Shown here in pieces: positions 1 through 64,000 of a DNA stretch of 64,000 nt (its first letter is position 1; each line of letters starts with the position of its first letter). A model generated the notes under the pieces. The model did not search any database. It was not told the origin of the DNA and saw only the letters and a program-made list of their open reading frames with translations. Source of the DNA: an uncultured Pelagibacteraceae bacterium. Lineage in GTDB: Bacteria > Pseudomonadota > Alphaproteobacteria > Pelagibacterales > Pelagibacteraceae. The position numbers were made by a program, and so were the translations under genes. Location: contig CACOXX010000003.1 of the NCBI GenBank assembly GCA_902631265.1, forward strand, positions 1-64,000, given 5' to 3'.

Positions 1-1011
1 TATACGGCTGTGGATGGAACCAAAGATTTGAAAGAGGCAATTGTTGAAAAATTTAAAAGGGAAAATAATCTTAATTATACAATAGATCAAATAACTGTTG
101 GAGCAGGGGGCAAGCATGTAATTTACAATTTAATGATGGCAACCTTAAACAAAGGTGATGAAGTAATCATTCCTGCACCATATTGGGTGTCATACCCAGA
201 TATTGTTTTATTGGCAGGAGCTAATCCGATAGTTATAGAGTGTTCTGAAGATCAGGGTTTCAAATTAAGTGCAAAAGATTTAGAGGCGAAAATCACTAAT
301 AATACTAAATGGCTTATTCTAAATTCACCTTCTAATCCAACAGGAGCTTGTTATTCAGAGCAAGAGATCAAAAATTTATCTCAGGTATTAAAAAGAAATC
401 CGCATGTGAATATACTTAGTGATGACATATATGAACATATCACTTACGATGATTTCAAATTTTTTACAATTGCTCAAATACCTGAAATTAAAAATAAAGT
501 TATTACTATGAATGGTGTTAGCAAATCATACGCAATGACTGGTTGGAGAATTGGTTATGCAGCTGGTGACAAAGATATAATTAAAGCTATAGCCAAGATT
601 CAGTCTCAATCAACAACTAATCCTTCATCTATAAGTCAAGCAGCAGCCGTTGAAGCCCTAAATGGAAAACAAGACTTTATCCCAGTAAGAGCAAAAGCTT
701 TCCAGGAAAGAAGAGATTTTGTTGTAAACTCTTTAAATGCTATTGAAGGAATAAGTTGCCTGAAACCAGACGGAGCTTTTTATGTTTTTCCAAACTGCAA
801 AGGATTAATTGGTAAAAAGGATAAAAGTGGAAAAAAAATTACAAATGACACAGACTTTGTTCAGTCATTATTAGAAAATAATGATGTAGCGGTTGTCCAA
901 GGGTCAGCTTTCGGGCTAGAGGGTTTTTTTAGAATTTCATATGCAACTTCAATGGAGAAGCTTGAGATAGCGATGAAAAGAATAAAATCTTTTTGTGAGA
1001 GTTTAAAATAA
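1..1011 (+). CDS. aspC: Aspartate aminotransferase, class I (5' end outside window)
   Basis: Pyridoxal-phosphate enzyme moving an amino group between aspartate and 2-oxoglutarate; cytoplasmic. The frame is open through base 1 (Tyr-Thr-Ala-Val-Asp-Gly-Thr, a stretch typical of subgroup Ib aspartate aminotransferases), so the gene starts before the window and the GTG at 10 is not its start. Visible motifs: SPSNPTGA substrate loop, the SKSYAMTGWR segment with the PLP-binding lysine, and a C-terminal FRISYA segment with the carboxylate-binding arginine. The TAA stop lies 3 bases from the convergent trxB stop. The family is clear; exact specificity (aspartate versus aspartate/prephenate) cannot be read from sequence. 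Confidence 0.93.
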   Translation, partial: YTAVDGTKDLKEAIVEKFKRENNLNYTIDQITVGAGGKHVIYNLMMATLNKGDEVIIPAPYWVSYPDIVLLAGANPIVIECSEDQGFKLSAKDLEAKITNNTKWLILNSPSNPTGACYSEQEIKNLSQVLKRNPHVNILSDDIYEHITYDDFKFFTIAQIPEIKNKVITMNGVSKSYAMTGWRIGYAAGDKDIIKAIAKIQSQSTTNPSSISQAAAVEALNGKQDFIPVRAKAFQERRDFVVNSLNAIEGISCLKPDGAFYVFPNCKGLIGKKDKSGKKITNDTDFVQSLLENNDVAVVQGSAFGLEGFFRISYATSMEKLEIAMKRIKSFCESLK

Positions 1012-1014
1012 AAT

Positions 1015-1959
1015 TTAACCTGCTAGATATTTCTCTGCCTCTAAAGCAGCCATACATCCCATACCTGCCGCTGTAACAGCTTGTCTAAAAATTTTGTCTT
1101 TAACATCTCCGGCTGCAAATATACCTGGAACGTTAGTTTCTGTGGAGTCTGGTTTTGTAATCAAATAGCCCTCCTTATCCATTTTTAATTGATCTTTAAA
1201 CAGTTGAGTTGCAGGATCATGGCCAATCGCAATAAATAGTCCATCGATTTTCAAATCACTTGTTTTGTTGTTTTTTACATTCTTGATTTTTAAACCTTTA
1301 ACATTTTTAGGATCATCATCACCAATAATTTCCTCAACAACTGAATCCCAAATAATCTCAATTTTTTTATTATCCATAAGCTTTTTTTGCAGCATTTTTT
1401 CTGCTCTTAACTTATCTCTTCTATGAATAAGTTTTACCTTTGAAGCAAATTTTGTGAGAAACATTGCTTCTTCAACGGCAGCATTTCCACCACCAACTAC
1501 TGCAACAGTTTTTTCTTTAAAAAAGAAACCATCACATGTAGCACATGCAGAAACCCCAAAACCCCTAAATTTTTTTTCAGACTCAAGGTTTAGCCATCTT
1601 GCCTGAGCGCCTGTAGAAATGATAATTGAGTCTGCAGTATATTTTTTACCACTTTCACCAACAGCTTCAAAAGGCTTAGACTTAAAATTAACAGATGAGA
1701 TATGATCTTCAATCATTTCAGTTCCAACAGCTTTAGCTTGATCTTTCATTTGGTCCATTAACCAAGGCCCTTGAATTACTTTTGCAAATCCAGGATAATT
1801 TTCAACATCAGTAGTTGTAGTTAACTGTCCACCAGGTTCCATTCCATGAACTAAAATTGGATTTAACATAGCTCTTGCAGCATAAACTGCCGCTGTATAT
1901 CCGGCTGGGCCAGACCCAATTATTAACACTTTTGTGTGTTTAGTTGGATTTTGATTCAT
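1015..1959 (-). CDS. trxB: Thioredoxin reductase (NADPH)
   Basis: FAD flavoenzyme that reduces thioredoxin with NADPH in the cytoplasm. The 314 residues match the usual family length. An N-terminal FAD-binding GSGPAG lies at residues 15-20, the redox-active CATC at 139-142, and the NADPH-binding GGGNA at 156-160. The C-terminal GIFAAGDV motif contacts FAD. It is transcribed towards aspC. Only 21 bases separate its start from the divergent ELM1-like gene, so promoters must overlap the neighbouring coding sequence or be very compact. Confidence 0.96.
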   Translation of the reverse strand: MNQNPTKHTKVLIIGSGPAGYTAAVYAARAMLNPILVHGMEPGGQLTTTTDVENYPGFAKVIQGPWLMDQMKDQAKAVGTEMIEDHISSVNFKSKPFEAVGESGKKYTADSIIISTGAQARWLNLESEKKFRGFGVSACATCDGFFFKEKTVAVVGGGNAAVEEAMFLTKFASKVKLIHRRDKLRAEKMLQKKLMDNKKIEIIWDSVVEEIIGDDDPKNVKGLKIKNVKNNKTSDLKIDGLFIAIGHDPATQLFKDQLKMDKEGYLITKPDSTETNVPGIFAAGDVKDKIFRQAVTAAGMGCMAALEAEKYLAG

Positions 1960-1980
1960 ATCAAAGCTATATAGTAATTT

Positions 1981-2916
1981 ATGTCTAAATTAAAAGGGTT
2001 ATTATTAACAGAGGGAATGCATGGCATGATAAGTCAAGTCGAGGGTTTGGCTAAAGCTTTAGACATCGAATACACTCACCAAAAAGTTGAAATAAACATG
2101 TTTGCAAAACTTTTTCCCCCAAAAATAACCCCAGTTTCAAATTTATTTTTTAAAAAGTTCACCGTACCAGAAATTGATTTGATTATATCATGTGGAAGAA
2201 AAAGTGTCATACCTTCACTATATTTAAAAAAGAATTCAACTAAAAAAATTGTGAATATTCATATTCAGAATCCTAAAGTTTCATTATCAAATTTTGATTA
2301 TGTGATTGTACCTGAGCACGATGGATTGAACGGCAAAAATATTATTAGCTCCAAAGGTGCTTTACACTATCTTACTTTAACAGAAATTGAAAAAAATCAT
2401 AATTACTTAGTTGATAAAATTAATAAAAACAAACAACAAATACTTCTAGTTTTAGGAGGTCCCAATAAATATTATAATTACGATAAAAAAAATCTGAATA
2501 AAATTTTTGAAAATATTAAAAATTTAGCAGAAAAAAATAATCTTCAAATTATTATTATTCCATCCATGAGAACCCCAATTGACGCCATTGATTACGCAAA
2601 TAAATTCTTTGGAAGTGAAAATCTTGTTATTCAAAATGTTGACAAAAAAGCTTATTTAAGCGGCCTATCGATTGCTAAATTTTTAGTAGTTACTTGCGAC
2701 TCGACTTCGATGATTTCTGAAGCTGCTTTAACCGGAAAACCAATATATGTAGCGCAAATACCACCAAAAAGGGATGACCACAGGTTTAGGCAATTTAGGG
2801 ACTTGTTTAGTAAATTAAATATTATAAAGAATTTAGAAAATAGTTTAGAAATATGGAAATATGAAAAACTTGATGAAACTAATAGAATTGCAAAATTAAT
2901 AAAACAGAAATTGTAA
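1981..2916 (+). CDS. ELM1 (mitochondrial fission)/DUF1022 family protein
   Basis: 311-residue protein of the ELM1 family, named after a plant mitochondrial fission factor. Bacterial members have no established biochemical role and are thought to have a GT-B glycosyltransferase-like fold. Supporting segments: EGMHGMISQVEGLAKAL near the N terminus (the family's Gly/Gln-rich opening), SCGRKSVIPSLYL near residue 70, IIPSMRTP in the middle, and VTCDSTSMISEAALTGKPIYV near residue 240, which resembles a nucleotide-sugar binding loop. The stop overlaps the start of the following oxygenase gene by one base (TAATG), so the two are probably translated as a pair. Family assignment is good; function is unknown. 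Confidence 0.8.
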   Translation: MSKLKGLLLTEGMHGMISQVEGLAKALDIEYTHQKVEINMFAKLFPPKITPVSNLFFKKFTVPEIDLIISCGRKSVIPSLYLKKNSTKKIVNIHIQNPKVSLSNFDYVIVPEHDGLNGKNIISSKGALHYLTLTEIEKNHNYLVDKINKNKQQILLVLGGPNKYYNYDKKNLNKIFENIKNLAEKNNLQIIIIPSMRTPIDAIDYANKFFGSENLVIQNVDKKAYLSGLSIAKFLVVTCDSTSMISEAALTGKPIYVAQIPPKRDDHRFRQFRDLFSKLNIIKNLENSLEIWKYEKLDETNRIAKLIKQKL

Positions 2917-3578
2917 TGTCATTTTTAAATTCTTTACAAAATAAATCAAAGAAGTTTGACGATCCATTTTTGCATTGGGAATTAGACAAACCCCTTACTG
3001 AAGAACAAATTAACGAAATAGTCAAAGCCGATATTGCAAATCCTATTGAACATGATTTGAATTATGATGGGACAAGAGCTATTGATGGTGGAGCTCCAGA
3101 ATTTAGAAAAGGGTTATCTCATGGCGGAAAGGCGCTTAAGTTTAGATGTTTTATAACAAAAGATAATTCAAATGAATTCCCAAACTTAATGAAATTGATT
3201 AAAGAGCTTCAAAGCAAGGAAACTCATGAAAAAGTTTCTAAACTTGTTGGTAAAGATTTGTCAAATTCTTATGTAAGAGTTGAAGTCATATGTGATAGGA
3301 AAGGTTTTTGGTTAAAACCTCATTGTGATATTGAAGAAAAATTAATGTCGTGTTTGCTTTTTGTTAATAAAACAAATGAAAGTGAAGATTTAGGAACTGA
3401 CTTTTACAATAACGACCTGAAAAAAGTAAAGACAATGCCTTATAAAGATAATTATGGTTATTTTTTCACTAGTGGCCCAGGTACATGGCATGGTATGGAA
3501 AAAAAAGAAATTCGTAAAGAGAGAAGATGCCTACAAGTCAACTACGTAACTTTTAAAACTGACTGGAAAGTCGACTAG
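2916..3578 (+). CDS. 2-oxoglutarate/Fe(II)-dependent oxygenase-like protein
   Basis: 220-residue protein with the pattern expected for a 2OG-Fe(II) dioxygenase: His136-Cys-Asp138 (HxD) followed by His192 as the third iron ligand, then Arg203/Arg204 placed to bind the 2-oxoglutarate carboxylate. Arg204 is followed by a CLQVNYV strand. The core is consistent with a double-stranded beta helix. Such enzymes hydroxylate or oxidise proteins, lipids, sugars or small molecules; the substrate here is unknown. It shares a one-base overlap with the upstream ELM1-like gene. Its 3' end overlaps the convergent carB stop by 4 bases. The iron-ligand triad is clear; the identity of the pathway is not. Confidence 0.72.
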
Positions 3579-6500
3579 ATAGCCTGAATAGATTTGACGC
3601 CTAACTTTTTAGTTTTCAGAGATTTAATAGCTTCTAAAAAAGAATAAGCTGTTGACATGTTTGTGCAATAGGGGATTTTGTTTGCCAATGCCCCTCTTCT
3701 TAAAGCTTTTGCATCATTAATTCTATGTTCACTATTTCCACCTCCAGTATTAATAACCAAAGAAATTTTCTTCGAATTTAAAATATCAACAATATGTGGT
3801 CGACCACTACTTACCTTATTAATCGTTTTGCATTTTATACCATTATTATTTAAAACTCTTGAAGTTCCCTTCGTAGCTGAAATTGTAAAACCGAATTTTT
3901 TTAGTCTTTGTGCCACCCCTATTATTTCTTGTTTATGCGAGTCTTTTACAGATAGAAATGCCATACCACCAATAGGTAAAGAATTAGATGCAGCGATTTG
4001 ACTCTTTGCTACTGCCATACCAAAATCTTCATCAAAGCCCATAACTTCACCAGTCGATTTCATTTCAGGACCAAGCAAAACATCACTGTCTGGAAACTTA
4101 TTAAATGGAAAGACAGCTTCTTTAACAGCATATCTTTTGTTTTTTTTATATTTTAAATTGTATTTTGAAAGTTTTTCACCTGCCATTATTCTGGATGCAA
4201 TCTTTGCTAATGGAATACCGTTAGCTTTTGAGACAAATGGCACAGTTCTGCTAGCTCGAGGGTTCACCTCTATAACAAAAATTTGATCTTTTTTAATTGC
4301 AAATTGAATGTTTAAGAAACCTTTAACTCTCATTGCCAAAGCTAGTTTTCTCGTTTGAACTTTTATCTCTTTTAATATGTTTTCTTTAATTGATACTGGC
4401 GGCAAACAGCAAGCAGAGTCTCCAGAATGTATTCCTGCTTCTTCTATATGTTGCATAATACCTGCAACGTAAACATCTTTTCCATCTGCAATCGCATCAA
4501 CATCAACTTCCATTGCATTATCAATAAACTTATCAATTAAAATTGGATTATTTTCAGACGCGTCAAAAGCCTGTTTTATAAACTTTTTTAATTGATCCTC
4601 ATCGTGAACAATTTCCATAGCTCTCCCACCCAAAACATAAGAGGGACGTACGACTACTGGAAGACCAATTTTACGAGCTATTTTAACTGCAGAGTTAAAA
4701 CTTTTAGCAATTCCACTCTCAGCTTGTTTTAAATTTAATTTAATCAATAAATCTCTAAATCTGTCTCTATCTTCTGCGAGATCAATTGATGAATATTGAG
4801 TTCCGAGAATTGGCAACTTATTTTTATAAAGAAATTTTGCGAGTTTGATAGGAGTCTGTCCTCCAAATTGTGCAATTATACCTAATAGATTACCTTTTGA
4901 TTTTTCTTTTAAAATTATATTTTCCACATATTCATCTATTAAAGGCTCAAAATAAAGTCTATCGCTTGTGTCATAATCGGTAGAAACTGTCTCGGGGTTA
5001 CAGTTTATCATTATTGTTTCATATCCTGCATCTTTAAGTGAAAAACTAGCTTGACAACAACAATAGTCAAATTCAATACCTTGTCCAATTCTGTTGGGAC
5101 CTCCACCTAATATAATGATCTTTTTTTTATTACTTGGATCAGCTTCACATTCAGAGTTTAGAGCAAAATTTCTTTGGTACGTCGAATACATATATGGAGT
5201 AAATGATTTAAATTCTGCAGCACATGTGTCAACTTTTTTGAAAACTGGAACCACTCTCAAAACTTTCCTTTTTCTTTTAACAACTTCTTCTTTTAATTTT
5301 GTAAGTATAGATAACCTTTTATCCGAAAATCCACATGATTTAATTCTATTAAATTCTATATAGTTTTTTGGTAAACCATTAACCTTAATTCTATTTTCGT
5401 CATCTACTATTTCTTTAATTTGATTTAAAAACCAAGGATCAACTTTTGATAACTTATAAATTTTATCTAAAGAAACTTTCTTTCTAAAAGCCTCCGCAAT
5501 CAGTAACAATTTGTTAGGTATATTGTCTCTTAATTTTTTAATTATTTCCTTTTTTGAATAATTAAAAATGTCATCTAGTCCGCTCAAACCAATTTCAAGA
5601 GACACAAGTGCTTTTTGAAACGACTCTTTGAAATTTCTGCCTACAGCCATTGCTTCTCCAACCGATCTCATTGAGGTACCTAAAATTGCTTTAGTATCTT
5701 GAAATTTTTCAAAAGTAAATCTTGGTATTTTCGTGACTACATAATCTATAGTTGGCTCAAATGATGCTGGAGTAACTTTTGTAATTTCATTTTGAAGTTC
5801 GTCTAAGGTGTATCCAACGGCAAGTTTTGCTGCGACTTTTGCGATTGGAAAACCTGTTGCCTTTGATGCTAAAGCAGATGATCTAGACACTCGAGGATTC
5901 ATCTCAATAATTACCATTCTTCCATTTTTTGGATTAATTGCGAACTGAACATTTGAACCTCCAGTTTCAACACCAATTTTTCTTAAACATGCAATCGAAG
6001 CGTTTCTCATCACTTGATATTCTTTATCTGTTAGTGTTAACGCAGGAGCTACTGTAATGGAGTCTCCCGTATGTATTCCCATTGGATCTATATTTTCAAT
6101 TGAGCAAACTATTATACAATTATCATTTTTATCTCTAACGACCTCCATTTCAAATTCTTTCCATCCATCAAGGCATTCTTCTACGAGTACTTGGTTTTGA
6201 GGAGACTCGTGAAGTCCACCCTTTACAATCTTAAAAAAGTCTTTCTTTGTTCTTGCTATTCCTCCTCCAAGTCCACCCAAGGTAAATGAAGGTCTAATGA
6301 TCGCTGGTAATCCAATTTTTTTTAAACACTTTGATGCATTTTTAAAATTATTTAGTACCTCAGATTTTGGAAGATCAATACCAATGTCTGACATATTTTT
6401 TCTAAATCTTTTTCTATCCTCTGCGTTAGCAATTGCTTTTGAATTTGCTCCAATTAACTCAATATTATACTTTTTTAACAATCCATTTTTTTCTGCTTTC

Positions 6501-6799
6501 AAAGCTAGATTCAATGCTGTTTGACCACCCATTGTAGGTAAAATAGCATTAGGTTTTTCTTTCTTAATTATTTCTTCGAGGACTTCTATGGATATTGGTT
6601 CAATGTATGTTTGATCTGCAACTTCAGGATCTGTCATTATTGTTGCAGGATTTGAATTGACTAAAACAACTTTATAGCCTTCATCTTTAAGTGCTTTACA
6701 TGCTTGAGTCCCAGAATAATCAAACTCACATGCTTGACCTATAATGATTGGACCAGCACCAATTACCAAAATTTTCTTAATGTCTTTTCTTTTTGGCAT
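3575..6799 (-). CDS. carB: Carbamoyl-phosphate synthase large subunit
   Basis: Makes carbamoyl phosphate from bicarbonate, ATP and ammonia channelled from CarA, feeding pyrimidine and arginine synthesis. The 1074 residues are almost exactly the family length. Two homologous ATP-grasp halves are visible, each opening with a Rossmann-type segment ([17 protein letters not shown] near residue 14 and [16 protein letters not shown] near residue 565). A C-terminal MGS-like regulatory domain follows (from about residue 935). The start overlaps the end of carA by 23 bases, so the genes form a carA-carB operon. It converges with the oxygenase gene. Confidence 0.97.
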
Positions 6800-7970
6800 A
6801 TTTTTTTACTTCTATAATAAAGTTATTAAATAAATAGTGACTGTCTTGAGGTCCAGGGTTTGACTCAGGGTGGTACTGTACTGAAAAAACTGGTTTATTT
6901 TTTAACTTGATACCCTCAATACTATTATCAAATAAAGATCTGTGTGTGATTTCAATTTTAGATGGCAAATTATTTTTGGTTACCTCAAATCCATGATTTT
7001 GACTAGTTATTTCAACTTTATTATCTTTAAGATTTTTAACAGGATGGTTCGCGCCCCTATGTCCAAGCTTCATTTTTTTTGTTTTACCACCTAGAGCAAG
7101 AGCTAACAATTGATGTCCAAGACAAATTCCAAAAATTGGCAAACCTTCTTTTATAAGTTTTTTTATAATTCTAATTGCATATTTGCCTGTCGCCGCAGGA
7201 TCACCAGGGCCGTTTGATAAAAAAATTCCACATGGTTTAAGTGTCATGATATAATCGGCTGAGGCATCACACGGCACAACTATTACATCACAATAAAAAT
7301 TTGAAAAATATCTTAAAATGTTTGTTTTAATTCCATAATCAATTGCAACTACTCTAAATTTCTTTTTTTTAACCTTTTTAAAACCATCTTCCTTTGTCCA
7401 TGTCTTAAGCCCTTTCCATGTAAATTTATTTTTAGTGGACACAGTCTTTGCCAAATCTAGACCGTTTAGACCCGGCCATTTAAGAGTTGTATTAATAAGT
7501 TTCTTTAATGGGAAAACGCCATTTTTTTTATGAGAAATAGTTCCTTTTGGTGCGCCTTTATCTCTTATAAAATTTGTTAAGCTTCTAGTGTCTAAACCAG
7601 TTAAACCAACAATTTTATTTTTTTTAAGCCACAAATCTAACTCAATTAATGATCTGTAGTTAGAGGGATTAGTTATTTCTGAATTGAAAATCACACCTCT
7701 AGTCCAGACTTTTTCTGACTCATTATCTTGCTTATTGGTTCCAACATTTCCAATGTGGGGAAAGGTAAAATTAATAATTTGTCCCGCATAAGAGGGATCT
7801 GAAATTATTTCTTGGTAACCGGTTATTGAAGTATTAAAACAAACTTCTCCTGTAGCAGTACCTTCATAACCAATACCAATTCCATTAAAAATTGATTTAT
7901 TTTCAAGAACTAAAATACCCGGGCTAAAATTCGATTTTTTTTTTGAGTTTACTTTTTGTTTTTTGTTCAA
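6777..7970 (-). CDS. carA: Carbamoyl-phosphate synthase small subunit (glutaminase)
   Basis: Glutamine amidotransferase subunit supplying ammonia to CarB. The 397 residues are slightly longer than the E. coli protein because of a short Lys-rich N terminus and a Lys-rich linker near residues 180-205. The N-terminal CarA domain has [18 protein letters not shown]. The class I amidotransferase domain has the nucleophile Cys283 in GICLGHQ and a C-terminal QYHPE with the His-Glu pair. The start is TTG at 7970, directly after an in-frame TAA, so translation cannot begin further upstream. An ATG-AGT-TGT-AAT-TGA mini-frame overlaps this TTG. Confidence 0.95.
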
Positions 7971-7974
7971 TTAC

Positions 7975-7986
7975 AACTCATGAGTT
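7975..7986. promoter_or_regulatory. 12-bp perfect palindrome upstream of carA
   Basis: AACTCATGAGTT is a perfect inverted repeat 4 bases before the carA start codon, inside the 125-base divergent gap to yqeY. It also contains the ATG of a 4-codon mini-frame whose TGA overlaps the carA TTG start. It could be an operator, part of a leader, or chance in AT-rich DNA. No known operator is recognised. Confidence 0.2.
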
Positions 7987-8053
7987 AAAGGTTAATACAA
8001 TAAAAGCTTTAGTTAAGCAACTGAACAAATACAAAATTTAAAAAAAAAAACAA

Positions 8054-8071
8054 TTTTTCTTTTAAGAAAAA
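8054..8071. repeat. Inverted repeat in carA-yqeY intergenic region
   Basis: TTTTTCTT, a TT loop, then AAGAAAAA form an 8-bp stem about 25 bases upstream of the yqeY start and next to a run of ten A. It is A/T-dominated, so thermodynamically weak. It might mark a promoter or a weak terminator-like structure, or be chance. Confidence 0.2.
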
Positions 8072-8095
8072 ATCTTTAAGTTAGGTTAAATAAAA

Positions 8096-8560
8096 ATGTC
8101 CATTAAAGAAAAAATTAACGACGAGTATAAAACTGCTCTAAAATCGAAAGATAAAAACAAGATATCAACTTACAGGTTAATTCTGTCTGGGATAAAAGAT
8201 TTGGATATTTCAAATAGGTCAGGCCCAAATAAGAAAGAGACAGACGATGAGGATATAAAAAAACTTTTAAAAAAAATGATCAAACAAAGAAACGAATCAG
8301 TTGAAATTTACAAAAAAAATAAGAGAGAGGATTTGTTAAAAATAGAACAAGGTGAAATAGATTTGTTATCAACATACTTACCTAAACAACTAAGCGAAGA
8401 GGAGACTAAAAAAATATGTTCAGAAGTAATTTTAAAAGTAGGAGCTCAAAGCATTAAGGACATGGGCAAAGTAATGGGTGAGTTGAAAAAGAATTATTCT
8501 GATAGCATAGATTTTTCTAAAGCTGGATCAATGTTGAAGGAACTGTTAAACAAACAATGA
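8096..8560 (+). CDS. yqeY: GatB/YqeY domain protein
   Basis: 154-residue protein of the YqeY family, related to the tRNA-binding tail domain of GatB. Its function is poorly defined, but it is commonly found next to dnaG and rpoD in bacteria. Recognised from the N-terminal INDEYKTALKSKDK opening, the repeated Lys/Glu-rich helices with MIKQRNESVEIYKK, the LLSTYLPKQLSEEE segment and the C-terminal MGKVMGELK. The stop overlaps the dnaG start by 4 bases (ATGA). It begins the yqeY-dnaG-rpoD run. Confidence 0.88.
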   Translation: MSIKEKINDEYKTALKSKDKNKISTYRLILSGIKDLDISNRSGPNKKETDDEDIKKLLKKMIKQRNESVEIYKKNKREDLLKIEQGEIDLLSTYLPKQLSEEETKKICSEVILKVGAQSIKDMGKVMGELKKNYSDSIDFSKAGSMLKELLNKQ

Positions 8561-10326
8561 AATATCCAAAAGAGTATCTTGATGAAATTAAAATAAGGCT
8601 AAAAGTTTCTACAGTTGTCTCAAAACACGTATCATTAAAAAAAAGAGGAAAAGAGTTTGTAGGACTGTCACCTTTTAAAAATGAAAAAACTCCCTCTTTC
8701 ACAGTAAATGATGAAAAAGGTTTTTATCATTGTTTTAGCACCTCAGAACATGGAAATATTTTTGATTTTGTAATGAAAATGCAAAACTTTAAATTCGGAG
8801 AGGCAGTAAAATTTTTAGCTAACTTAGCTGGGATGGCACCTTATAGATTTTCTAAAGTTGATGAGCAAAGAGAAAAAGAGTGGAATGAGTATACAGGTAT
8901 ATACTCAGAATATATTGATCATTATCATGATGAATTATTAAATAATCCCAACTCAAAGATTGCTTTAGATTATTTAAAAAAAAGAAAAATCGACAATTCA
9001 ATTATCAAAGAATTTAAGATTGGATTTGTTAATTTTAATTCAAGCATTTACAAAAAATTAAGCAAAAATTATGATGTGAAAATTTTAAATGAATCTGGAT
9101 TATACTTTCACGATGAAAACAAAAAAATATATGTTGAAAGATTTAGGAACAGAATAATTTTTCCAATTAATTCTTTATCAGGAAAACCAATGGCATTAGG
9201 TGGGAGAATAATAGACACAAAAAATAAATACGCAAAATATATCAACTCTCCAGAAACAAATTTTTTTAGAAAAGGAAATAATTTATATAATTTAGATAGA
9301 GTAAGAAAAATTTCTCATAAGTTCGACGAAGTTTTTTTGGTTGAGGGTTATATGGATGTAATAGGTTTAACCAAATTTCAAATAGAAAATTGTATTGCAA
9401 ATTTAGGAACTGCGTTGACTGACAAACAAATTTATATGGTAACTCAGTTTTTTGATAATATTGTAATTTGTTTCGATGGTGATGAAAGTGGATATAAAGC
9501 TGCTATAAGAGCTGCAGAAAATTCAATTAAGAGCGTTCTTCCAGATAAACAAATATATTTTTTATTTCTTCCGGATGGGGAAGATCCAGATACATTTGTA
9601 GAGAAAAAAGGAAAAAATGAATTTTTAGATTTTTATAAACATAATAAAATTCCAGTACATAAATTGATATTTGAGCATTACAAAAAAGAAAATTCTTCAT
9701 CACCCTCTGGGCTAGCTTCCCTTGAAAAAAAGTTAAAGGGCATATCGAATTCAGTAAAAGATAATGTAGTTAAAAAATATATACTAGGATATTTTTTAGA
9801 AAGTTTAGCAAAACATTCTCCGGGAACAATTTTCAAAAATTCAAATAAATCATTTATTGGTTTTAATAAGCCACTAGATAAAACAAAGAAACTAGTTAAA
9901 GATACTGAGAGCTTTTCCTCAATCGACATAAAAGAATTTTGTCTACTTTATATTATTGTGAATAATTTAAATTTTTTTTATCAAAGATCCGATTTATTAG
10001 AAAATGTAAAATTTTTTAAAAAAGAGAATGGAATGATTTTTACAAAAATTTTAGAATGTTTAAAAAGTGGAAATCTCGATACTTTGCAAATTGACAATCA
10101 ACTTCTTGACCAAATTGAAAAATACGCAAATATTAAACATATAGTTCATAAGGACGACAAAGATGAAAGCAAAATTGTAGAAATTTTTAATGATATTAAA
10201 AATGAACTTAAAACACATGATTTAGAACTAAGAATTCAAGAATTAGAATCGAAATTTGCTGAAGATTTTAATCAAAATACTTTTGATGAAATTAATAGGC
10301 TCAAAAAAGAGCAAAATATTAATTAA
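8557..10326 (+). CDS. dnaG: DNA primase
   Basis: Synthesises RNA primers at the replication fork. Domains in order: N-terminal CHC2-type zinc-ribbon region (residues about 5-95), TOPRIM catalytic core with FLVEGYMDVIGL (Glu and Asp of the active site) and CFDGDESGYKAA, and a divergent C-terminal helicase-binding region. In the zinc-ribbon region the four ligands of the classical motif read Ser38, Lys41, Cys59, Thr62, so three are missing although the flanking EKTPSF and GFYHCF segments are conserved. The 589 residues are normal in length. Translation is likely coupled to yqeY through the ATGA overlap. Confidence 0.95.
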   Translation: MKYPKEYLDEIKIRLKVSTVVSKHVSLKKRGKEFVGLSPFKNEKTPSFTVNDEKGFYHCFSTSEHGNIFDFVMKMQNFKFGEAVKFLANLAGMAPYRFSKVDEQREKEWNEYTGIYSEYIDHYHDELLNNPNSKIALDYLKKRKIDNSIIKEFKIGFVNFNSSIYKKLSKNYDVKILNESGLYFHDENKKIYVERFRNRIIFPINSLSGKPMALGGRIIDTKNKYAKYINSPETNFFRKGNNLYNLDRVRKISHKFDEVFLVEGYMDVIGLTKFQIENCIANLGTALTDKQIYMVTQFFDNIVICFDGDESGYKAAIRAAENSIKSVLPDKQIYFLFLPDGEDPDTFVEKKGKNEFLDFYKHNKIPVHKLIFEHYKKENSSSPSGLASLEKKLKGISNSVKDNVVKKYILGYFLESLAKHSPGTIFKNSNKSFIGFNKPLDKTKKLVKDTESFSSIDIKEFCLLYIIVNNLNFFYQRSDLLENVKFFKKENGMIFTKILECLKSGNLDTLQIDNQLLDQIEKYANIKHIVHKDDKDESKIVEIFNDIKNELKTHDLELRIQELESKFAEDFNQNTFDEINRLKKEQNIN

Positions 10327-10394
10327 TTAAGCAAAATTTTTCGTGGATTTTTTTAAAATAGCTATTATATAGAGTTTTCCTAAGAATAATAATT

Positions 10395-12254
10395 GTGGAA
10401 AGAATAATTACAAAATCGTTTGCAAGACTAATGGGTCGAGGGATCCATAGGGGTTTTATAACTCATGAGGAGTTAAATAAATCTTTAGGAAAAAGAAATT
10501 TATCAGGCGAAAATCTTGCACAAGCTTTTTTACACATTTTGGATGAAAAAATTTCTTTGGTAGAGAAGAAATCAGATTTTAAAGCTTTAAAAAAAAGAGA
10601 TCCAAATAGTAAAGAGGAACCTAAGACTGTTGAAAAAAGTGATGACCCAATAAGAATGTACTTGAGGGAGATGGGGGGAGTTGAGCTCTTATCTAGAGAG
10701 GGTGAAATTGCAATTGCTAAACGTATAGAAGCCGGAAAGGATGTAATGTTAAATGCCTTATCTCAAAGTCCGATTACAGCCATACAGTTATTCGAATGGA
10801 ATGAAAAGTTACAAAAAGATGAAATTTTAGTTAGAGAAATCATTGACATAGATACTAATTATATGGAGGAGGAGAATTCGGCTCAGGATGTAAAAGATAA
10901 AAAAGATGATCATAAAAAAAATAAAAACGAAAAAATTTCAAAGGATGGAAAAAGCGAGCAAACTCAGCAAGAAGTCGATGAGGATGAATTTAACCCAACC
11001 CTCGCTGCAATGGAAAACGAGATAAAGCCAAAAGTTTTAGAAACTGTAAGTAAACTTACAAAAGATTATTCAAAGCTAATAAAATATCAAAAAGAGAAAT
11101 TAGAATGTGTTTTAAATAGTTCAGAATTCACTAACTCAAAAGAAAAAAGTTACCAGAAAATTGTTTCGGAAATACTAGATAACATTAAGTCTTTACAATT
11201 ATCCCCATCTGTATTGGAAAACCTGGTACAAAAACATTACTCTGAAAATAAAAAGATTGTTTCCTTGGAAGGAAATCTGCTTCGATTAGCTATTGATAAT
11301 AAAATACCAAGAGATGAGTTTATAAAATTTTATGTTGGAAACGAAATCAATCCAAATTTAAAAAATTTTTTAAGCACTAATCAAATTTGGAAATCTTTTT
11401 TTCAAAAAAATAAAGATGAATTTAAGAATATTAGGGGTAGGCTTACAGAGATAAGTCACAAACTTGGTATCAGCGTTACAGATTTTAAAAAGTTAGTAAG
11501 TAGAGTTCAAAAAGGAGAGAAGGAGTCGAGAATCGCTAAAAAGGAAATGGTAGAGGCCAATTTAAGGTTAGTTATTTCAATTGCAAAGAAATACACGAAT
11601 AGAGGACTACAATTCTTAGATTTAATTCAAGAGGGGAATATTGGTTTAATGAAAGCAGTTGACAAATTTGAATATAGAAGAGGTTATAAATTTTCCACTT
11701 ATGCAACATGGTGGATCAGACAAGCAATAACAAGATCAATTGCAGACCAAGCAAGAACAATTAGAATACCTGTGCATATGATAGAGACAATAAACAAAAT
11801 AGTAAGAACTCAAAGACTTATTCTTAGTGAATTTGGTCGTGAAGCAACACCAGAAGAGCTGGCAAAAAAACTCAGAATGCCATTAGATAAAGTAAGAAAA
11901 GTTTTAAAAATTTCAAAAGAACCCGTTTCACTTGAAAAACCAGTAGGGGATGAGGAGGATAGTAGTTTAGGTGATTTTATTGAAGACACAAAAGCATTAG
12001 CTCCCCTAGAACAAGCTATTAAATCAAATCTCTCTGAAGCAACTACTAAAATTTTATCAACTTTAACTCCAAGAGAGGAAAGAGTATTAAGGATGAGATT
12101 TGGAGTAGGAATGAATACAGATCACACTTTGGAGGAAGTAGGATTACAATTTTCTGTTACCAGAGAGCGTATAAGACAAATTGAGGCTAAAGCTTTAAGA
12201 AAGCTCAAACATCCAAGTAGATCCAAACAGCTAAAGAGCTTTTTAGAAAGTTAA
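10395..12254 (+). CDS. rpoD: RNA polymerase primary sigma factor (sigma 70)
   Basis: Housekeeping sigma factor, 619 residues. Region 1.2 begins at [12 protein letters not shown] near residue 85. A long acidic/lysine-rich spacer (about residues 160-210) fills the non-conserved region. Region 2 contains [30 protein letters not shown] and the -10 recognition/melting segment [15 protein letters not shown]. Region 3 follows. Region 4 ends with [13 protein letters not shown] and the helix-turn-helix [18 protein letters not shown]. The start is GTG at 10395, 68 bases after dnaG. It is one of two sigma genes in the window, with rpoH. Confidence 0.97.
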
Positions 12255-12270
12255 AATTTTATTTTACTAA

Positions 12271-13017
12271 ATGGACTTAGTAAGTGTAATAATTCCATAC
12301 CACAAGAAAAGAAATTTTATTAAAGAGACTATAGTTTCAGTCATTAACCAAAGTTACGATAATTTAGAGGTTTTAATTATTTATGACGACACAAATCTTA
12401 ATGATTTAGAATTTTTACAAGAAATATCAAAACTAGATAATAGAATTAAAATTATCAATAATTATAAAAGATTAGGAGCCGGCCTTTCAAGAAATAAAGG
12501 TATTGAACAATCAAATGGAAAATATATAGCATTTGTTGATGCAGATGATACTTGGGTTCCAGATAAACTTAAAGATCAGCTATCATTTATGAAGAAAAAT
12601 GACTATCAAATTTCACATACATCTTATTATATCGTCGATGAAAAAAAAAAAATTATTGGTCAAAGAAAAGCGAGAGATTTACTATCAATTAACGAAATTT
12701 TAAAATCTTGTGATATTGGGTTGTCCACAGTAATTATTGAAAAAAAAGTAATAACAAAAACTGATACAAAATTTCCACAACTTACCACCAAAGAAGACTT
12801 TGTTTTTTGGTTATCATTATTGAAAAAAAACTACAAGTTTTATGCCTATGACAGCAACCTTACAAACTGGACAGACTCGAAAAACTCTCTTTCATCTTCT
12901 ACAATCCAGAAGTTGTTTGATGGCTTTAAAGTTTACAATTATTATATGAATTATAATATGGTTAAGTCCATGTATTATTTAATTTGTTTAAGTTTAAACT
13001 ATCTCAAAAAAAAATAA
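12271..13017 (+). CDS. Glycosyltransferase family 2
   Basis: 248-residue GT-A fold enzyme. The N terminus SVIIPYHKKRNFIKETIVSVINQSY is the classical GT2 nucleotide-binding opening, and Asp90-Ala-Asp92-Asp93 is the metal-binding DXD-type motif. RNKGIEQSNGKYIAFVDADD is strongly diagnostic. The short C-terminal part has no clear membrane helix. It probably adds a sugar to a surface polysaccharide or lipopolysaccharide; donor and acceptor are unknown. It starts 16 bases after rpoD and is the first gene of an accessory glycan block. Confidence 0.85.
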   Translation: MDLVSVIIPYHKKRNFIKETIVSVINQSYDNLEVLIIYDDTNLNDLEFLQEISKLDNRIKIINNYKRLGAGLSRNKGIEQSNGKYIAFVDADDTWVPDKLKDQLSFMKKNDYQISHTSYYIVDEKKKIIGQRKARDLLSINEILKSCDIGLSTVIIEKKVITKTDTKFPQLTTKEDFVFWLSLLKKNYKFYAYDSNLTNWTDSKNSLSSSTIQKLFDGFKVYNYYMNYNMVKSMYYLICLSLNYLKKK

Positions 13018-13018
13018 G

Positions 13019-14038
13019 ATGATTTTTTTTAGTGTTTATTTACTGCTGGTAATAATCTTGTCTTTAATTTTTAAAAAAAAGAGCATGTTTTTAAATTATT
13101 CTGGGGATATCCACCAATCTTTTTCTAATAAAAAAAATGTACCTTTATCTGGTGGGATTTTTATGCTTATCCCAATAGTTTTTTTTTTAAATGATCTTTT
13201 CATAAATTGCTTTATAATTTCAATTTACTTAGTTGGTTTTTTTTCTGACAGAAAAATTATTACTTCACCTAAAAAAAGATTTTTAATTCAATGTGTTTTA
13301 ATTTTATTGTTTGTAATAATTTTTGATTTAAGAATAAATTCATCTAGAATCGAACTGTTTGACCTTTTCTTGAATAATAAAATCTTTGCAATTCTTTTTT
13401 CAACATTTTGTTTATTAATTTTAATCAATGGCAGTAATTTTATTGACGGTTTGAACGGATTATTAATTTCTTATACGATTATTGTTTTTTTTATATTAAC
13501 CAAATTAAATTTGATAGATAACTCAATAATATCAAATCAATTAATTAATCAAATTATATTCTTACTTTTGCTACTTTTATTACTAAACATTTTTAATGTT
13601 TTAATGCTTGGAGATAGTGGAGCATATTTGCTTGGTTTTTTTATGGGGTTTGTAATAATTAGTTCTCATATAAATAATAATGATATTTCGCCATATTTTT
13701 TTATTTCATTAATTTGGTATCCTTGCTTTGAAAATTTATTTTCAATTTTAAGAAAATTAAATAGAGAGTTTTCACCTTTAAAACCTGACAGCAAACATCT
13801 TCATCAGCTTATTTTCTTCTTTTTTACGAAAAAATTTAATTTTGAATTAATTCTTACCAACAATTTTAGTAGTGGTATAATATGTTTTTTTAATTTTTTA
13901 ATTATATATATTTCCTCTTTAAATCCTAGCAGCACAATTTTTCAAATAAAATTGATAACTATTTCAATTATTTTTTATATTGTAAGCTATATGTTTTTGT
14001 TTAATTTTTATAAATTAAATTTAATATCTAAAAAATAA
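13019..14038 (+). CDS. WecA/MraY-like polyprenyl-phosphate sugar-1-phosphate transferase
   Basis: 339-residue polytopic membrane protein (about ten hydrophobic segments) of the PNPT family, which loads the first sugar phosphate onto undecaprenyl phosphate at the inner face of the cytoplasmic membrane. Diagnostic segments: GGIFMLIP near residue 45, GSNFIDGLNGLL (catalytic Asp region), LGDSGAYLLGFFMG, and PDSKHLHQLI near the C terminus, equivalent to the His-rich loop of WecA/TagO. The start is 1 base after the preceding stop. It overlaps the convergent GT2 gene by 18 bases. It more likely initiates O-antigen or capsule than peptidoglycan, given the context. Confidence 0.82.
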   Translation: MIFFSVYLLLVIILSLIFKKKSMFLNYSGDIHQSFSNKKNVPLSGGIFMLIPIVFFLNDLFINCFIISIYLVGFFSDRKIITSPKKRFLIQCVLILLFVIIFDLRINSSRIELFDLFLNNKIFAILFSTFCLLILINGSNFIDGLNGLLISYTIIVFFILTKLNLIDNSIISNQLINQIIFLLLLLLLLNIFNVLMLGDSGAYLLGFFMGFVIISSHINNNDISPYFFISLIWYPCFENLFSILRKLNREFSPLKPDSKHLHQLIFFFFTKKFNFELILTNNFSSGIICFFNFLIIYISSLNPSSTIFQIKLITISIIFYIVSYMFLFNFYKLNLISKK

Positions 14039-14689
14039 TTTTATCATTGAAAATAAAATTTTAAGACCATCCTTGAACGCATTTACCTTTTTTTCCCCTG
14101 CAATTCTTGATCTCTCGTATGATTTGCTCGTACACATTTTATAACCAGCTCTTTTAGCTTTTATTGGTAACTCAACACAAAATGAAAAATCTTTTGCAAA
14201 TAGATCAAGTTTTTTTGCACATGAGGTTTTAGCCATTACATAAGTATAAAGAATATCAGAGATGCTTAATCTAAAAAAAATCTTTCCTAAATAAGTAAAA
14301 ATATAATTACCTATAAATGTGACAAATGTATCGTCATCACTTCCACAATTCTTTTCATATCTAGAGGCAAAAACAAAGTCAAATTTGTCATCTCTAAGTT
14401 TCTTAATCATTACATCCAATTCTTTTGGATCAAATGATCCATCTGCATTAAAAATACAAAAAAATTTTGTCTCAACTGTTTCAATTCCTTTTTTTAATGC
14501 ATCGCCATATCCCTTAGAGTCTTGAAAAATGATCCTACAATCGTATGTTTTGATAGCTTCAATAGTAGTTTTATCTGATGCCTCTAATATGATATTTTTC
14601 TTTAAATTATACTTTACAAGCTCATCCAACACTTTGGGCAAAGACTCTTTCTCATTTTTAGCTGGTATTATTAAAGTAAGATCACTCAT
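14021..14689 (-). CDS. Glycosyltransferase family 2, dolichyl-phosphate-mannose-synthase-like
   Basis: 222-residue GT2 protein with LTLIIPAKNEKESLPKVLDELVKY at the N terminus, a DSKGYGDALKKGIE segment typical of dolichol-phosphate-sugar synthases, and NADGSFDPKEL where the family metal-binding motif is usually DADxxDP, so the first Asp is replaced by Asn. A C-terminal IKLFFRY is hydrophobic, but no long membrane anchor is present. It may make a polyprenyl-linked sugar donor for the adjacent membrane protein. It runs opposite to its neighbours, with its stop inside the 3' end of the WecA-like gene. Confidence 0.78.
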   Translation of the reverse strand: MSDLTLIIPAKNEKESLPKVLDELVKYNLKKNIILEASDKTTIEAIKTYDCRIIFQDSKGYGDALKKGIETVETKFFCIFNADGSFDPKELDVMIKKLRDDKFDFVFASRYEKNCGSDDDTFVTFIGNYIFTYLGKIFFRLSISDILYTYVMAKTSCAKKLDLFAKDFSFCVELPIKAKRAGYKMCTSKSYERSRIAGEKKVNAFKDGLKILFSMIKLFFRY

Positions 14690-14798
14690 CTAAATTTGAA
14701 CACATATAATTGATTAAAAATCAAAAACAACAAAATTTATTTATTAGAAGTAAGCTTTTTTAATTCAATATAATTATGAATACATTATAAATACTTTT

Positions 14799-16484
14799 AT
14801 GGTGAGCAATTATATAATATTTTTTATAAGCTACTTTTTAATAGTTTTATCTGTGGTTGGACACGGTGTTTTAGCAATTAAACTAACAAAAACTAATATA
14901 TCAACAGAAGAAATAGGGTTTGTTGGTTTGGTAGGTATATTTTTCTTGATATTATACTCTTATATTACCCATTTTTTCGTAAGTCATAGTTATTTACATA
15001 ATATAATTTTTATTACCATCGGTCTTATATCAATCTATTTTTTCAGATCAAAAATTTTAATAAAAAGAAACGTTGTTTTTTTATTTTCAATTTTCTCGAT
15101 TATCTTTTTTGCTTTTATAATTTATAAAACTCACGATGACTTTGGATACTACCATTTCCCATATAGCTATTATATAAATAAATTTTCAATGATAATTGGA
15201 ACTGGACCAATTAATCATGGTTTTAGAACTCCTTCATCTATTTTTTATTTAAATTCATTATTTTATTTACCGTATTTAGATTATTATCTTTACCATATGG
15301 GCGCTGTACTAGTTTTAGGATTTGCAAATATTATTTTAATTTCAAACATCAAAAAATACTCTGAAAAAAAGGAAAATAATCAGTTTTTTTTTCTCAATTT
15401 ACTCGCATTTATTTTTATCAACGTTTTTTTTTATCGATTAGCAGAGCATGGAACAGATAGATCGGCTCAAATCCTAATATTTTTATTTTTTATTTATATT
15501 CTTTCTCTTCGAGGGCATTATGAAAATTTTGATAGTATATTACCAAAATTGATAATTTTACTAAGTATAATAATTTCCTTAAAATCATTTTATGTCCTAT
15601 ACTTTATTTTTATTATTCCTTTCATCTTCTACATGATGAAAGATAATAAAATGCACCTCATTTATAAAATCTTTAAAAGCCCATTATTATATTTCTCTAT
15701 TTTAATGGGACTTTGCGTAATTTTAGTTTATTTTTTCAATACTGGATGCTTATTATATCCAGTACAACAAACTTGCATAAGCGGAATAGAATGGGGTATT
15801 CCAAAGTCAGAAGTAAGTACTCTCAACACCCATTATCAGTGGTGGGCAAAAGCAGGTGGTGGTCCCGGATATACTCATGAAATGGAAAAAAATTTGTATA
15901 TTCAAAATTTTAACTGGTTATCAAATTGGATTGATAAATATTTCTTTAATAAAATGACAGATTTTCTTGCGGGCCTTTTATTTATATTAATCGTGTTGAT
16001 AATTATTTTTAAATCCAAAAAAAAAGATTTAGACAATAGAAACTTCAGTTACAATCTTTTATATTATTTTCTAATAATTTTGTTACTTGTAGAATGGTTT
16101 TATAATCATCCCTCCTTAAGATATGGAGGCTATATTATTTTTGCACTAATATTTTTTATTCCAATATCTCATTTATTATCAAAATACGAAATTACTAGAA
16201 AATTCTCGCTGAAAACTACTATTCTATTTGTCCTTGTAATTTCAATTTTTATAGGGAGGAACATTGACAGGATTTTTTACGAGCAGAACTTTTATCAAGC
16301 TAACTTTCAACGAAATATGTTTTTTTTTACTGATAAAAAACATTTTAGAATTGACACTAAACTTAAAGATCTTTCAAAAATATATAATAATTGTAATCCC
16401 AATATTAATAAATGTTCAAATAATCAAGACTTTATTATTAAAAAAGGTTATGGAAAAATGATTTTAATCAAGATTAGAAATTAG
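14799..16484 (+). CDS. Large polytopic membrane protein, possible GT-C-type glycosyltransferase
   Basis: 561 residues with roughly a dozen hydrophobic segments. I do not recognise a named family with certainty. After the third or fourth membrane segment comes Asp113-Asp114 in THDDFGYYHFPY, an acidic pair in a first large loop as in GT-C enzymes (polyprenyl-linked sugar donors, periplasmic active site). A second soluble loop around residues 310-370 contains CLLYPVQQTC with paired cysteines and TPHYQWW-like aromatic residues. The C-terminal 60 residues are soluble. Its position between a DPM1-like synthase and gmd/fcl fits a role in surface glycan assembly. Codon use is extremely A/T-rich, as in the flanking glycan genes. 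Confidence 0.5.
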   Translation: MVSNYIIFFISYFLIVLSVVGHGVLAIKLTKTNISTEEIGFVGLVGIFFLILYSYITHFFVSHSYLHNIIFITIGLISIYFFRSKILIKRNVVFLFSIFSIIFFAFIIYKTHDDFGYYHFPYSYYINKFSMIIGTGPINHGFRTPSSIFYLNSLFYLPYLDYYLYHMGAVLVLGFANIILISNIKKYSEKKENNQFFFLNLLAFIFINVFFYRLAEHGTDRSAQILIFLFFIYILSLRGHYENFDSILPKLIILLSIIISLKSFYVLYFIFIIPFIFYMMKDNKMHLIYKIFKSPLLYFSILMGLCVILVYFFNTGCLLYPVQQTCISGIEWGIPKSEVSTLNTHYQWWAKAGGGPGYTHEMEKNLYIQNFNWLSNWIDKYFFNKMTDFLAGLLFILIVLIIIFKSKKKDLDNRNFSYNLLYYFLIILLLVEWFYNHPSLRYGGYIIFALIFFIPISHLLSKYEITRKFSLKTTILFVLVISIFIGRNIDRIFYEQNFYQANFQRNMFFFTDKKHFRIDTKLKDLSKIYNNCNPNINKCSNNQDFIIKKGYGKMILIKIRN

Positions 16485-16561
16485 ATATTTAATTTGTTTA
16501 AATTTTTTTAAGTTAAAAAATAAGTGTTAACAAATGTTTAAAAAGATTATATTAGGTAAAC

Positions 16562-17611
16562 ATGAATAAAAAAATTGCATTAATTTTTGGTATAACTGGA
16601 CAAGATGGTTCATATCTTGCAGAGTTTTTGTTGAAAAAAAAATATATTGTTCATGGAGTCAAAAGAAGGTCATCTTCAATTAATACCTCAAGAATTGATC
16701 ACATCTATCAAGAGCCAAGTCTGAAATCGAGAAATTTTTTTCTTCATTATGGCGACATAACAGACTCTACATCAGTTTCAAAGATTATTAGGATGATAAA
16801 ACCACATGAAATTTATAATTTAGCAGCTCAATCACATGTCGCTGTGTCTTTTGAAGTACCTGAATACACTGCTAATGCTGATGCGCTCGGAGCCCTTAGA
16901 ATTCTTGAAGCGATTAAATTTCATAAATTAGAGGGAAAAACAAAATTTTATCAGGCTGGAACATCTGAAATGTTTGGAAAAGTTCAAGACGTACCTCAAA
17001 CTGAGAAAACAAATTTTTATCCATTAAGTCCATATGGTGTAGCAAAATTGTATGCACATTGGATAACAAAGAATTACAGAGAGGCGTATAATATTTTTGG
17101 ATCAAACGGTATTTTATTTAATCACGAAAGCCCGAGAAGAGGTGAGACATTTGTAACTAAAAAAATAATTAAAGCCCTTGTTAGAATTAAGACGGGTTAT
17201 CAAAAACAATTAGTCTTAGGTAACTTAGACTCGAGAAGGGACTGGGGGCATGCGAAAGATTATGTAGAGGCTATGTGGAAAATACTTCAACAAAAAAAAC
17301 CAGATGACTATGTAATAGCAACTGGGAAACAATATAGTATAAGACAATTTATTAACTTTGTGGCTAAAAAGTTAAATATGAAAATTTCATGGAAGGGAAA
17401 AGGGTTAAACGAAAAAGGTTATGATGTTTTGAGTAAAAAAAATATAATTTTAGTTGATAAAAATTATATAAGACCCTTAGATGTTAATACTCTATTAGGG
17501 AATGCTGCAAAAGCACGAAGAGATTTGAAATGGAAACCCCAAATAAATATTCATAAACTCATTGATGAAATGATAACAGAGGAAATGAATATTTTAGGTA
17601 ATGATCAATAA
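16562..17611 (+). CDS. gmd: GDP-mannose 4,6-dehydratase
   Basis: Converts GDP-D-mannose to GDP-4-keto-6-deoxymannose, the first step towards GDP-L-fucose. The 349 residues are the usual length. N-terminal Rossmann motif GITGQDGSYLAEFLL, catalytic TSEMFG, SPYGVAKLYAHW with the Tyr-xxx-Lys pair, and FNHESPRRGETFVTKKI with DSRRDWGHAKDYVEAMW are all diagnostic. The 3' end overlaps fcl by 11 bases, so the two form an operon. No GDP-mannose-making genes lie in the window, so the donor must come from elsewhere in the genome. Confidence 0.96.
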   Translation: MNKKIALIFGITGQDGSYLAEFLLKKKYIVHGVKRRSSSINTSRIDHIYQEPSLKSRNFFLHYGDITDSTSVSKIIRMIKPHEIYNLAAQSHVAVSFEVPEYTANADALGALRILEAIKFHKLEGKTKFYQAGTSEMFGKVQDVPQTEKTNFYPLSPYGVAKLYAHWITKNYREAYNIFGSNGILFNHESPRRGETFVTKKIIKALVRIKTGYQKQLVLGNLDSRRDWGHAKDYVEAMWKILQQKKPDDYVIATGKQYSIRQFINFVAKKLNMKISWKGKGLNEKGYDVLSKKNIILVDKNYIRPLDVNTLLGNAAKARRDLKWKPQINIHKLIDEMITEEMNILGNDQ

Positions 17612-18530
17612 AAAAAGCAAAATTTTTGTTGCAGGCCACAGAGGTATGGTTGGATCTGCAGTTGTTAGAAGATTAAAAGAAAAAGGCTTTTCTAAAATTA
17701 TATTTGCAGAAAAAAAAAAATTAAATTTACTTGACCAGAATAAAGTTTTTAAATTTTTAAAAAAAAAAAAACCTGATTTAGTAATTGTTGCAGCCGCTAA
17801 GGTTGGGGGAATTCAAGCGAACTCTAATTTTAAGCAAATATTTATTTATGAAAATCTTCAAATTCAAAATAATTTAATTCATGGATCATTTCTTGCAAAA
17901 GTAAAGAACCTCGTTTTTTTGGGATCAAGCTGTATTTATCCAAAATTTTGTAAACAACCAATGAAAGAGAGTTATTTACTAAGTGGTAAATTAGAGGAAA
18001 CAAATGATGCTTATGCAATAGCTAAAATAGCCGGTATAACAATGTGTTACAATTACTCTCTAAAATATAAATTAAATTACCAGTCTTTAATGCCACCAAA
18101 TTTATTTGGGCCTGGTGATAATTATGATTTGAAGAATTCTCATTTTTTTCCAGCTCTATTGAAAAAGGTTTATTTAGCAAAAATAAAAAGAAAAAAGATT
18201 CTTAATGTTTGGGGTACTGGAAAACCCAGAAGAGAATTAATGTTTGTTGAGGATTTTGTAGATGCTCTGATTTACTTTATGAACAAAAAAATAAAAGAGC
18301 CTTTTATCAATATTGGTGTAGGAAAAGATTTTACTATCGAATGGTATGCTAAATACATCATGAAAAAATTAGGGATAAAATTAAAAATTAGTTACGATAA
18401 AAATAAATTTGATGGTATGCCAAAAAAATGTCTAGATATAAGCCTTGCAAAAAAATACGGCTGGAAACCAAAGAACAACCTAGACTATGGTTTTGATCTA
18501 ACTTTGAGAGATTTTCTCAAAAATAGATAA
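17601..18530 (+). CDS. fcl: GDP-L-fucose synthase
   Basis: Epimerase/reductase that completes GDP-L-fucose synthesis from the Gmd product, using NADPH. The 309 residues are normal. Seen: VAGHRGMVGSAVVRRL (NADP binding), GSSCIYPK, YAIAKIAG with the catalytic Tyr-xxx-Lys, MPPNLFGPGDNYD, and RRELMFVEDFVDAL. It overlaps gmd by 11 bases. It is the last gene of the glycan block before the 5S rRNA. No fucosyltransferase could be specifically identified nearby. Confidence 0.95.
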   Translation: MINKKSKIFVAGHRGMVGSAVVRRLKEKGFSKIIFAEKKKLNLLDQNKVFKFLKKKKPDLVIVAAAKVGGIQANSNFKQIFIYENLQIQNNLIHGSFLAKVKNLVFLGSSCIYPKFCKQPMKESYLLSGKLEETNDAYAIAKIAGITMCYNYSLKYKLNYQSLMPPNLFGPGDNYDLKNSHFFPALLKKVYLAKIKRKKILNVWGTGKPRRELMFVEDFVDALIYFMNKKIKEPFINIGVGKDFTIEWYAKYIMKKLGIKLKISYDKNKFDGMPKKCLDISLAKKYGWKPKNNLDYGFDLTLRDFLKNR

Positions 18531-18549
18531 ATTCGAGTTAAAATTATTA

Positions 18550-18577
18550 TTTACAAGTTATAAATTTAAAGTATAAG
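18550..18577 (+). promoter_or_regulatory. Candidate sigma-70 promoter for 5S rRNA
   Basis: TTTACA (18550-18555) and TATAAG (18572-18577) are separated by 16 bases. This would place transcription start about 7 bases downstream, at or next to the mature 5' end of the 5S rRNA. It fits an independently transcribed 5S gene, but such matches arise easily in AT-rich DNA. Confidence 0.4.
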
Positions 18578-18581
18578 TCTT

Positions 18582-18701
18582 ATGCCTGGTGATTATTGCG
18601 AAGGTGTAATACCCGATCCCATTCCGAACTCGGTAGTCAAGCCCTTCTGCGCCGATGGTACTTTGTCTTAAGACATGGAAGAGTAGGACGTTGCCAGGCT
18701 T
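18582..18701 (+). rRNA. rrf: 5S ribosomal RNA
   Basis: About 120 nt. GCCTGG at the 5' end (18584-18589) pairs with CCAGGC at the 3' end (18694-18699), forming helix I. Internal sequence includes the highly conserved CCCGATCCCATTCCGAACTCGG segment (split across 18612-18634) and the following TAGTCAAGC loop B/helix III region, then GATGGTACT and AGAGTAGGACG of helices IV-V. No 16S, 23S or spacer tRNA genes lie upstream in the window, so this is a stand-alone 5S gene. rpmJ begins only 7-8 bases downstream. Ends are estimated from the pairing and may be off by 1-3 bases. Confidence 0.95.
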
Positions 18702-18708
18702 ATAAATT

Positions 18709-18834
18709 ATGAAAATAAAAAGCTCCCTTAAATCATTAAAAAAAAGAGATCTTAACTCAAAGTTAGTTAAGAGAAGAGGAAGAGTGTACATAATTAATAA
18801 AAAAAACCCAAAATTTAAAGCTAGACAGAAGTAA
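18709..18834 (+). CDS. rpmJ: 50S ribosomal protein L36
   Basis: 41-residue Lys/Arg-rich protein: [14 protein letters not shown] opening, a central [21 protein letters not shown] end. It is the variant of L36 with 41 residues common in alphaproteobacteria and lacks the zinc-binding cysteines. Translation was done by hand from the ATG at 18709 to TAA at 18832-18834. It sits immediately after the 5S rRNA with no Shine-Dalgarno sequence in the 8-base gap, so it is probably on the same primary transcript. Confidence 0.92.
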
Positions 18835-18837
18835 TTT

Positions 18838-18948
18838 ATGGATAATGAAAACCATAAAAAAACATGGGATAATTTTACGAAGTTCGTTCTTTGGGGGACA
18901 ATTTCAGTCATTGTTATTTTAACACTTCTAGCTATTTTCTTACTATAA
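18838..18948 (+). CDS. Small membrane protein, aa3-type cytochrome c oxidase subunit IV family
   Basis: 36-residue protein read from ATG 18838 to TAA 18946-18948: a short hydrophilic N terminus (MDNENHKKTWDNFTKF) followed by one membrane helix (residues about 17-36). Size, layout and position directly upstream of pntA match the bacterial aa3-type cytochrome c oxidase subunit IV family, which is often found beside transhydrogenase genes in alphaproteobacteria. It starts 3 bases after rpmJ and ends 5 bases before pntAA. Sequence alone gives modest certainty because the protein is so short. Confidence 0.7.
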   Translation: MDNENHKKTWDNFTKFVLWGTISVIVILTLLAIFLL

Positions 18949-18953
18949 TTTAA

Positions 18954-20042
18954 ATGATAGTAGGTTCCATCATCGAAGATCGAAAAATTGAGAGCAGAGT
19001 TGCTCTTACTCCAGAGAATGTAAAAAAATTTCTTGGACTAGGCTTTAAAGTATTAATAGAAAAAAAATATGCTGAGCACATTGGAATAAACGACACTGAA
19101 TATGAGTCATCAGGTGCAGAAATATCTGAAGATAAAAAAAAAATTTTGACTAATTCTAATTTCGTAGTCCAATTTAATTTACCATCTGAAGAATATTTAA
19201 ATTCTTTAAAAGAAAATCAAAACTTAATTGGTGTATTCAATCCTTACTCAAATAAAGAAATTATATCTAACTTAACAAAAAAGAAAATCAACGTTTTTTC
19301 ATTAGAACTACTTCCAAGAATTACCAGAGCTCAATCGATGGATATTCTTTCTTCTCAAGCAAACTTAGCTGGATACAAAGCTGTAGTAGAGGCTTTTGCA
19401 AACTTTAAAAAAGCAGTTCCCATGATGATGACAGCAGCAGGAACAATTCCAGCAGCAAAGATTTTAGTTGTAGGCGCAGGTGTTGCAGGATTACAAGCAA
19501 TTGCAACAGCAAAACGAATGGGTGGTATAGTTTTTGCAACCGATGTCAGAATGTCATCTAAAGAACAAGTTGAGAGTTTGGGGGGTAAATTTTTGACTGT
19601 AGAAGGCGCAGAAAATCTTGAGACTTCTGGCGGATACGCTAAAGAAACTTCAGATGAATTTAAAAAAAAACAAGAAGATCTTCTTGCTGAAACTTTGAAA
19701 AAAATTGATATTGTAATCTGTACAGCATTAATTCCTGGAAAAAAAGCTCCAGTAATTATTAAAGAAAATATGATTAAAAATATGCAGCCAGGCTCTGTAA
19801 TTTATGATTTAGCGGCTGTTCAGGGTGGAAACACTGCTGTAACTAAAGCTGATGAAGAAGTTGATTTAAATGGAGTTAAAATTATGGGTGAAAAAAATAT
19901 ATTAAACAAACTTCCAGTCTCAGCCTCAAACCTATATTCAAAAAACATATTTAATTTCGTATCTAATCTTTACGATAAAGAAAAAAAGAATGTTAATATT
20001 AATTTAGAGGATGAAATAATAAAGGAAACCTTGGTAAAGTAA
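18954..20042 (+). CDS. pntAA: NAD(P) transhydrogenase, soluble alpha subunit (part 1)
   Basis: NAD(H)-binding dI domain of the proton-translocating transhydrogenase, which drives NADPH formation from NADH using the proton gradient. 362 residues. Seen: opening with RVALTPENVKKFLGLGF (shared with alanine dehydrogenase), TRAQSMDILSSQANLAGYKAV, the Rossmann segment VGAGVAGLQAIATAKRMG near residue 175, and LIPGKKAPVIIKENMI. This is the split alphaproteobacterial form: the membrane part is a separate gene 2 bases downstream. Confidence 0.95.
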   Translation: MIVGSIIEDRKIESRVALTPENVKKFLGLGFKVLIEKKYAEHIGINDTEYESSGAEISEDKKKILTNSNFVVQFNLPSEEYLNSLKENQNLIGVFNPYSNKEIISNLTKKKINVFSLELLPRITRAQSMDILSSQANLAGYKAVVEAFANFKKAVPMMMTAAGTIPAAKILVVGAGVAGLQAIATAKRMGGIVFATDVRMSSKEQVESLGGKFLTVEGAENLETSGGYAKETSDEFKKKQEDLLAETLKKIDIVICTALIPGKKAPVIIKENMIKNMQPGSVIYDLAAVQGGNTAVTKADEEVDLNGVKIMGEKNILNKLPVSASNLYSKNIFNFVSNLYDKEKKNVNINLEDEIIKETLVK

Positions 20043-20044
20043 TT

Positions 20045-20356
20045 ATGGAAATAGATCCGTTTATTTTTAGATTAAGTATATTTATATTATCAATATTTGT
20101 TGGTTACTATGTTGTATGGAGTGTAACTCCTTCATTACACACTCCTTTGATGTCAGTAACAAACGCAATATCTTCAGTAATTATAGTTGGAGCTATTATT
20201 GCCTCATTGGCAGGTACAAATTTAAGTGTTTTTAATCAATCTAGTATATTTGGATTTTTAGCTATCATATTGGCAGCAATAAATATTTTTGGTGGATTTT
20301 TGGTGACACAAAGAATGTTAGCGATGTACAAGAAAAAAAAGAAAGATAAAAAATGA
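20045..20356 (+). CDS. pntAB: NAD(P) transhydrogenase membrane alpha subunit (part 2)
   Basis: 103-residue membrane part of the alpha chain (first section of the dII proton channel), with about three hydrophobic segments and a Lys-rich cytoplasmic tail. SVTPSLHTPLMSVTNAISS is the family signature. It lies 2 bases after pntAA and overlaps pntB by 4 bases (ATGA), so it belongs to a three-gene operon. Confidence 0.93.
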   Translation: MEIDPFIFRLSIFILSIFVGYYVVWSVTPSLHTPLMSVTNAISSVIIVGAIIASLAGTNLSVFNQSSIFGFLAIILAAINIFGGFLVTQRMLAMYKKKKKDKK

Positions 20357-21750
20357 TCTCTGCAAATTTACTAGCAATATTCTATCTTATCTCAGGAATT
20401 TTGTTTATTTTAGCATTAAGAGGCTTGTCTTCACCAGAAACTTCAAGACAAGGTAATTTATTTGGAATAATTGGAATGGCAATTGCTATAACTGTTACGT
20501 TCCTTTCCATAGATAATTTCTCAAGTGGATTTCTTTATGTCATACTTTTCTTGCTTATTGGGGGTTCAATAGGTGCTTTCATTGCATTTAAAATTCCTAT
20601 GACTGCAATGCCAGAATTGGTGGCTGGTTTTCATAGTTTGGTGGGGTTAGCTGCAGTGTTTGTTGCTATATCTGCTTTTATAAGTCCTGAAGTTTTTAAT
20701 TTAGGTACTTCAGGAAATATTAAACTTGCTAGTCTAATCGAAATGTCGATAGGAGCGGCTGTTGGAGCAATTACTTTTTCAGGTTCAATAATAGCTTTTC
20801 TCAAATTGAGAGGCTTGATGTCAGGGTCTCCAATAACTTTTCCAGGACAACATATATTGAACTTATTAATTTTGATTTCTATAATTATTCTTACATACAT
20901 TTTATGTTTAAATCAGTCTCCTAATTTTTTCTGGTCATTAATTGCCATTTCTTTTCTTGTCGGTTTTTTATTAATCATTCCAATAGGTGGCGCAGATATG
21001 CCAGTTGTAATTTCAATGCTAAATTCTTATTCAGGCTGGGCTGCAGCTGGAATAGGTTTTACCTTAGAAAATACTGCTTTAATAATCACTGGTGCTTTAG
21101 TGGGTTCCTCGGGTGCAATATTATCTTACATAATGTGTAAGGGTATGAATAGATCATTTTTTAATGTTATACTCGGAGGATTTGGAGGAACAGATCAAAC
21201 TTCAAGCAAGACAAGTAAAGAACAAAAACCAGTGAAAAGTGGAAATGCAGATGATGCAGCTTTTTTAATGAAAAATGCTTCATCAGTTATAATTGTTCCT
21301 GGATACGGAATGGCTGTTGCTCAAGCGCAGCATGCGTTAAGAGAAATGGTAGACTCTCTGAAAAAGAATGGTGTTAAAGTTTCATACGCGATCCATCCTG
21401 TTGCAGGCAGAATGCCAGGACACATGAATGTTTTGTTAGCTGAAGCAAACGTTCCTTATGATGAAGTGTTTGAATTAGAAGAGATCAATAATGACTTTGC
21501 AAACTGTGATGTTGCGTATGTAATAGGAGCAAACGATGTTACAAACCCTGTTGCTAAAACAGATCCCCAAAGTCCAATATATGGTATGCCTGTGCTTGAC
21601 GTTGAAAAAAGCAAGTCTGTTTTGTTTGTCAAAAGAAGTTTATCACCAGGTTATGCAGGTATAGACAACGATCTTTTTTATAGAGATAACACTTTAATGT
21701 TATTTGCAGATGCTAAAAAAATGACAGAAGATATAATTAAGAATTTATAA
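20353..21750 (+). CDS. pntB: NAD(P) transhydrogenase beta subunit
   Basis: 465 residues: an N-terminal membrane region of about eight to nine helices (dII), with MPELVAGFHSLVGLAAVFVA, then the soluble NADP(H)-binding dIII domain from about residue 290. Diagnostic dIII segments are VPGYGMAVAQAQHALREM, YAIHPVAGRMPGHMNVLLAEA, VYVIGANDVTNPVA-like (AYVIGANDVTNPVA) and the terminal FVKRSLSPGYAG. It completes the proton-translocating transhydrogenase. TAA is followed 1 base later by the TTG start of the transaldolase gene. Confidence 0.96.
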   Translation: MISANLLAIFYLISGILFILALRGLSSPETSRQGNLFGIIGMAIAITVTFLSIDNFSSGFLYVILFLLIGGSIGAFIAFKIPMTAMPELVAGFHSLVGLAAVFVAISAFISPEVFNLGTSGNIKLASLIEMSIGAAVGAITFSGSIIAFLKLRGLMSGSPITFPGQHILNLLILISIIILTYILCLNQSPNFFWSLIAISFLVGFLLIIPIGGADMPVVISMLNSYSGWAAAGIGFTLENTALIITGALVGSSGAILSYIMCKGMNRSFFNVILGGFGGTDQTSSKTSKEQKPVKSGNADDAAFLMKNASSVIIVPGYGMAVAQAQHALREMVDSLKKNGVKVSYAIHPVAGRMPGHMNVLLAEANVPYDEVFELEEINNDFANCDVAYVIGANDVTNPVAKTDPQSPIYGMPVLDVEKSKSVLFVKRSLSPGYAGIDNDLFYRDNTLMLFADAKKMTEDIIKNL

Positions 21751-21751
21751 T

Positions 21752-22444
21752 TTGACAAAAATATTTTGTGATATCGCAGACATAAATCTAATCAAAAAAT
21801 TTGATAGAAAAAAAATTGTTAAAGGTTTTACCACAAACCCATCTTTAATGAGAAAAGCAGGAGCAAAAGACTATCAGAATTATTCAAAAAAGATTTTAAA
21901 AGTAACGAAAAAACCTATTTCATTTGAGGTATTCGCAGATAAACACGACGAAATGATAAAACAGGGAAAAAAAATTTCTAAGTGGGGAAAAAATGTATTT
22001 GTAAAAGTTCCTTATTCAAATACTAAAGGTAAATTTTCTGGGAAAGTAATTAAAGCTTTAAATTCAAAAAAAATTAAACTAAATATTACTGCTGTTTATA
22101 GTGCAAAACAAACTCAAAGGATTTTAAAAAATATAAATAAAAAAACTAAGGTAATAATATCGATATTTGCTGGAAGAATGGCTGATGCAGGAAAAAATCC
22201 ATTACCCGAATTTAAAAAAAGTTTAAAGATCTCGAAAAAATTTAAAAATGTTGAAATATTATGGGCAAGTACGAGAGAAGCATACAATTTTTTACAAGCA
22301 AAAGAATTAGGTTGCCAAATTATAACTGTACCTCCAAAAATAATTGAAACAATAGAAAATTTTGGAAAAACTTTTGACAAACTTACTAAAGATACAGTTA
22401 AAGGATTTTTAATCGACAGCAAGAAGTCAAGATTTAAAATTTAA
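21752..22444 (+). CDS. tal: Transaldolase / fructose-6-phosphate aldolase-like
   Basis: 230-residue TIM-barrel protein of the small transaldolase (TalC/FSA) subgroup. FCDIADINLIKKF opens the barrel, KGFTTNPSLMRKAG is the phosphosugar loop, Lys85 in VFVKVPYS aligns with the Schiff-base lysine, and SIFAGRMADAG follows. It transfers a dihydroxyacetone unit in the non-oxidative pentose phosphate pathway, complementing the transketolase at 28716-30650. It starts at TTG (21752). It ends 1 base from the oppositely oriented tRNA gene. Transaldolase versus aldolase activity cannot be separated from sequence alone. Confidence 0.85.
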   Translation: MTKIFCDIADINLIKKFDRKKIVKGFTTNPSLMRKAGAKDYQNYSKKILKVTKKPISFEVFADKHDEMIKQGKKISKWGKNVFVKVPYSNTKGKFSGKVIKALNSKKIKLNITAVYSAKQTQRILKNINKKTKVIISIFAGRMADAGKNPLPEFKKSLKISKKFKNVEILWASTREAYNFLQAKELGCQIITVPPKIIETIENFGKTFDKLTKDTVKGFLIDSKKSRFKI

Positions 22445-22445
22445 T

Positions 22446-22522
<77 letters not shown>

Positions 22523-22525
22523 ATA

Positions 22526-22732
22526 TTAAATTCTGTTTTTAAGTTTGTTAAGTTTTTTAACCCTTTTAATATTCTCTTGCAGGATCCTTTTTTTTTTTTC
22601 GGATGGTTTTTCGTAAGTGTTTTTAAGTTTAACTATTTTAAAAAAGCCGTCTCTTTGGAGTTTTCTTTTTAAAACTCTCAAAGCTTGTTCTACATTATTG
22701 TCTTTTACGTCTATTTTAATAACATCCTCCAA
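22526..22732 (-). CDS. rpsU: 30S ribosomal protein S21
   Basis: 68-residue basic protein. The IKIDVKDNNVEQALRVLKRKLQRDG opening and the EKPSEKKKRILQENIKRVKK segment are typical of S21, which takes part in 30S initiation. The stop codon is 3 bases before the initiator tRNA on the same strand, so the tRNA is probably cut out of the rpsU transcript. A GGAGG-type ribosome-binding sequence lies just upstream on the minus strand (complement of CCTCC at 22728-22732 region overlaps the first codons). Confidence 0.93.
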   Translation of the reverse strand: MEDVIKIDVKDNNVEQALRVLKRKLQRDGFFKIVKLKNTYEKPSEKKKRILQENIKRVKKLNKLKNRI

Positions 22733-22780
22733 AAAAAAAGTTTAAATAACACTTATAAAATTTCATGTCTATTAGTTTTT

Positions 22781-23365
22781 TTAAGAATTTTGACTTTGAC
22801 TTGCTTTTAAAGCCTTCTCTCTTAATTTTTTCTCCCTCTTAATACGTCTTTCTGCTTTTTCACTTGCCTCGATAAGGTCTTTTTGAGTGAATAAATTCAT
22901 CGCAACAGGGTCTTTTGCATTTAAATTATTATAATTCCAGTAACTTTTATTTCTAATAGATACAACTGAGTTTTTTGTTATACCAACAAGTTTAGCTATT
23001 TGAGAGTCCTTTAATTGCGGATAGCTTTTAATCAACCATAAAACAGAGTCTGGTTTATCTTGCCTTTTTGACAAAGGAACGTATTTCTTAATTTTCTTTT
23101 CATCAGATGTAATTTCCACATCAGTATTAGTAATTTTTAAAGCTCTATCTTGATCCTTGCTAGACAATTCTATCTCTTCTTTAGTCAGTTGTCCTGATGT
23201 GATAGGATTATAAGCTTTAATACCTTTTGCCACCTCTCCATCTGCGATACCTTGAACCTCTACCTCGTGTAGGTTACAAAAATCAGCAATTTGTTTAAAT
23301 GTTAAAGTTGTGTTTTCTACAAGCCAAACAGCAGTTGCCATCGGCATTAATGGCGTTTGTGTCAT
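22781..23365 (-). CDS. trcR: TrcR-family cell cycle transcriptional regulator (DUF1013)
   Basis: 194-residue protein of the alphaproteobacterial DUF1013/TrcR family: MPMATAVWLVENTTLTFKQIADFC, CNLHEVEVQGIADGEVAKGI near residues 30-50, then PDSVLWLIKSYPQLKDSQIAKLVG followed by TKNSVVSIRNKSYWN, which has a helix-turn-helix look. The C terminus is charged. The family is linked with cell-cycle transcription control, but details in this lineage are unknown. It starts 1 base after the rpmE stop, within a minus-strand ribosomal-protein run. Confidence 0.85.
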   Translation of the reverse strand: MTQTPLMPMATAVWLVENTTLTFKQIADFCNLHEVEVQGIADGEVAKGIKAYNPITSGQLTKEEIELSSKDQDRALKITNTDVEITSDEKKIKKYVPLSKRQDKPDSVLWLIKSYPQLKDSQIAKLVGITKNSVVSIRNKSYWNYNNLNAKDPVAMNLFTQKDLIEASEKAERRIKREKKLREKALKASQSQNS

Positions 23366-23366
23366 T

Positions 23367-23594
23367 TTATTTGCTCTTAGATTTGAAGTTTTGGAATTTC
23401 TTATTGAATCTGCTTACTCTTCCTTTATCCAGCAGCTTTTGTTTACCACCCGTCCACGCTGAATGTGATTTTGGATCAATTTCTAATTTTAAAACCTCTC
23501 CTTCAGAACCCCATGTAGACTTAGTTTCAAATTGAGATCCATCTGTCATCTCTACTTTGATAGTATGATAGTCTGGGTGAATTTTTTTTTTCAT
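23367..23594 (-). CDS. rpmE: 50S ribosomal protein L31 (zinc-free form)
   Basis: 75-residue L31. [22 protein letters not shown] and [21 protein letters not shown] are diagnostic. The four cysteines of the zinc-binding type are absent, so this is the C-minus form, which is normal in alphaproteobacteria. It is followed by trcR with a 1-base gap. Confidence 0.94.
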
Positions 23595-23629
23595 AATGGA
23601 ACTTATAGCAAATGAAAATTATAAAACAA

Positions 23630-24370
23630 TTAAAACATAGAAATTTTGTTATTAATTTCCTTTTCAATACTTTGGTTGGATGCAATTAAGCTTATATTTT
23701 CAGTTTTTTTTAAATCAATATCACTTAAAACTCCACCAGCCTCTTTTACTAGCACTGAGCCTGCTGCAATGTCCCATAAACTTAAATTTTTGTGAAAACT
23801 TCCATCAAATCTTCCACACGATACATATGCAAGATCTAAAGCCGCACTACCCGTAATTCGAATTGTTAAACCATCTGAAGAAATTTTTTTACTGTTGGAT
23901 GAGAATAAACATTCAGAAATCTCTTTTTTTCTTGAAACTCTTATACTCTTATTATTCATATATGCCCCAGAATTCTTTTCTGCATAATAGATTTCGTCTT
24001 TAATAGGATCAAATATTACGCCAGAAACTATTTCATTATCCAAAACTAAACCAACTGAAATACAGAAATGAGGAACGCCATTAATAAAATTTGTTGTACC
24101 ATCTATTGGGTCTATAACCCAAAAGTTTTCTTTATCCTCATTTTTAATAAAACCACTTTCCTCAGTTAAAAAAGAATATTTTTTTTTTGATTTAGATAGT
24201 TCATTAACTAACATATCTTCGACTTTTTTATCTGAATTTGTGACAAAATTTTTTGGCCCCTTTATTGAAACTTGAAGTTTTTCAACTTCTCCAAAATCTC
24301 TAATCAATACTTTGGAAACTTTTTCACAGGACTTTATCATTAAATTTAAGTTTGGAGAAATTGAGTTCAT
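23630..24370 (-). CDS. suhB: Inositol monophosphatase family protein
   Basis: 246-residue magnesium-dependent phosphatase of the SuhB/IMPase family. Metal-binding motifs: EESG near residue 75, WVIDPIDGTTNFINGVPHFCISVGL near residues 84-108 and LWDIAAGSVLVKEAGG near residue 200. Substrates could be inositol phosphate or other sugar phosphates. Bacterial SuhB may also bind RNA polymerase, but this cannot be deduced here. It starts 2 bases after the efp stop in the minus-strand operon. Confidence 0.88.
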   Translation of the reverse strand: MNSISPNLNLMIKSCEKVSKVLIRDFGEVEKLQVSIKGPKNFVTNSDKKVEDMLVNELSKSKKKYSFLTEESGFIKNEDKENFWVIDPIDGTTNFINGVPHFCISVGLVLDNEIVSGVIFDPIKDEIYYAEKNSGAYMNNKSIRVSRKKEISECLFSSNSKKISSDGLTIRITGSAALDLAYVSCGRFDGSFHKNLSLWDIAAGSVLVKEAGGVLSDIDLKKTENISLIASNQSIEKEINNKISMF

Positions 24371-24372
24371 GT

Positions 24373-24933
24373 TTATAATTTTTTTATGTATTCAATTGTC
24401 CTAGTGTCAACTAATATTTCATCACCACTCTCTATAAATGGTGGAACTTGAATCTTTACATCATTTTCTAAAATTGCAGGTTTGTAAGATGATGAGACTG
24501 TTTGACCTTTTAATGCAACATCGGTTGATTTTATTTTAAATTGTACTTGATTTGGTAATTCGATACCTATGGCTTTATCTTCATGGAATATTAGATCTAC
24601 ATTTAAGTTTTCTTTCAGCAGTTTGCCTTTTTCTCCTATTATATTTTTTTTAACATCTACTTGTTCGAAATTTTTTTGATTTATAAAGTAGTAATTTATT
24701 TCATCATCATACAAATAACTGAATTCAATATTCTCTATATTTGCCTTTTCTATCGTATCATTAGATCTGAATCTCTCATTTAGCTTTGTATTTTTATTTA
24801 TGCTTTTCATCTCAACTTGACAAAAGGCTCCACCCTTACCAGGTTTGACATGTTGAGTTTTTAAGATTTCCCATAGATCATCTTTGTATTCAATCAACAT
24901 TCCAACTTTAATTTCATTAGCGTTTATTTTCAT
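24373..24933 (-). CDS. efp: Elongation factor P
   Basis: 186 residues, three beta-barrel domains. It rescues ribosomes stalled at polyproline. The KOW-like N domain carries KPGKGGAF with Lys33, the position lysylated by EpmA in many bacteria. The C-terminal SSYKPAILENDVKIQVPPFIESGDEILVDTRT region is typical. No EpmA or EpmB gene is seen nearby. It overlaps the upstream thiE-like gene by 4 bases. Confidence 0.95.
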   Translation of the reverse strand: MKINANEIKVGMLIEYKDDLWEILKTQHVKPGKGGAFCQVEMKSINKNTKLNERFRSNDTIEKANIENIEFSYLYDDEINYYFINQKNFEQVDVKKNIIGEKGKLLKENLNVDLIFHEDKAIGIELPNQVQFKIKSTDVALKGQTVSSSYKPAILENDVKIQVPPFIESGDEILVDTRTIEYIKKL

Positions 24934-25535
24934 AAAAATTCTCTAATTGCTTTTGCTGGTTTTTTATCCCAAATGCCTCCTGAGATAGCTAAAAAGTCTG
25001 GTTTATGCAACAGAAGTTTTCTAAAATTTTTATTAGTTATTCCCCCAATTATAACAACAGGTAGTTTTGTGAATCTTTTAGCCCAAGATATTAAACTTGG
25101 TTTTGCAATGAAATTTACTTTTTTTGTTTTTGATTTGAAAAAAGCACCAATCGCAATATAATTCGCACCATCTTTAACTGCATATCTAATCAATTTTTTT
25201 GAATTGTGACATGTTATACCAATGATTTTTTTTTTTAAAATTTTCCTTGCCTCTTGAATGACCATATCACTTTGTCCCAAATGACAACCATCTGCACCAA
25301 TTTTTTTTGCCAGATTAGGATCATCATTTATTATTAATTTTACCTTATATTTTTTACAAATTTTTTTGATTTTAATTCCAATTTTTTTTCTCTCTATTAA
25401 AGAGTAGTGTTTCAATCTTAATTGAAAAAAACTTACTAAATTAGAACTGAGAACGATTTTTAAATTGGTATAAAAACTCTTATTTATTTTGTTTGGTGAT
25501 ATTAGATAAATAAACCTTTTTTTATTGGCTTTCAA
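24930..25535 (-). CDS. thiE: Thiamine-phosphate synthase-like protein
   Basis: TIM-barrel protein of the ThiE/TenI family, joining HMP-PP and THZ-P to make thiamine phosphate. Seen: FFQLRLKHY early, IINDDPNLAKKIGADGCHLGQSD, YIAIGAFFKSKTK and VVIIGGITNKNF. The open frame extends to TTG 25565, but that overlaps fba by 44 bases. The internal TTG at 25535 overlaps by only 14 and removes residues not needed by the family, so I prefer it (201 residues). TenI-like function is possible. A ThiD gene lies at 44329-45141. Confidence 0.75.
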   Translation of the reverse strand: MKANKKRFIYLISPNKINKSFYTNLKIVLSSNLVSFFQLRLKHYSLIERKKIGIKIKKICKKYKVKLIINDDPNLAKKIGADGCHLGQSDMVIQEARKILKKKIIGITCHNSKKLIRYAVKDGANYIAIGAFFKSKTKKVNFIAKPSLISWAKRFTKLPVVIIGGITNKNFRKLLLHKPDFLAISGGIWDKKPAKAIREFL

Positions 25536-26532
25536 TTTCTTTAGACCATTTTCCTTGAGCAGCAAGAGTATTCATTTTTGCTCTGTGGTTAAATACTTTT
25601 TGGGTTCCCTCAATATCTTTTATATTCTTAGACCAAAATTTAAGAGCACCTTGCTGCAATGCTCGTCCGTAAGAGTAACTCATTATAAAACCAGTCTTAT
25701 TCAATTTATTTATCAAATTTAAATTTTCTGTCGCTTCCAGTTCTGACTGTCCACCAGATAAAAAAGCTATACCAGGAACTTCCGATGGCACAGAACTTTT
25801 CAAGCAGTCCAGGGTTAATTTTGCTACCTCTTCATTAGAGATTTTTTCCTTTGATTTATTTCCAGCTAGAATCATATTTGGTTTTAATATTACTCCTTTT
25901 AAATCAACTTTATGAAGAATAAGCTCCTCAAAACATTTCTTAATGACTTCGGAGGTTTTTTGAAAACAATCTTTAGCGGAATGGTCTCCATCCATTAAAA
26001 CCTCTGGTTCAACAATTGGCACCATATTACATTCTTGTACTAATGCGGAATATCTAGCTAACGCGTGTGCATTAGAGTGAATAGATAATTTGCTCGGGAA
26101 ATCTTTTGATATATTGTAAACACCTCTCCATTTAGTGAACTTTGCTCCAAATTTATAGTATTCTTTTAGTCTATCCCTTAAACCATCTAACCCCTCTGTA
26201 ATTTTTTCATTAGGTGACCCAGCTAAAACTTTTGCACCGGTATCTACTTTTATTCCAGCGCAAGATCCCATACTCTCAATTAAATCTGGTATCTTGTTTT
26301 TTTTTGAGGATGTCTGCTTAATTGTTTCATCGTACAATATAACGCCGCCAATACAATTTTTCATCTCTGATGAACAAAAAAGAGTTTCTCTAAAAAGTAA
26401 TCTATTTTCCGGGGTTGAGGGTACACCTACACCATCTAGCCTTTTGGTCATTGTTCCCGTGCTTTCATCTGCAGCCAGGATTCCTTTACCATTTTCAAGA
26501 ATTTTATTTACAATATTATTTAGTTCAGACAT
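25522..26532 (-). CDS. fba: Fructose-bisphosphate aldolase, class I
   Basis: 336-residue metal-independent aldolase of the animal type. GKGILAADESTGTM at residues 16-28 is diagnostic, VPIVEPEVLMDGDH follows near 171, the Schiff-base Lys217 lies in GVILKPNMILAG, and FLSGGQSE is near 270. It condenses triose phosphates to fructose 1,6-bisphosphate in gluconeogenesis or cleaves it in glycolysis. It lies 1 base after pgk in the tkt-gap-pgk-fba order. Confidence 0.95.
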   Translation of the reverse strand: MSELNNIVNKILENGKGILAADESTGTMTKRLDGVGVPSTPENRLLFRETLFCSSEMKNCIGGVILYDETIKQTSSKKNKIPDLIESMGSCAGIKVDTGAKVLAGSPNEKITEGLDGLRDRLKEYYKFGAKFTKWRGVYNISKDFPSKLSIHSNAHALARYSALVQECNMVPIVEPEVLMDGDHSAKDCFQKTSEVIKKCFEELILHKVDLKGVILKPNMILAGNKSKEKISNEEVAKLTLDCLKSSVPSEVPGIAFLSGGQSELEATENLNLINKLNKTGFIMSYSYGRALQQGALKFWSKNIKDIEGTQKVFNHRAKMNTLAAQGKWSKEIESQ

Positions 26533-26533
26533 A

Positions 26534-27712
26534 TTAATTTAGAGCTTTTATACCAGGAAGTTCTTTGCCTTCAAGATATTCTAAAAAAGCTCCACCAGCA
26601 GTTGAAACAAAATTAAAATCTCTTATTGCGTTTATCTGATTTAACACTGCAATTGTATCTCCACCTCCTACAACAGAAAAAATTGAATTATCTTTATTTT
26701 TTTTAATAATCATTTTTGCTATTTCATAACTACCTAAAGCAAAATTTGGATTTTCAAAATAACCCGCCGGACCATTCCACAAAACAGTTTTACTATTTTC
26801 GATAATATCTTCAATTTCCTTTAAAGTTTTTGGGCCAATATCGAGAATAAAATCATCTGCTGATATTTCGGTTAAGTCTTTGATTTGTGATTTGTCATCC
26901 ATGCTTTTTCCAATTTTAACATCTTTTGGATAAATTATCGAACATGAGTGATCATTAGAGTTTTTAAAAATATTTTCTATTTCTTTTTCACAATTCTCCT
27001 CCTTAATTGACTTTCCAATTAAATTTCCTTTGTAGCTCAAGATATTATTTGCCATTCCACCAACAACAATAATGTTATCAAATTTTGGTATTAAATTTTT
27101 AATTAAATTAATCTTAGTTGAAATTTTTGATCCCCCAATGATACATGTAACTGGTCTTTTTATTTCACTCGTTACTTTATTGAGAGCATTTATTTCAGTT
27201 TCTAGTTGCAACCCAGCAAATGACGGCAAAAATTCAGTAATTTTACTTATTGAGGCGTGAGCTCTGTGTGAGCAAGAAAAAGCATCATTTACATAAAGAT
27301 CTGCAAGACTCGCCAATTGTTTTGAAAAATTTGTGTCATTTTCTTCTTCTTCTTCATAAAACCTGATATTCTCTAAAAATACAATTTGGCCATCGAAATT
27401 TTTAAATAATTTATCTTTTTTAATCATAAAAATATTTTCATTAATGAGTTTGATTTTTTGATTTATTTTACTCTCTAAATTTTCACAAATCGGTTTCAAA
27501 GAAAGTTCTTTGTTAACTTTCCCTTTAGGTCTCCCAACATGTGAAATTATAACTATCTTGCAATTTTTTTTTATTAAAAAATTGATTACAGGTAAAATCT
27601 TATCAATTCTTGTATGATCTGTGATAACTCCATTTTTTAATGGAACATTCAAATCCAATCTTAATAATATTACCTTTTGATTAATATTTTCTTGATCTTT
27701 AATATTGTTCAT
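26534..27712 (-). CDS. pgk: Phosphoglycerate kinase
   Basis: 392 residues, two Rossmann-like domains. Seen: RLDLNVPLKNG with the substrate-binding opening, ISHVGRPKG, LENIRFYEEEE, DAFSCSHRAHAS and the C-terminal nucleotide motif FSVVGGGDTIAVL with STAGGAFLEYLEGKELPG. It interconverts 1,3-bisphosphoglycerate and 3-phosphoglycerate. Its start codon shares 1 base with the gap stop. Confidence 0.96.
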   Translation of the reverse strand: MNNIKDQENINQKVILLRLDLNVPLKNGVITDHTRIDKILPVINFLIKKNCKIVIISHVGRPKGKVNKELSLKPICENLESKINQKIKLINENIFMIKKDKLFKNFDGQIVFLENIRFYEEEEENDTNFSKQLASLADLYVNDAFSCSHRAHASISKITEFLPSFAGLQLETEINALNKVTSEIKRPVTCIIGGSKISTKINLIKNLIPKFDNIIVVGGMANNILSYKGNLIGKSIKEENCEKEIENIFKNSNDHSCSIIYPKDVKIGKSMDDKSQIKDLTEISADDFILDIGPKTLKEIEDIIENSKTVLWNGPAGYFENPNFALGSYEIAKMIIKKNKDNSIFSVVGGGDTIAVLNQINAIRDFNFVSTAGGAFLEYLEGKELPGIKALN

Positions 27713-28719
27713 TAAGAAATTTTATGAAGATACGCCGCAATATCACACATTCTATTTGAAAAACCCCACTCATTGTCATACCAAGCAGAAATTTTACCCA
27801 TATTTTTACCTATAACATTTGTTAATGATGCATCCACTATAGAGGAAGCTGGGTTGTGATTAAAATCAATTGAAACAAGTTTTTCTTCTGTAATTTCTAA
27901 AACTTTAATTTTCTGTTTCTTGCTGAAGTTTTTAAAGGCAGAGTTAATTTTTTCAACAGATAGATCTTTTTTGGAGCAAAATATTAATTCAATTAAAGAA
28001 ACGTTTGGGGTTGGTATTCTCATTGCTACTCCCTCCAGCTTTCCTTTTAAAGAAGGTATAATTTCACCAATCGCTTTTGAGGCACCAGTTGAGGTTGGTA
28101 CAATTGATTGACTAGCTGTTCTTGCTCTTCTTATATCTTTATGTGAATTATCTAAAATTCTTTGATCAGTTGTAAAAGAATGAATTGTAGTCATAAAACC
28201 TTTTTCAATTTTAAAATTTTCATTTAAAACGTGAGCGACAGGTGCAAGACAATTAGTTGTACAAGATGCGGCAGATATAATTTTATCTTCCTTCTTAATT
28301 TCTTTTTCGTTAACTCCAAATACTATTGTCTTATCAGCGTTTTTGCATGGAGCTGAAACAATAACTTTTTTTGCTCCATTACTTAAATGTGGGATTAGTT
28401 TTTCCTTAGAATTAAATTTACCAGTGCATTCAAGTACAAAATCAACATCATTGTCTTTCCAATTAATTTCTTCCAGCTTATTAATTTGTGAATAATAAAT
28501 TTTATTACCATTAATATTTATATAGCTTTTTTCTATTGATATATCCGCGTTGAATTTTCCGTGAATACTATCTCTTTTCAGTAAAGCACAAGCAGTCTCA
28601 ATGTCAGCTCTATTATTTATATGTTGAATTTTTAGGTTAGAATGATCCTCTTCAAATATTGATCGAACTACCATTCTACCAATTCTACCTAAACCGTTTA
28701 TCCCAATTTTAGTTTTCAT
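27712..28719 (-). CDS. gap: Glyceraldehyde-3-phosphate dehydrogenase
   Basis: 335 residues. INGLGRIGRMVVRS is the NAD(P)-binding loop, and Cys153 in SAASCTTNCLAP is the catalytic nucleophile. WYDNEWGFSNRM ends the catalytic domain. After the second strand the sequence reads HINNRADIETACALL: an Asn stands where NAD-specific enzymes have the Asp that binds the adenine ribose hydroxyls, and an Arg follows. This suggests NADP(H) can be used. The start overlaps the tkt stop by 4 bases. Confidence 0.95.
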   Translation of the reverse strand: MKTKIGINGLGRIGRMVVRSIFEEDHSNLKIQHINNRADIETACALLKRDSIHGKFNADISIEKSYININGNKIYYSQINKLEEINWKDNDVDFVLECTGKFNSKEKLIPHLSNGAKKVIVSAPCKNADKTIVFGVNEKEIKKEDKIISAASCTTNCLAPVAHVLNENFKIEKGFMTTIHSFTTDQRILDNSHKDIRRARTASQSIVPTSTGASKAIGEIIPSLKGKLEGVAMRIPTPNVSLIELIFCSKKDLSVEKINSAFKNFSKKQKIKVLEITEEKLVSIDFNHNPASSIVDASLTNVIGKNMGKISAWYDNEWGFSNRMCDIAAYLHKIS

Positions 28720-30650
28720 AAACTTTTCTTTATTTTTTGTACAATATTTTCAACATCTAATTCAAAGTGTTTATAAATATCTTTATATGGTGCGCTCTTA
28801 CCAAAATTATCTATTCCTAAATTTAATCCACTGGTTCCTGTATATTTTTTCCAATAACTAGTTTCCGATGCTTCTATAGAAACTTTAAGCGTATCTTCTT
28901 GCAAAATTTCTTTTTTATAGTCGTTGTTTTGATTATCAAATATTTCATGGCATGGCATTGATATAACTTTTGAATAGATATTTTCTGTGGCTAATTTATG
29001 ACTAACTTTTATTGCGAGATCAGTTTCAGAGCCTGTCGCTAATATTGTTACCTTAAGATTATCTCCATTTCTTAAAATTTCATAAGCTCCTTTAGAGCAA
29101 AGATTGTTAGTGATTACCTCTTTTCTTACAGGGTCTATTTTTTGTCTTGTTAGAGCGATTACACTTGGTTTATTTTTACTTTCTAAAGCCAACTGCCAAC
29201 ATTCAAAAGTTTCAATGGTATCGGATGGTCTAAATACATTTAAGTTTGGTATAGATCTCAACATTGCAAGCTGTTCAACAGGTTGATGGGTTGGACCGTC
29301 TTCTCCAAGACCAATTGAGTCATGGGTTAAAACATAAATTACCCTTTGGCCCATCATTGCAGCCAATCTGATAGAAGGCTTGCAATAATCACTAAATATT
29401 AAAAAAGTTCCACCATATGGAATAAGATTACTATGCAGTGAGATTCCATTCATAATTCCACACATTGCGTGTTCTCTCACTCCGTAATGAATATAATTTC
29501 CCCCAAAATTTCCTGGCTTAATTATTTTATGATTTTTTGTTTTTGTATTATTTGAACCCGCAAGATCAGCCGAGCCACCAATTAAGTTTGGTAGTTTTGA
29601 AACTATATCTAAAAATTTTTCTGAGGATTTCCTTGTCGCAATTGGTTCTAGTGATTTTAAATAATCATTTTTTACTTGCTCTATTTCACTTATAATCTCA
29701 TCGTCTAAAATATTGAATTCAGGTTCGTATGATTTATTTTTTTCTGCTTTTGAAGAGGCGCTTTCCCCTATTTTTCTCCACTCACTTAAAATTTTTTCAG
29801 GGATCTTAAAAGGCTCATAATTCCATTTTAATTTTTTTCTTACTAGCTTTACCTCATCGGTACCTAGCGGGCTTCCATGCGATGATGCTTTCCCACTTTT
29901 ATTTGGTGAGCCATAACCAATTGTAGTCTTACAAGAAATAGCAAATGGTTTTTTCGAATTTTGAGCTTTTTTTAAAGCGGTAAAAATTTGTTTATCATTA
30001 TGACCGTCTATTTCTAAATAGCTCCAACCATAACTCTCAAATCTTTTTTTTATATTATCAGAAACAGCAAGATTAGTAGGGCCATCAATCGAGATTGAAT
30101 TATTATCAAAAAGGAGTATCAAATTTTTTAATTTTATATGACCCGCAAAACTTAAGGCTTCATGGCTTATTCCTTCCATAAGGCATCCATCACCTGCCAA
30201 GACATAAGTTTTATGATCTATCTTTTTTTTTCCTAACCTCTTTTTTAATATTTCTTCAGCGAGCGCAAAACCCACAGCATTTGATATTCCTTGTCCTAAT
30301 GGCCCAGTCGTAGTCTCTATCCCTGAATTAGAATGATATTCAGGATGCCCGGCACAAATACAGTCAAGTTTTCTAAAGTTTTTAATGTCATCTATGGAAA
30401 CACTTTTGTAACCAGTTAAATATAAAAGTGAGTAAAGAAGCATAGACCCATGACCAGCAGAAAGAACGAACCTATCTCTATTAAACCAACTAGGATCTTT
30501 AGGATTAAATCGTAAAAAGTTTTTAAATAAAACTGTAGCAACATCAGCCATTCCCATTGGCATTCCAGGATGACCAGAATTCGCTGCTTCAACAGCATCT
30601 AAAGATAGAAATCTTACAGCATTAGCTAAATCTTTATGTTTTATTTTCAA
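28716..30650 (-). CDS. tkt: Transketolase
   Basis: 644-residue thiamine-diphosphate enzyme of the pentose phosphate pathway. Seen: LDAVEAANSGHPGMPMGMA, ETTTGPLGQGISNAVGFA, the ThDP/Mg-binding LAGDGCLMEGISHEALSFAGH and LFDNNSISIDG, and in the pyrimidine domain YGVREHAMCGIMNG and HDSIGLGEDGPTHQPVE. It is the promoter-proximal gene of the tkt-gap-pgk-fba run. A 50-base gap separates it from the divergent coiled-coil gene. Confidence 0.96.
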   Translation of the reverse strand: MKIKHKDLANAVRFLSLDAVEAANSGHPGMPMGMADVATVLFKNFLRFNPKDPSWFNRDRFVLSAGHGSMLLYSLLYLTGYKSVSIDDIKNFRKLDCICAGHPEYHSNSGIETTTGPLGQGISNAVGFALAEEILKKRLGKKKIDHKTYVLAGDGCLMEGISHEALSFAGHIKLKNLILLFDNNSISIDGPTNLAVSDNIKKRFESYGWSYLEIDGHNDKQIFTALKKAQNSKKPFAISCKTTIGYGSPNKSGKASSHGSPLGTDEVKLVRKKLKWNYEPFKIPEKILSEWRKIGESASSKAEKNKSYEPEFNILDDEIISEIEQVKNDYLKSLEPIATRKSSEKFLDIVSKLPNLIGGSADLAGSNNTKTKNHKIIKPGNFGGNYIHYGVREHAMCGIMNGISLHSNLIPYGGTFLIFSDYCKPSIRLAAMMGQRVIYVLTHDSIGLGEDGPTHQPVEQLAMLRSIPNLNVFRPSDTIETFECWQLALESKNKPSVIALTRQKIDPVRKEVITNNLCSKGAYEILRNGDNLKVTILATGSETDLAIKVSHKLATENIYSKVISMPCHEIFDNQNNDYKKEILQEDTLKVSIEASETSYWKKYTGTSGLNLGIDNFGKSAPYKDIYKHFELDVENIVQKIKKSL

Positions 30651-30700
30651 AAATATTCCTATCTAGACTAAGAGACTCATTAATATATAATTATATATAT

Positions 30701-31024
30701 ATGAAATATATCAGCGAAAAAGAAAAAAAACTTGAAGACGCACTAAAGAAATTAAAAAAACTTGATCTTAAAAATGACCAGATATCTGGAGACATTAAAG
30801 AATTAGTTGATCAAAAAAATCAATTAGAAATTGAAAAAAATGAATTGGAAAAAAAATACAAAAATTTAACTGATGAACACGGTAATCTTCAAGTTAAAAT
30901 CAAACAAATGATGGTTGAAAAAAAAGAGGACAGAAAGAAAAGATTAGAGTTTGACGAAAAAATTGATGAATTAAATCAAGAAACAGATACTTTACTTGAT
31001 GAGATTGAAAAATGGCAAATGTAA
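30701..31024 (+). CDS. Small coiled-coil protein upstream of zapA (DUF4164-like)
   Basis: 107 residues, almost entirely predicted coiled coil with heptad-like Leu/Ile spacing and Lys/Glu content; no membrane segment. Its position directly upstream of zapA, overlapping it by 13 bases, matches a conserved alphaproteobacterial arrangement in which a short coiled-coil (DUF4164) protein precedes ZapA. A link to cell division is inferred from context only. Confidence 0.7.
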   Translation: MKYISEKEKKLEDALKKLKKLDLKNDQISGDIKELVDQKNQLEIEKNELEKKYKNLTDEHGNLQVKIKQMMVEKKEDRKKRLEFDEKIDELNQETDTLLDEIEKWQM

Positions 31025-31449
31025 ATATTAAATTTAATGGAAAAGACTTTCTTCTTTCATGTGAAGATGGTCAAGAGGATCATCTTGAAGAGTTAGCAGC
31101 AAATTTAAATAATAAATTTGAAAAATTAAAAAATGACTTAGGAAACATAGGTGAAAATAAATTATTATTGATCACTGCTATAAAAGTTATGGATGAGTAT
31201 TTTGATACCAAAAAAAATGTTGAGAAAAAAAAGCTAGAATTAACTAATCTCACTGAAAAATTTAAAGAACTGAAATCTCTTGTATACGGCTACAAGGATG
31301 AAAAAGAAGATGAAGCAACCAAATTGAACAATGATATCAACAACTTGCAAAAAGAGCTTGATAAAATAAACAATAATTATGATCAATTAATTTCTAACAC
31401 TGCAAAAGAAATAGAGGAATTTGTTGAACGAGTTAATCTTAAAAATTAG
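31012..31449 (+). CDS. zapA: Cell division protein ZapA
   Basis: 145 residues. The N-terminal ZapA domain has VNIKFNGKDFLLSCEDGQEDHLEELAANLNNKF, then LLLITAIKVMDEYFD. A long C-terminal coiled coil (residues about 65-140) follows. It promotes FtsZ bundling at the division site. The ygfA gene starts 8 bases later, leaving no room for the 6S RNA gene found at this junction in many proteobacteria. Confidence 0.85.
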   Translation: MANVNIKFNGKDFLLSCEDGQEDHLEELAANLNNKFEKLKNDLGNIGENKLLLITAIKVMDEYFDTKKNVEKKKLELTNLTEKFKELKSLVYGYKDEKEDEATKLNNDINNLQKELDKINNNYDQLISNTAKEIEEFVERVNLKN

Positions 31450-31457
31450 ATTTAGTA

Positions 31458-32000
31458 GTGAACAAATTTCAATTAAGAAAAAAAATTTTTAAAGTTCGAT
31501 CAAAATTTGCCAAAAAAAAAAACACTGTAAATTCTGAGGCAATAATCAAATTGATTGAGCAGAAATCTTCTAACAAAAGAGTTGGATTGTATTATCCGTT
31601 TGGTGATGAGTTATCTACTTTGGAATTAATGAATCGATTAATTAGGAAAAAATTTATAATTTCTTTACCTATAATTAATAATAAATCTGAGATGTCTTTT
31701 TATAGTTGGAATCCTAATGAGCCTTTAACAATAAACAGATATGGTATCTTAGAGCCTTTTAAGAGAAAAAAAATAACTCCTTCAACATTAATAATTCCGA
31801 TGTTAGCTTTTGACTCTAAATTAAATAGACTTGGTTATGGAGGAGGTTTCTATGACAGGTTTATTCAAAAAATTGAGAAACAAAATAACTGTGTTAAAAT
31901 CGGACTTGCTCTTTCTTGTCAAAAAATTAATAAAGTGCCAGTTGATAAACATGATAAAAAAATGGATTTCATAATTACTGAAAAAAGAATTTATAAATGA
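31458..32000 (+). CDS. ygfA: 5-formyltetrahydrofolate cyclo-ligase
   Basis: 180-residue ATP-dependent enzyme converting 5-formyl-THF to 5,10-methenyl-THF. The N-terminal basic helix (FQLRKKIFKVRSKF) and LYYPFGDELSTLELM precede the diagnostic RLGYGGGFYDRFI. It starts at GTG 31458. The stop overlaps the next gene by 4 bases. The zapA-ygfA adjacency is classical. Confidence 0.9.
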   Translation: MNKFQLRKKIFKVRSKFAKKKNTVNSEAIIKLIEQKSSNKRVGLYYPFGDELSTLELMNRLIRKKFIISLPIINNKSEMSFYSWNPNEPLTINRYGILEPFKRKKITPSTLIIPMLAFDSKLNRLGYGGGFYDRFIQKIEKQNNCVKIGLALSCQKINKVPVDKHDKKMDFIITEKRIYK

Positions 32001-32803
32001 AAATTTTATTTTTAGGTGACATTGTAGGACCCTCGGGTTGTATGGTTGTAGAAAAATATCTTAAGAAGATTGTTAAGGAAAATAAAATAAATTTTGTGAT
32101 AGCAAATGGTGAAAACGCAGCTCATAACGGAGTAGGTATTACAAAAGATGTTTTAGACAATCTAATTAAATTTGGAGTAAATGTACTTACAACTGGAAAT
32201 CATGTTTGGGATCATAAAGAAACTTTAAAACTTGTTGAAGATGATAACAGACTTTTGAGACCATTTAATCTTATTGGAATATCTCCAGGAAAAGGATTTG
32301 AAATTTATCAAACATCAAAAAGTTTTAAAATAGGTGTACTTAATTTAATGGGAAATGTTTTCATGAGGAAAAGTGAAGATGTTTTCAAAACAGCTGAAAA
32401 TTTTCAAAAAAAATATCAGCTTAGAAGAGATTATGACTTTTTAGTTGTCGATTTGCATTGTGAAACTACTTCAGAAAAAATGGCAATGGGACATTTGTTT
32501 GATAGTAAAGCTACTTTAGTAACTGGTACTCACACTCACATCCCAACAAATGATGCGAGGGTTTTAAAAGGTGGGACCGCCTATATAACAGACTCTGGAA
32601 TGTGTGGTGACTATGACTCAGTAATTGGGATGAATAAAGAAAACTCATTAAAAAGATTCTTCAAACTAGATTCTGAAAAACATTATCCATCTTTAGGGGA
32701 TGGTTCTTTATCAGGTGTTGTGGTAGATTGCGATGAAACTACAGGACTAGCTAAAAATATTAATAGTATAATTGTTGGTGGTGTTTTAAATAACTCAAAA
32801 TAA
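31997..32803 (+). CDS. YmdB-family metallophosphoesterase
   Basis: 268-residue dimetal phosphoesterase of the TIGR00282/YmdB family. Metal ligands sit in FLGDIVGPSG (Asp8), NGENAAHNGVG (Glu/Asn near residue 40), TTGNHVWDHKE (Asn-His near residue 67), VDLHCETTSEKMAMG (near 150) and GTHTHIPTND (near 177). Characterised members hydrolyse 2',3'-cyclic nucleotides. It lies 1 base before yebC. Confidence 0.88.
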   Translation: MKILFLGDIVGPSGCMVVEKYLKKIVKENKINFVIANGENAAHNGVGITKDVLDNLIKFGVNVLTTGNHVWDHKETLKLVEDDNRLLRPFNLIGISPGKGFEIYQTSKSFKIGVLNLMGNVFMRKSEDVFKTAENFQKKYQLRRDYDFLVVDLHCETTSEKMAMGHLFDSKATLVTGTHTHIPTNDARVLKGGTAYITDSGMCGDYDSVIGMNKENSLKRFFKLDSEKHYPSLGDGSLSGVVVDCDETTGLAKNINSIIVGGVLNNSK

Positions 32804-32804
32804 T

Positions 32805-33527
32805 ATGGCAGGACATTCTCATTGGGCTGGTATAAAACATAAAAAGGGCAGAGCGGACAAGGAAAGATCAAAAATTTTTTCCAAACTTTCTAGGGAAATT
32901 ACTGTAGCTGCTAAACTTGGAGATAAAGATCCTTTAATGAATCCGAGACTAAGATCTGCTATTCAGGCAGCAAGATCCTCAAACATGCCAAAAGATAATA
33001 TTGAGAGAGCAATTGATAAATCGAAATCATTAAATCAAACAAATTTTGAGAAAATAAGATATGAAGGTTTCGGTAAAGATAAAGTAGCTATAATTGTTGA
33101 GGCGCTAACAGATAACAAAAATAGAACAGCCTCAAAATTAAGAACAATTTTTCAAAAAAACGGTGGTAATTTGGGTACCCAAGGTTCTGCAGCACACAAT
33201 TTTAAACAAATTGGCGTGATTAGAATAGACATAAATGAAATTAAAGACGATAAAATTTTTGAACTAGCAATTGATGCTGGTGCAGATGAATGTTTTTCTT
33301 TTGATAATTTTCACGAGATTCATTGTGGTTCTGAGGATATCTATTCTATAAAAAAAAAGATCGAGTCCAATGTTGAAAACTTTATATCAACCGAAATTGA
33401 ATGGATCCCACTAAATAAGATTTCTAGCAGAGGTGAGAATAAAGAAGACATAAAAAAACTTATAGAATCATTAGACGATGATGATGATGTTCAAAGGGTT
33501 TATTCAAACTTTGGAGAAGAAGATTAA
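32805..33527 (+). CDS. yebC: YebC/PmpR family regulatory protein
   Basis: 240 residues, usual length. The opening MAGHSHWAGIKHKKGRADKERSKIFSKLSREI is diagnostic. SNMPKDNIERAIDK and KNRTASKLRTIFQKNGGNLG follow. The family acts as DNA-binding regulators or as translation factors (TACO1-like). It precedes a ruvC-type gene, as in many bacteria. Confidence 0.94.
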   Translation: MAGHSHWAGIKHKKGRADKERSKIFSKLSREITVAAKLGDKDPLMNPRLRSAIQAARSSNMPKDNIERAIDKSKSLNQTNFEKIRYEGFGKDKVAIIVEALTDNKNRTASKLRTIFQKNGGNLGTQGSAAHNFKQIGVIRIDINEIKDDKIFELAIDAGADECFSFDNFHEIHCGSEDIYSIKKKIESNVENFISTEIEWIPLNKISSRGENKEDIKKLIESLDDDDDVQRVYSNFGEED

Positions 33528-33530
33528 ATA

Positions 33531-34019
33531 ATGTTAATAATTGGAATAGATCCTGGAATTAATGGTGCTATATGCTTGTTTAAAGATGGAAAGATAATGG
33601 ATGTATTTGAAATGCCGAAAATGGCTGTAGGAAAAAAAAACAAATCACAGGTTAATGCCTCTCAAATATTTAACGAAATTCAAAAAGCTATAGAGGGGGA
33701 AGATAAGACGAAAGTAATAGCTGTTATAGAGCAGGTTTCTGCGATGCCAGGACAGGGTGTTACTAGCATGTTTAATTTTGGACAATCATTTGGAGTGTTA
33801 AAAGGAATCTTTTCTGCAATGCAAATTCCAATGGATTTCGTCTCACCAGTTAAATGGAAAAAATTCTTTAATTTAATCAATACAAATAAAGACGCTAGCA
33901 GAACAAAAGCTATTGAGATATACCCTTATTTTTCGTCAAAATTGTCAAAAAAAAAAGATGCTAATAAAGCTGATGCAATATTAATTTCTAGTTTTTACTA
34001 CCAAAACGCAAAATATTAG
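33531..34019 (+). CDS. RuvC-like Holliday junction resolvase, phage/poxvirus-like
   Basis: 162-residue RNase H-fold protein. Asp7 in IGIDPGINGAI and Glu67 in VIEQVSAM are the first two catalytic acids, and Asp148 in ANKADAILISSFYY fits the last. The middle differs from cellular RuvC: it has VTSMFNFGQSFGVLKGI and VSPVKWKKFFN, which resemble phage-type RuvC-like resolvases. It occupies the canonical position after yebC, but no ruvA, ruvB or ybgC follows before tolQ. Resolution of recombination junctions is the likely role. Asn145 sits where RuvC has an acidic or histidine ligand. Confidence 0.65.
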   Translation: MLIIGIDPGINGAICLFKDGKIMDVFEMPKMAVGKKNKSQVNASQIFNEIQKAIEGEDKTKVIAVIEQVSAMPGQGVTSMFNFGQSFGVLKGIFSAMQIPMDFVSPVKWKKFFNLINTNKDASRTKAIEIYPYFSSKLSKKKDANKADAILISSFYYQNAKY

Positions 34020-34024
34020 ATTTA

Positions 34025-34066
34025 TTTGATCTTTCAGGTCAAATTGATGACACATTTTAGTGTGAA
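34025..34066 (+). other. Two small stem-loops in the gap before tolQ
   Basis: TTTGATC-TTTCA-GGTCAAA (34025-34043) can form a 7-bp stem with one G-U pair. ACAC-ATTTTA-GTGT (34050-34063) can form a 4-bp stem. They fill the 56-base gap between the resolvase-like gene and tolQ. The first could be a weak terminator or processing site. No U-run follows it. Confidence 0.25.
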
Positions 34067-34075
34067 AGATTTTTA

Positions 34076-34750
34076 ATGGAAGCCGATATTGCATCACAAT
34101 CAGTTGGATTGGGGAGTTCAGTAGATTTTTCTTTATGGAGTTTGTTCATTAGAGCAGACATAATAGTGAAATCAGTTATAATTCTATTAATTGCAGCATC
34201 AATATATACTTGGGCAATTATCATAGAAAAATTCAAGTTATTTAAGAAAATTAATATAACAACACAAGAGTTCGAGGAAAAATTCTGGAAAGCTAGATCT
34301 GCTGAGAGTTTTTATAATAATTTACCAGCAAATATTGATGATCCGATGTCAAATGTTTTTAAAAAGACTATGCAAGTTGTATTAAAATCAAGATCCAGAA
34401 GTAATTTGAGTGAAAAGCTTTCAGGTTTATTAGAGTCTAATATAGAAAATGAGGTTAACAAACTTGAAAAAAATTATTCATTTCTTGCTACTGTAGGTTC
34501 GACAGCACCTTTTATTGGTTTGTTCGGAACTGTTTGGGGAATTATGAACTCCTTTCAGTCAATTGCTGTTTCAAGAAATACAAGTTTAGCAATAGTTGCA
34601 CCAGGTATAGCCGAAGCATTATTTGCGACAGCACTCGGCCTTTTAGCAGCAATTCCAGCAGTTGTGGCATATAATAAGTTTAATAATGACTCTAAAAAAT
34701 ATTCCCAAAGATTAGAAAATTTTGCCAAAAGATTTATCTCTACTATTTAA
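34076..34750 (+). CDS. tolQ: Tol-Pal system protein TolQ
   Basis: 224 residues, three membrane helices: one near residues 30-50 (IIVKSVIILLIAASIYTWAIIIEKF) and two in the C-terminal half (LATVGSTAPFIGLFGTVWGIMNSF and AIVAPGIAEALFATALGLLAAIPAV). It is part of the proton-driven TolQR motor in the inner membrane that energises TolA. It begins tolQ-tolR-tolA-tolB-pal. There is no ybgC gene upstream. Confidence 0.95.
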   Translation: MEADIASQSVGLGSSVDFSLWSLFIRADIIVKSVIILLIAASIYTWAIIIEKFKLFKKINITTQEFEEKFWKARSAESFYNNLPANIDDPMSNVFKKTMQVVLKSRSRSNLSEKLSGLLESNIENEVNKLEKNYSFLATVGSTAPFIGLFGTVWGIMNSFQSIAVSRNTSLAIVAPGIAEALFATALGLLAAIPAVVAYNKFNNDSKKYSQRLENFAKRFISTI

Positions 34751-34753
34751 CGA

Positions 34754-35170
34754 ATGGCCTTTAATTTTAAAAATAAGTCTAAAGATCCCATAAGCGAAAT
34801 AAATGTAACTCCATTTGTGGATGTTATGCTAGTTCTTTTAATTGTTTTTATGGTAACAGCTCCATTACTGACAGTTGGTGTTCAAGTAGATCTACCAGAA
34901 AGTTCTGCTGACTCACTTCCTGAGGAACAAGAACCATTAACTTTGAGTATAAACTCAAAAGGAGAGATTTTCATTCAAGAGTCTAAAGTCGAATTTGATA
35001 ATGTGGTTGCCAAAATATTGGCTGTTTCAAAAAATAGAACAGATACAAGAATATATGTAAGAGGTGATAAGACTATAAATTATGGTCGGGTTTTAGAGGT
35101 TATGGGGATGCTTTCTGGCTCAGGGTTTACGAAAGTAGCTTTGATTTCGGAACCATATAAAGAAAGGTAA
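34754..35170 (+). CDS. tolR: Tol-Pal system protein TolR
   Basis: 138 residues. A single N-terminal membrane helix carries the proton-pathway Asp23 in NVTPFVDVMLVLLIVFMV, followed by a periplasmic domain with IYVRGDKTINYGRVLEVMGML. It partners TolQ. It starts 3 bases after the tolQ stop. Confidence 0.95.
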   Translation: MAFNFKNKSKDPISEINVTPFVDVMLVLLIVFMVTAPLLTVGVQVDLPESSADSLPEEQEPLTLSINSKGEIFIQESKVEFDNVVAKILAVSKNRTDTRIYVRGDKTINYGRVLEVMGMLSGSGFTKVALISEPYKER

Positions 35171-35176
35171 TCTATT

Positions 35177-35989
35177 GTGACAAACAATATAATTATATCT
35201 TCTGCACTACATTTGTTACTTATTATTATAACAGCATTAAGTCTTCCTTTCTTAGCAAAAAAACCAATAGATCTTCCACCAATAGTCTCAATAGAACTTA
35301 TACAAATTACTGACAAAACATCTATACCATACGCTCCTAAAGCAAAAAAAATTATTGAAGAAATAAAGAAGAAGGAAAAGGAAAAACTTGTTTCTGAGCA
35401 GGCACCACCCAAAAAAGTTAAAAAAGAAAAACCAGATGCAATACCATTACCAGATCAACAAAAAAATATTGTAAAAAAACCAGAAGAGGATAAACAAAAC
35501 CCAGAAAAAATTGATGATGAAATTAAACAAGTTTCAGAATTTGAAAAAAAAGAATTATTTGATCCAAACAATATTGCTGCGTTAATTGATAAGTCAAAAG
35601 AAGAAACTGCAGAGATGATTAAAAGTGATAATAAGGTAACTCAATCACAGAGAAAAAGTGTTATTTCTTCTGGATTGACCTTGAATGAGGAAGATGCTCT
35701 TAAAGCCCAAATTTTTGGATGCTGGAGTATTCCATTAGGTTTACCTTACAATGAAAATCTTCTTGTAAGGATTAAACTAAATTTAAAACCTGATGGTACA
35801 ATTATAAATTCTGAAATTCTTGACCATGCTCGAATGAATAAACCTGGACAAGGATTTTATAAAGTTTTGGCAGAAAGTGCTCTAAGAGCAATTAGGTTAT
35901 GTCAGCCTTTGAGAGTTCCAACTACTGGTTATGAGAGATGGAAAGAAATTCAATTAAATTTTGACGCTAGGGAGATGCTTCAAGGATGA
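35177..35989 (+). CDS. tolA: Tol-Pal system protein TolA
   Basis: 270 residues, starting at GTG. A membrane anchor (residues about 4-25), then a Lys/Glu/Pro-rich periplasmic segment (about 50-130), then a C-terminal TonB-like domain with [31 protein letters not shown] and [15 protein letters not shown]. The family's long helical domain is much shortened here. It links the TolQR motor to TolB and Pal. It overlaps tolB by 4 bases (ATGA). Confidence 0.85.
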
Positions 35990-37335
35990 GAAAATTTATT
36001 TTTTTAATTTATATTTGCTTATTTGTTTTTAACTGGGGCAAAGCTTGGTCTCTTATAGAAGTGGATATTACTAGAGGTAATCTAAATCCTTTACCACTAG
36101 CAGTATCGCCATTATCTGTTGATCAAAATTCCAAAGAAAAATTTAAAGATTTATTAAAACTTGAAGATATAGGTGTTGAAATATCAAAAGTTGTTGAAAA
36201 TAATTTAAGACAATCAGGTTTATTCAATCCGTTGGATCCAAAAGCTTTTTTACAAAAACCAGATATTGCACATGTAAAACCAAGATTTGAAGATTGGGCG
36301 TTAATAAAAGCTCAAGCTTTAATTACTGGAGAAGTAAAAATAGTTGATGAAAAGCTTAGAGTTGAGTTTAGATTATGGGATGTATTAGCTGGTAAAGAAA
36401 TTATGGCGTTAGCATTCACCACTGTTTCAGAAAATTGGAGAAGAGTTGGGCATATAATTACTGATAAAGTTTACCAAAGGTTGACAGGTGAAAAAGGTTA
36501 TTTTGATACTAGAATTATTTATGTTGCTGAAGAAGGACTTAAAACAAGTCGTATCAAGAAATTAGCAATTATGGATCAAGATGGATTTAATACGAAGTAC
36601 TTAACTCTAGGAAATGAATTAGTATTAACACCAAGATTTAATCCAACAAATCAAATGGTCACTTATTTATCTTATTTTAAAAATCTACCTAGAGTGTATT
36701 TACTAGATATTGAAACAGGTATTCAGGAAGTTGTTGGAGACTTTCCTGGTATGACATTTGCTCCGCGTTTCTCTCCTGATGGAAAAAAAATTATCATGAG
36801 TTTTGCTAAAGATGGAAACTCAGATATTTATACTATGGACCTTGAAAGTAGGGAGGTTGAAAAAATCACAAACCATCCATCAATTGATACATCACCATCA
36901 TATTCTCCGGACGGTAAATATATTTGCTTTAATTCAGATAGAAGTGGGTATCAGCAAATTTATGTAATGAGAAGTGATGGTTCAAAAGTTAAAAGGATTT
37001 CTTTTGGAAATGGTCTTTATGGAACACCTGTATGGTCTCCTAGAGGCGATTTAATAGCTTTCACAAAACTTCATAAGGGAAAGTTTTATATTGGCGTAAT
37101 GAGAACAGATGGAACTGGCGAAAGATTGCTTACAGAAAACTATTATCAAGAGGCTCCTTCATGGTCTCCTAATGGGAGGGTTTTAATTTTTTATAGAGAG
37201 ACAAAATCGGACTCTGCAGGCAAGGGCTTTTCAGCCAAACTTTGGTCTATCGATCTCACAGGATATAATGAAAGAATGGTCAAAACTGAGACTGATGCTT
37301 CAGACCCATCTTGGTCGTCATTATTGACTGATTAA
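35986..37335 (+). CDS. tolB: Tol-Pal system protein TolB
   Basis: 449-residue periplasmic protein. An N-terminal signal peptide (hydrophobic residues 4-20, predicted cleavage near AWS), a D1/D2 domain with [17 protein letters not shown]-like opening and WRLWD-type [16 protein letters not shown], then a six-bladed beta-propeller with repeated [10 protein letters not shown]/[30 protein letters not shown] motifs. It interacts with Pal and TolA. Confidence 0.95.
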
Positions 37336-37424
37336 TTATGATATTTTACAAAAAAATTAATAATTCCTTGATTTTTAAGCTTGAAAGATCTAATTAGTTG
37401 TGAAAAAGTACAAAATTAACTTTT

Positions 37425-37430
37425 AAGGAG
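37425..37430 (+). promoter_or_regulatory. Strong Shine-Dalgarno sequence for pal
   Basis: AAGGAG lies 5 bases before the pal ATG at 37436. It is among the strongest ribosome-binding sites in the window and follows a 100-base gap after tolB, in line with high Pal production. Confidence 0.6.
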
Positions 37431-37435
37431 CAGTA

Positions 37436-37909
37436 ATGAGTTTAAACAAAATTTTTAGAAATACTTTGCTAATAATTTCTGCAAGTATTCTATTATCTGC
37501 ATGTGCCGTAAAAACTACAGGTAAAATGCAAGGTGACGTATACACTGGAAAAGATACAGTTGAGTATTTAGCTTCTGGTGTGCCAGACAGAGTTTTCTTC
37601 GCAACTAATGAAACAGTTTTGACTACTGCTTCAAGAGAAACATTAAGAAAACAAGCTTCATGGTTAAGAAAAAATTCAAAAATAAACGTAGTTCTTGAAG
37701 GTCACGCTGACGAAAGAGGCACAAGAGAATACAACTTAGCTTTAGGTGAGAGAAGAGCTAATGCAGCTAAAGATTATTTAATGACTTATGGAATATCTGG
37801 AAATAGAATTTCAGTAATAAGTTATGGAAAAGAAAGACCGGTAGACTCTGGTTCAAATCCTTTAGCTTGGTCAAAAAACAGAAGATCAGTAACAGTAAAA
37901 GCTAACTAA
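37436..37909 (+). CDS. pal: Peptidoglycan-associated lipoprotein Pal
   Basis: 157-residue outer-membrane lipoprotein. A signal peptide ends with the lipobox LSAC, so Cys23 is lipidated. The C-terminal OmpA-like domain has DRVFFATNETVLT and VVLEGHADERGTREYNLALGERRANAAKDYL, which binds peptidoglycan. It is preceded by AAGGAG and followed by a strong intrinsic terminator. Confidence 0.97.
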   Translation: MSLNKIFRNTLLIISASILLSACAVKTTGKMQGDVYTGKDTVEYLASGVPDRVFFATNETVLTTASRETLRKQASWLRKNSKINVVLEGHADERGTREYNLALGERRANAAKDYLMTYGISGNRISVISYGKERPVDSGSNPLAWSKNRRSVTVKAN

Positions 37910-37923
37910 TAATTTATAATTTC

Positions 37924-37960
37924 AGACCCCAATAACATAAGTTGTTGGGGTCTTTTTTTT
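37924..37960 (+). terminator. Rho-independent terminator after pal
   Basis: AGACCCCAATAAC, loop ATAA, GTTGTTGGGGTCT forms a stem of 12-13 bp including four G-C pairs in a row, followed by eight T. It is the clearest intrinsic terminator in the window and separates tolQRAB-pal from cpoB. Confidence 0.93.
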
Positions 37961-37987
37961 GCCATCATTATAGATAGAAATCAACTA

Positions 37988-38947
37988 ATGAAATTTTTAG
38001 AGTATATAAATAAAAGTATATTTGTTTTAATAATATTTATTTTTTCAATTATTTCTTTTGTCAAGGCAGAAGAAACAGAAACCTTAAAAGTATTAAAAAC
38101 ATTACAAAAAGATTTAAAAACTTTAGAAAAAGCTGTTTATTCACAGTCTTCAAATATAATTACAACTAGTAAAACAAAATTAAGTTCAAATGATGAAGAT
38201 GTGCTTACAAGACATTTATTAAAATTGTCTGAGATAGAAAAACAATTTCAAGATTTGACAAATAAATTTGAAGAAATAAATTTTAAAATTGATAAACTAT
38301 CAAGTAGATTATCAAAAGTTCAAGCAGATAATCAATTAAGGTTCCAAAATTTAGAGGGCGAGGACATTGACAAAAAAGTTACATCTAAGAAAAAAGTTTT
38401 ACCTGGCTCTTCTCAACCACAAGATCTTGGCGCAGTATCTTACAAGTCATCAGAAACAAATGAATTAACACAACAAACCCAATCAATAGATACAACTGGT
38501 ACAGTCATAACCGAAAAATTTGTGTCAGAAGAAAAAATCTTACCTAACGATAAACCCGATAAACAATACGAGTTTGCTACTAGTTTTTTAAAGCAAGGAG
38601 ACTATACGACAGCAGAAAGAGCGCTTAGAGAATTTGTGATGACAAATCCTGAACATAAAATGGCAGGTAGCGCACAATATTGGTACGCAGAAACATTTAG
38701 AATTAGACAACTTTACACAGATGCTGCTTCTGCTTACTTAGAGGGTTATCAAAAATATCCTAAAAGTGAAAAAGCAGCTATAAATTTACTTAAGCTTGGA
38801 GTATCATTAGTGCAAATTGGAGAAAAAGATCAAGGGTGTTTAATGATTACAGGAGTTAAAAAAGAATATCCTGATGCAAAACAATCAGTTCTTCAAAAAG
38901 CAAAATATGAAGAAAAAAAGTTCGAGTGTAAAAAGAAAAAATCTTAA
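37988..38947 (+). CDS. cpoB: Tol-Pal associated coiled-coil/TPR protein CpoB (YbgF)
   Basis: 319 residues. A signal peptide (residues 1-27, ending VKA), an N-terminal coiled coil (about 28-125) and a C-terminal TPR region (about 190-310) with YEFATSFLKQGDYTTAERALREFV, AQYWYAETFRIRQLYTDAASAYLEGYQKYPKS and LLKLGVSLVQIGEKDQGC. It coordinates outer-membrane constriction with peptidoglycan synthesis. The 3' end overlaps the tilS start region. Confidence 0.9.
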   Translation: MKFLEYINKSIFVLIIFIFSIISFVKAEETETLKVLKTLQKDLKTLEKAVYSQSSNIITTSKTKLSSNDEDVLTRHLLKLSEIEKQFQDLTNKFEEINFKIDKLSSRLSKVQADNQLRFQNLEGEDIDKKVTSKKKVLPGSSQPQDLGAVSYKSSETNELTQQTQSIDTTGTVITEKFVSEEKILPNDKPDKQYEFATSFLKQGDYTTAERALREFVMTNPEHKMAGSAQYWYAETFRIRQLYTDAASAYLEGYQKYPKSEKAAINLLKLGVSLVQIGEKDQGCLMITGVKKEYPDAKQSVLQKAKYEEKKFECKKKKS

Positions 38948-39617
38948 AAATTCAGTTTTTAGTCCTCAAATAAAAGATAAAAGAATAAAAAAAATCTATC
39001 AAAGATTTGAATTTTTAATTAAACAGAAAGAATTCAAAGGGTACTTAGTTGCAGTATCTGGTGGTGCAGATAGTCTTGCTTTAGCATATCTTTCAAAATG
39101 TTATCAAATTAAAAATAAAGATAATAACTTTCACTATGTTCATGTAGATCACAAACTAAGAGACAAATCCTCGAAAGAGGCTGGGACTTTAAAAAAAATC
39201 TTAAGAAAATTTAGAATTGAGTGCAAGATAATTACTTGGAAAAAAAAGACAAATACTAAAAAAACTCAATCAGAGTCTAGAGATTACAGATTTAAGGTAT
39301 TTGATGGTTTTTGCAAAACAAAAAAAATTAATACATTATTATTAGGCCACCATTTTGATGATTTTCAAGAAAACTTCTTCATCAGATTATTAAGGGGCTC
39401 TGGTCTTAAGGGACTAGTATCATTTTATAATTATAGAAATTTGCAAAGAAATAATATTAATATTGTTAGACCATTACTTGATTTTTCAAAAGAAGATTTA
39501 TTGTACGTGACTAAAAATATTTTTAACTTCTATATAGATGATCCATCAAATAGAAGCTTAGAGTATTTGAGATCACGTGTAAGGTTTATGATTAACAATC
39601 TTAAAAAAATGGCCTAG
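38907..39617 (+). CDS. tilS: tRNA(Ile)-lysidine synthase, N-terminal part (frame-disrupted)
   Basis: Modifies C34 of tRNA-Ile(CAU) to lysidine so that it reads AUA. The PP-loop motif AVSGGADSLALAYLS and ILLGHHFDDFQENFFIRLLRGSGLKG are diagnostic. ATG at 38907 gives a sensible start overlapping cpoB by 41 bases; an earlier ATG exists at 38874. The frame ends prematurely at a TAG 39615-39617, just after the DPSNRSLEYLRSRVRFM segment. The remainder of the protein continues in another frame from 39605; an extra A in the A7 run at 39603-39609 would join them. Confidence 0.85.
   Translation: MKKKSSSVKRKNLKNSVFSPQIKDKRIKKIYQRFEFLIKQKEFKGYLVAVSGGADSLALAYLSKCYQIKNKDNNFHYVHVDHKLRDKSSKEAGTLKKILRKFRIECKIITWKKKTNTKKTQSESRDYRFKVFDGFCKTKKINTLLLGHHFDDFQENFFIRLLRGSGLKGLVSFYNYRNLQRNNINIVRPLLDFSKEDLLYVTKNIFNFYIDDPSNRSLEYLRSRVRFMINNLKKMA
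39603..39609 (+). other. A7 homopolymer at the tilS frame break
   Basis: Sequence CTT AAA AAA ATG GCC TAG ends frame 1. With eight A it would read CTT AAA AAA AAT GGC CTA GAT, i.e. Leu-Lys-Lys-Asn-Gly-Leu-Asp, joining exactly to the downstream frame. It may be an assembly error, a real mutation, or a site of transcriptional or ribosomal slippage. Confidence 0.8.
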
Positions 39618-39970
39618 ATCAAAAAAAGTTTAAAATGACTTTTGAAAATTTAATATCCTCGAATAACTCAATTGAATTTTTCGTACAAAAAAATATCAGT
39701 GAGAATTCTTATATCAGTCCGTCAAAAAATAATAATAATAAAGCACTCTTATCTTTAAAGTTTTTTAGTAGTACTGATGAAATAATTTTAAGGTCCTTTA
39801 CAAAAATTTTACAAGATATAAGTGGTAGATTTTTCCCCGCTAGAGGCAAGGGTGTCTCAAGGATTATTAATCAAATTAAACAAAAATCCTTGACCAAAAC
39901 AACTATAGGAGGATGTGTTATTGAAAAAATAGAGAATTCAGTAGTTATTTCTAAGGAAAACACAAAATAA
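39605..39970 (+). CDS. tilS: tRNA(Ile)-lysidine synthase, C-terminal part (frame-disrupted)
   Basis: 121 codons read from 39605 (KNGLDQKKFKMTFENL...) to TAA 39968-39970. The end of this frame, RSFTKILQDISGRFFPARGKGVSRI and TLGGC-like TTIGGCVIEKIENSVVISKE, matches the C-terminal region of alphaproteobacterial TilS. If translated alone it could only start at ATG 39635, giving 111 residues without the PP-loop. The joined protein would be about 355 residues, a usual length. It is followed by ftsH. Confidence 0.75.
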   Translation, partial: KNGLDQKKFKMTFENLISSNNSIEFFVQKNISENSYISPSKNNNNKALLSLKFFSSTDEIILRSFTKILQDISGRFFPARGKGVSRIINQIKQKSLTKTTIGGCVIEKIENSVVISKENTK

Positions 39971-40031
39971 ACTCATTTGTGTAACAATTTAGCACTTGTT
40001 AAATTTAGAATAATTCTTAACTTATAACATT

Positions 40032-41939
40032 ATGAATTTAAAGAATCTAGCTATGTGGGTGATCATTGTTGTTTTGACTATAGGTCTTTACAACATGTTC
40101 AAGAATCCACAAAATCTTCAAAACAAAAATAATAAAACAATTATTTTCTCCGAATTTTTAACAGAAGTTGATAATGGAAGGGTTGTAGAGGTTCAGATTC
40201 AAGGTAACAATATTAAAGGTGTTATGGCCGATGGATCGGTTTTTTCAACATACTCACCGAACGATCCAAACTTAATAGAAAAATTAACTGATAAAGGTGT
40301 AAGTATATCTGCAGCTCCACTTGATGAGAAAATGCCATCTTTGTTTGGAGTTCTTTTATCGTGGTTCCCAATGTTACTTTTAATCGCTGTTTGGATATTC
40401 TTTATGAGACAAATGCAAGGTGGCAAAGGTGGTGCCATGGGATTTGGAAGATCAAAAGCAAAGATGATGAATGAGGTTAAAGGGAAAGTTACTTTTAACG
40501 ATGTTGCTGGAGTTGAGGAAGCAAAAGAGGAAGTTCAAGAAGTGGTAGAGTTTTTGAGAGATCCAAAAAAATTTAGTAGATTGGGTGGCAAGATACCAAG
40601 AGGTTGTTTGTTAGTAGGACCTCCGGGTACAGGAAAAACTTTACTTGCTAGAGCTATTGCCGGTGAAGCAGGTGTTCCTTTCTTCACGATTTCTGGATCA
40701 GACTTTGTTGAAATGTTTGTTGGAGTTGGTGCTTCAAGAGTTAGAGATATGTTTGAACAAGGTAAAAAACATTCACCATGCATAATTTTCATTGACGAGA
40801 TAGATGCTGTTGGAAGAAGTAGAGGCGCAGGTTTAGGTGGAGGCAATGATGAAAGAGAACAAACATTAAACCAATTGCTGGTTGAGATGGATGGATTTGA
40901 TACAAATGAGGGTGTAATAATTATTGCTGCAACTAACAGACCTGACGTTTTAGATCCAGCGCTTTTAAGACCAGGAAGATTTGATAGACAAGTTGTAGTT
41001 TCAAATCCAGATATTATAGGTCGAGAAAAGATTTTAAAAGTTCATGCTAAAAAAATTTCTATGTCTCCGGATGTAAATTTAAGAACTATCGCAAGAGGAA
41101 CACCTGGATTTTCAGGAGCAGATCTTGCTAATTTAGTTAACGAGGCTGCATTGTTAGCAGCAAGAAAGAATAAAAGAATTGTAACATCTCAAGAGTTCGA
41201 AGATGCCAAAGATAAAGTAATGATGGGCGCTGAAAGAAGATCAATGGTTATGACAGAAGACGAAAAGAAATTAACTGCTTACCACGAGGGTGGTCATGCA
41301 ATAGTTTCTTTTAATCTACCAAATTATGATCCAATACATAAAGCGACAATCATTCCTAGAGGAAGGGCATTAGGAATGGTAATGAATTTACCTGAGAGAG
41401 ATAAGCATGGTCATTCTATTAAATATTTAAAAGCAAGATTAGCTGTGTGCTTTGGAGGAAGAGTTGCCGAAGAACTTATATTTGGTAAGGATAATATATC
41501 AACAGGTGCTGGTGGAGGAAACGGTTCAGACATTAATCAAGCAACTCAATTAGCAAGGGCAATGGTTACTAAGTATGGAATGAGTGAGGAACTTGGTCCT
41601 GTGGAATATGGTGAAAATCAAGAAGAAGTTTTTCTTGGAAGATCTGTTACACAAACACAAAGTGTTTCAGAGGCAGTGGCTCAAAAAATTGATAGAGAAA
41701 TAAGAAAACTTGTAGATGAAGGTTATAATCAAGCAAAAACTATCTTAACAACTAAAATTGACGATTTACATAAGATAGCAAAAGCTCTTCTAACTTATGA
41801 AACTTTGACTGGTGAGGATATAGCAAAAATAATAAATAAAAACGAATATCCGCCTAATAAGGAAGATTTAAAAGTTGAGGATGAAAGTTCTGACTCTGCT
41901 TTAGGATCAATTGGTTTAAAACCAAAAATTGTTCATTAA
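40032..41939 (+). CDS. ftsH: ATP-dependent zinc metalloprotease FtsH
   Basis: 635-residue membrane AAA+ protease. Membrane helices at residues about 6-22 and 104-126, Walker A GPPGTGKT at 196-203, Walker B IIFIDEID near 251-258, second region of homology [18 protein letters not shown], and the zinc-binding HEGGH at 418-422. It degrades membrane and regulatory proteins such as RpoH, whose gene lies at 46427-47314. It follows tilS as in many bacteria. Confidence 0.97.
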
Positions 41940-41945
41940 TATTTA

Positions 41946-42995
41946 ATGTTAAAATATTACACTAGAGCGTGTAATTTCTATTATGGTGACCATTCAACTC
42001 TGATGGTCAATAAAAAACTTGCTCTCCCACTTAATGGAAATAATAAAATTTCTTTTGATACAATAGAACTTATAACAAGAAAAAAGAAAAAAAAAATCCA
42101 CATTTCAAAATTAAATTTTTTAAGTAAAATTTTAAAGAAAAAAGTAAAATTAGATATAAAAAATATAACAAAAAAAAAAAACTTTTCTAAACTAAAGTTT
42201 AAGTCTTTACCTTTAATAATGGGAGTTGTTAATTTAACTCCTGATAGTTTTTCAGATGGTGGAAAATATAATAATCATAAAGATGCTTTAAAAAGAATAA
42301 AACATTTTATTAAAAAAGGATCATCAATTATTGACATAGGGGGAGAGTCCACAAGACCAGGATCAAATGATGTAAATGAAAAAATTGAGTGGAAAAGGAT
42401 TAAGGAAGTATTAAAAAAAACAAAAAAACTAAAAAACGTAATATCTATTGATACTCGAAAAAGTGCCATAATGGAAAAAAGTTTAAAATATGGTGCTCAT
42501 ATCATTAATGATGTCTCCGGACTCGATTACGATCCTAATACACTAAAAATCCTAAGAAATAAAAAAACTCCCTTTATAATTCATCACATGCAAGGTAACC
42601 CAAAAACAATGCAAATTAAACCTTCGTATAAAAACGTTTTGCTAGATATTTATGACTTCTTTCAAAATAAAATTTTAGAACTAGAGGCCAATGGTATAAA
42701 TCATAAGAACATTATTTTGGATCCAGGAATTGGTTTTGGAAAAAGATTGAAACATAATATTACCTTATTAAGAAACATTTCTATTTTTCATTCACTTGGA
42801 TTTCCTATAATGTTAGGCATTTCTAGAAAAAGATTCATTAAAGATATTTCTGGGATAAACGATAGTAAGGAAAGACTAGGGGGAACTATATCATCTAGTT
42901 TGTGTGCTATGATGCAGGGCATTCAGATTTTAAGAGTTCACGATGTAAATGAAGTTAATCAAAGTATTAAAGTTTTTAAATCACTAAAATTTTAA
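41946..42995 (+). CDS. folP: Dihydropteroate synthase with N-terminal extension
   Basis: Folate enzyme joining 4-aminobenzoate to the pterin pyrophosphate. The core (residues about 88-349) has IMGVVNLTPDSFSDGG, IIDIGGESTRPGS, SIDTRKSAIME, INDVSGLDYD, IIHHMQGNPKTMQ and ILDPGIGFGK. It is preceded by an 85-residue Lys-rich extension starting LKYYTRACNFYYGDHS that is not part of the usual family. I see no obvious internal ATG that would give a short form with a good ribosome-binding site, so the extension may be real. Confidence 0.92.
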   Translation: MLKYYTRACNFYYGDHSTLMVNKKLALPLNGNNKISFDTIELITRKKKKKIHISKLNFLSKILKKKVKLDIKNITKKKNFSKLKFKSLPLIMGVVNLTPDSFSDGGKYNNHKDALKRIKHFIKKGSSIIDIGGESTRPGSNDVNEKIEWKRIKEVLKKTKKLKNVISIDTRKSAIMEKSLKYGAHIINDVSGLDYDPNTLKILRNKKTPFIIHHMQGNPKTMQIKPSYKNVLLDIYDFFQNKILELEANGINHKNIILDPGIGFGKRLKHNITLLRNISIFHSLGFPIMLGISRKRFIKDISGINDSKERLGGTISSSLCAMMQGIQILRVHDVNEVNQSIKVFKSLKF

Positions 42996-44327
42996 ATGAC
43001 TAAAAAATATTTTGGAACCGATGGAATTAGAGGGAAGGTTAACCAGACCAAAATTAATGGTGAAATGTTCTTTAAATTTGGCCTAGCAGCAGGTACATAT
43101 TTTAAAAATCAGAAAAAATCAAAACAAACAGCTATTATCGCAAAAGATACAAGACTCTCAGGATATACACTTGAGCCCGCATTGGTGTCTGGATTGGCCT
43201 CAGCAGGAATGCATGTCTACACGCTTGGACCTTTACCAACAAATGGATTAGCGATGTTAACAAAAAAGATGAAAGCCAATATGGGAATTATGATTACAGC
43301 ATCTCATAACCCATATTATGATAATGGACTAAAATTATTTGGACCAGATGGCCTAAAACTCTCTGACAAAATTGAAAAGAAAATAGAAAAACTAATTGAC
43401 TCTAAAATAGCAAAAAATCTTTCTGAACCAAAAATTTTAGGAAGAGTAAAGAGATTAGAGGATGCAAATAACAAATATATAAAAATATTAAAAGATAATT
43501 TTCCAAGGGGTTTTAAGTTAAAAGGAATGAAAATTGCAATAGATTGTGCTAACGGAGCAGGTTATAAATCTGGACCAAAATTATTAAGGAGCTTGGGGGC
43601 TAAAGTAATTGAGTATGGAACTTCTCCAAATGGTTTAAATATTAATGATAATTGTGGCTCAACCTTTCCGCAAAAGATCAAATCTTTAGTTCGAAAAAAC
43701 AAAGCTCATATTGGAATATCTTTAGATGGCGATGCAGACAGAATAATTGTATCTGACGAGATGGGGAACATTGTTGATGGTGATAAAATTATTGCGATGC
43801 TAGCAACCAGATGGAAAAGAAAGAAAATTCTAAAAGGTGGTGTAATTGGCACCCTAATGTCAAATTATGGATTACAAAATTTTTTTAGAGATCAAAAAAT
43901 TAAATTTATCAGAGCTAATGTAGGAGACAGATATGTTAAGGAAAAAATGCAAAAAGAAAACTTTAATCTAGGTGGAGAGCAATCTGGGCACATTATACTT
44001 GGCAAATTTGCAACAACAGGTGATGGGCTATTAGTTGCATTAGAAATTCTATTTTCAATGAGAAAGGGTAAAAAGGCGAGTGAGCTTTTTGACTTATTTA
44101 AATTAACACCTCAAATATTAGAAAATGTAAAGGTTAAGGATAAATCAATTATTAATTCTACTAAGTGTAAAGTTGCTATTAAAAAATCTGAAAGAATAAT
44201 TAAAAATTATGGTAGAATGCTTGTAAGAAAATCTGGCACAGAGCCTAAAATCAGAATTATGGGCGAGTCAAACAATATTCATTTATTAAAAAAATGTATA
44301 AATATTGTAAAAAGGTCTATTAAATAA
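42996..44327 (+). CDS. glmM: Phosphoglucosamine mutase
   Basis: 443 residues. It converts glucosamine-6-phosphate to glucosamine-1-phosphate for peptidoglycan and LPS. The phosphorylated Ser103 lies in ITASHNPYYDNGLKLFG, the metal-binding loop in SLDGDADRIIVSDEMGNIVDG and the sugar-binding loop in LGGEQSGHIILG. RKSGTEPKIRIMGE closes the protein. It starts directly after the folP stop. Confidence 0.96.
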   Translation: MTKKYFGTDGIRGKVNQTKINGEMFFKFGLAAGTYFKNQKKSKQTAIIAKDTRLSGYTLEPALVSGLASAGMHVYTLGPLPTNGLAMLTKKMKANMGIMITASHNPYYDNGLKLFGPDGLKLSDKIEKKIEKLIDSKIAKNLSEPKILGRVKRLEDANNKYIKILKDNFPRGFKLKGMKIAIDCANGAGYKSGPKLLRSLGAKVIEYGTSPNGLNINDNCGSTFPQKIKSLVRKNKAHIGISLDGDADRIIVSDEMGNIVDGDKIIAMLATRWKRKKILKGGVIGTLMSNYGLQNFFRDQKIKFIRANVGDRYVKEKMQKENFNLGGEQSGHIILGKFATTGDGLLVALEILFSMRKGKKASELFDLFKLTPQILENVKVKDKSIINSTKCKVAIKKSERIIKNYGRMLVRKSGTEPKIRIMGESNNIHLLKKCINIVKRSIK

Positions 44328-44328
44328 A

Positions 44329-47314
<2,986 letters not shown>

Positions 47315-47362
47315 TTTATTACTATGTATTTAATAAATAATTAATTTTTTGCAATATTGTAA

Positions 47363-48340
47363 TTACTTCGAATTTCTAAGCTTTTTTAACAGCGTATTTA
47401 AATCTTGAGGTAAATTTGATGTAAATTCGACTTCCTTATTTTTTGAGGGATGATTGAACCCAAGAGTTTTCGCATGTAAGAATTGTCTATCTAGTTTATG
47501 AATAAGATTATTTAAATCATCATTAATATTTCTAAATTTCTTAAACTTTTTTTTATATTTTTTGTCCCCTAAAATATTGTTACCTTTGTAACTCATGTGA
47601 ACTCTAATTTGATGGGTTCTACCAGTTTCCAATCTACACTCAATTAAACTAAAAGTTGGTATTTTATCATTTTCAAAAATTTCCAAGGTTTTATAATTAG
47701 TAATTGCATTTTTTCCTTTAGTGAGACCAACCTGCATTAATTGTCTATTTTTTGAGCTTCTTGTAATCAATGTTTCAATTCTACCAGTTTGAGGCCTTAG
47801 TTTTCCCCATACAAGAGCTTGGTAAACTCTTTTAATTGTATGATCGTTAAATTGACTAGATAATTTTTCGTGAGTTCTATTATTTTTCGCAACCACGACT
47901 AAACCAGATGTATCTTTATCAATTCTATGTACGATTCCCGGCCTAAGTTCATCACCAATAGTTGAAAGATTTTTACTATCATAAAATATTAAGGCATTTA
48001 CCAATGTTTGGTTGTAGTCCCCAGCTCCAGGATGCATAGATATCCCGGCAGGTTTGTTTATTACCATTAAATCTTTATCCTCATAAATGACATTAAGTTT
48101 GAAATCAAATGGTTCTAAAGAAGCTTTTTGTGGCTCAGGTATCTCAAGTTTTATATTGTCATTTTCACTAACTTTTTTTGATGGGTCGGTGCAAACTTTT
48201 TCATTTATGAACAATCTTTGGTTTAAAATCAAATTTTTAACTCTAGTTCTACTAAGTTCTTTTTTGTTGTTTGATAAAAATAGATCAACTCTCTGATCCT
48301 TTTCATTATCTTTAACAATAAACTTAATGATATTTTTCAT
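47363..48340 (-). CDS. rluD: 23S rRNA pseudouridine synthase RluD-type
   Basis: 325 residues. An N-terminal S4-like RNA-binding domain (QRVDLFLSNNKKELSRTRVKNLI), then the pseudouridine synthase core with MVINKPAGISMHPGAGD and catalytic Asp141 in HRIDKDTSGLVVVAKN, then ETGRTHQIRVHMSYKGNNILGD. The family isomerises helix 69 uridines of 23S rRNA. It lies in tandem upstream of rpoH on the minus strand, with a 48-base gap. Confidence 0.92.
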   Translation of the reverse strand: MKNIIKFIVKDNEKDQRVDLFLSNNKKELSRTRVKNLILNQRLFINEKVCTDPSKKVSENDNIKLEIPEPQKASLEPFDFKLNVIYEDKDLMVINKPAGISMHPGAGDYNQTLVNALIFYDSKNLSTIGDELRPGIVHRIDKDTSGLVVVAKNNRTHEKLSSQFNDHTIKRVYQALVWGKLRPQTGRIETLITRSSKNRQLMQVGLTKGKNAITNYKTLEIFENDKIPTFSLIECRLETGRTHQIRVHMSYKGNNILGDKKYKKKFKKFRNINDDLNNLIHKLDRQFLHAKTLGFNHPSKNKEVEFTSNLPQDLNTLLKKLRNSK

Positions 48341-48363
48341 AAATTATAATATTAATACTATAT

Positions 48364-48440
48364 GCGCTTGTAGCTCAACTGGATAGAGCGCCTGACTTCG
48401 GATCAGGAGGTTCTGGGTTCGACTCCTAGCAGGCGCACCA
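48364..48440 (+). tRNA. tRNA-Arg (TCG)
   Basis: 77 nt. Acceptor GCGCTTG pairs with CAGGCGC; D arm GCTCAACTGGATAGAGC; anticodon stem CCTGA/TCAGG with loop CTTCGGA, so anticodon TCG; T arm with GGTTCGACTCC. CCA is encoded. It sits on the plus strand between two minus-strand genes: the rluD start lies 23 bases before it and the ABC permease stop 2 bases after it. Confidence 0.96.
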
Positions 48441-48442
48441 AA

Positions 48443-49234
48443 TTATTCTCCTATATTAATTAATGTTCCCTTTTTACGAGCTTTACTGAAAGAGTAGTAA
48501 AATAAGCAAATGGAGATAAATAAATATAATCCATTTAGGTAAAATGCTTTAAAAATATTTTCTACATTTACAAATCCATTGACTAAAATATTTCTAGCCT
48601 CCTCAAATATGTATACGAGTGGTAGCGCATAAGCAATTTTTTGAAATATTTCAGGCAATATATCTACAGGATAATAAATACATCCAAAAGGGGCCAACAG
48701 AAACATAGTTGACCAGGCAATATTTTCAAATGAAGGGCCGAACCTAAGTAGACCAGAAGAAACTAGTATACCTAGTGTTATTCCAAAAATGTAGAGACTA
48801 AGAAATAAAAAAAATAAACTTAAACCTAAATCTAATATAGAAATTCCAAATAGAGGAGAAGTTAAAAGAATTGCAGGAACTAAACCGATTAAAGCTCTTA
48901 CTAAAGCTGTGAATATTAATGAGATTAAAATTTCACTTTTTTTAATAGGCGAGATAAATAAATTTGTAAAATTTCTACTCCAGATTTCCTCTAAAAAAAG
49001 CATATTAAACCCGATACTTGTTCTAAATAGAAAATCATAAAGTATCGCGCATGTTAATATTATTCCAACAGCATTATTATAATACGAGCTGTATGTTGTA
49101 AAAAAATTTGAGATGAAACCCCATAAAGTAATTTGTATTGTTGGCCAATATATTAGATCTAAAATTCTCGGAAAAGACCTAGTTATTAAAAAAAAGTGTC
49201 TTAAGAACAATCCATACATTCTACCTATATTCAT
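48443..49234 (-). CDS. ABC-2 type transporter permease
   Basis: 263 residues with six predicted membrane segments and no large soluble domain, as in ABC-2 export permeases (DrrB/NodJ-like). It pairs with the ATP-binding gene 1 base upstream in the same direction. GRMYGLFLRHFFLITRSFPRILDLIYWP opens the protein with an amphipathic N-terminal segment. The exported substrate is unknown: a polysaccharide, lipid or drug is possible. Confidence 0.82.
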   Translation of the reverse strand: MNIGRMYGLFLRHFFLITRSFPRILDLIYWPTIQITLWGFISNFFTTYSSYYNNAVGIILTCAILYDFLFRTSIGFNMLFLEEIWSRNFTNLFISPIKKSEILISLIFTALVRALIGLVPAILLTSPLFGISILDLGLSLFFLFLSLYIFGITLGILVSSGLLRFGPSFENIAWSTMFLLAPFGCIYYPVDILPEIFQKIAYALPLVYIFEEARNILVNGFVNVENIFKAFYLNGLYLFISICLFYYSFSKARKKGTLINIGE

Positions 49235-49235
49235 A

Positions 49236-49958
49236 TTAATTCCTTACAAGTTTTAAAAAAACTTCCTCTAGATTTTGTCTTCCATGTTTTTTAACTAGAT
49301 CATTTGGTTTACCTTGATCAATTATTAAACCGTTTTTCATCATCATTATTGACGAACACAATCTAGTTACCTCATCCATGTTATGGGATGCTAATAATAT
49401 AGATACCTTTTTTTCTTTTTTATAATTTTCTAAAAAGGTTCTTACAAAATCTCCCGTTTCTGGATCAAGTGAAGCTGTAGGTTCATCGAGCAATAAGACA
49501 GATGGATTGTTGATAATCGCTTTAGCTAAGCTTATTCTATTTTTTTGTCCTGAAGATAATTCTCCAGTCACTCTATCAAGCAAATTTTGTAATCTCAGCT
49601 CTTCTACCAGATAATCTATTCTACTATTTAAGTTTTTGACAGAATACAGTTTTCCATAAACAATTAGATTTTGCTTAACTGTAAGTTTCTTTGGTAATTC
49701 AATATAAGGAGAAATAAAATTTATCTTTTGAAGAATCTCAATTCTATTTTTTTCTAGTTGAAAGCCGTTAATCAAAACTTGTCCACTTGTAGGTTTTAAT
49801 AAACCTAAAATCATACCTATAGTAGTAGTTTTTCCACATCCATTAGGACCAAGTAACCCAATTATTTCATTTTCTTTAATTTCAAAATTAATATTCTTAA
49901 CCGCTTCTTTATTTCCATAATTCTTTTTAAGATCAATTACTTTAATTGAATTTTTCAT
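49236..49958 (-). CDS. ABC transporter ATP-binding protein
   Basis: 240 residues. Walker A GPNGCGKTT at 37-45, signature LSSGQ at 134-138 and Walker B VLLLDEP at 154-160, followed by the SHNMDEV switch His. It powers the adjacent ABC-2 permease. The start shares a base with the tsaC stop (49958), so a three-gene minus-strand unit is likely. Confidence 0.93.
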   Translation of the reverse strand: MKNSIKVIDLKKNYGNKEAVKNINFEIKENEIIGLLGPNGCGKTTTIGMILGLLKPTSGQVLINGFQLEKNRIEILQKINFISPYIELPKKLTVKQNLIVYGKLYSVKNLNSRIDYLVEELRLQNLLDRVTGELSSGQKNRISLAKAIINNPSVLLLDEPTASLDPETGDFVRTFLENYKKEKKVSILLASHNMDEVTRLCSSIMMMKNGLIIDQGKPNDLVKKHGRQNLEEVFLKLVRN

Positions 49959-50902
49959 TACTTTACTGAAGCCCTTTTAAGTCTTTCATTGATTGCTTCC
50001 CCAAATCCATAATTAGGAATTTTTTCTACAGCAATACTTTTATAATCTTTATTTTTAATATTTCTTAAAACTTTATACAAATTTTTTGCAGCTTCTTTTA
50101 AATCTTTTTTTTTACTTAAATAATAATAATCCTTTGAAGTTTTTTTTCTTTTTTTAATTAAAATAAAAGCTTCATTTTCTTTTGGTTTTTTCTTGTTTAG
50201 CCTTATAGGTATTCCAGGTGAATAATGTAAACTTAATTGTCCTGGGACAACAATTGTTTTATCATTTTTTTTATACAGGATTTTTTTTCTCAAAACTTTG
50301 TTAATTCTTTTTCTTTCAATTCCACCTAGCCTTAATATTTTTGGCTTTCCTAATAAACTTACTATAGTGGACTCTAATCCTATTTTAGATCTACCACCGT
50401 CTAGAATAAATTTAATTCTTTCTCCAAATTCATCCTTTACATCTTCTTTTGTTACCGGACTTATTTTTGAGGATATGTTTGCACTTGGTGCCGCTAGAGG
50501 ATATTTCAATATTTTTAAAAGTTTTATAGCCAAATGATGTCTAGGAAACCTAACAGCTAGTGTTTTTTTATTATTAGTTACGATTTTTGAAATATTACTA
50601 TTTTTTTTTAATTTTAAAACAAATGTAACAGGTCCTGGACAATATTTTTTATATAACTTTAAAAATTCTTCATTAATCATACAGTCGTTATTAAGCATTT
50701 TTAAGCTACAATAATGCACTATGAGTGGATTTCTTTTATTTCTTTTCTTAAGTTTGAATATTTTTAAGGCAGCCTTTTTTGAATAAGCATTAGCCGCTAA
50801 ACCATAAACAGTTTCAGTCGGAAACCCAATACATTCATTTTTATCTAAATAATATTTAGCTTTTTTAATATTTGAAAGATTATAATTCATGTAATAATAC
50901 AA
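49958..50902 (-). CDS. tsaC: Threonylcarbamoyl-AMP synthase (Sua5 type)
   Basis: 314 residues. It makes the threonylcarbamoyl-AMP used for t6A modification of ANN-decoding tRNAs. The YrdC-like core has GFPTETVYGLAANAYSKKAALKIFKLKKR, NPLIVHYC and PGPVTFVL, with PLAAPSANISSKISPV. A C-terminal Sua5 domain of about 80 residues follows, starting near IVVPGQLSLHYSPGIPI, so it is the longer Sua5 form. It is divergent from xseB with an 8-base gap. Confidence 0.92.
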   Translation of the reverse strand: MYYYMNYNLSNIKKAKYYLDKNECIGFPTETVYGLAANAYSKKAALKIFKLKKRNKRNPLIVHYCSLKMLNNDCMINEEFLKLYKKYCPGPVTFVLKLKKNSNISKIVTNNKKTLAVRFPRHHLAIKLLKILKYPLAAPSANISSKISPVTKEDVKDEFGERIKFILDGGRSKIGLESTIVSLLGKPKILRLGGIERKRINKVLRKKILYKKNDKTIVVPGQLSLHYSPGIPIRLNKKKPKENEAFILIKKRKKTSKDYYYLSKKKDLKEAAKNLYKVLRNIKNKDYKSIAVEKIPNYGFGEAINERLKRASVK

Positions 50903-50910
50903 ACTAATAT

Positions 50911-51162
50911 ATGAAACAAAAAAATTTACCAGATGATATTGAGTCTAAATCTTTAGATGAACTTAAAGAAATTCTTAATAATTTGGTTGAAAAAATTGAA
51001 AAAAATAAAGCTTCAAATCAATCCGAAGAGGATTATCTTGAAATATTTAAATTAAATAAATTTATTGAAAAAAAGTTTCAAAATACCTCAAGAGAAATAT
51101 CTGAGAAAAACAAATTTAAAATAAAACAAATTCTAAAAAAAGATGGAAAAAAAACTAAATAA
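50911..51162 (+). CDS. xseB: Exodeoxyribonuclease VII small subunit
   Basis: 83 residues, mostly helical. LDELKEILNNLVEKIEKNKAS is the family opening. Partner of XseA, whose gene is not in the window. It overlaps ispA by 20 bases. The order xseB-ispA-dxs is common in proteobacteria. Confidence 0.8.
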   Translation: MKQKNLPDDIESKSLDELKEILNNLVEKIEKNKASNQSEEDYLEIFKLNKFIEKKFQNTSREISEKNKFKIKQILKKDGKKTK

Positions 51163-52006
51163 AACAGGAAAAGATATAAATAAATTTCTCAAGAATTTTT
51201 TAAAAAAACAGAGAAGAACTGAATTAATCACTTCAATGAATTATGGTTTATTTCCTGGTGGAAAAAAAATAAGATCAAAGATCATTGTTGATGTAGGAAA
51301 AATTTTTTCAGTTCCTTATTATCATTTAGTAAGAGTAGGAGCTGCAGTGGAATGTATTCACGCATATTCACTTATACACGATGATTTGCCATGTATGGAT
51401 AATGACGATTTAAGAAGGGGAAAGTTAAGCACGCACAAAAAATTTGGTGAAGCAACAGCAGTCCTAGCTGGCAATTCACTGCTTACCTTAGCCTTTGAAA
51501 TTTTAAGCGAAAAAAGTTTCAATATTAGTGAAAATAAAAAAAGTAAATTAATAAATTTACTTTCAAATACTTCAGGCCATTTAGGAATTGCAGGGGGCCA
51601 ATATTTAGATCTTAATTTTGAAAAAAAAAGAGTAAGTAAAAGAAAAATTATAGATATGCAGCTTAATAAAACTGGTAAACTTTTTTCATTTTCTACTATA
51701 GCGCCGTTGATTATTGCTAATAAGTTTGGGAAGATAAATCAGTTTAAAAAGATAGGTTTAGATATTGGACTTTTATTTCAAATTATTGATGATTTTCTAG
51801 ATTACAGTGGAAGTGAGAAAAAGATTGGAAAAAAAACTGGAAAAGACAAAAAAAAGGGCAAGGCGACTTTAATAAGTTTACTCGGGTATAAAAATGCTGT
51901 TAAATATTCTTCTTATTTAAAAAATAGAATAATTTCTTCTTTAAGTAAGTATAAAAGTAAAGATTTGATTGAAACTGTAGAGTTTGTGGTAAATAGAAAA
52001 AAATGA
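51143..52006 (+). CDS. ispA: Farnesyl diphosphate synthase
   Basis: 287-residue trans-prenyltransferase. First Asp-rich motif in [18 protein letters not shown] and second in [12 protein letters not shown], with [15 protein letters not shown] binding the substrate pyrophosphate. It makes C15 (possibly C20) diphosphate for quinones and undecaprenyl lipids. It overlaps xseB by 20 and dxs by 4 bases. Confidence 0.92.
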
Positions 52007-53910
52007 CAAAATATAAGTTTTTAGATAATGTAAATTTTCCATCGGATATAAAAAATTTAAAATCCTCAGAATTGATTACCCTGTCAAAGGAGTTAAGAGA
52101 GGAATTGATAGAGGCTGTTTCATTTACAGGTGGTCATTTAGGTGCAGGTTTAGGAGTTGTTGAGTTGACCGTAGCCTTACACCATGTTTTTGATACACCT
52201 AATGATAAAATAATTTGGGACGTCGGCCACCAATCATATCCTCATAAAATTTTAACAGGTCGTAAAAATAGAATCAAAACACTGAGACAAGGAAATGGAC
52301 TATCTGGTTTCACAAAAAGATCTGAAAGTGAATATGATCCATTTGGTGCAGCACATAGCTCAACATCAATTTCTGCAGCTTTAGGTATTGCTACTGCAAA
52401 TAAACTTTCAAAAAAATCAGAAAATGTTGTTGCTGTTATTGGCGATGGAGCGATCAGTGCTGGAATGGCTTATGAGGCTATGAACAATGCGGGCATATCA
52501 AAAACTAAAATGATAGTAATTTTAAATGATAACGACATGTCAATTGCGGAACCTGTGGGTGCAATGAGAAGTTATTTAGCAAAATTATTGACTGGGAAAA
52601 TATATTTTAGTCTAAGAGAGACTTTTAAATTAATTATTTCTGCCTTTTCCAAAAGATTTTCAAAAAAAGCTGGAAAAGCAGAAGATTTTCTGAGGTCAGC
52701 AGTAACAGGCGGAACACTTTTTAATTCACTAGGTTTTTATTATGTTGGACCAATAGATGGACATGATATTGATACTCTTGTCTCAGTTTTAAAAAATGCA
52801 AAGGATACTAACTTTGACGGTCCAATAATGATACATATTAAAACTGAAAAAGGAAAAGGTTATCAATTTGCAGAAAATTCAAAAGACAAATATCATGGTG
52901 TTTCGAAGTTTAATATAAAAACTGGTGTACAAGAAAAATCAAGTTCTAAAATTCCATCATATACAAGTGTTTTTGCCAATACGTTAATTAAACACGCTGA
53001 GAGAGATAGTAAAATAATTGGTATCACTGCTGCGATGCCATCTGGTACTGGAATGGATTTATTTGCAAAAAAATTTCCAAATAGAATGTTTGATGTTGGT
53101 ATTGCGGAACAACATGCAGTGACATTTTCTGCTGGTTTAGCTACAGAAGGATTCAAGCCTTATGCAGCAATTTACTCTACCTTTTTACAAAGAGCCTATG
53201 ATCAGGTTGTTCACGATGTTGCAATTCAAAGTTTACCTGTCAGATTCGCTATAGACCGCGCAGGTCTTGTTGGTGCGGACGGTCCTACACATGCCGGATC
53301 TTTTGATATTACCTACTTATCAACCTTACCTAATTTTGTAGTTATGGCTCCAAGCGATGAGTCAGAATTAGTTAAAATGATTAATACCTCAGTTGACATT
53401 AATGATAAACCGTCAGCTTTTAGGTACCCTCGTGGAACTGGTATTGGTATTAAACTTCCCGAAATTAATGAAAGAATTGAAATTGGAAAAGGCAGGGTCA
53501 TTAAAGAAGGTAAAGAAATTGCTTTAATTAATTTTGGTGCCCGTTTGCAAGAATGCCAAAAAGCTTTAAACAATCTTGAAAAAAAAGGTTTAAATCTTAC
53601 CTTAATTGACGCAAGATTTTGTAAACCATTAGATGAAAATTTAATGTGGAATACAGCAAAGAATCATGAAGTTGTTATTTCAATTGAAGAAGGTTCAATT
53701 GGAGGTTTTGGATCTCATTTAAGTAAATTTTTATCAGAAAAAGGCTTATTAGAAAAAATTAAATTTAGGTCGATGACTTTTCCTGACAAGTTTATTGATC
53801 AAGATAAACCTGATCTAATGTATCAGATTGCTGGCTTGGATAGCAAAGCTATCGAAGAAAAAGTTTATGAGGTTTTAGATTCTAAAATTGTTGTTCAGAA
53901 AAAAAACTAA
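52003..53910 (+). CDS. dxs: 1-deoxy-D-xylulose-5-phosphate synthase
   Basis: 635 residues. It is the first step of the MEP isoprenoid pathway and uses thiamine diphosphate. [36 protein letters not shown], the ThDP-binding [20 protein letters not shown] and [25 protein letters not shown] and [18 protein letters not shown] are diagnostic. It overlaps ispA by 4 bases and the convergent aroC by 4 bases. Confidence 0.97.
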
Positions 53911-54992
53911 GACTCACACTGGGCTTTGTGCATCAAAAAATGATCCAATAAAACACAATGCATCATCGCTTCACCTATTGGGACAGCTCTAATTCCAACA
54001 CAAGGATCATGTCGACCTCGTACTGATATATTTGTATTTTTCCCAAATTTATCAATAGTTTTTCTTGAGTTAAGAATTGAAGATGTCGGTTTTACTGCGA
54101 AAGATACTTTTATTTGTTGACCACTTGAAATACCACCAAGAATTCCACCCGCATTGTTAGATTTGAAAACTGTTTTATTCCCTTTTTGTCTTATCTCATC
54201 AGAATTCTGTTCACCAGTTAATTGCGCAACATCCATTCCAGTTCCGATGTTGACACCTTTTACAGCATTGATACTCATCATAGCTGAAGCTAAATCCATA
54301 TCTAATTTTGAGTAAATAGGCGCGCCTAGTCCAGATGGCACTCCATTGGCTCTTAATTCTATGACTGCACCACAAGATGAGCCAGACTTTCGAATTGCCA
54401 ATAAATATTTTTCCCATAATTTTAAAACTTTTTTGTCAGGACAGAAAAATGGATTTTTTTCTATAAATTTATTGTTCCATGCAGATACATCACAACCCAA
54501 AATTCCAAGTTGGATAACCGCACCTTTAACGTAATATTTTTTCCCAATTTTTTTTTCTAAAACTTTTTTTGCAATTGCACCCGCGGCTACTCTAGCTGCA
54601 GTCTCTCTCGCTGATTGCCTACCACCTCCTCTGAAGTCTCTTATGCCGTATTTTTTAAAGTAAGTTAGATCAGCGTGTCCAGGACGAAATTTATTTTTGA
54701 TAGTCTCATAGTCTCTTGATTTCATATCCTTATTGTAAATAATCATTAATATTGGTGTACCAGTTGTCTCACCATTAAATACTCCTGACAAGATTTCAAC
54801 TTTATCATCTTCTTTTCTTTGAGTAGTAAATTTAGATTGTCCAGGTTTTCTTTTATTTAGTTCTTTTTGTATGTCTTTTTCAGATATTTTTATTCTCGGG
54901 GGACATCCATCAACCACACATCCAATAGCTGGTCCATGAGATTCACCCCAAGTAGTGAAACGAAATAACTTTCCAAATGTATTAAATGACAT
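53907..54992 (-). CDS. aroC: Chorismate synthase
   Basis: 361-residue FMN-dependent enzyme of the shikimate pathway. [62 protein letters not shown] and [18 protein letters not shown] are diagnostic. It converges with dxs. Its start lies 32 bases from the pdxH start on the other strand. Confidence 0.97.
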
Positions 54993-55024
54993 TATTCTAT
55001 TATATAAATTATTTTGTTAAAATT

Positions 55025-55651
55025 ATGAATGAAAAAAATTCACTTGGACTAGATATTTGTTTTAAAGATGAGGATAACCCAGTAAATCTCTTCAAAGAAT
55101 GGTTTAAAAAGGCTGAAACCACCGAACCTAATGATCCAAATGCATTATCATTAGCAACAGCTGACAAAAGCGGGAGACCTAAAGTGAGAATGGTTCTCTT
55201 AAAAGGCTTTAGCGATGATGGTTTTACTTTTTACACAAACTTTAATAGTTCTAAAGGCAAGGATCTTAAAGAAAACCCTAAGGCATCAATGTGTTTTCAT
55301 TGGAAAAGTCTTTTAAGACAAATTAGGATTTACGGTAATGTTGTTCAAGTTTCTGACAAAGAAGCTGATGAATATTATAATTCAAGAGCATATGGGAGCA
55401 GAATAGGAGCGTGGGCCTCAAATCAAAGTGAAGTTTTAGAAAGCAGAAAGTCACTTGATGAATCAATTGAAAAATTCAAAAAAAAGTTTCGTGATGAGAA
55501 CAAAGTTCCAAGACCACCTAATTGGTCTGGATGGAGATTGGTACCTGAAGAAATTGAGTTTTGGCGCGATGGAGATAATAGAATTCATGAAAGATTGAAA
55601 TACGTTAAGAATAATGGAAAAGGCTGGAAAAGATTTTTATTAAATCCTTAA
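55025..55651 (+). CDS. pdxH: Pyridoxamine 5'-phosphate oxidase
   Basis: 208 residues from ATG 55025 (an in-frame upstream start at 54986 would overlap aroC and adds an atypical hydrophobic leader, so I reject it). FMN-dependent last step of PLP synthesis. Seen: EPNDPNALSLATADKSGRPKVRMVLLKGF, FYTNFNSSKGKDL, YYNSRAYGSRIGAWASNQS and the C-terminal FWRDGDNRIHERLKY. It overlaps the convergent polyprenyl synthase stop by 4 bases. Confidence 0.95.
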   Translation: MNEKNSLGLDICFKDEDNPVNLFKEWFKKAETTEPNDPNALSLATADKSGRPKVRMVLLKGFSDDGFTFYTNFNSSKGKDLKENPKASMCFHWKSLLRQIRIYGNVVQVSDKEADEYYNSRAYGSRIGAWASNQSEVLESRKSLDESIEKFKKKFRDENKVPRPPNWSGWRLVPEEIEFWRDGDNRIHERLKYVKNNGKGWKRFLLNP

Positions 55652-56661
55652 AAAGATCTTTCAATACTAAAAGATGTCAAATTTTTTAGAATATTTTTTT
55701 GCTCAGAACTTTCAAAGACATTTAAAGAGCTAGATGCTAAAGAAATAAAATGGTCAGCTTTTTTGTAACATTGTTTAATAACGTCATATTTTTTTATGAT
55801 ATCTAATGTGTATTTTAGGTCGTTTTCAGTTCTTTCTTTTTTGGAAAAAAATTCTTTAAGCATATCTCTCTCACTTTTTTTACATTGCTGATTCAATATA
55901 ATTATAGGCAAAGTGATTTTACCCTCATAAAAATCTTTTCCAATTGTTTTTCCAAATTTTTTCAGATCAGAATTATAATCTAGTGTATCGTCAGCTATCT
56001 GAAAAGTTACTCCAAGATTTTTTCCATAAGAAGATAATGCTTCTTTTGCCTTTTCATCTTTATTACCCAATATCGCTCCAACCTTGCATGCAGCAGAAAA
56101 TAGCGCTGCAGTTTTGGAGGTGATAATCTTTAAGTATGTTTCTTCGACTGTATCTATTTCTGATTTGTGTTGAAGTTGTAAAACTTCACCTTGTGCTATT
56201 TTTGCAGAAGTTGCTGATAATAACCTTAAAACCTCCAAATTTCCATCTTCAACCATCATTTCAAAACATCTACTTAAAAGATAATCACCAACTAAGATTG
56301 ATGCATGATTTCCCCAGATGGAATTTATTGTTTTTTTTCCTCTTCTAATCTCTCCGTTATCGAGAACATCATCGTGCATCAATGTTGCGGCATGAATTAA
56401 TTCTACACATGCAGCTAGATTTATATCTCGACCACCTTTTAAATACCCACAAAGTTTTGAACTACTTAAAGTCAACATGGCTCTTAATTTTTTACCACCC
56501 GTGTCTAGATTATAGTTAGTCATTTTCTCCACCAAAGACACATCACTTATAAGTCTGTTTTTTATCTTCTCTTCAACTAGAATAATCTTGTCATCGACTG
56601 AATTTTTTAAATCGAGATATGCGTTATTAACTTTATTTTTTAATTGAATTACTGAGCCCAT
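55648..56661 (-). CDS. ispB: Long-chain polyprenyl diphosphate synthase (IspB-like)
   Basis: 337 residues. First Asp-rich motif in LMHDDVLDNGEIRRGK and second in FQIADDTLDYNSDLKKFGK, with GGKKLRAMLTLSS near residue 55. The length and layout are of the octaprenyl/decaprenyl class, which makes the ubiquinone side chain. The product chain length cannot be read with certainty. Convergent with pdxH; divergent from the S49 peptidase gene with a 111-base gap. Confidence 0.9.
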   Translation of the reverse strand: MGSVIQLKNKVNNAYLDLKNSVDDKIILVEEKIKNRLISDVSLVEKMTNYNLDTGGKKLRAMLTLSSSKLCGYLKGGRDINLAACVELIHAATLMHDDVLDNGEIRRGKKTINSIWGNHASILVGDYLLSRCFEMMVEDGNLEVLRLLSATSAKIAQGEVLQLQHKSEIDTVEETYLKIITSKTAALFSAACKVGAILGNKDEKAKEALSSYGKNLGVTFQIADDTLDYNSDLKKFGKTIGKDFYEGKITLPIIILNQQCKKSERDMLKEFFSKKERTENDLKYTLDIIKKYDVIKQCYKKADHFISLASSSLNVFESSEQKNILKNLTSFSIERSF

Positions 56662-56772
56662 TGCTAAGAAACTATTATAATAGAAGATATTTTATACTTA
56701 TCAATTGACGCACCTAAAACTTCAACTATAAGTAGACTTTATATTAATCTAAAAATTCTATAAGCATACTTC

Positions 56773-57579
56773 ATGTTATCTTTTTTCAAAAAAAAAAAAA
56801 TCGTCCCCCACATAAGATTAACTGGTGTTATTGGAAACGCTGGAAGATTTAAACAAGGAATTGATTTTGCTGGCCAAGAAGAATTGATAAAAAAAGCATT
56901 TTCGATAAAAAAATCTTTAGCCGTTGCAATATCGATAAACTCTCCAGGCGGTTCACCAGTCCAATCTCACTTAATATACGACTTCATTAGAGCTCAGGCT
57001 AAAAAAAATAAAAAAAAGGTAATTGTTTTCGCAGAAGATGTTGCTGCTTCAGGAGGTTACTTGATTGCATGTGCTGGAGATGAGATTTATGCTAATTCAA
57101 GTTCAATTGTTGGTTCAATTGGCGTTATTTATGCTTCTTTTGGTTTTAAGGATCTTATTCAAAAGGTAGGTGTAGAAAGAAGAGTTTATACTGCAGGAAA
57201 AAACAAAAGTACTTTAGACCCTTTTGTGGATGCGAAAGAAGAAGATATTAAAAGATTAAAAAATATTCAACTTGAATTGCACAAAGATTTTATAAATGTA
57301 GTGGAGACAAGCAGGGGTGCAAAACTTAAAAAAGATAAAGGAATAGAATTATTTTCTGGAGAGTTTTGGTCCGGGTCTAAATCAAAAGAACTTGGCTTAA
57401 TTGACGGTATAGGAAACGCAAATCAAATTTTAAAAGATAAGTTTGGTGACGATGTAATAATTAAAAAGTTTGAAAAAAGCAAAGGATGGTTGGCAAAAAG
57501 AATTTCATCAGAGAATCAAATCGATAAGATAGCAAATGTAATTGAAGAAAGATCTATCTGGCAAAGATATGGCCTCTAA
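56773..57579 (+). CDS. S49 family peptidase (SppA/SohB-like)
   Basis: 268-residue serine protease. The catalytic dyad is Ser93 in [16 protein letters not shown] and Lys145 in [13 protein letters not shown], with [13 protein letters not shown] near residues 53-65. It is the short single-domain form. There is no signal peptide or membrane helix; the N terminus [11 protein letters not shown] is basic, so it would be cytoplasmic or peripheral. It could degrade signal peptides or other membrane fragments. The 3' end overlaps glyQ by 11 bases. Confidence 0.85.
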
Positions 57580-58444
57580 AAAAGAAAATTCAAAAATACA
57601 AACCTTCCAAGATACAATTTTTAATTTGCAAAAATTTTGGGCAAAACACGGTTGTGTAATTTTACAACCATATGATATGGAAGTCGGGGCGGGCACATTT
57701 CATCCTGCGACTACTTTAAGGTCTCTTGGTCCTAAACCATGGAGATCTGCTTATGTACAACCTTCAAGAAGACCAACTGACGGAAGATATGGAGAAAATC
57801 CAAATAGACTTCAACATTATTATCAATTCCAAGTGATTATAAAACCATCGCCAAAAAATATTAAAAAATTATATCTAAGCAGTCTTAATGCCGTTGGAAT
57901 AAAACATAATGATCATGATATTAGATTTGTTGAAGACGATTGGGAAAGTCCAACACTGGGTGCGGCAGGGTTAGGTTGGGAAGTTTGGTGCGATGGAATG
58001 GAAATTACCCAATTTACTTATTTTCAAAAAATGGCTGGGATAGATTGCAAACCTATTTCTGTGGAGCTTACTTATGGTTTAGAACGATTATGTATGTTTA
58101 CCCAAAAGAAAAAAAATGTATTTGACTTAGTATGGAATGATGAAGGTATCCTTTATAAAGATGTTTTTTTACAAGCTGAAAAAGAATTTTCATCTTACAA
58201 TTTTGATTTTGCAAATGTTGAGAACTTATTTAAATTTTTTGATATGCTGGAACAAGAAACCAAATCTTTGTTAGAAAAAAAACTCTCACTTCCTGCTTAT
58301 GATCAGTGTTTAAAAGCAAGTCATGTTTTTAATATTTTAGATGCCAGAGGAGCGATTAGCGTAGCGCAAAGAGCAGAGTTTATTGCTAGAATTAGAGATT
58401 TGACCAAAGGTGTGGGTCAAGTATGGGTAGATAGCCAAAAATAA
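57569..58444 (+). CDS. glyQ: Glycyl-tRNA synthetase alpha subunit
   Basis: 291 residues from ATG 57569; an in-frame TTG at 57542 would overlap the S49 gene by 38 bases and is less likely. [68 protein letters not shown] and [12 protein letters not shown] are diagnostic. It forms an alpha2-beta2 enzyme with GlyS, which starts 1 base later. Confidence 0.97.
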
Positions 58445-58445
58445 A

Positions 58446-60515
58446 ATGTCTGAATTTTTTTTAGAATTATTTAGTGAGGAAATTCCTGCAACTTTACAGA
58501 AAACAGCTAGAGAAAATCTACAAAAAAATTTTGTAGATTTTCTGAAAAAAGAAGAAATTAAATTTAAAGATAGTATTTCTGTTCTATCAACTCCAAATAG
58601 GTTAGTTGTTTACTGCGAAAACATTTCTCAAAAGATTATAAAACCAGAGGCCGAAATAAGAGGTCCGAGTGTAAATGCGCCTGAACAAGCGCTAAATGGT
58701 TTTATAAAATCTAATAATATAACTAAAGAAGAAACCTTTATAAGAAAAACAGATAAAGGAGAGTTTTATTTTTTTAAAAAACCCGCTCAAACAGTAGAGA
58801 CAAAATCTATTTTGCAAAAAAATTTACCGAAAATTCTTGATGAAATCTCTTGGAAAAAATCAATGAGATGGGGTGATCATGATTTGTACTGGGGTAGACC
58901 ATTAAAATCCATCCTTGCTTGTTTTGATAATAAAGTTTTAGAATTTAACTATCATCATTTAAATTCGTCTAATTTTACCTATCTGGACAAAGACTTTGAG
59001 GAAAAAACAAGTAAATTTTTGAGTTTTAAAACTTACAAGGAATTTTTCAAAAGCAAAGGTATTATATTGGATCATAATAAAAGAGAGGAATTTATTGAAA
59101 ATCAATTATTAAAAAAAACTAAATTAGATAGGTTAAAGTTAACCCCAAACAAAAAATTACTAAGTGAAGTAACAAATATTGTTGAAAAACCCAATATAAT
59201 TAAATGTAAGTTTGATAAAAAATTTTTAAAAATTCCTAAAGAAATATTAGTCACAACTATGGAAGTTCATCAAAAGTATTTCCCAACTTTTGACAATAAA
59301 GAAAATTTAACGAATGTTTTTTTCGTGGTTGCAGACAATAACGACCCAAAAGGTTTAATTAAATTAGGAAATGAGCGAGTAGTCGAAGCCCGTTTAAATG
59401 ATGCTCAATTTTTCTGGGATAAAAATAAAACAAAAAATTTAGTTAAAGGAATATCAGATCTAAAAAACGTAAATTATTTTGAAGGATTAGGAACTTACTT
59501 TGATAAAACTCAAAGATTAAGAAAGCTCGGATCGCTAATATCTGATGAACTTTTAATTAGTAAAGAAAAAGTTGAAGTAGCATCTTCTATTTGCAAAGTA
59601 GATTTAGTGTCTGACTTAGTGGGAGAGTTTCCTGAACTTCAAGGTGTAATGGGCGGCCACTTTGCTAAAGCTCAAGGTTTTGATAACGAAATTTGTTTGG
59701 CCATTAGCGAACATTATTTACCAATAGGCCCAGAAACAAAGACACCAAAAAAACTCTACTCAGTTACTTTAGCTTTAAGTGATAAAATAGATACTTTAGT
59801 TGGTTTTTTTACAATTAGTTTGAAACCATCAAGTTCAAAAGATCCGTTCGCTTTAAGAAGATCAGCAATTGGTCTTATAAGACTAATAATAGAAAATAAA
59901 TTAGAGATTAAATTAAAAGATATAATCAATTATTCTTGTGTTTTGTTTGCTGAACAAGATTTAGATTTTGATATTAAGATCGTCCAGCAAGAGCTATTTT
60001 ATTTTCTTTCTGAAAGGCTCAAATTTTATATGAAAGAAAAAAAAATAAGGCCAGACATTATAGAATGTTCAATTAATAGTTATAATGCGGATCAAATTTA
60101 TAAAATTTACAATAAGGCTTTTACTTTAAATAAGTTGATCGATAGGAATATTGGCCAAGATGTAATTTTTTCTTACAAAAGAGCATCCAATATCCTATCA
60201 AACGAGATATCAAAAAATAAGATTGAGTTGGAAAATTCGACCGATCCAGAATTATTCAAAAATGATTTTGAGAAGAAATTATACAAAAGGATACAAGAAA
60301 TAAGAAAATATTTTACAAGCCTGGGTAGTCGTGAGGACTGTAAAAAAACTTTAGAGGTTTTAGCTGATGCAAAAACTGATGTTTCTAACTTTTTTGACAA
60401 TGTAATAGTTAATGATGATGATGAAGCAGTCAAAAAAAATCGTTTGGAACTTATGCAATTGTTATGTAAAACGTTCAATAATTATTTAAATTTTTCTGAT
60501 ATTGAAAGTGCATAA
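58446..60515 (+). CDS. glyS: Glycyl-tRNA synthetase beta subunit
   Basis: 689 residues. LLELFSEEIPATLQK-like opening (FLELFSEEIPATLQKTARENLQK), ISWKKSMRWGDHDLYWGRPLKSIL, VTTMEVHQKYFPTF, VEARLNDAQFFWDKNKT, and LVGEFPELQGVMGGHFAKAQG are diagnostic. A C-terminal DALR/anticodon-binding helix region follows. The stop shares a base with the ppdK start. Confidence 0.96.
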   Translation: MSEFFLELFSEEIPATLQKTARENLQKNFVDFLKKEEIKFKDSISVLSTPNRLVVYCENISQKIIKPEAEIRGPSVNAPEQALNGFIKSNNITKEETFIRKTDKGEFYFFKKPAQTVETKSILQKNLPKILDEISWKKSMRWGDHDLYWGRPLKSILACFDNKVLEFNYHHLNSSNFTYLDKDFEEKTSKFLSFKTYKEFFKSKGIILDHNKREEFIENQLLKKTKLDRLKLTPNKKLLSEVTNIVEKPNIIKCKFDKKFLKIPKEILVTTMEVHQKYFPTFDNKENLTNVFFVVADNNDPKGLIKLGNERVVEARLNDAQFFWDKNKTKNLVKGISDLKNVNYFEGLGTYFDKTQRLRKLGSLISDELLISKEKVEVASSICKVDLVSDLVGEFPELQGVMGGHFAKAQGFDNEICLAISEHYLPIGPETKTPKKLYSVTLALSDKIDTLVGFFTISLKPSSSKDPFALRRSAIGLIRLIIENKLEIKLKDIINYSCVLFAEQDLDFDIKIVQQELFYFLSERLKFYMKEKKIRPDIIECSINSYNADQIYKIYNKAFTLNKLIDRNIGQDVIFSYKRASNILSNEISKNKIELENSTDPELFKNDFEKKLYKRIQEIRKYFTSLGSREDCKKTLEVLADAKTDVSNFFDNVIVNDDDEAVKKNRLELMQLLCKTFNNYLNFSDIESA

Positions 60516-63175
60516 TGAACAATTTAGTTTTTAATTTTAAATCTAAAAAAATAAAAAATATAAAGAACCCAAAGTTCATTTTAGGTGGAAAAGGAGCAAA
60601 TCTTGCTCAAATGGGTAAACTTGGTTTACCCGTACCTCCTGGATTTACTATATCCACAGGGGTTTGTGAAATATTTTATAAGAATAATAAAAAACTTAAT
60701 TCGAAACTAGTCAAATCTATCAAGCAAGAATTAAAACAAATTGAAAAAGAATGTGGAAAAAAATTTGGTGATTTAGATAATCCATTACTAGTATCAGTAA
60801 GGTCAGGTGCAAGAGTTTCAATGCCTGGGATGATGGATACAATTTTAAATTTAGGTTTAAATGACGAAACTGTCAAAGCTCTTGCGAAAAAAACGTCCAA
60901 CATGAGGTTTGCAAAAGATAGCTATAGAAGATTCATTCAAATGTATTCTAATGTTGTGCTTGGAGTAGAAAGTTATAATTTTGAAGAGTTAATTGAAAAT
61001 TATAAATTAACGAAGGGTGTTCTCTTAGATACTGATCTAGATGAAAATGATTGGGATGGCCTTATCAATGACTTTAAGAACGTAGTTAAAGAAAAAACCA
61101 AAAAACAATTTCCACAAAATGTTTATGAACAATTGTTTGGAGCTATTTCAGCAGTTTTTTTATCCTGGGAAAGTAACAGAGCAAAAGTTTATAGAAAATT
61201 AAATCATATACCATCGACATGGGGAACAGCCGTGAATGTTCAATCAATGGTTTTTGGAAATATGGGCAATAATTGTGCAACAGGTGTTGTTTTTACTAGA
61301 AACCCATCAAATGGAAAAAATGAAATTTACGGAGAATATCTTATTAATGCTCAAGGAGAGGATGTGGTAGCGGGTACCAGAACTCCAAACTATATTACCA
61401 AAAAAGCTAACAAAGACTCAAACTCAAAAGGTAAATCAATGGAAGAGGCCATGCCAAAAGTTTTTATTCAACTTAAAAAAATTCTTAAACTTTTAGAAAA
61501 ATATTACAAAGATATGCAAGATGTAGAATTCACAGTTGAAAATTCTAAACTTTGGATGCTTCAAACAAGATCTGGAAAAAGAACTGCAAAATCTTCAGTA
61601 AAAATAGCTGTAGATATGGTTAAAGAAAAATTAATAACAAAAAAAGAGGCAGTTTTAAGAGTCGATCCTAATACTTTAGACACACTTCTACACCCAACAT
61701 TAGACGAAACAAAAGAAGTAAAAACTATTGCAAAAGGTTTACCTGCGTCCCCAGGTGCAACAAGTGGAAAAGTTGTTTTTTCATCTGATGAAGCAGAGAG
61801 ATTAAATGGGATGATGCAAGATACAATACTTGTAAGAGTAGAAACTTCACCAGAGGATATCCATGGTATGCACGCTGCAAAAGGTATTTTAACTGCTCGT
61901 GGAGGAATGACAAGTCATGCTGCTGTTGTTGCAAGAGGCATGGGAAGACCATGTGTCTCAGGTTCAAGTGAAATAGATATCAATTATGAGCAAAAAATAT
62001 TTAGAACTTCTTCAAACGTAGAAGTAAAAGAGGGAGATGTAATTACAATTGATGGATCTACAGGAAGAGTTATTTTAGATAAAGTTCCAACGTTAAAGCC
62101 AGAAATTTCTGGTGATTTTTCGAAATTAATGAGTTGGGCTGATAGTTACAGAAAATTAAAAGTAAGAACAAATTCCGAGACCCCCCTTGATACAAAAACA
62201 GCAAGAGAATTTGGAGCTGAGGGCATTGGTCTTTGTAGGACTGAGCATATGTTTTTTGATGAGGATAGAATTCTATCTGTAAGAGAAATGATTTTATCGA
62301 AAACTATTGAGGACAGAAATAAGGCTTTAGCAAAACTATTACCTCATCAAAAAAATGACTTTATGCAAATTTTTGAAATAATGAACGGTCTTCCAGTAAC
62401 AGTTAGATTACTTGATCCACCTTTACATGAATTTTTACCCAAAAATGATAAAGAAATTGGCGACCTAAGTTCAGTAACAGGTTTAAACGCTAATGAAATA
62501 AAATCGAGAACAGAGGAATTGCATGAACACAATCCAATGCTCGGACACCGAGGATGTAGATTGGGTATTTCTTTTCCGGAAATTTATGAAATGCAATGTA
62601 GAGCAATTTTTGAAGCTTTAGTTGAATGTAAAAAGAAGAAACTCAAATCTACAATGCCAGAAATTATGATACCTCTTGTATCAACAGAGGCTGAAATAAA
62701 AATAATGAAAGACCTAGTAATAAGAGTTGCTAAAAAAGTTCAAGATGAAAATAATACTAAAATTACTTTCTTGGTAGGAACCATGATTGAACTTCCAAGA
62801 GCTGCCATTAAGGCAAAAGATATTGCAAAACATGCTGAATTCTTTAGTTTCGGAACTAACGACTTAACTCAAACAACTTTCGGTATTAGCAGAGATGATA
62901 GTGGAAAATTTTTAAATGATTACATTGAAAATAAGATATTCGATATCGATCCCTTTGTTTCTATAGATGAAGGTGTCGGAGATTTAATTGAGATAGCTAC
63001 GTCAAAGGGCAGAAAACAAAATAAAAAAATTAAACTTGGAATTTGTGGTGAACACGGTGGAGATCCCAAAAGTATAAATTTTTGTTCAAAAACAGGATTG
63101 AATTATGTATCTTGTTCACCTTACAGAGTCCCAGTCGCTCGTTTAGCAGCCGCACAGGCAGAACTTAAAAAATAG
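60515..63175 (+). CDS. ppdK: Pyruvate, phosphate dikinase
   Basis: 886 residues. It interconverts pyruvate, ATP and phosphate with PEP, AMP and pyrophosphate. GGKGANLAQMGKLGLPVPPGF and RSGARVSMPGMMDTILNLGLN lie in the nucleotide-binding domain, the swivelling phospho-His in LTARGGMTSHAAVVARGMGRPCV, and the PEP/pyruvate barrel has GHRGCRLGISFPEIYEMQ, FSFGTNDLTQTTFG and the acid Cys in GICGEHGGDP. In a cell running gluconeogenesis it supplies PEP from pyruvate. Confidence 0.97.
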   Translation: MNNLVFNFKSKKIKNIKNPKFILGGKGANLAQMGKLGLPVPPGFTISTGVCEIFYKNNKKLNSKLVKSIKQELKQIEKECGKKFGDLDNPLLVSVRSGARVSMPGMMDTILNLGLNDETVKALAKKTSNMRFAKDSYRRFIQMYSNVVLGVESYNFEELIENYKLTKGVLLDTDLDENDWDGLINDFKNVVKEKTKKQFPQNVYEQLFGAISAVFLSWESNRAKVYRKLNHIPSTWGTAVNVQSMVFGNMGNNCATGVVFTRNPSNGKNEIYGEYLINAQGEDVVAGTRTPNYITKKANKDSNSKGKSMEEAMPKVFIQLKKILKLLEKYYKDMQDVEFTVENSKLWMLQTRSGKRTAKSSVKIAVDMVKEKLITKKEAVLRVDPNTLDTLLHPTLDETKEVKTIAKGLPASPGATSGKVVFSSDEAERLNGMMQDTILVRVETSPEDIHGMHAAKGILTARGGMTSHAAVVARGMGRPCVSGSSEIDINYEQKIFRTSSNVEVKEGDVITIDGSTGRVILDKVPTLKPEISGDFSKLMSWADSYRKLKVRTNSETPLDTKTAREFGAEGIGLCRTEHMFFDEDRILSVREMILSKTIEDRNKALAKLLPHQKNDFMQIFEIMNGLPVTVRLLDPPLHEFLPKNDKEIGDLSSVTGLNANEIKSRTEELHEHNPMLGHRGCRLGISFPEIYEMQCRAIFEALVECKKKKLKSTMPEIMIPLVSTEAEIKIMKDLVIRVAKKVQDENNTKITFLVGTMIELPRAAIKAKDIAKHAEFFSFGTNDLTQTTFGISRDDSGKFLNDYIENKIFDIDPFVSIDEGVGDLIEIATSKGRKQNKKIKLGICGEHGGDPKSINFCSKTGLNYVSCSPYRVPVARLAAAQAELKK

Positions 63176-63344
63176 CAAATTTCTTTAATGTTATAAACGT
63201 CTTCAAAGTTGTAATATTGTTTTAATCACCTTTTTTGGTTGAATAATTGATTTAAAACTCAAAAAGTACATCAAAGAGGTGTTAAAAAAGGATTTTTGAT
63301 TTGATTTTGGAGGCATAGTAAGTACCCTTAATCTTAAAGCACTT

Positions 63345-63830
63345 ATGAATATTCTACTAATAATTGCTGCAATTTTTATAGTCACTGAAACTATAAACCC
63401 TGAAGTTGATGAAGGGAAAGAAATTGAAAAAAAGGAAGTGGTTGAAGAAACAGTAGAAACGAAAACATCTGATGAAATAATTTCTCAAGCACAAGCAGCA
63501 GCAGAAGCACAAGCAGCAGCAGAAGCACAAGCAGCAGAAAAAGAAATTAATTACTTAAAGATAGCTTTATATATAGTCCTTTTATTAGCTGTTTTATCGG
63601 GTGCATTACTTTATTTTAAGAAACGAGACAAGTCACCATTGGAAAGTAAAGCTGTTCCACCTGAAAGAAAAGACGGACAACCGGTTCAAGAGGATACCCA
63701 GCCTGAAGCTAAGGAGGTACAGCCTATTAAACAGGAAGTTCAACCTGAAATTAAAGAAGAACAACCAATGGATGACACAAATAAAGAACCCACAAATTTC
63801 GATGAGACAAACGAGGATGAAAAAAAATAA
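63345..63830 (+). CDS. Hypothetical single-pass membrane protein with AQAAAE repeats
   Basis: 161 residues, family not recognised. Order of parts: short hydrophobic N terminus (2-13), an acidic segment with EIEKKEVVEETVETK (25-40), an Ala/Gln/Glu repeat (AQAAAE twice then AQAAE, residues 49-65), a membrane helix (about 71-90), a basic stop-transfer KKRDKS and a Pro/Glu/Gln/Lys-rich tail with PEAKEVQPIKQEVQPEIKEEQP-type repeats. A bitopic protein with charged, disordered flanks is suggested. GGAGG occurs 31 bases before the ATG. It is plausible as a real gene by its codon pattern, but no function is offered. Confidence 0.6.
   Translation: MNILLIIAAIFIVTETINPEVDEGKEIEKKEVVEETVETKTSDEIISQAQAAAEAQAAAEAQAAEKEINYLKIALYIVLLLAVLSGALLYFKKRDKSPLESKAVPPERKDGQPVQEDTQPEAKEVQPIKQEVQPEIKEEQPMDDTNKEPTNFDETNEDEKK
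63489..63539 (+). repeat. 18-bp tandem repeat inside the hypothetical gene
   Basis: Two copies of GCACAAGCAGCAGCAGAA (63489-63506, 63507-63524) and a third 15-base copy lacking one GCA (63525-63539). In frame they encode AQAAAE, AQAAAE, AQAAE. The copy number could vary by slippage without changing frame. Confidence 0.9.
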
Positions 63831-63858
63831 AAAATTTCAAATACTCAAAAGTGTTATT

Positions 63859-64000
63859 TTAAATTTCTAGTTTGAAATCCATAGCAGGAGCACTATGGGT
63901 GATGCTACCAACTGAAATTCTATCAACACCTGTTCTAGCTACAGTATAAACATTTTTTAGTGTGATATTTCCAGATGCTTCAGTCTCATAATGTTTCTTA
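63859..64000 (-). CDS. nadC: Nicotinate-nucleotide diphosphorylase, C-terminal fragment (start outside window)
   Basis: 47 codons read on the minus strand up to TAA (63859-63861). HYETEASGNITLKNV, RTGVDRISVGSITHSAPAMD and DFKLEI match the conserved end of quinolinate phosphoribosyltransferase, which makes nicotinate mononucleotide for NAD. The upstream part lies beyond base 64000. It converges with the hypothetical membrane-protein gene, leaving 28 bases between stops. Confidence 0.88.
   Translation of the reverse strand, partial: KKHYETEASGNITLKNVYTVARTGVDRISVGSITHSAPAMDFKLEI

Follow-up and report, generated by a model that had tools for sequence, protein, structure and literature searches.

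A one-base frame break in an A run of tilS from a Pelagibacter relative is probably a sequence error

TilS has been described as contacting tRNA through one or more C-terminal domains, and as an essential protein of both E. coli and B. subtilis, if maybe not of all species (PMC12514573). Its known short form, i.e., the type II enzyme of Aquifex aeolicus (PDB 2e21/1wy5; 317 residues), consists of a PP-loop domain, a linker helix and one C-terminal domain. The Vibrio fischeri ES114 genome, in its version 1.0, had tilS among its split essential genes, and the corrections table lists it as a fusion (PMC2330054). A shortened tilS is mentioned for Moranella (PMC3620526). For the endosymbionts Blochmannia and Buchnera, rescue of poly(A) frame breaks by slippage has been proposed (PMC3017870), and in E. 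coli and Buchnera transcripts insertions at A/T runs are reported to rise with run length (PMC5574713).

The window analyzed here, i.e., the whole stretch of 64,000 nucleotides, is from contig C3 of an 828-kb, 43-contig genome of a Pelagibacter (SAR11) relative, rated 72% complete. From the encoded proteins, the gene order around its tilS is presumably tolB, pal, ybgF-like, tilS, ftsH, folP, glmM. The gene is split between two frames (Table 1). The 5' part, of 236 aa from 38907 or 247 aa from an ATG at 38874, stops at TAG 39615-39617, while the 3' frame is open from 39605 and stops at TAA 39968-39970, as a first-pass annotation of the window had described. The two frames overlap in a run of seven A (A7) within CTTAAAAAAATGGCCTAG. 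As a result, the C-terminal domain is not joined in-frame in this assembly, whereas it is joined in all 20 near relatives. The start at 38907, which the same annotation had used, is favoured over 38874 because six of 65 orthologous frames (L051, L014, L172, L016, L030 and L175) open only from residue 7 of the longer version. A/T runs of at least seven account for 1,877 of the 61,664 bases (3.0%) in window ORFs of at least 100 codons, so that chance alone would rarely place a frame break in one.

Table 1. Parts of the split tilS and the site of the frame break, in window positions.
Feature	Position	Strand	Evidence
tilS 5' part: N-terminal PP-loop (catalytic) domain	38907..39617	+	PF01171, TIGR02432
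A7 run, frame break site	39603..39609	+	one extra base in 20/20 near relatives spanning the site
tilS 3' part, other frame: linker helix and C-terminal domain	39605..39970	+	open frame, orthology, relative's fold

The signature motif of TilS is SGGxDS. It is present as SGGADS in the window protein, and S62, G63, G64, D66 and S67 are invariant in 48 sequences of relatives. The 5' part matched PF01171 (ATP_bind_3) with an E-value of 1.2e-44 (152.7 bits, cut-off 27) and TIGR02432 (lysidine_TilS_N) with 1.1e-46 (159.2 bits, cut-off 93.6). No Pfam or NCBIfam model matched the tail; its TilS-like character, proposed from the letters alone, was nevertheless borne out by orthology and fold. A profile searched against solved structures matched Aquifex TilS through to position 306 of its 364. 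For the intact protein of a close relative (L062), the fold predicted with a 48-sequence alignment had a mean pLDDT of 85.6, and Aquifex TilS ranked first for this model both in Foldseek (E 8.9e-14) and in VIA-align (Z 25.8, rmsd 3.1, 305 residues), the latter aligning residues 35-363 of 365. Identity to the Aquifex enzyme is only 18-19%. Like that enzyme, the L062 relative has a PP-loop domain, a linker helix and one C-terminal domain, and the window gene is an ordinary type II TilS of this architecture. Unlike in Aquifex, however, the window frame is interrupted past the catalytic domain, before the linker helix is reached; in the L062 model the break follows helix 232-245 and precedes both the C-terminal domain and a long helix (250-278). 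On this model, a protein ending at the break would be without the tRNA-contacting part.

A search for relatives yielded 24 loci, 20 of which span the break with 85-99% protein identity; L081, which ends ahead of the break, and the distant L082, L084 and L085 were left out. All 20 near relatives have a single tilS frame of 363-365 codons that runs to TAA. Nineteen of them carry eight A in the same register (nine if the preceding codon ends in A), and L063, which has AAAAAAGA at the A7 position, likewise has one base more than the window. The closest copy at the site, that of L062 (isolate AG-917-O03), has the same letters with eight A instead of A7 and encodes a single frame of 365 aa, counted from the position of 38874; a single added A does, as anticipated, rejoin the halves. 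Neither a naturally separate gene for the C-terminal part nor the break itself, whose conservation would mark programmed frameshifting, was found in any of the 20. In the genus as a whole, 299 of 399 genomes, the window's own included, had a tilS match. Among the matches listed, the 14 with at least 85% identity that were not cut by a contig end had open frames of 373-374 aa, and a hand count over about 150 of the 299 gave 147 other genomes whose match was clear of contig ends, of which 145 had frames open for at least 346 aa and two (G440 and G333) had shorter ones. Since the near relatives spanning the site are all intact, the A7 state is, as far as the sequences of the genomes examined go, private to the window.

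The rest of the gene is in good order. Compared with L062, the tail had five base differences over 357 positions and one residue difference over 119; in the N part the corresponding figures were 16 over 729 and four over 243. Codons private to the window, counted against all 20 relatives (an earlier version of the count used the nine of equal length), comprised three synonymous and one non-synonymous in the N part and one of each in the tail. No stop was found in the tail and no further indel relative to L062. The tail is thus without apparent sign of decay, and these small numbers would fit an error and a very recent mutation alike.

With the break lying in a homopolymer, the relatives intact and the remainder of the gene undecayed, we infer that the missing base is probably an error of amplification, sequencing or assembly rather than a mutation in the sampled cell. 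The A run would have lost one base by slippage at some step from DNA amplification and library preparation to sequencing or assembly, and the living cell would have an intact tilS and normal AUA reading. A homopolymer error had been ranked first in the first-pass annotation, and that ranking is supported by the alignment of close relatives' tilS (20 of 20 intact, with one base more), by the undecayed gene and by the scattered occurrence of like breaks elsewhere; the other explanations it had offered, i.e., transcriptional slippage, -1 frameshifting and a shorter enzyme, gained no positive support. The V. fischeri ES114 case is alike in that an essential gene looks split in a single assembly yet is intact in close relatives; there, however, the sequence was corrected, whereas the window case rests on comparison with relatives.

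The indel background of the window was assessed against nine relatives over syntenic stretches, with private indels kept only where at least four relatives cover the place. Frame-changing indels relative to some relative occurred at 118 places, and a single one, that in tilS, was confined to the window; there the nine relatives were unanimous. Taken in turn, the nine relatives had 0 to 4 private frame-changing indels each (15 in total), six of which were flagged as lying in an ORF, all no more than 45 bases from the ORF end. We also looked for split genes, counting a split only if the best piece covered less than 90% of the query and dropping comparisons that touched the ends of the fetched stretches. 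When proteins from four relatives were searched against the window, each offering 57 to 59 comparable genes, tilS was the sole gene to come out split. In the reverse direction, searches of window proteins against the nine relatives gave 495 gene-genome comparisons, of which 7 showed a split, all of them involving the ORF at 18558-18911. This 117-aa ORF, antisense to the 5S rRNA and the pntA sRNA, is very probably spurious. The two RNA genes follow each other on the plus strand, the 5S rRNA at 18585-18699 and the pntA sRNA (RF01810) at 18834-18895. Window ORFs of at least 100 codons contain 244 A/T runs of at least seven, of which 204 are A in the ORF sense, yet no more than one private frame-changing indel was found in the window.

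The 24 relatives are for the most part uncultured Pelagibacteraceae. Isolate codes of the AG- form, which we take to denote single-cell genomes, are carried by 20 of them, and one of the 24 is Candidatus Pelagibacter ubique SCGC AAA795-M22. Judging from these codes, the window assembly is presumably also a single-cell one, from a pipeline such as that of GORG-Tropics, for which 3.0 indels per 100 kb have been reported (PMC11247762, PMC8443664). If that pipeline applies, one error in 64 kb would be unremarkable at this rate. Over the approximately 507 kb compared (0.88 of 64 kb, times nine), 3 indels per 100 kb would amount to about 15, of which only those inside genes and removing more than 10% would be visible. 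By this comparison, the genes of the nine relatives appear to carry fewer such errors than the benchmark implies. The rarity of gene-breaking indels in these assemblies therefore leaves room for a true mutation in tilS.

Whether such a mutation could last depends on the need for TilS, which the first-pass annotation had argued from the frequency of ATA codons. Both the frequency and the need held: ATA accounts for 671 of 20,648 codons in the window and for 35% of Ile codons (671/1,920). The 25 tRNA matches in the genome include tRNA-Ile(GAT) and three CAT tRNAs, but tRNA-Ile(TAT) was not found among these 25 matches in a genome that is 72% complete. One of the CAT tRNAs (contig C30) has, by our own reading, C4:G69 and C5:G68, which are reported tRNA-Ile2 elements (PMC12514573), making it a candidate tRNA-Ile2 and TilS substrate. 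A second tilS was not found in the genome, an absence that carries little weight at 72% completeness. A weak PP-loop match was seen on contig C10, inside a 541-aa frame. Because ATA is common and the tRNA set keeps a tRNA-Ile2 candidate, a lasting loss of TilS is unlikely.

Similar breaks occur in other genomes. For tilS they were found in G333 (at T9), G183 (A8) and G440 (no run longer than six), and for folP in G396 (A8), G381 (T8), G448 (A9) and G078 (A13). In another genus of the family, the tilS of L145 (G092:C35) is likewise divided between two frames, with an A10 next to the break and ahead of the PP-loop motif. With break positions taken from local alignment borders, an A/T run of 8 to 13 lies at the junction or next to it in seven of these eight breaks. 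Breaks thus affect no fewer than 3 of the 298 other genomes in which tilS was matched, G183 having emerged when 19 chosen genomes (with a short frame, two matches or a weak match) were searched again, and no fewer than 4 of the 318 in which folP was matched, where breaks were sought only in the 12 genomes showing two matches, of 319 with a match, own included. By these rough rates tilS does not appear to be special, and the location of each break at a different place is what would be expected of sporadic errors or mutations, unlike a conserved device.

How, then, do the other explanations compare with a sequence error, weighed by judgement rather than computation? A true recent mutation is conceivable but unlikely; in that case the sampled cell would have lost one A, its TilS would end once the catalytic domain is complete, and that cell, or a small lineage with it, would be impaired or dying. 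Homopolymers are mutable, A/T-run frame breaks exist in other genomes of the group, one of them (G078) assembled in one contig, and gene-breaking private indels are otherwise absent from the window and rare in the nine relatives, so that the assemblies look clean. A lethal change should, however, be rare among sampled cells, and TilS is reported to be essential in E. coli and B. subtilis, if perhaps not in all species (PMC12514573); moreover, AUA is a common codon in the window and tilS shows no further decay. Rescue of a true A7, with transcriptional slippage or -1 ribosomal slippage on AAA yielding some full-length TilS, is considerably harder to credit. The good shape of the tail is compatible with it, as are the reports of slippage in E. 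coli, Blochmannia and Buchnera mentioned above, and the poly(A) breaks of the two endosymbionts resemble that of the window tilS in combining a one-base indel in an A run, an otherwise intact gene and an AT-rich genome. The window break, however, is private to one assembly and involves only A7, whereas the endosymbiont frameshifts are described as shared across populations and species (PMC3017870). Shared by none of the 20 near relatives, the A7 state is without support for its persistence, and, with 97 A runs of greater length (8 to 13) in the ORF sense within the window, a run of seven is short. Its register, CTT-AAA-AAA-ATG, does not fit the canonical X-XXY-YYZ tandem-slip site. The RNA around and 3' of the run scarcely beats shuffled sequences in folding (120 nt from 39596: z -0.99, with 29 of 200 shuffles as good, in a test that covers folds other than pseudoknots).

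The broader proposition that free-living SAR11 carry true homopolymer breaks in essential genes, at a rate of at least about 1% per gene and rescued by slippage, with tilS and the folP of G078 as instances, is very unlikely; if true, SAR11 slippage rescue would parallel that of insect endosymbionts. Least credible of all is a genuinely shorter or two-piece TilS, i.e., the 236-aa part alone or together with a tail translated from ATG 39635. The catalytic domain is whole in the 236-aa part, but even the type II enzyme of Aquifex still has a C-terminal domain, to which the relative's alignment extends, and TilS is described as contacting tRNA by way of such domains (PMC12514573). Furthermore, a two-piece tilS occurs in none of the 20 near relatives, and G333, G440, G183 and G092 break at other places. 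The locus does not demonstrate new biology, conserved frameshifting, slippage and a natural two-piece enzyme all being unsupported, and the papers listed in a search on SAR11/Pelagibacter homopolymer frameshifts contain, to judge by titles and the starts of abstracts, nothing on the tilS question. With a sequence error as the probable cause, caution is warranted, since a single missing base could lead annotators to log a truncated TilS or to claim that AUA decoding is lost. The counts of like breaks provide a rough lower bound on homopolymer frame breaks in the assemblies of this AT-rich group, which helps in assessing pseudogenes that one genome alone displays.

As a candidate for true slippage, the window tilS is surpassed by the folP of G078, a one-contig Pelagibacter genome rated 100% complete. 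In this genome folP lies in two frames (L149; G078:C1, ~979110), broken at an A13 about 78 codons in. By comparison, folP is open for at least 330 aa in 22 of the 25 other genus members with a listed match (at most 70% identity); of the rest, the matches of G102 and G105 are confined to contig ends, and G100 falls outside the count. The folP-like protein of the window itself (41946-42995, 349 aa) has about 90 residues ahead of the putative DHPS start IMGVVNLTPDSF, which by our own reading we take to be the beginning of the DHPS domain. This extension of about 90 residues appears to be kept in the genus, since most listed matches align from residue 1 to 3.
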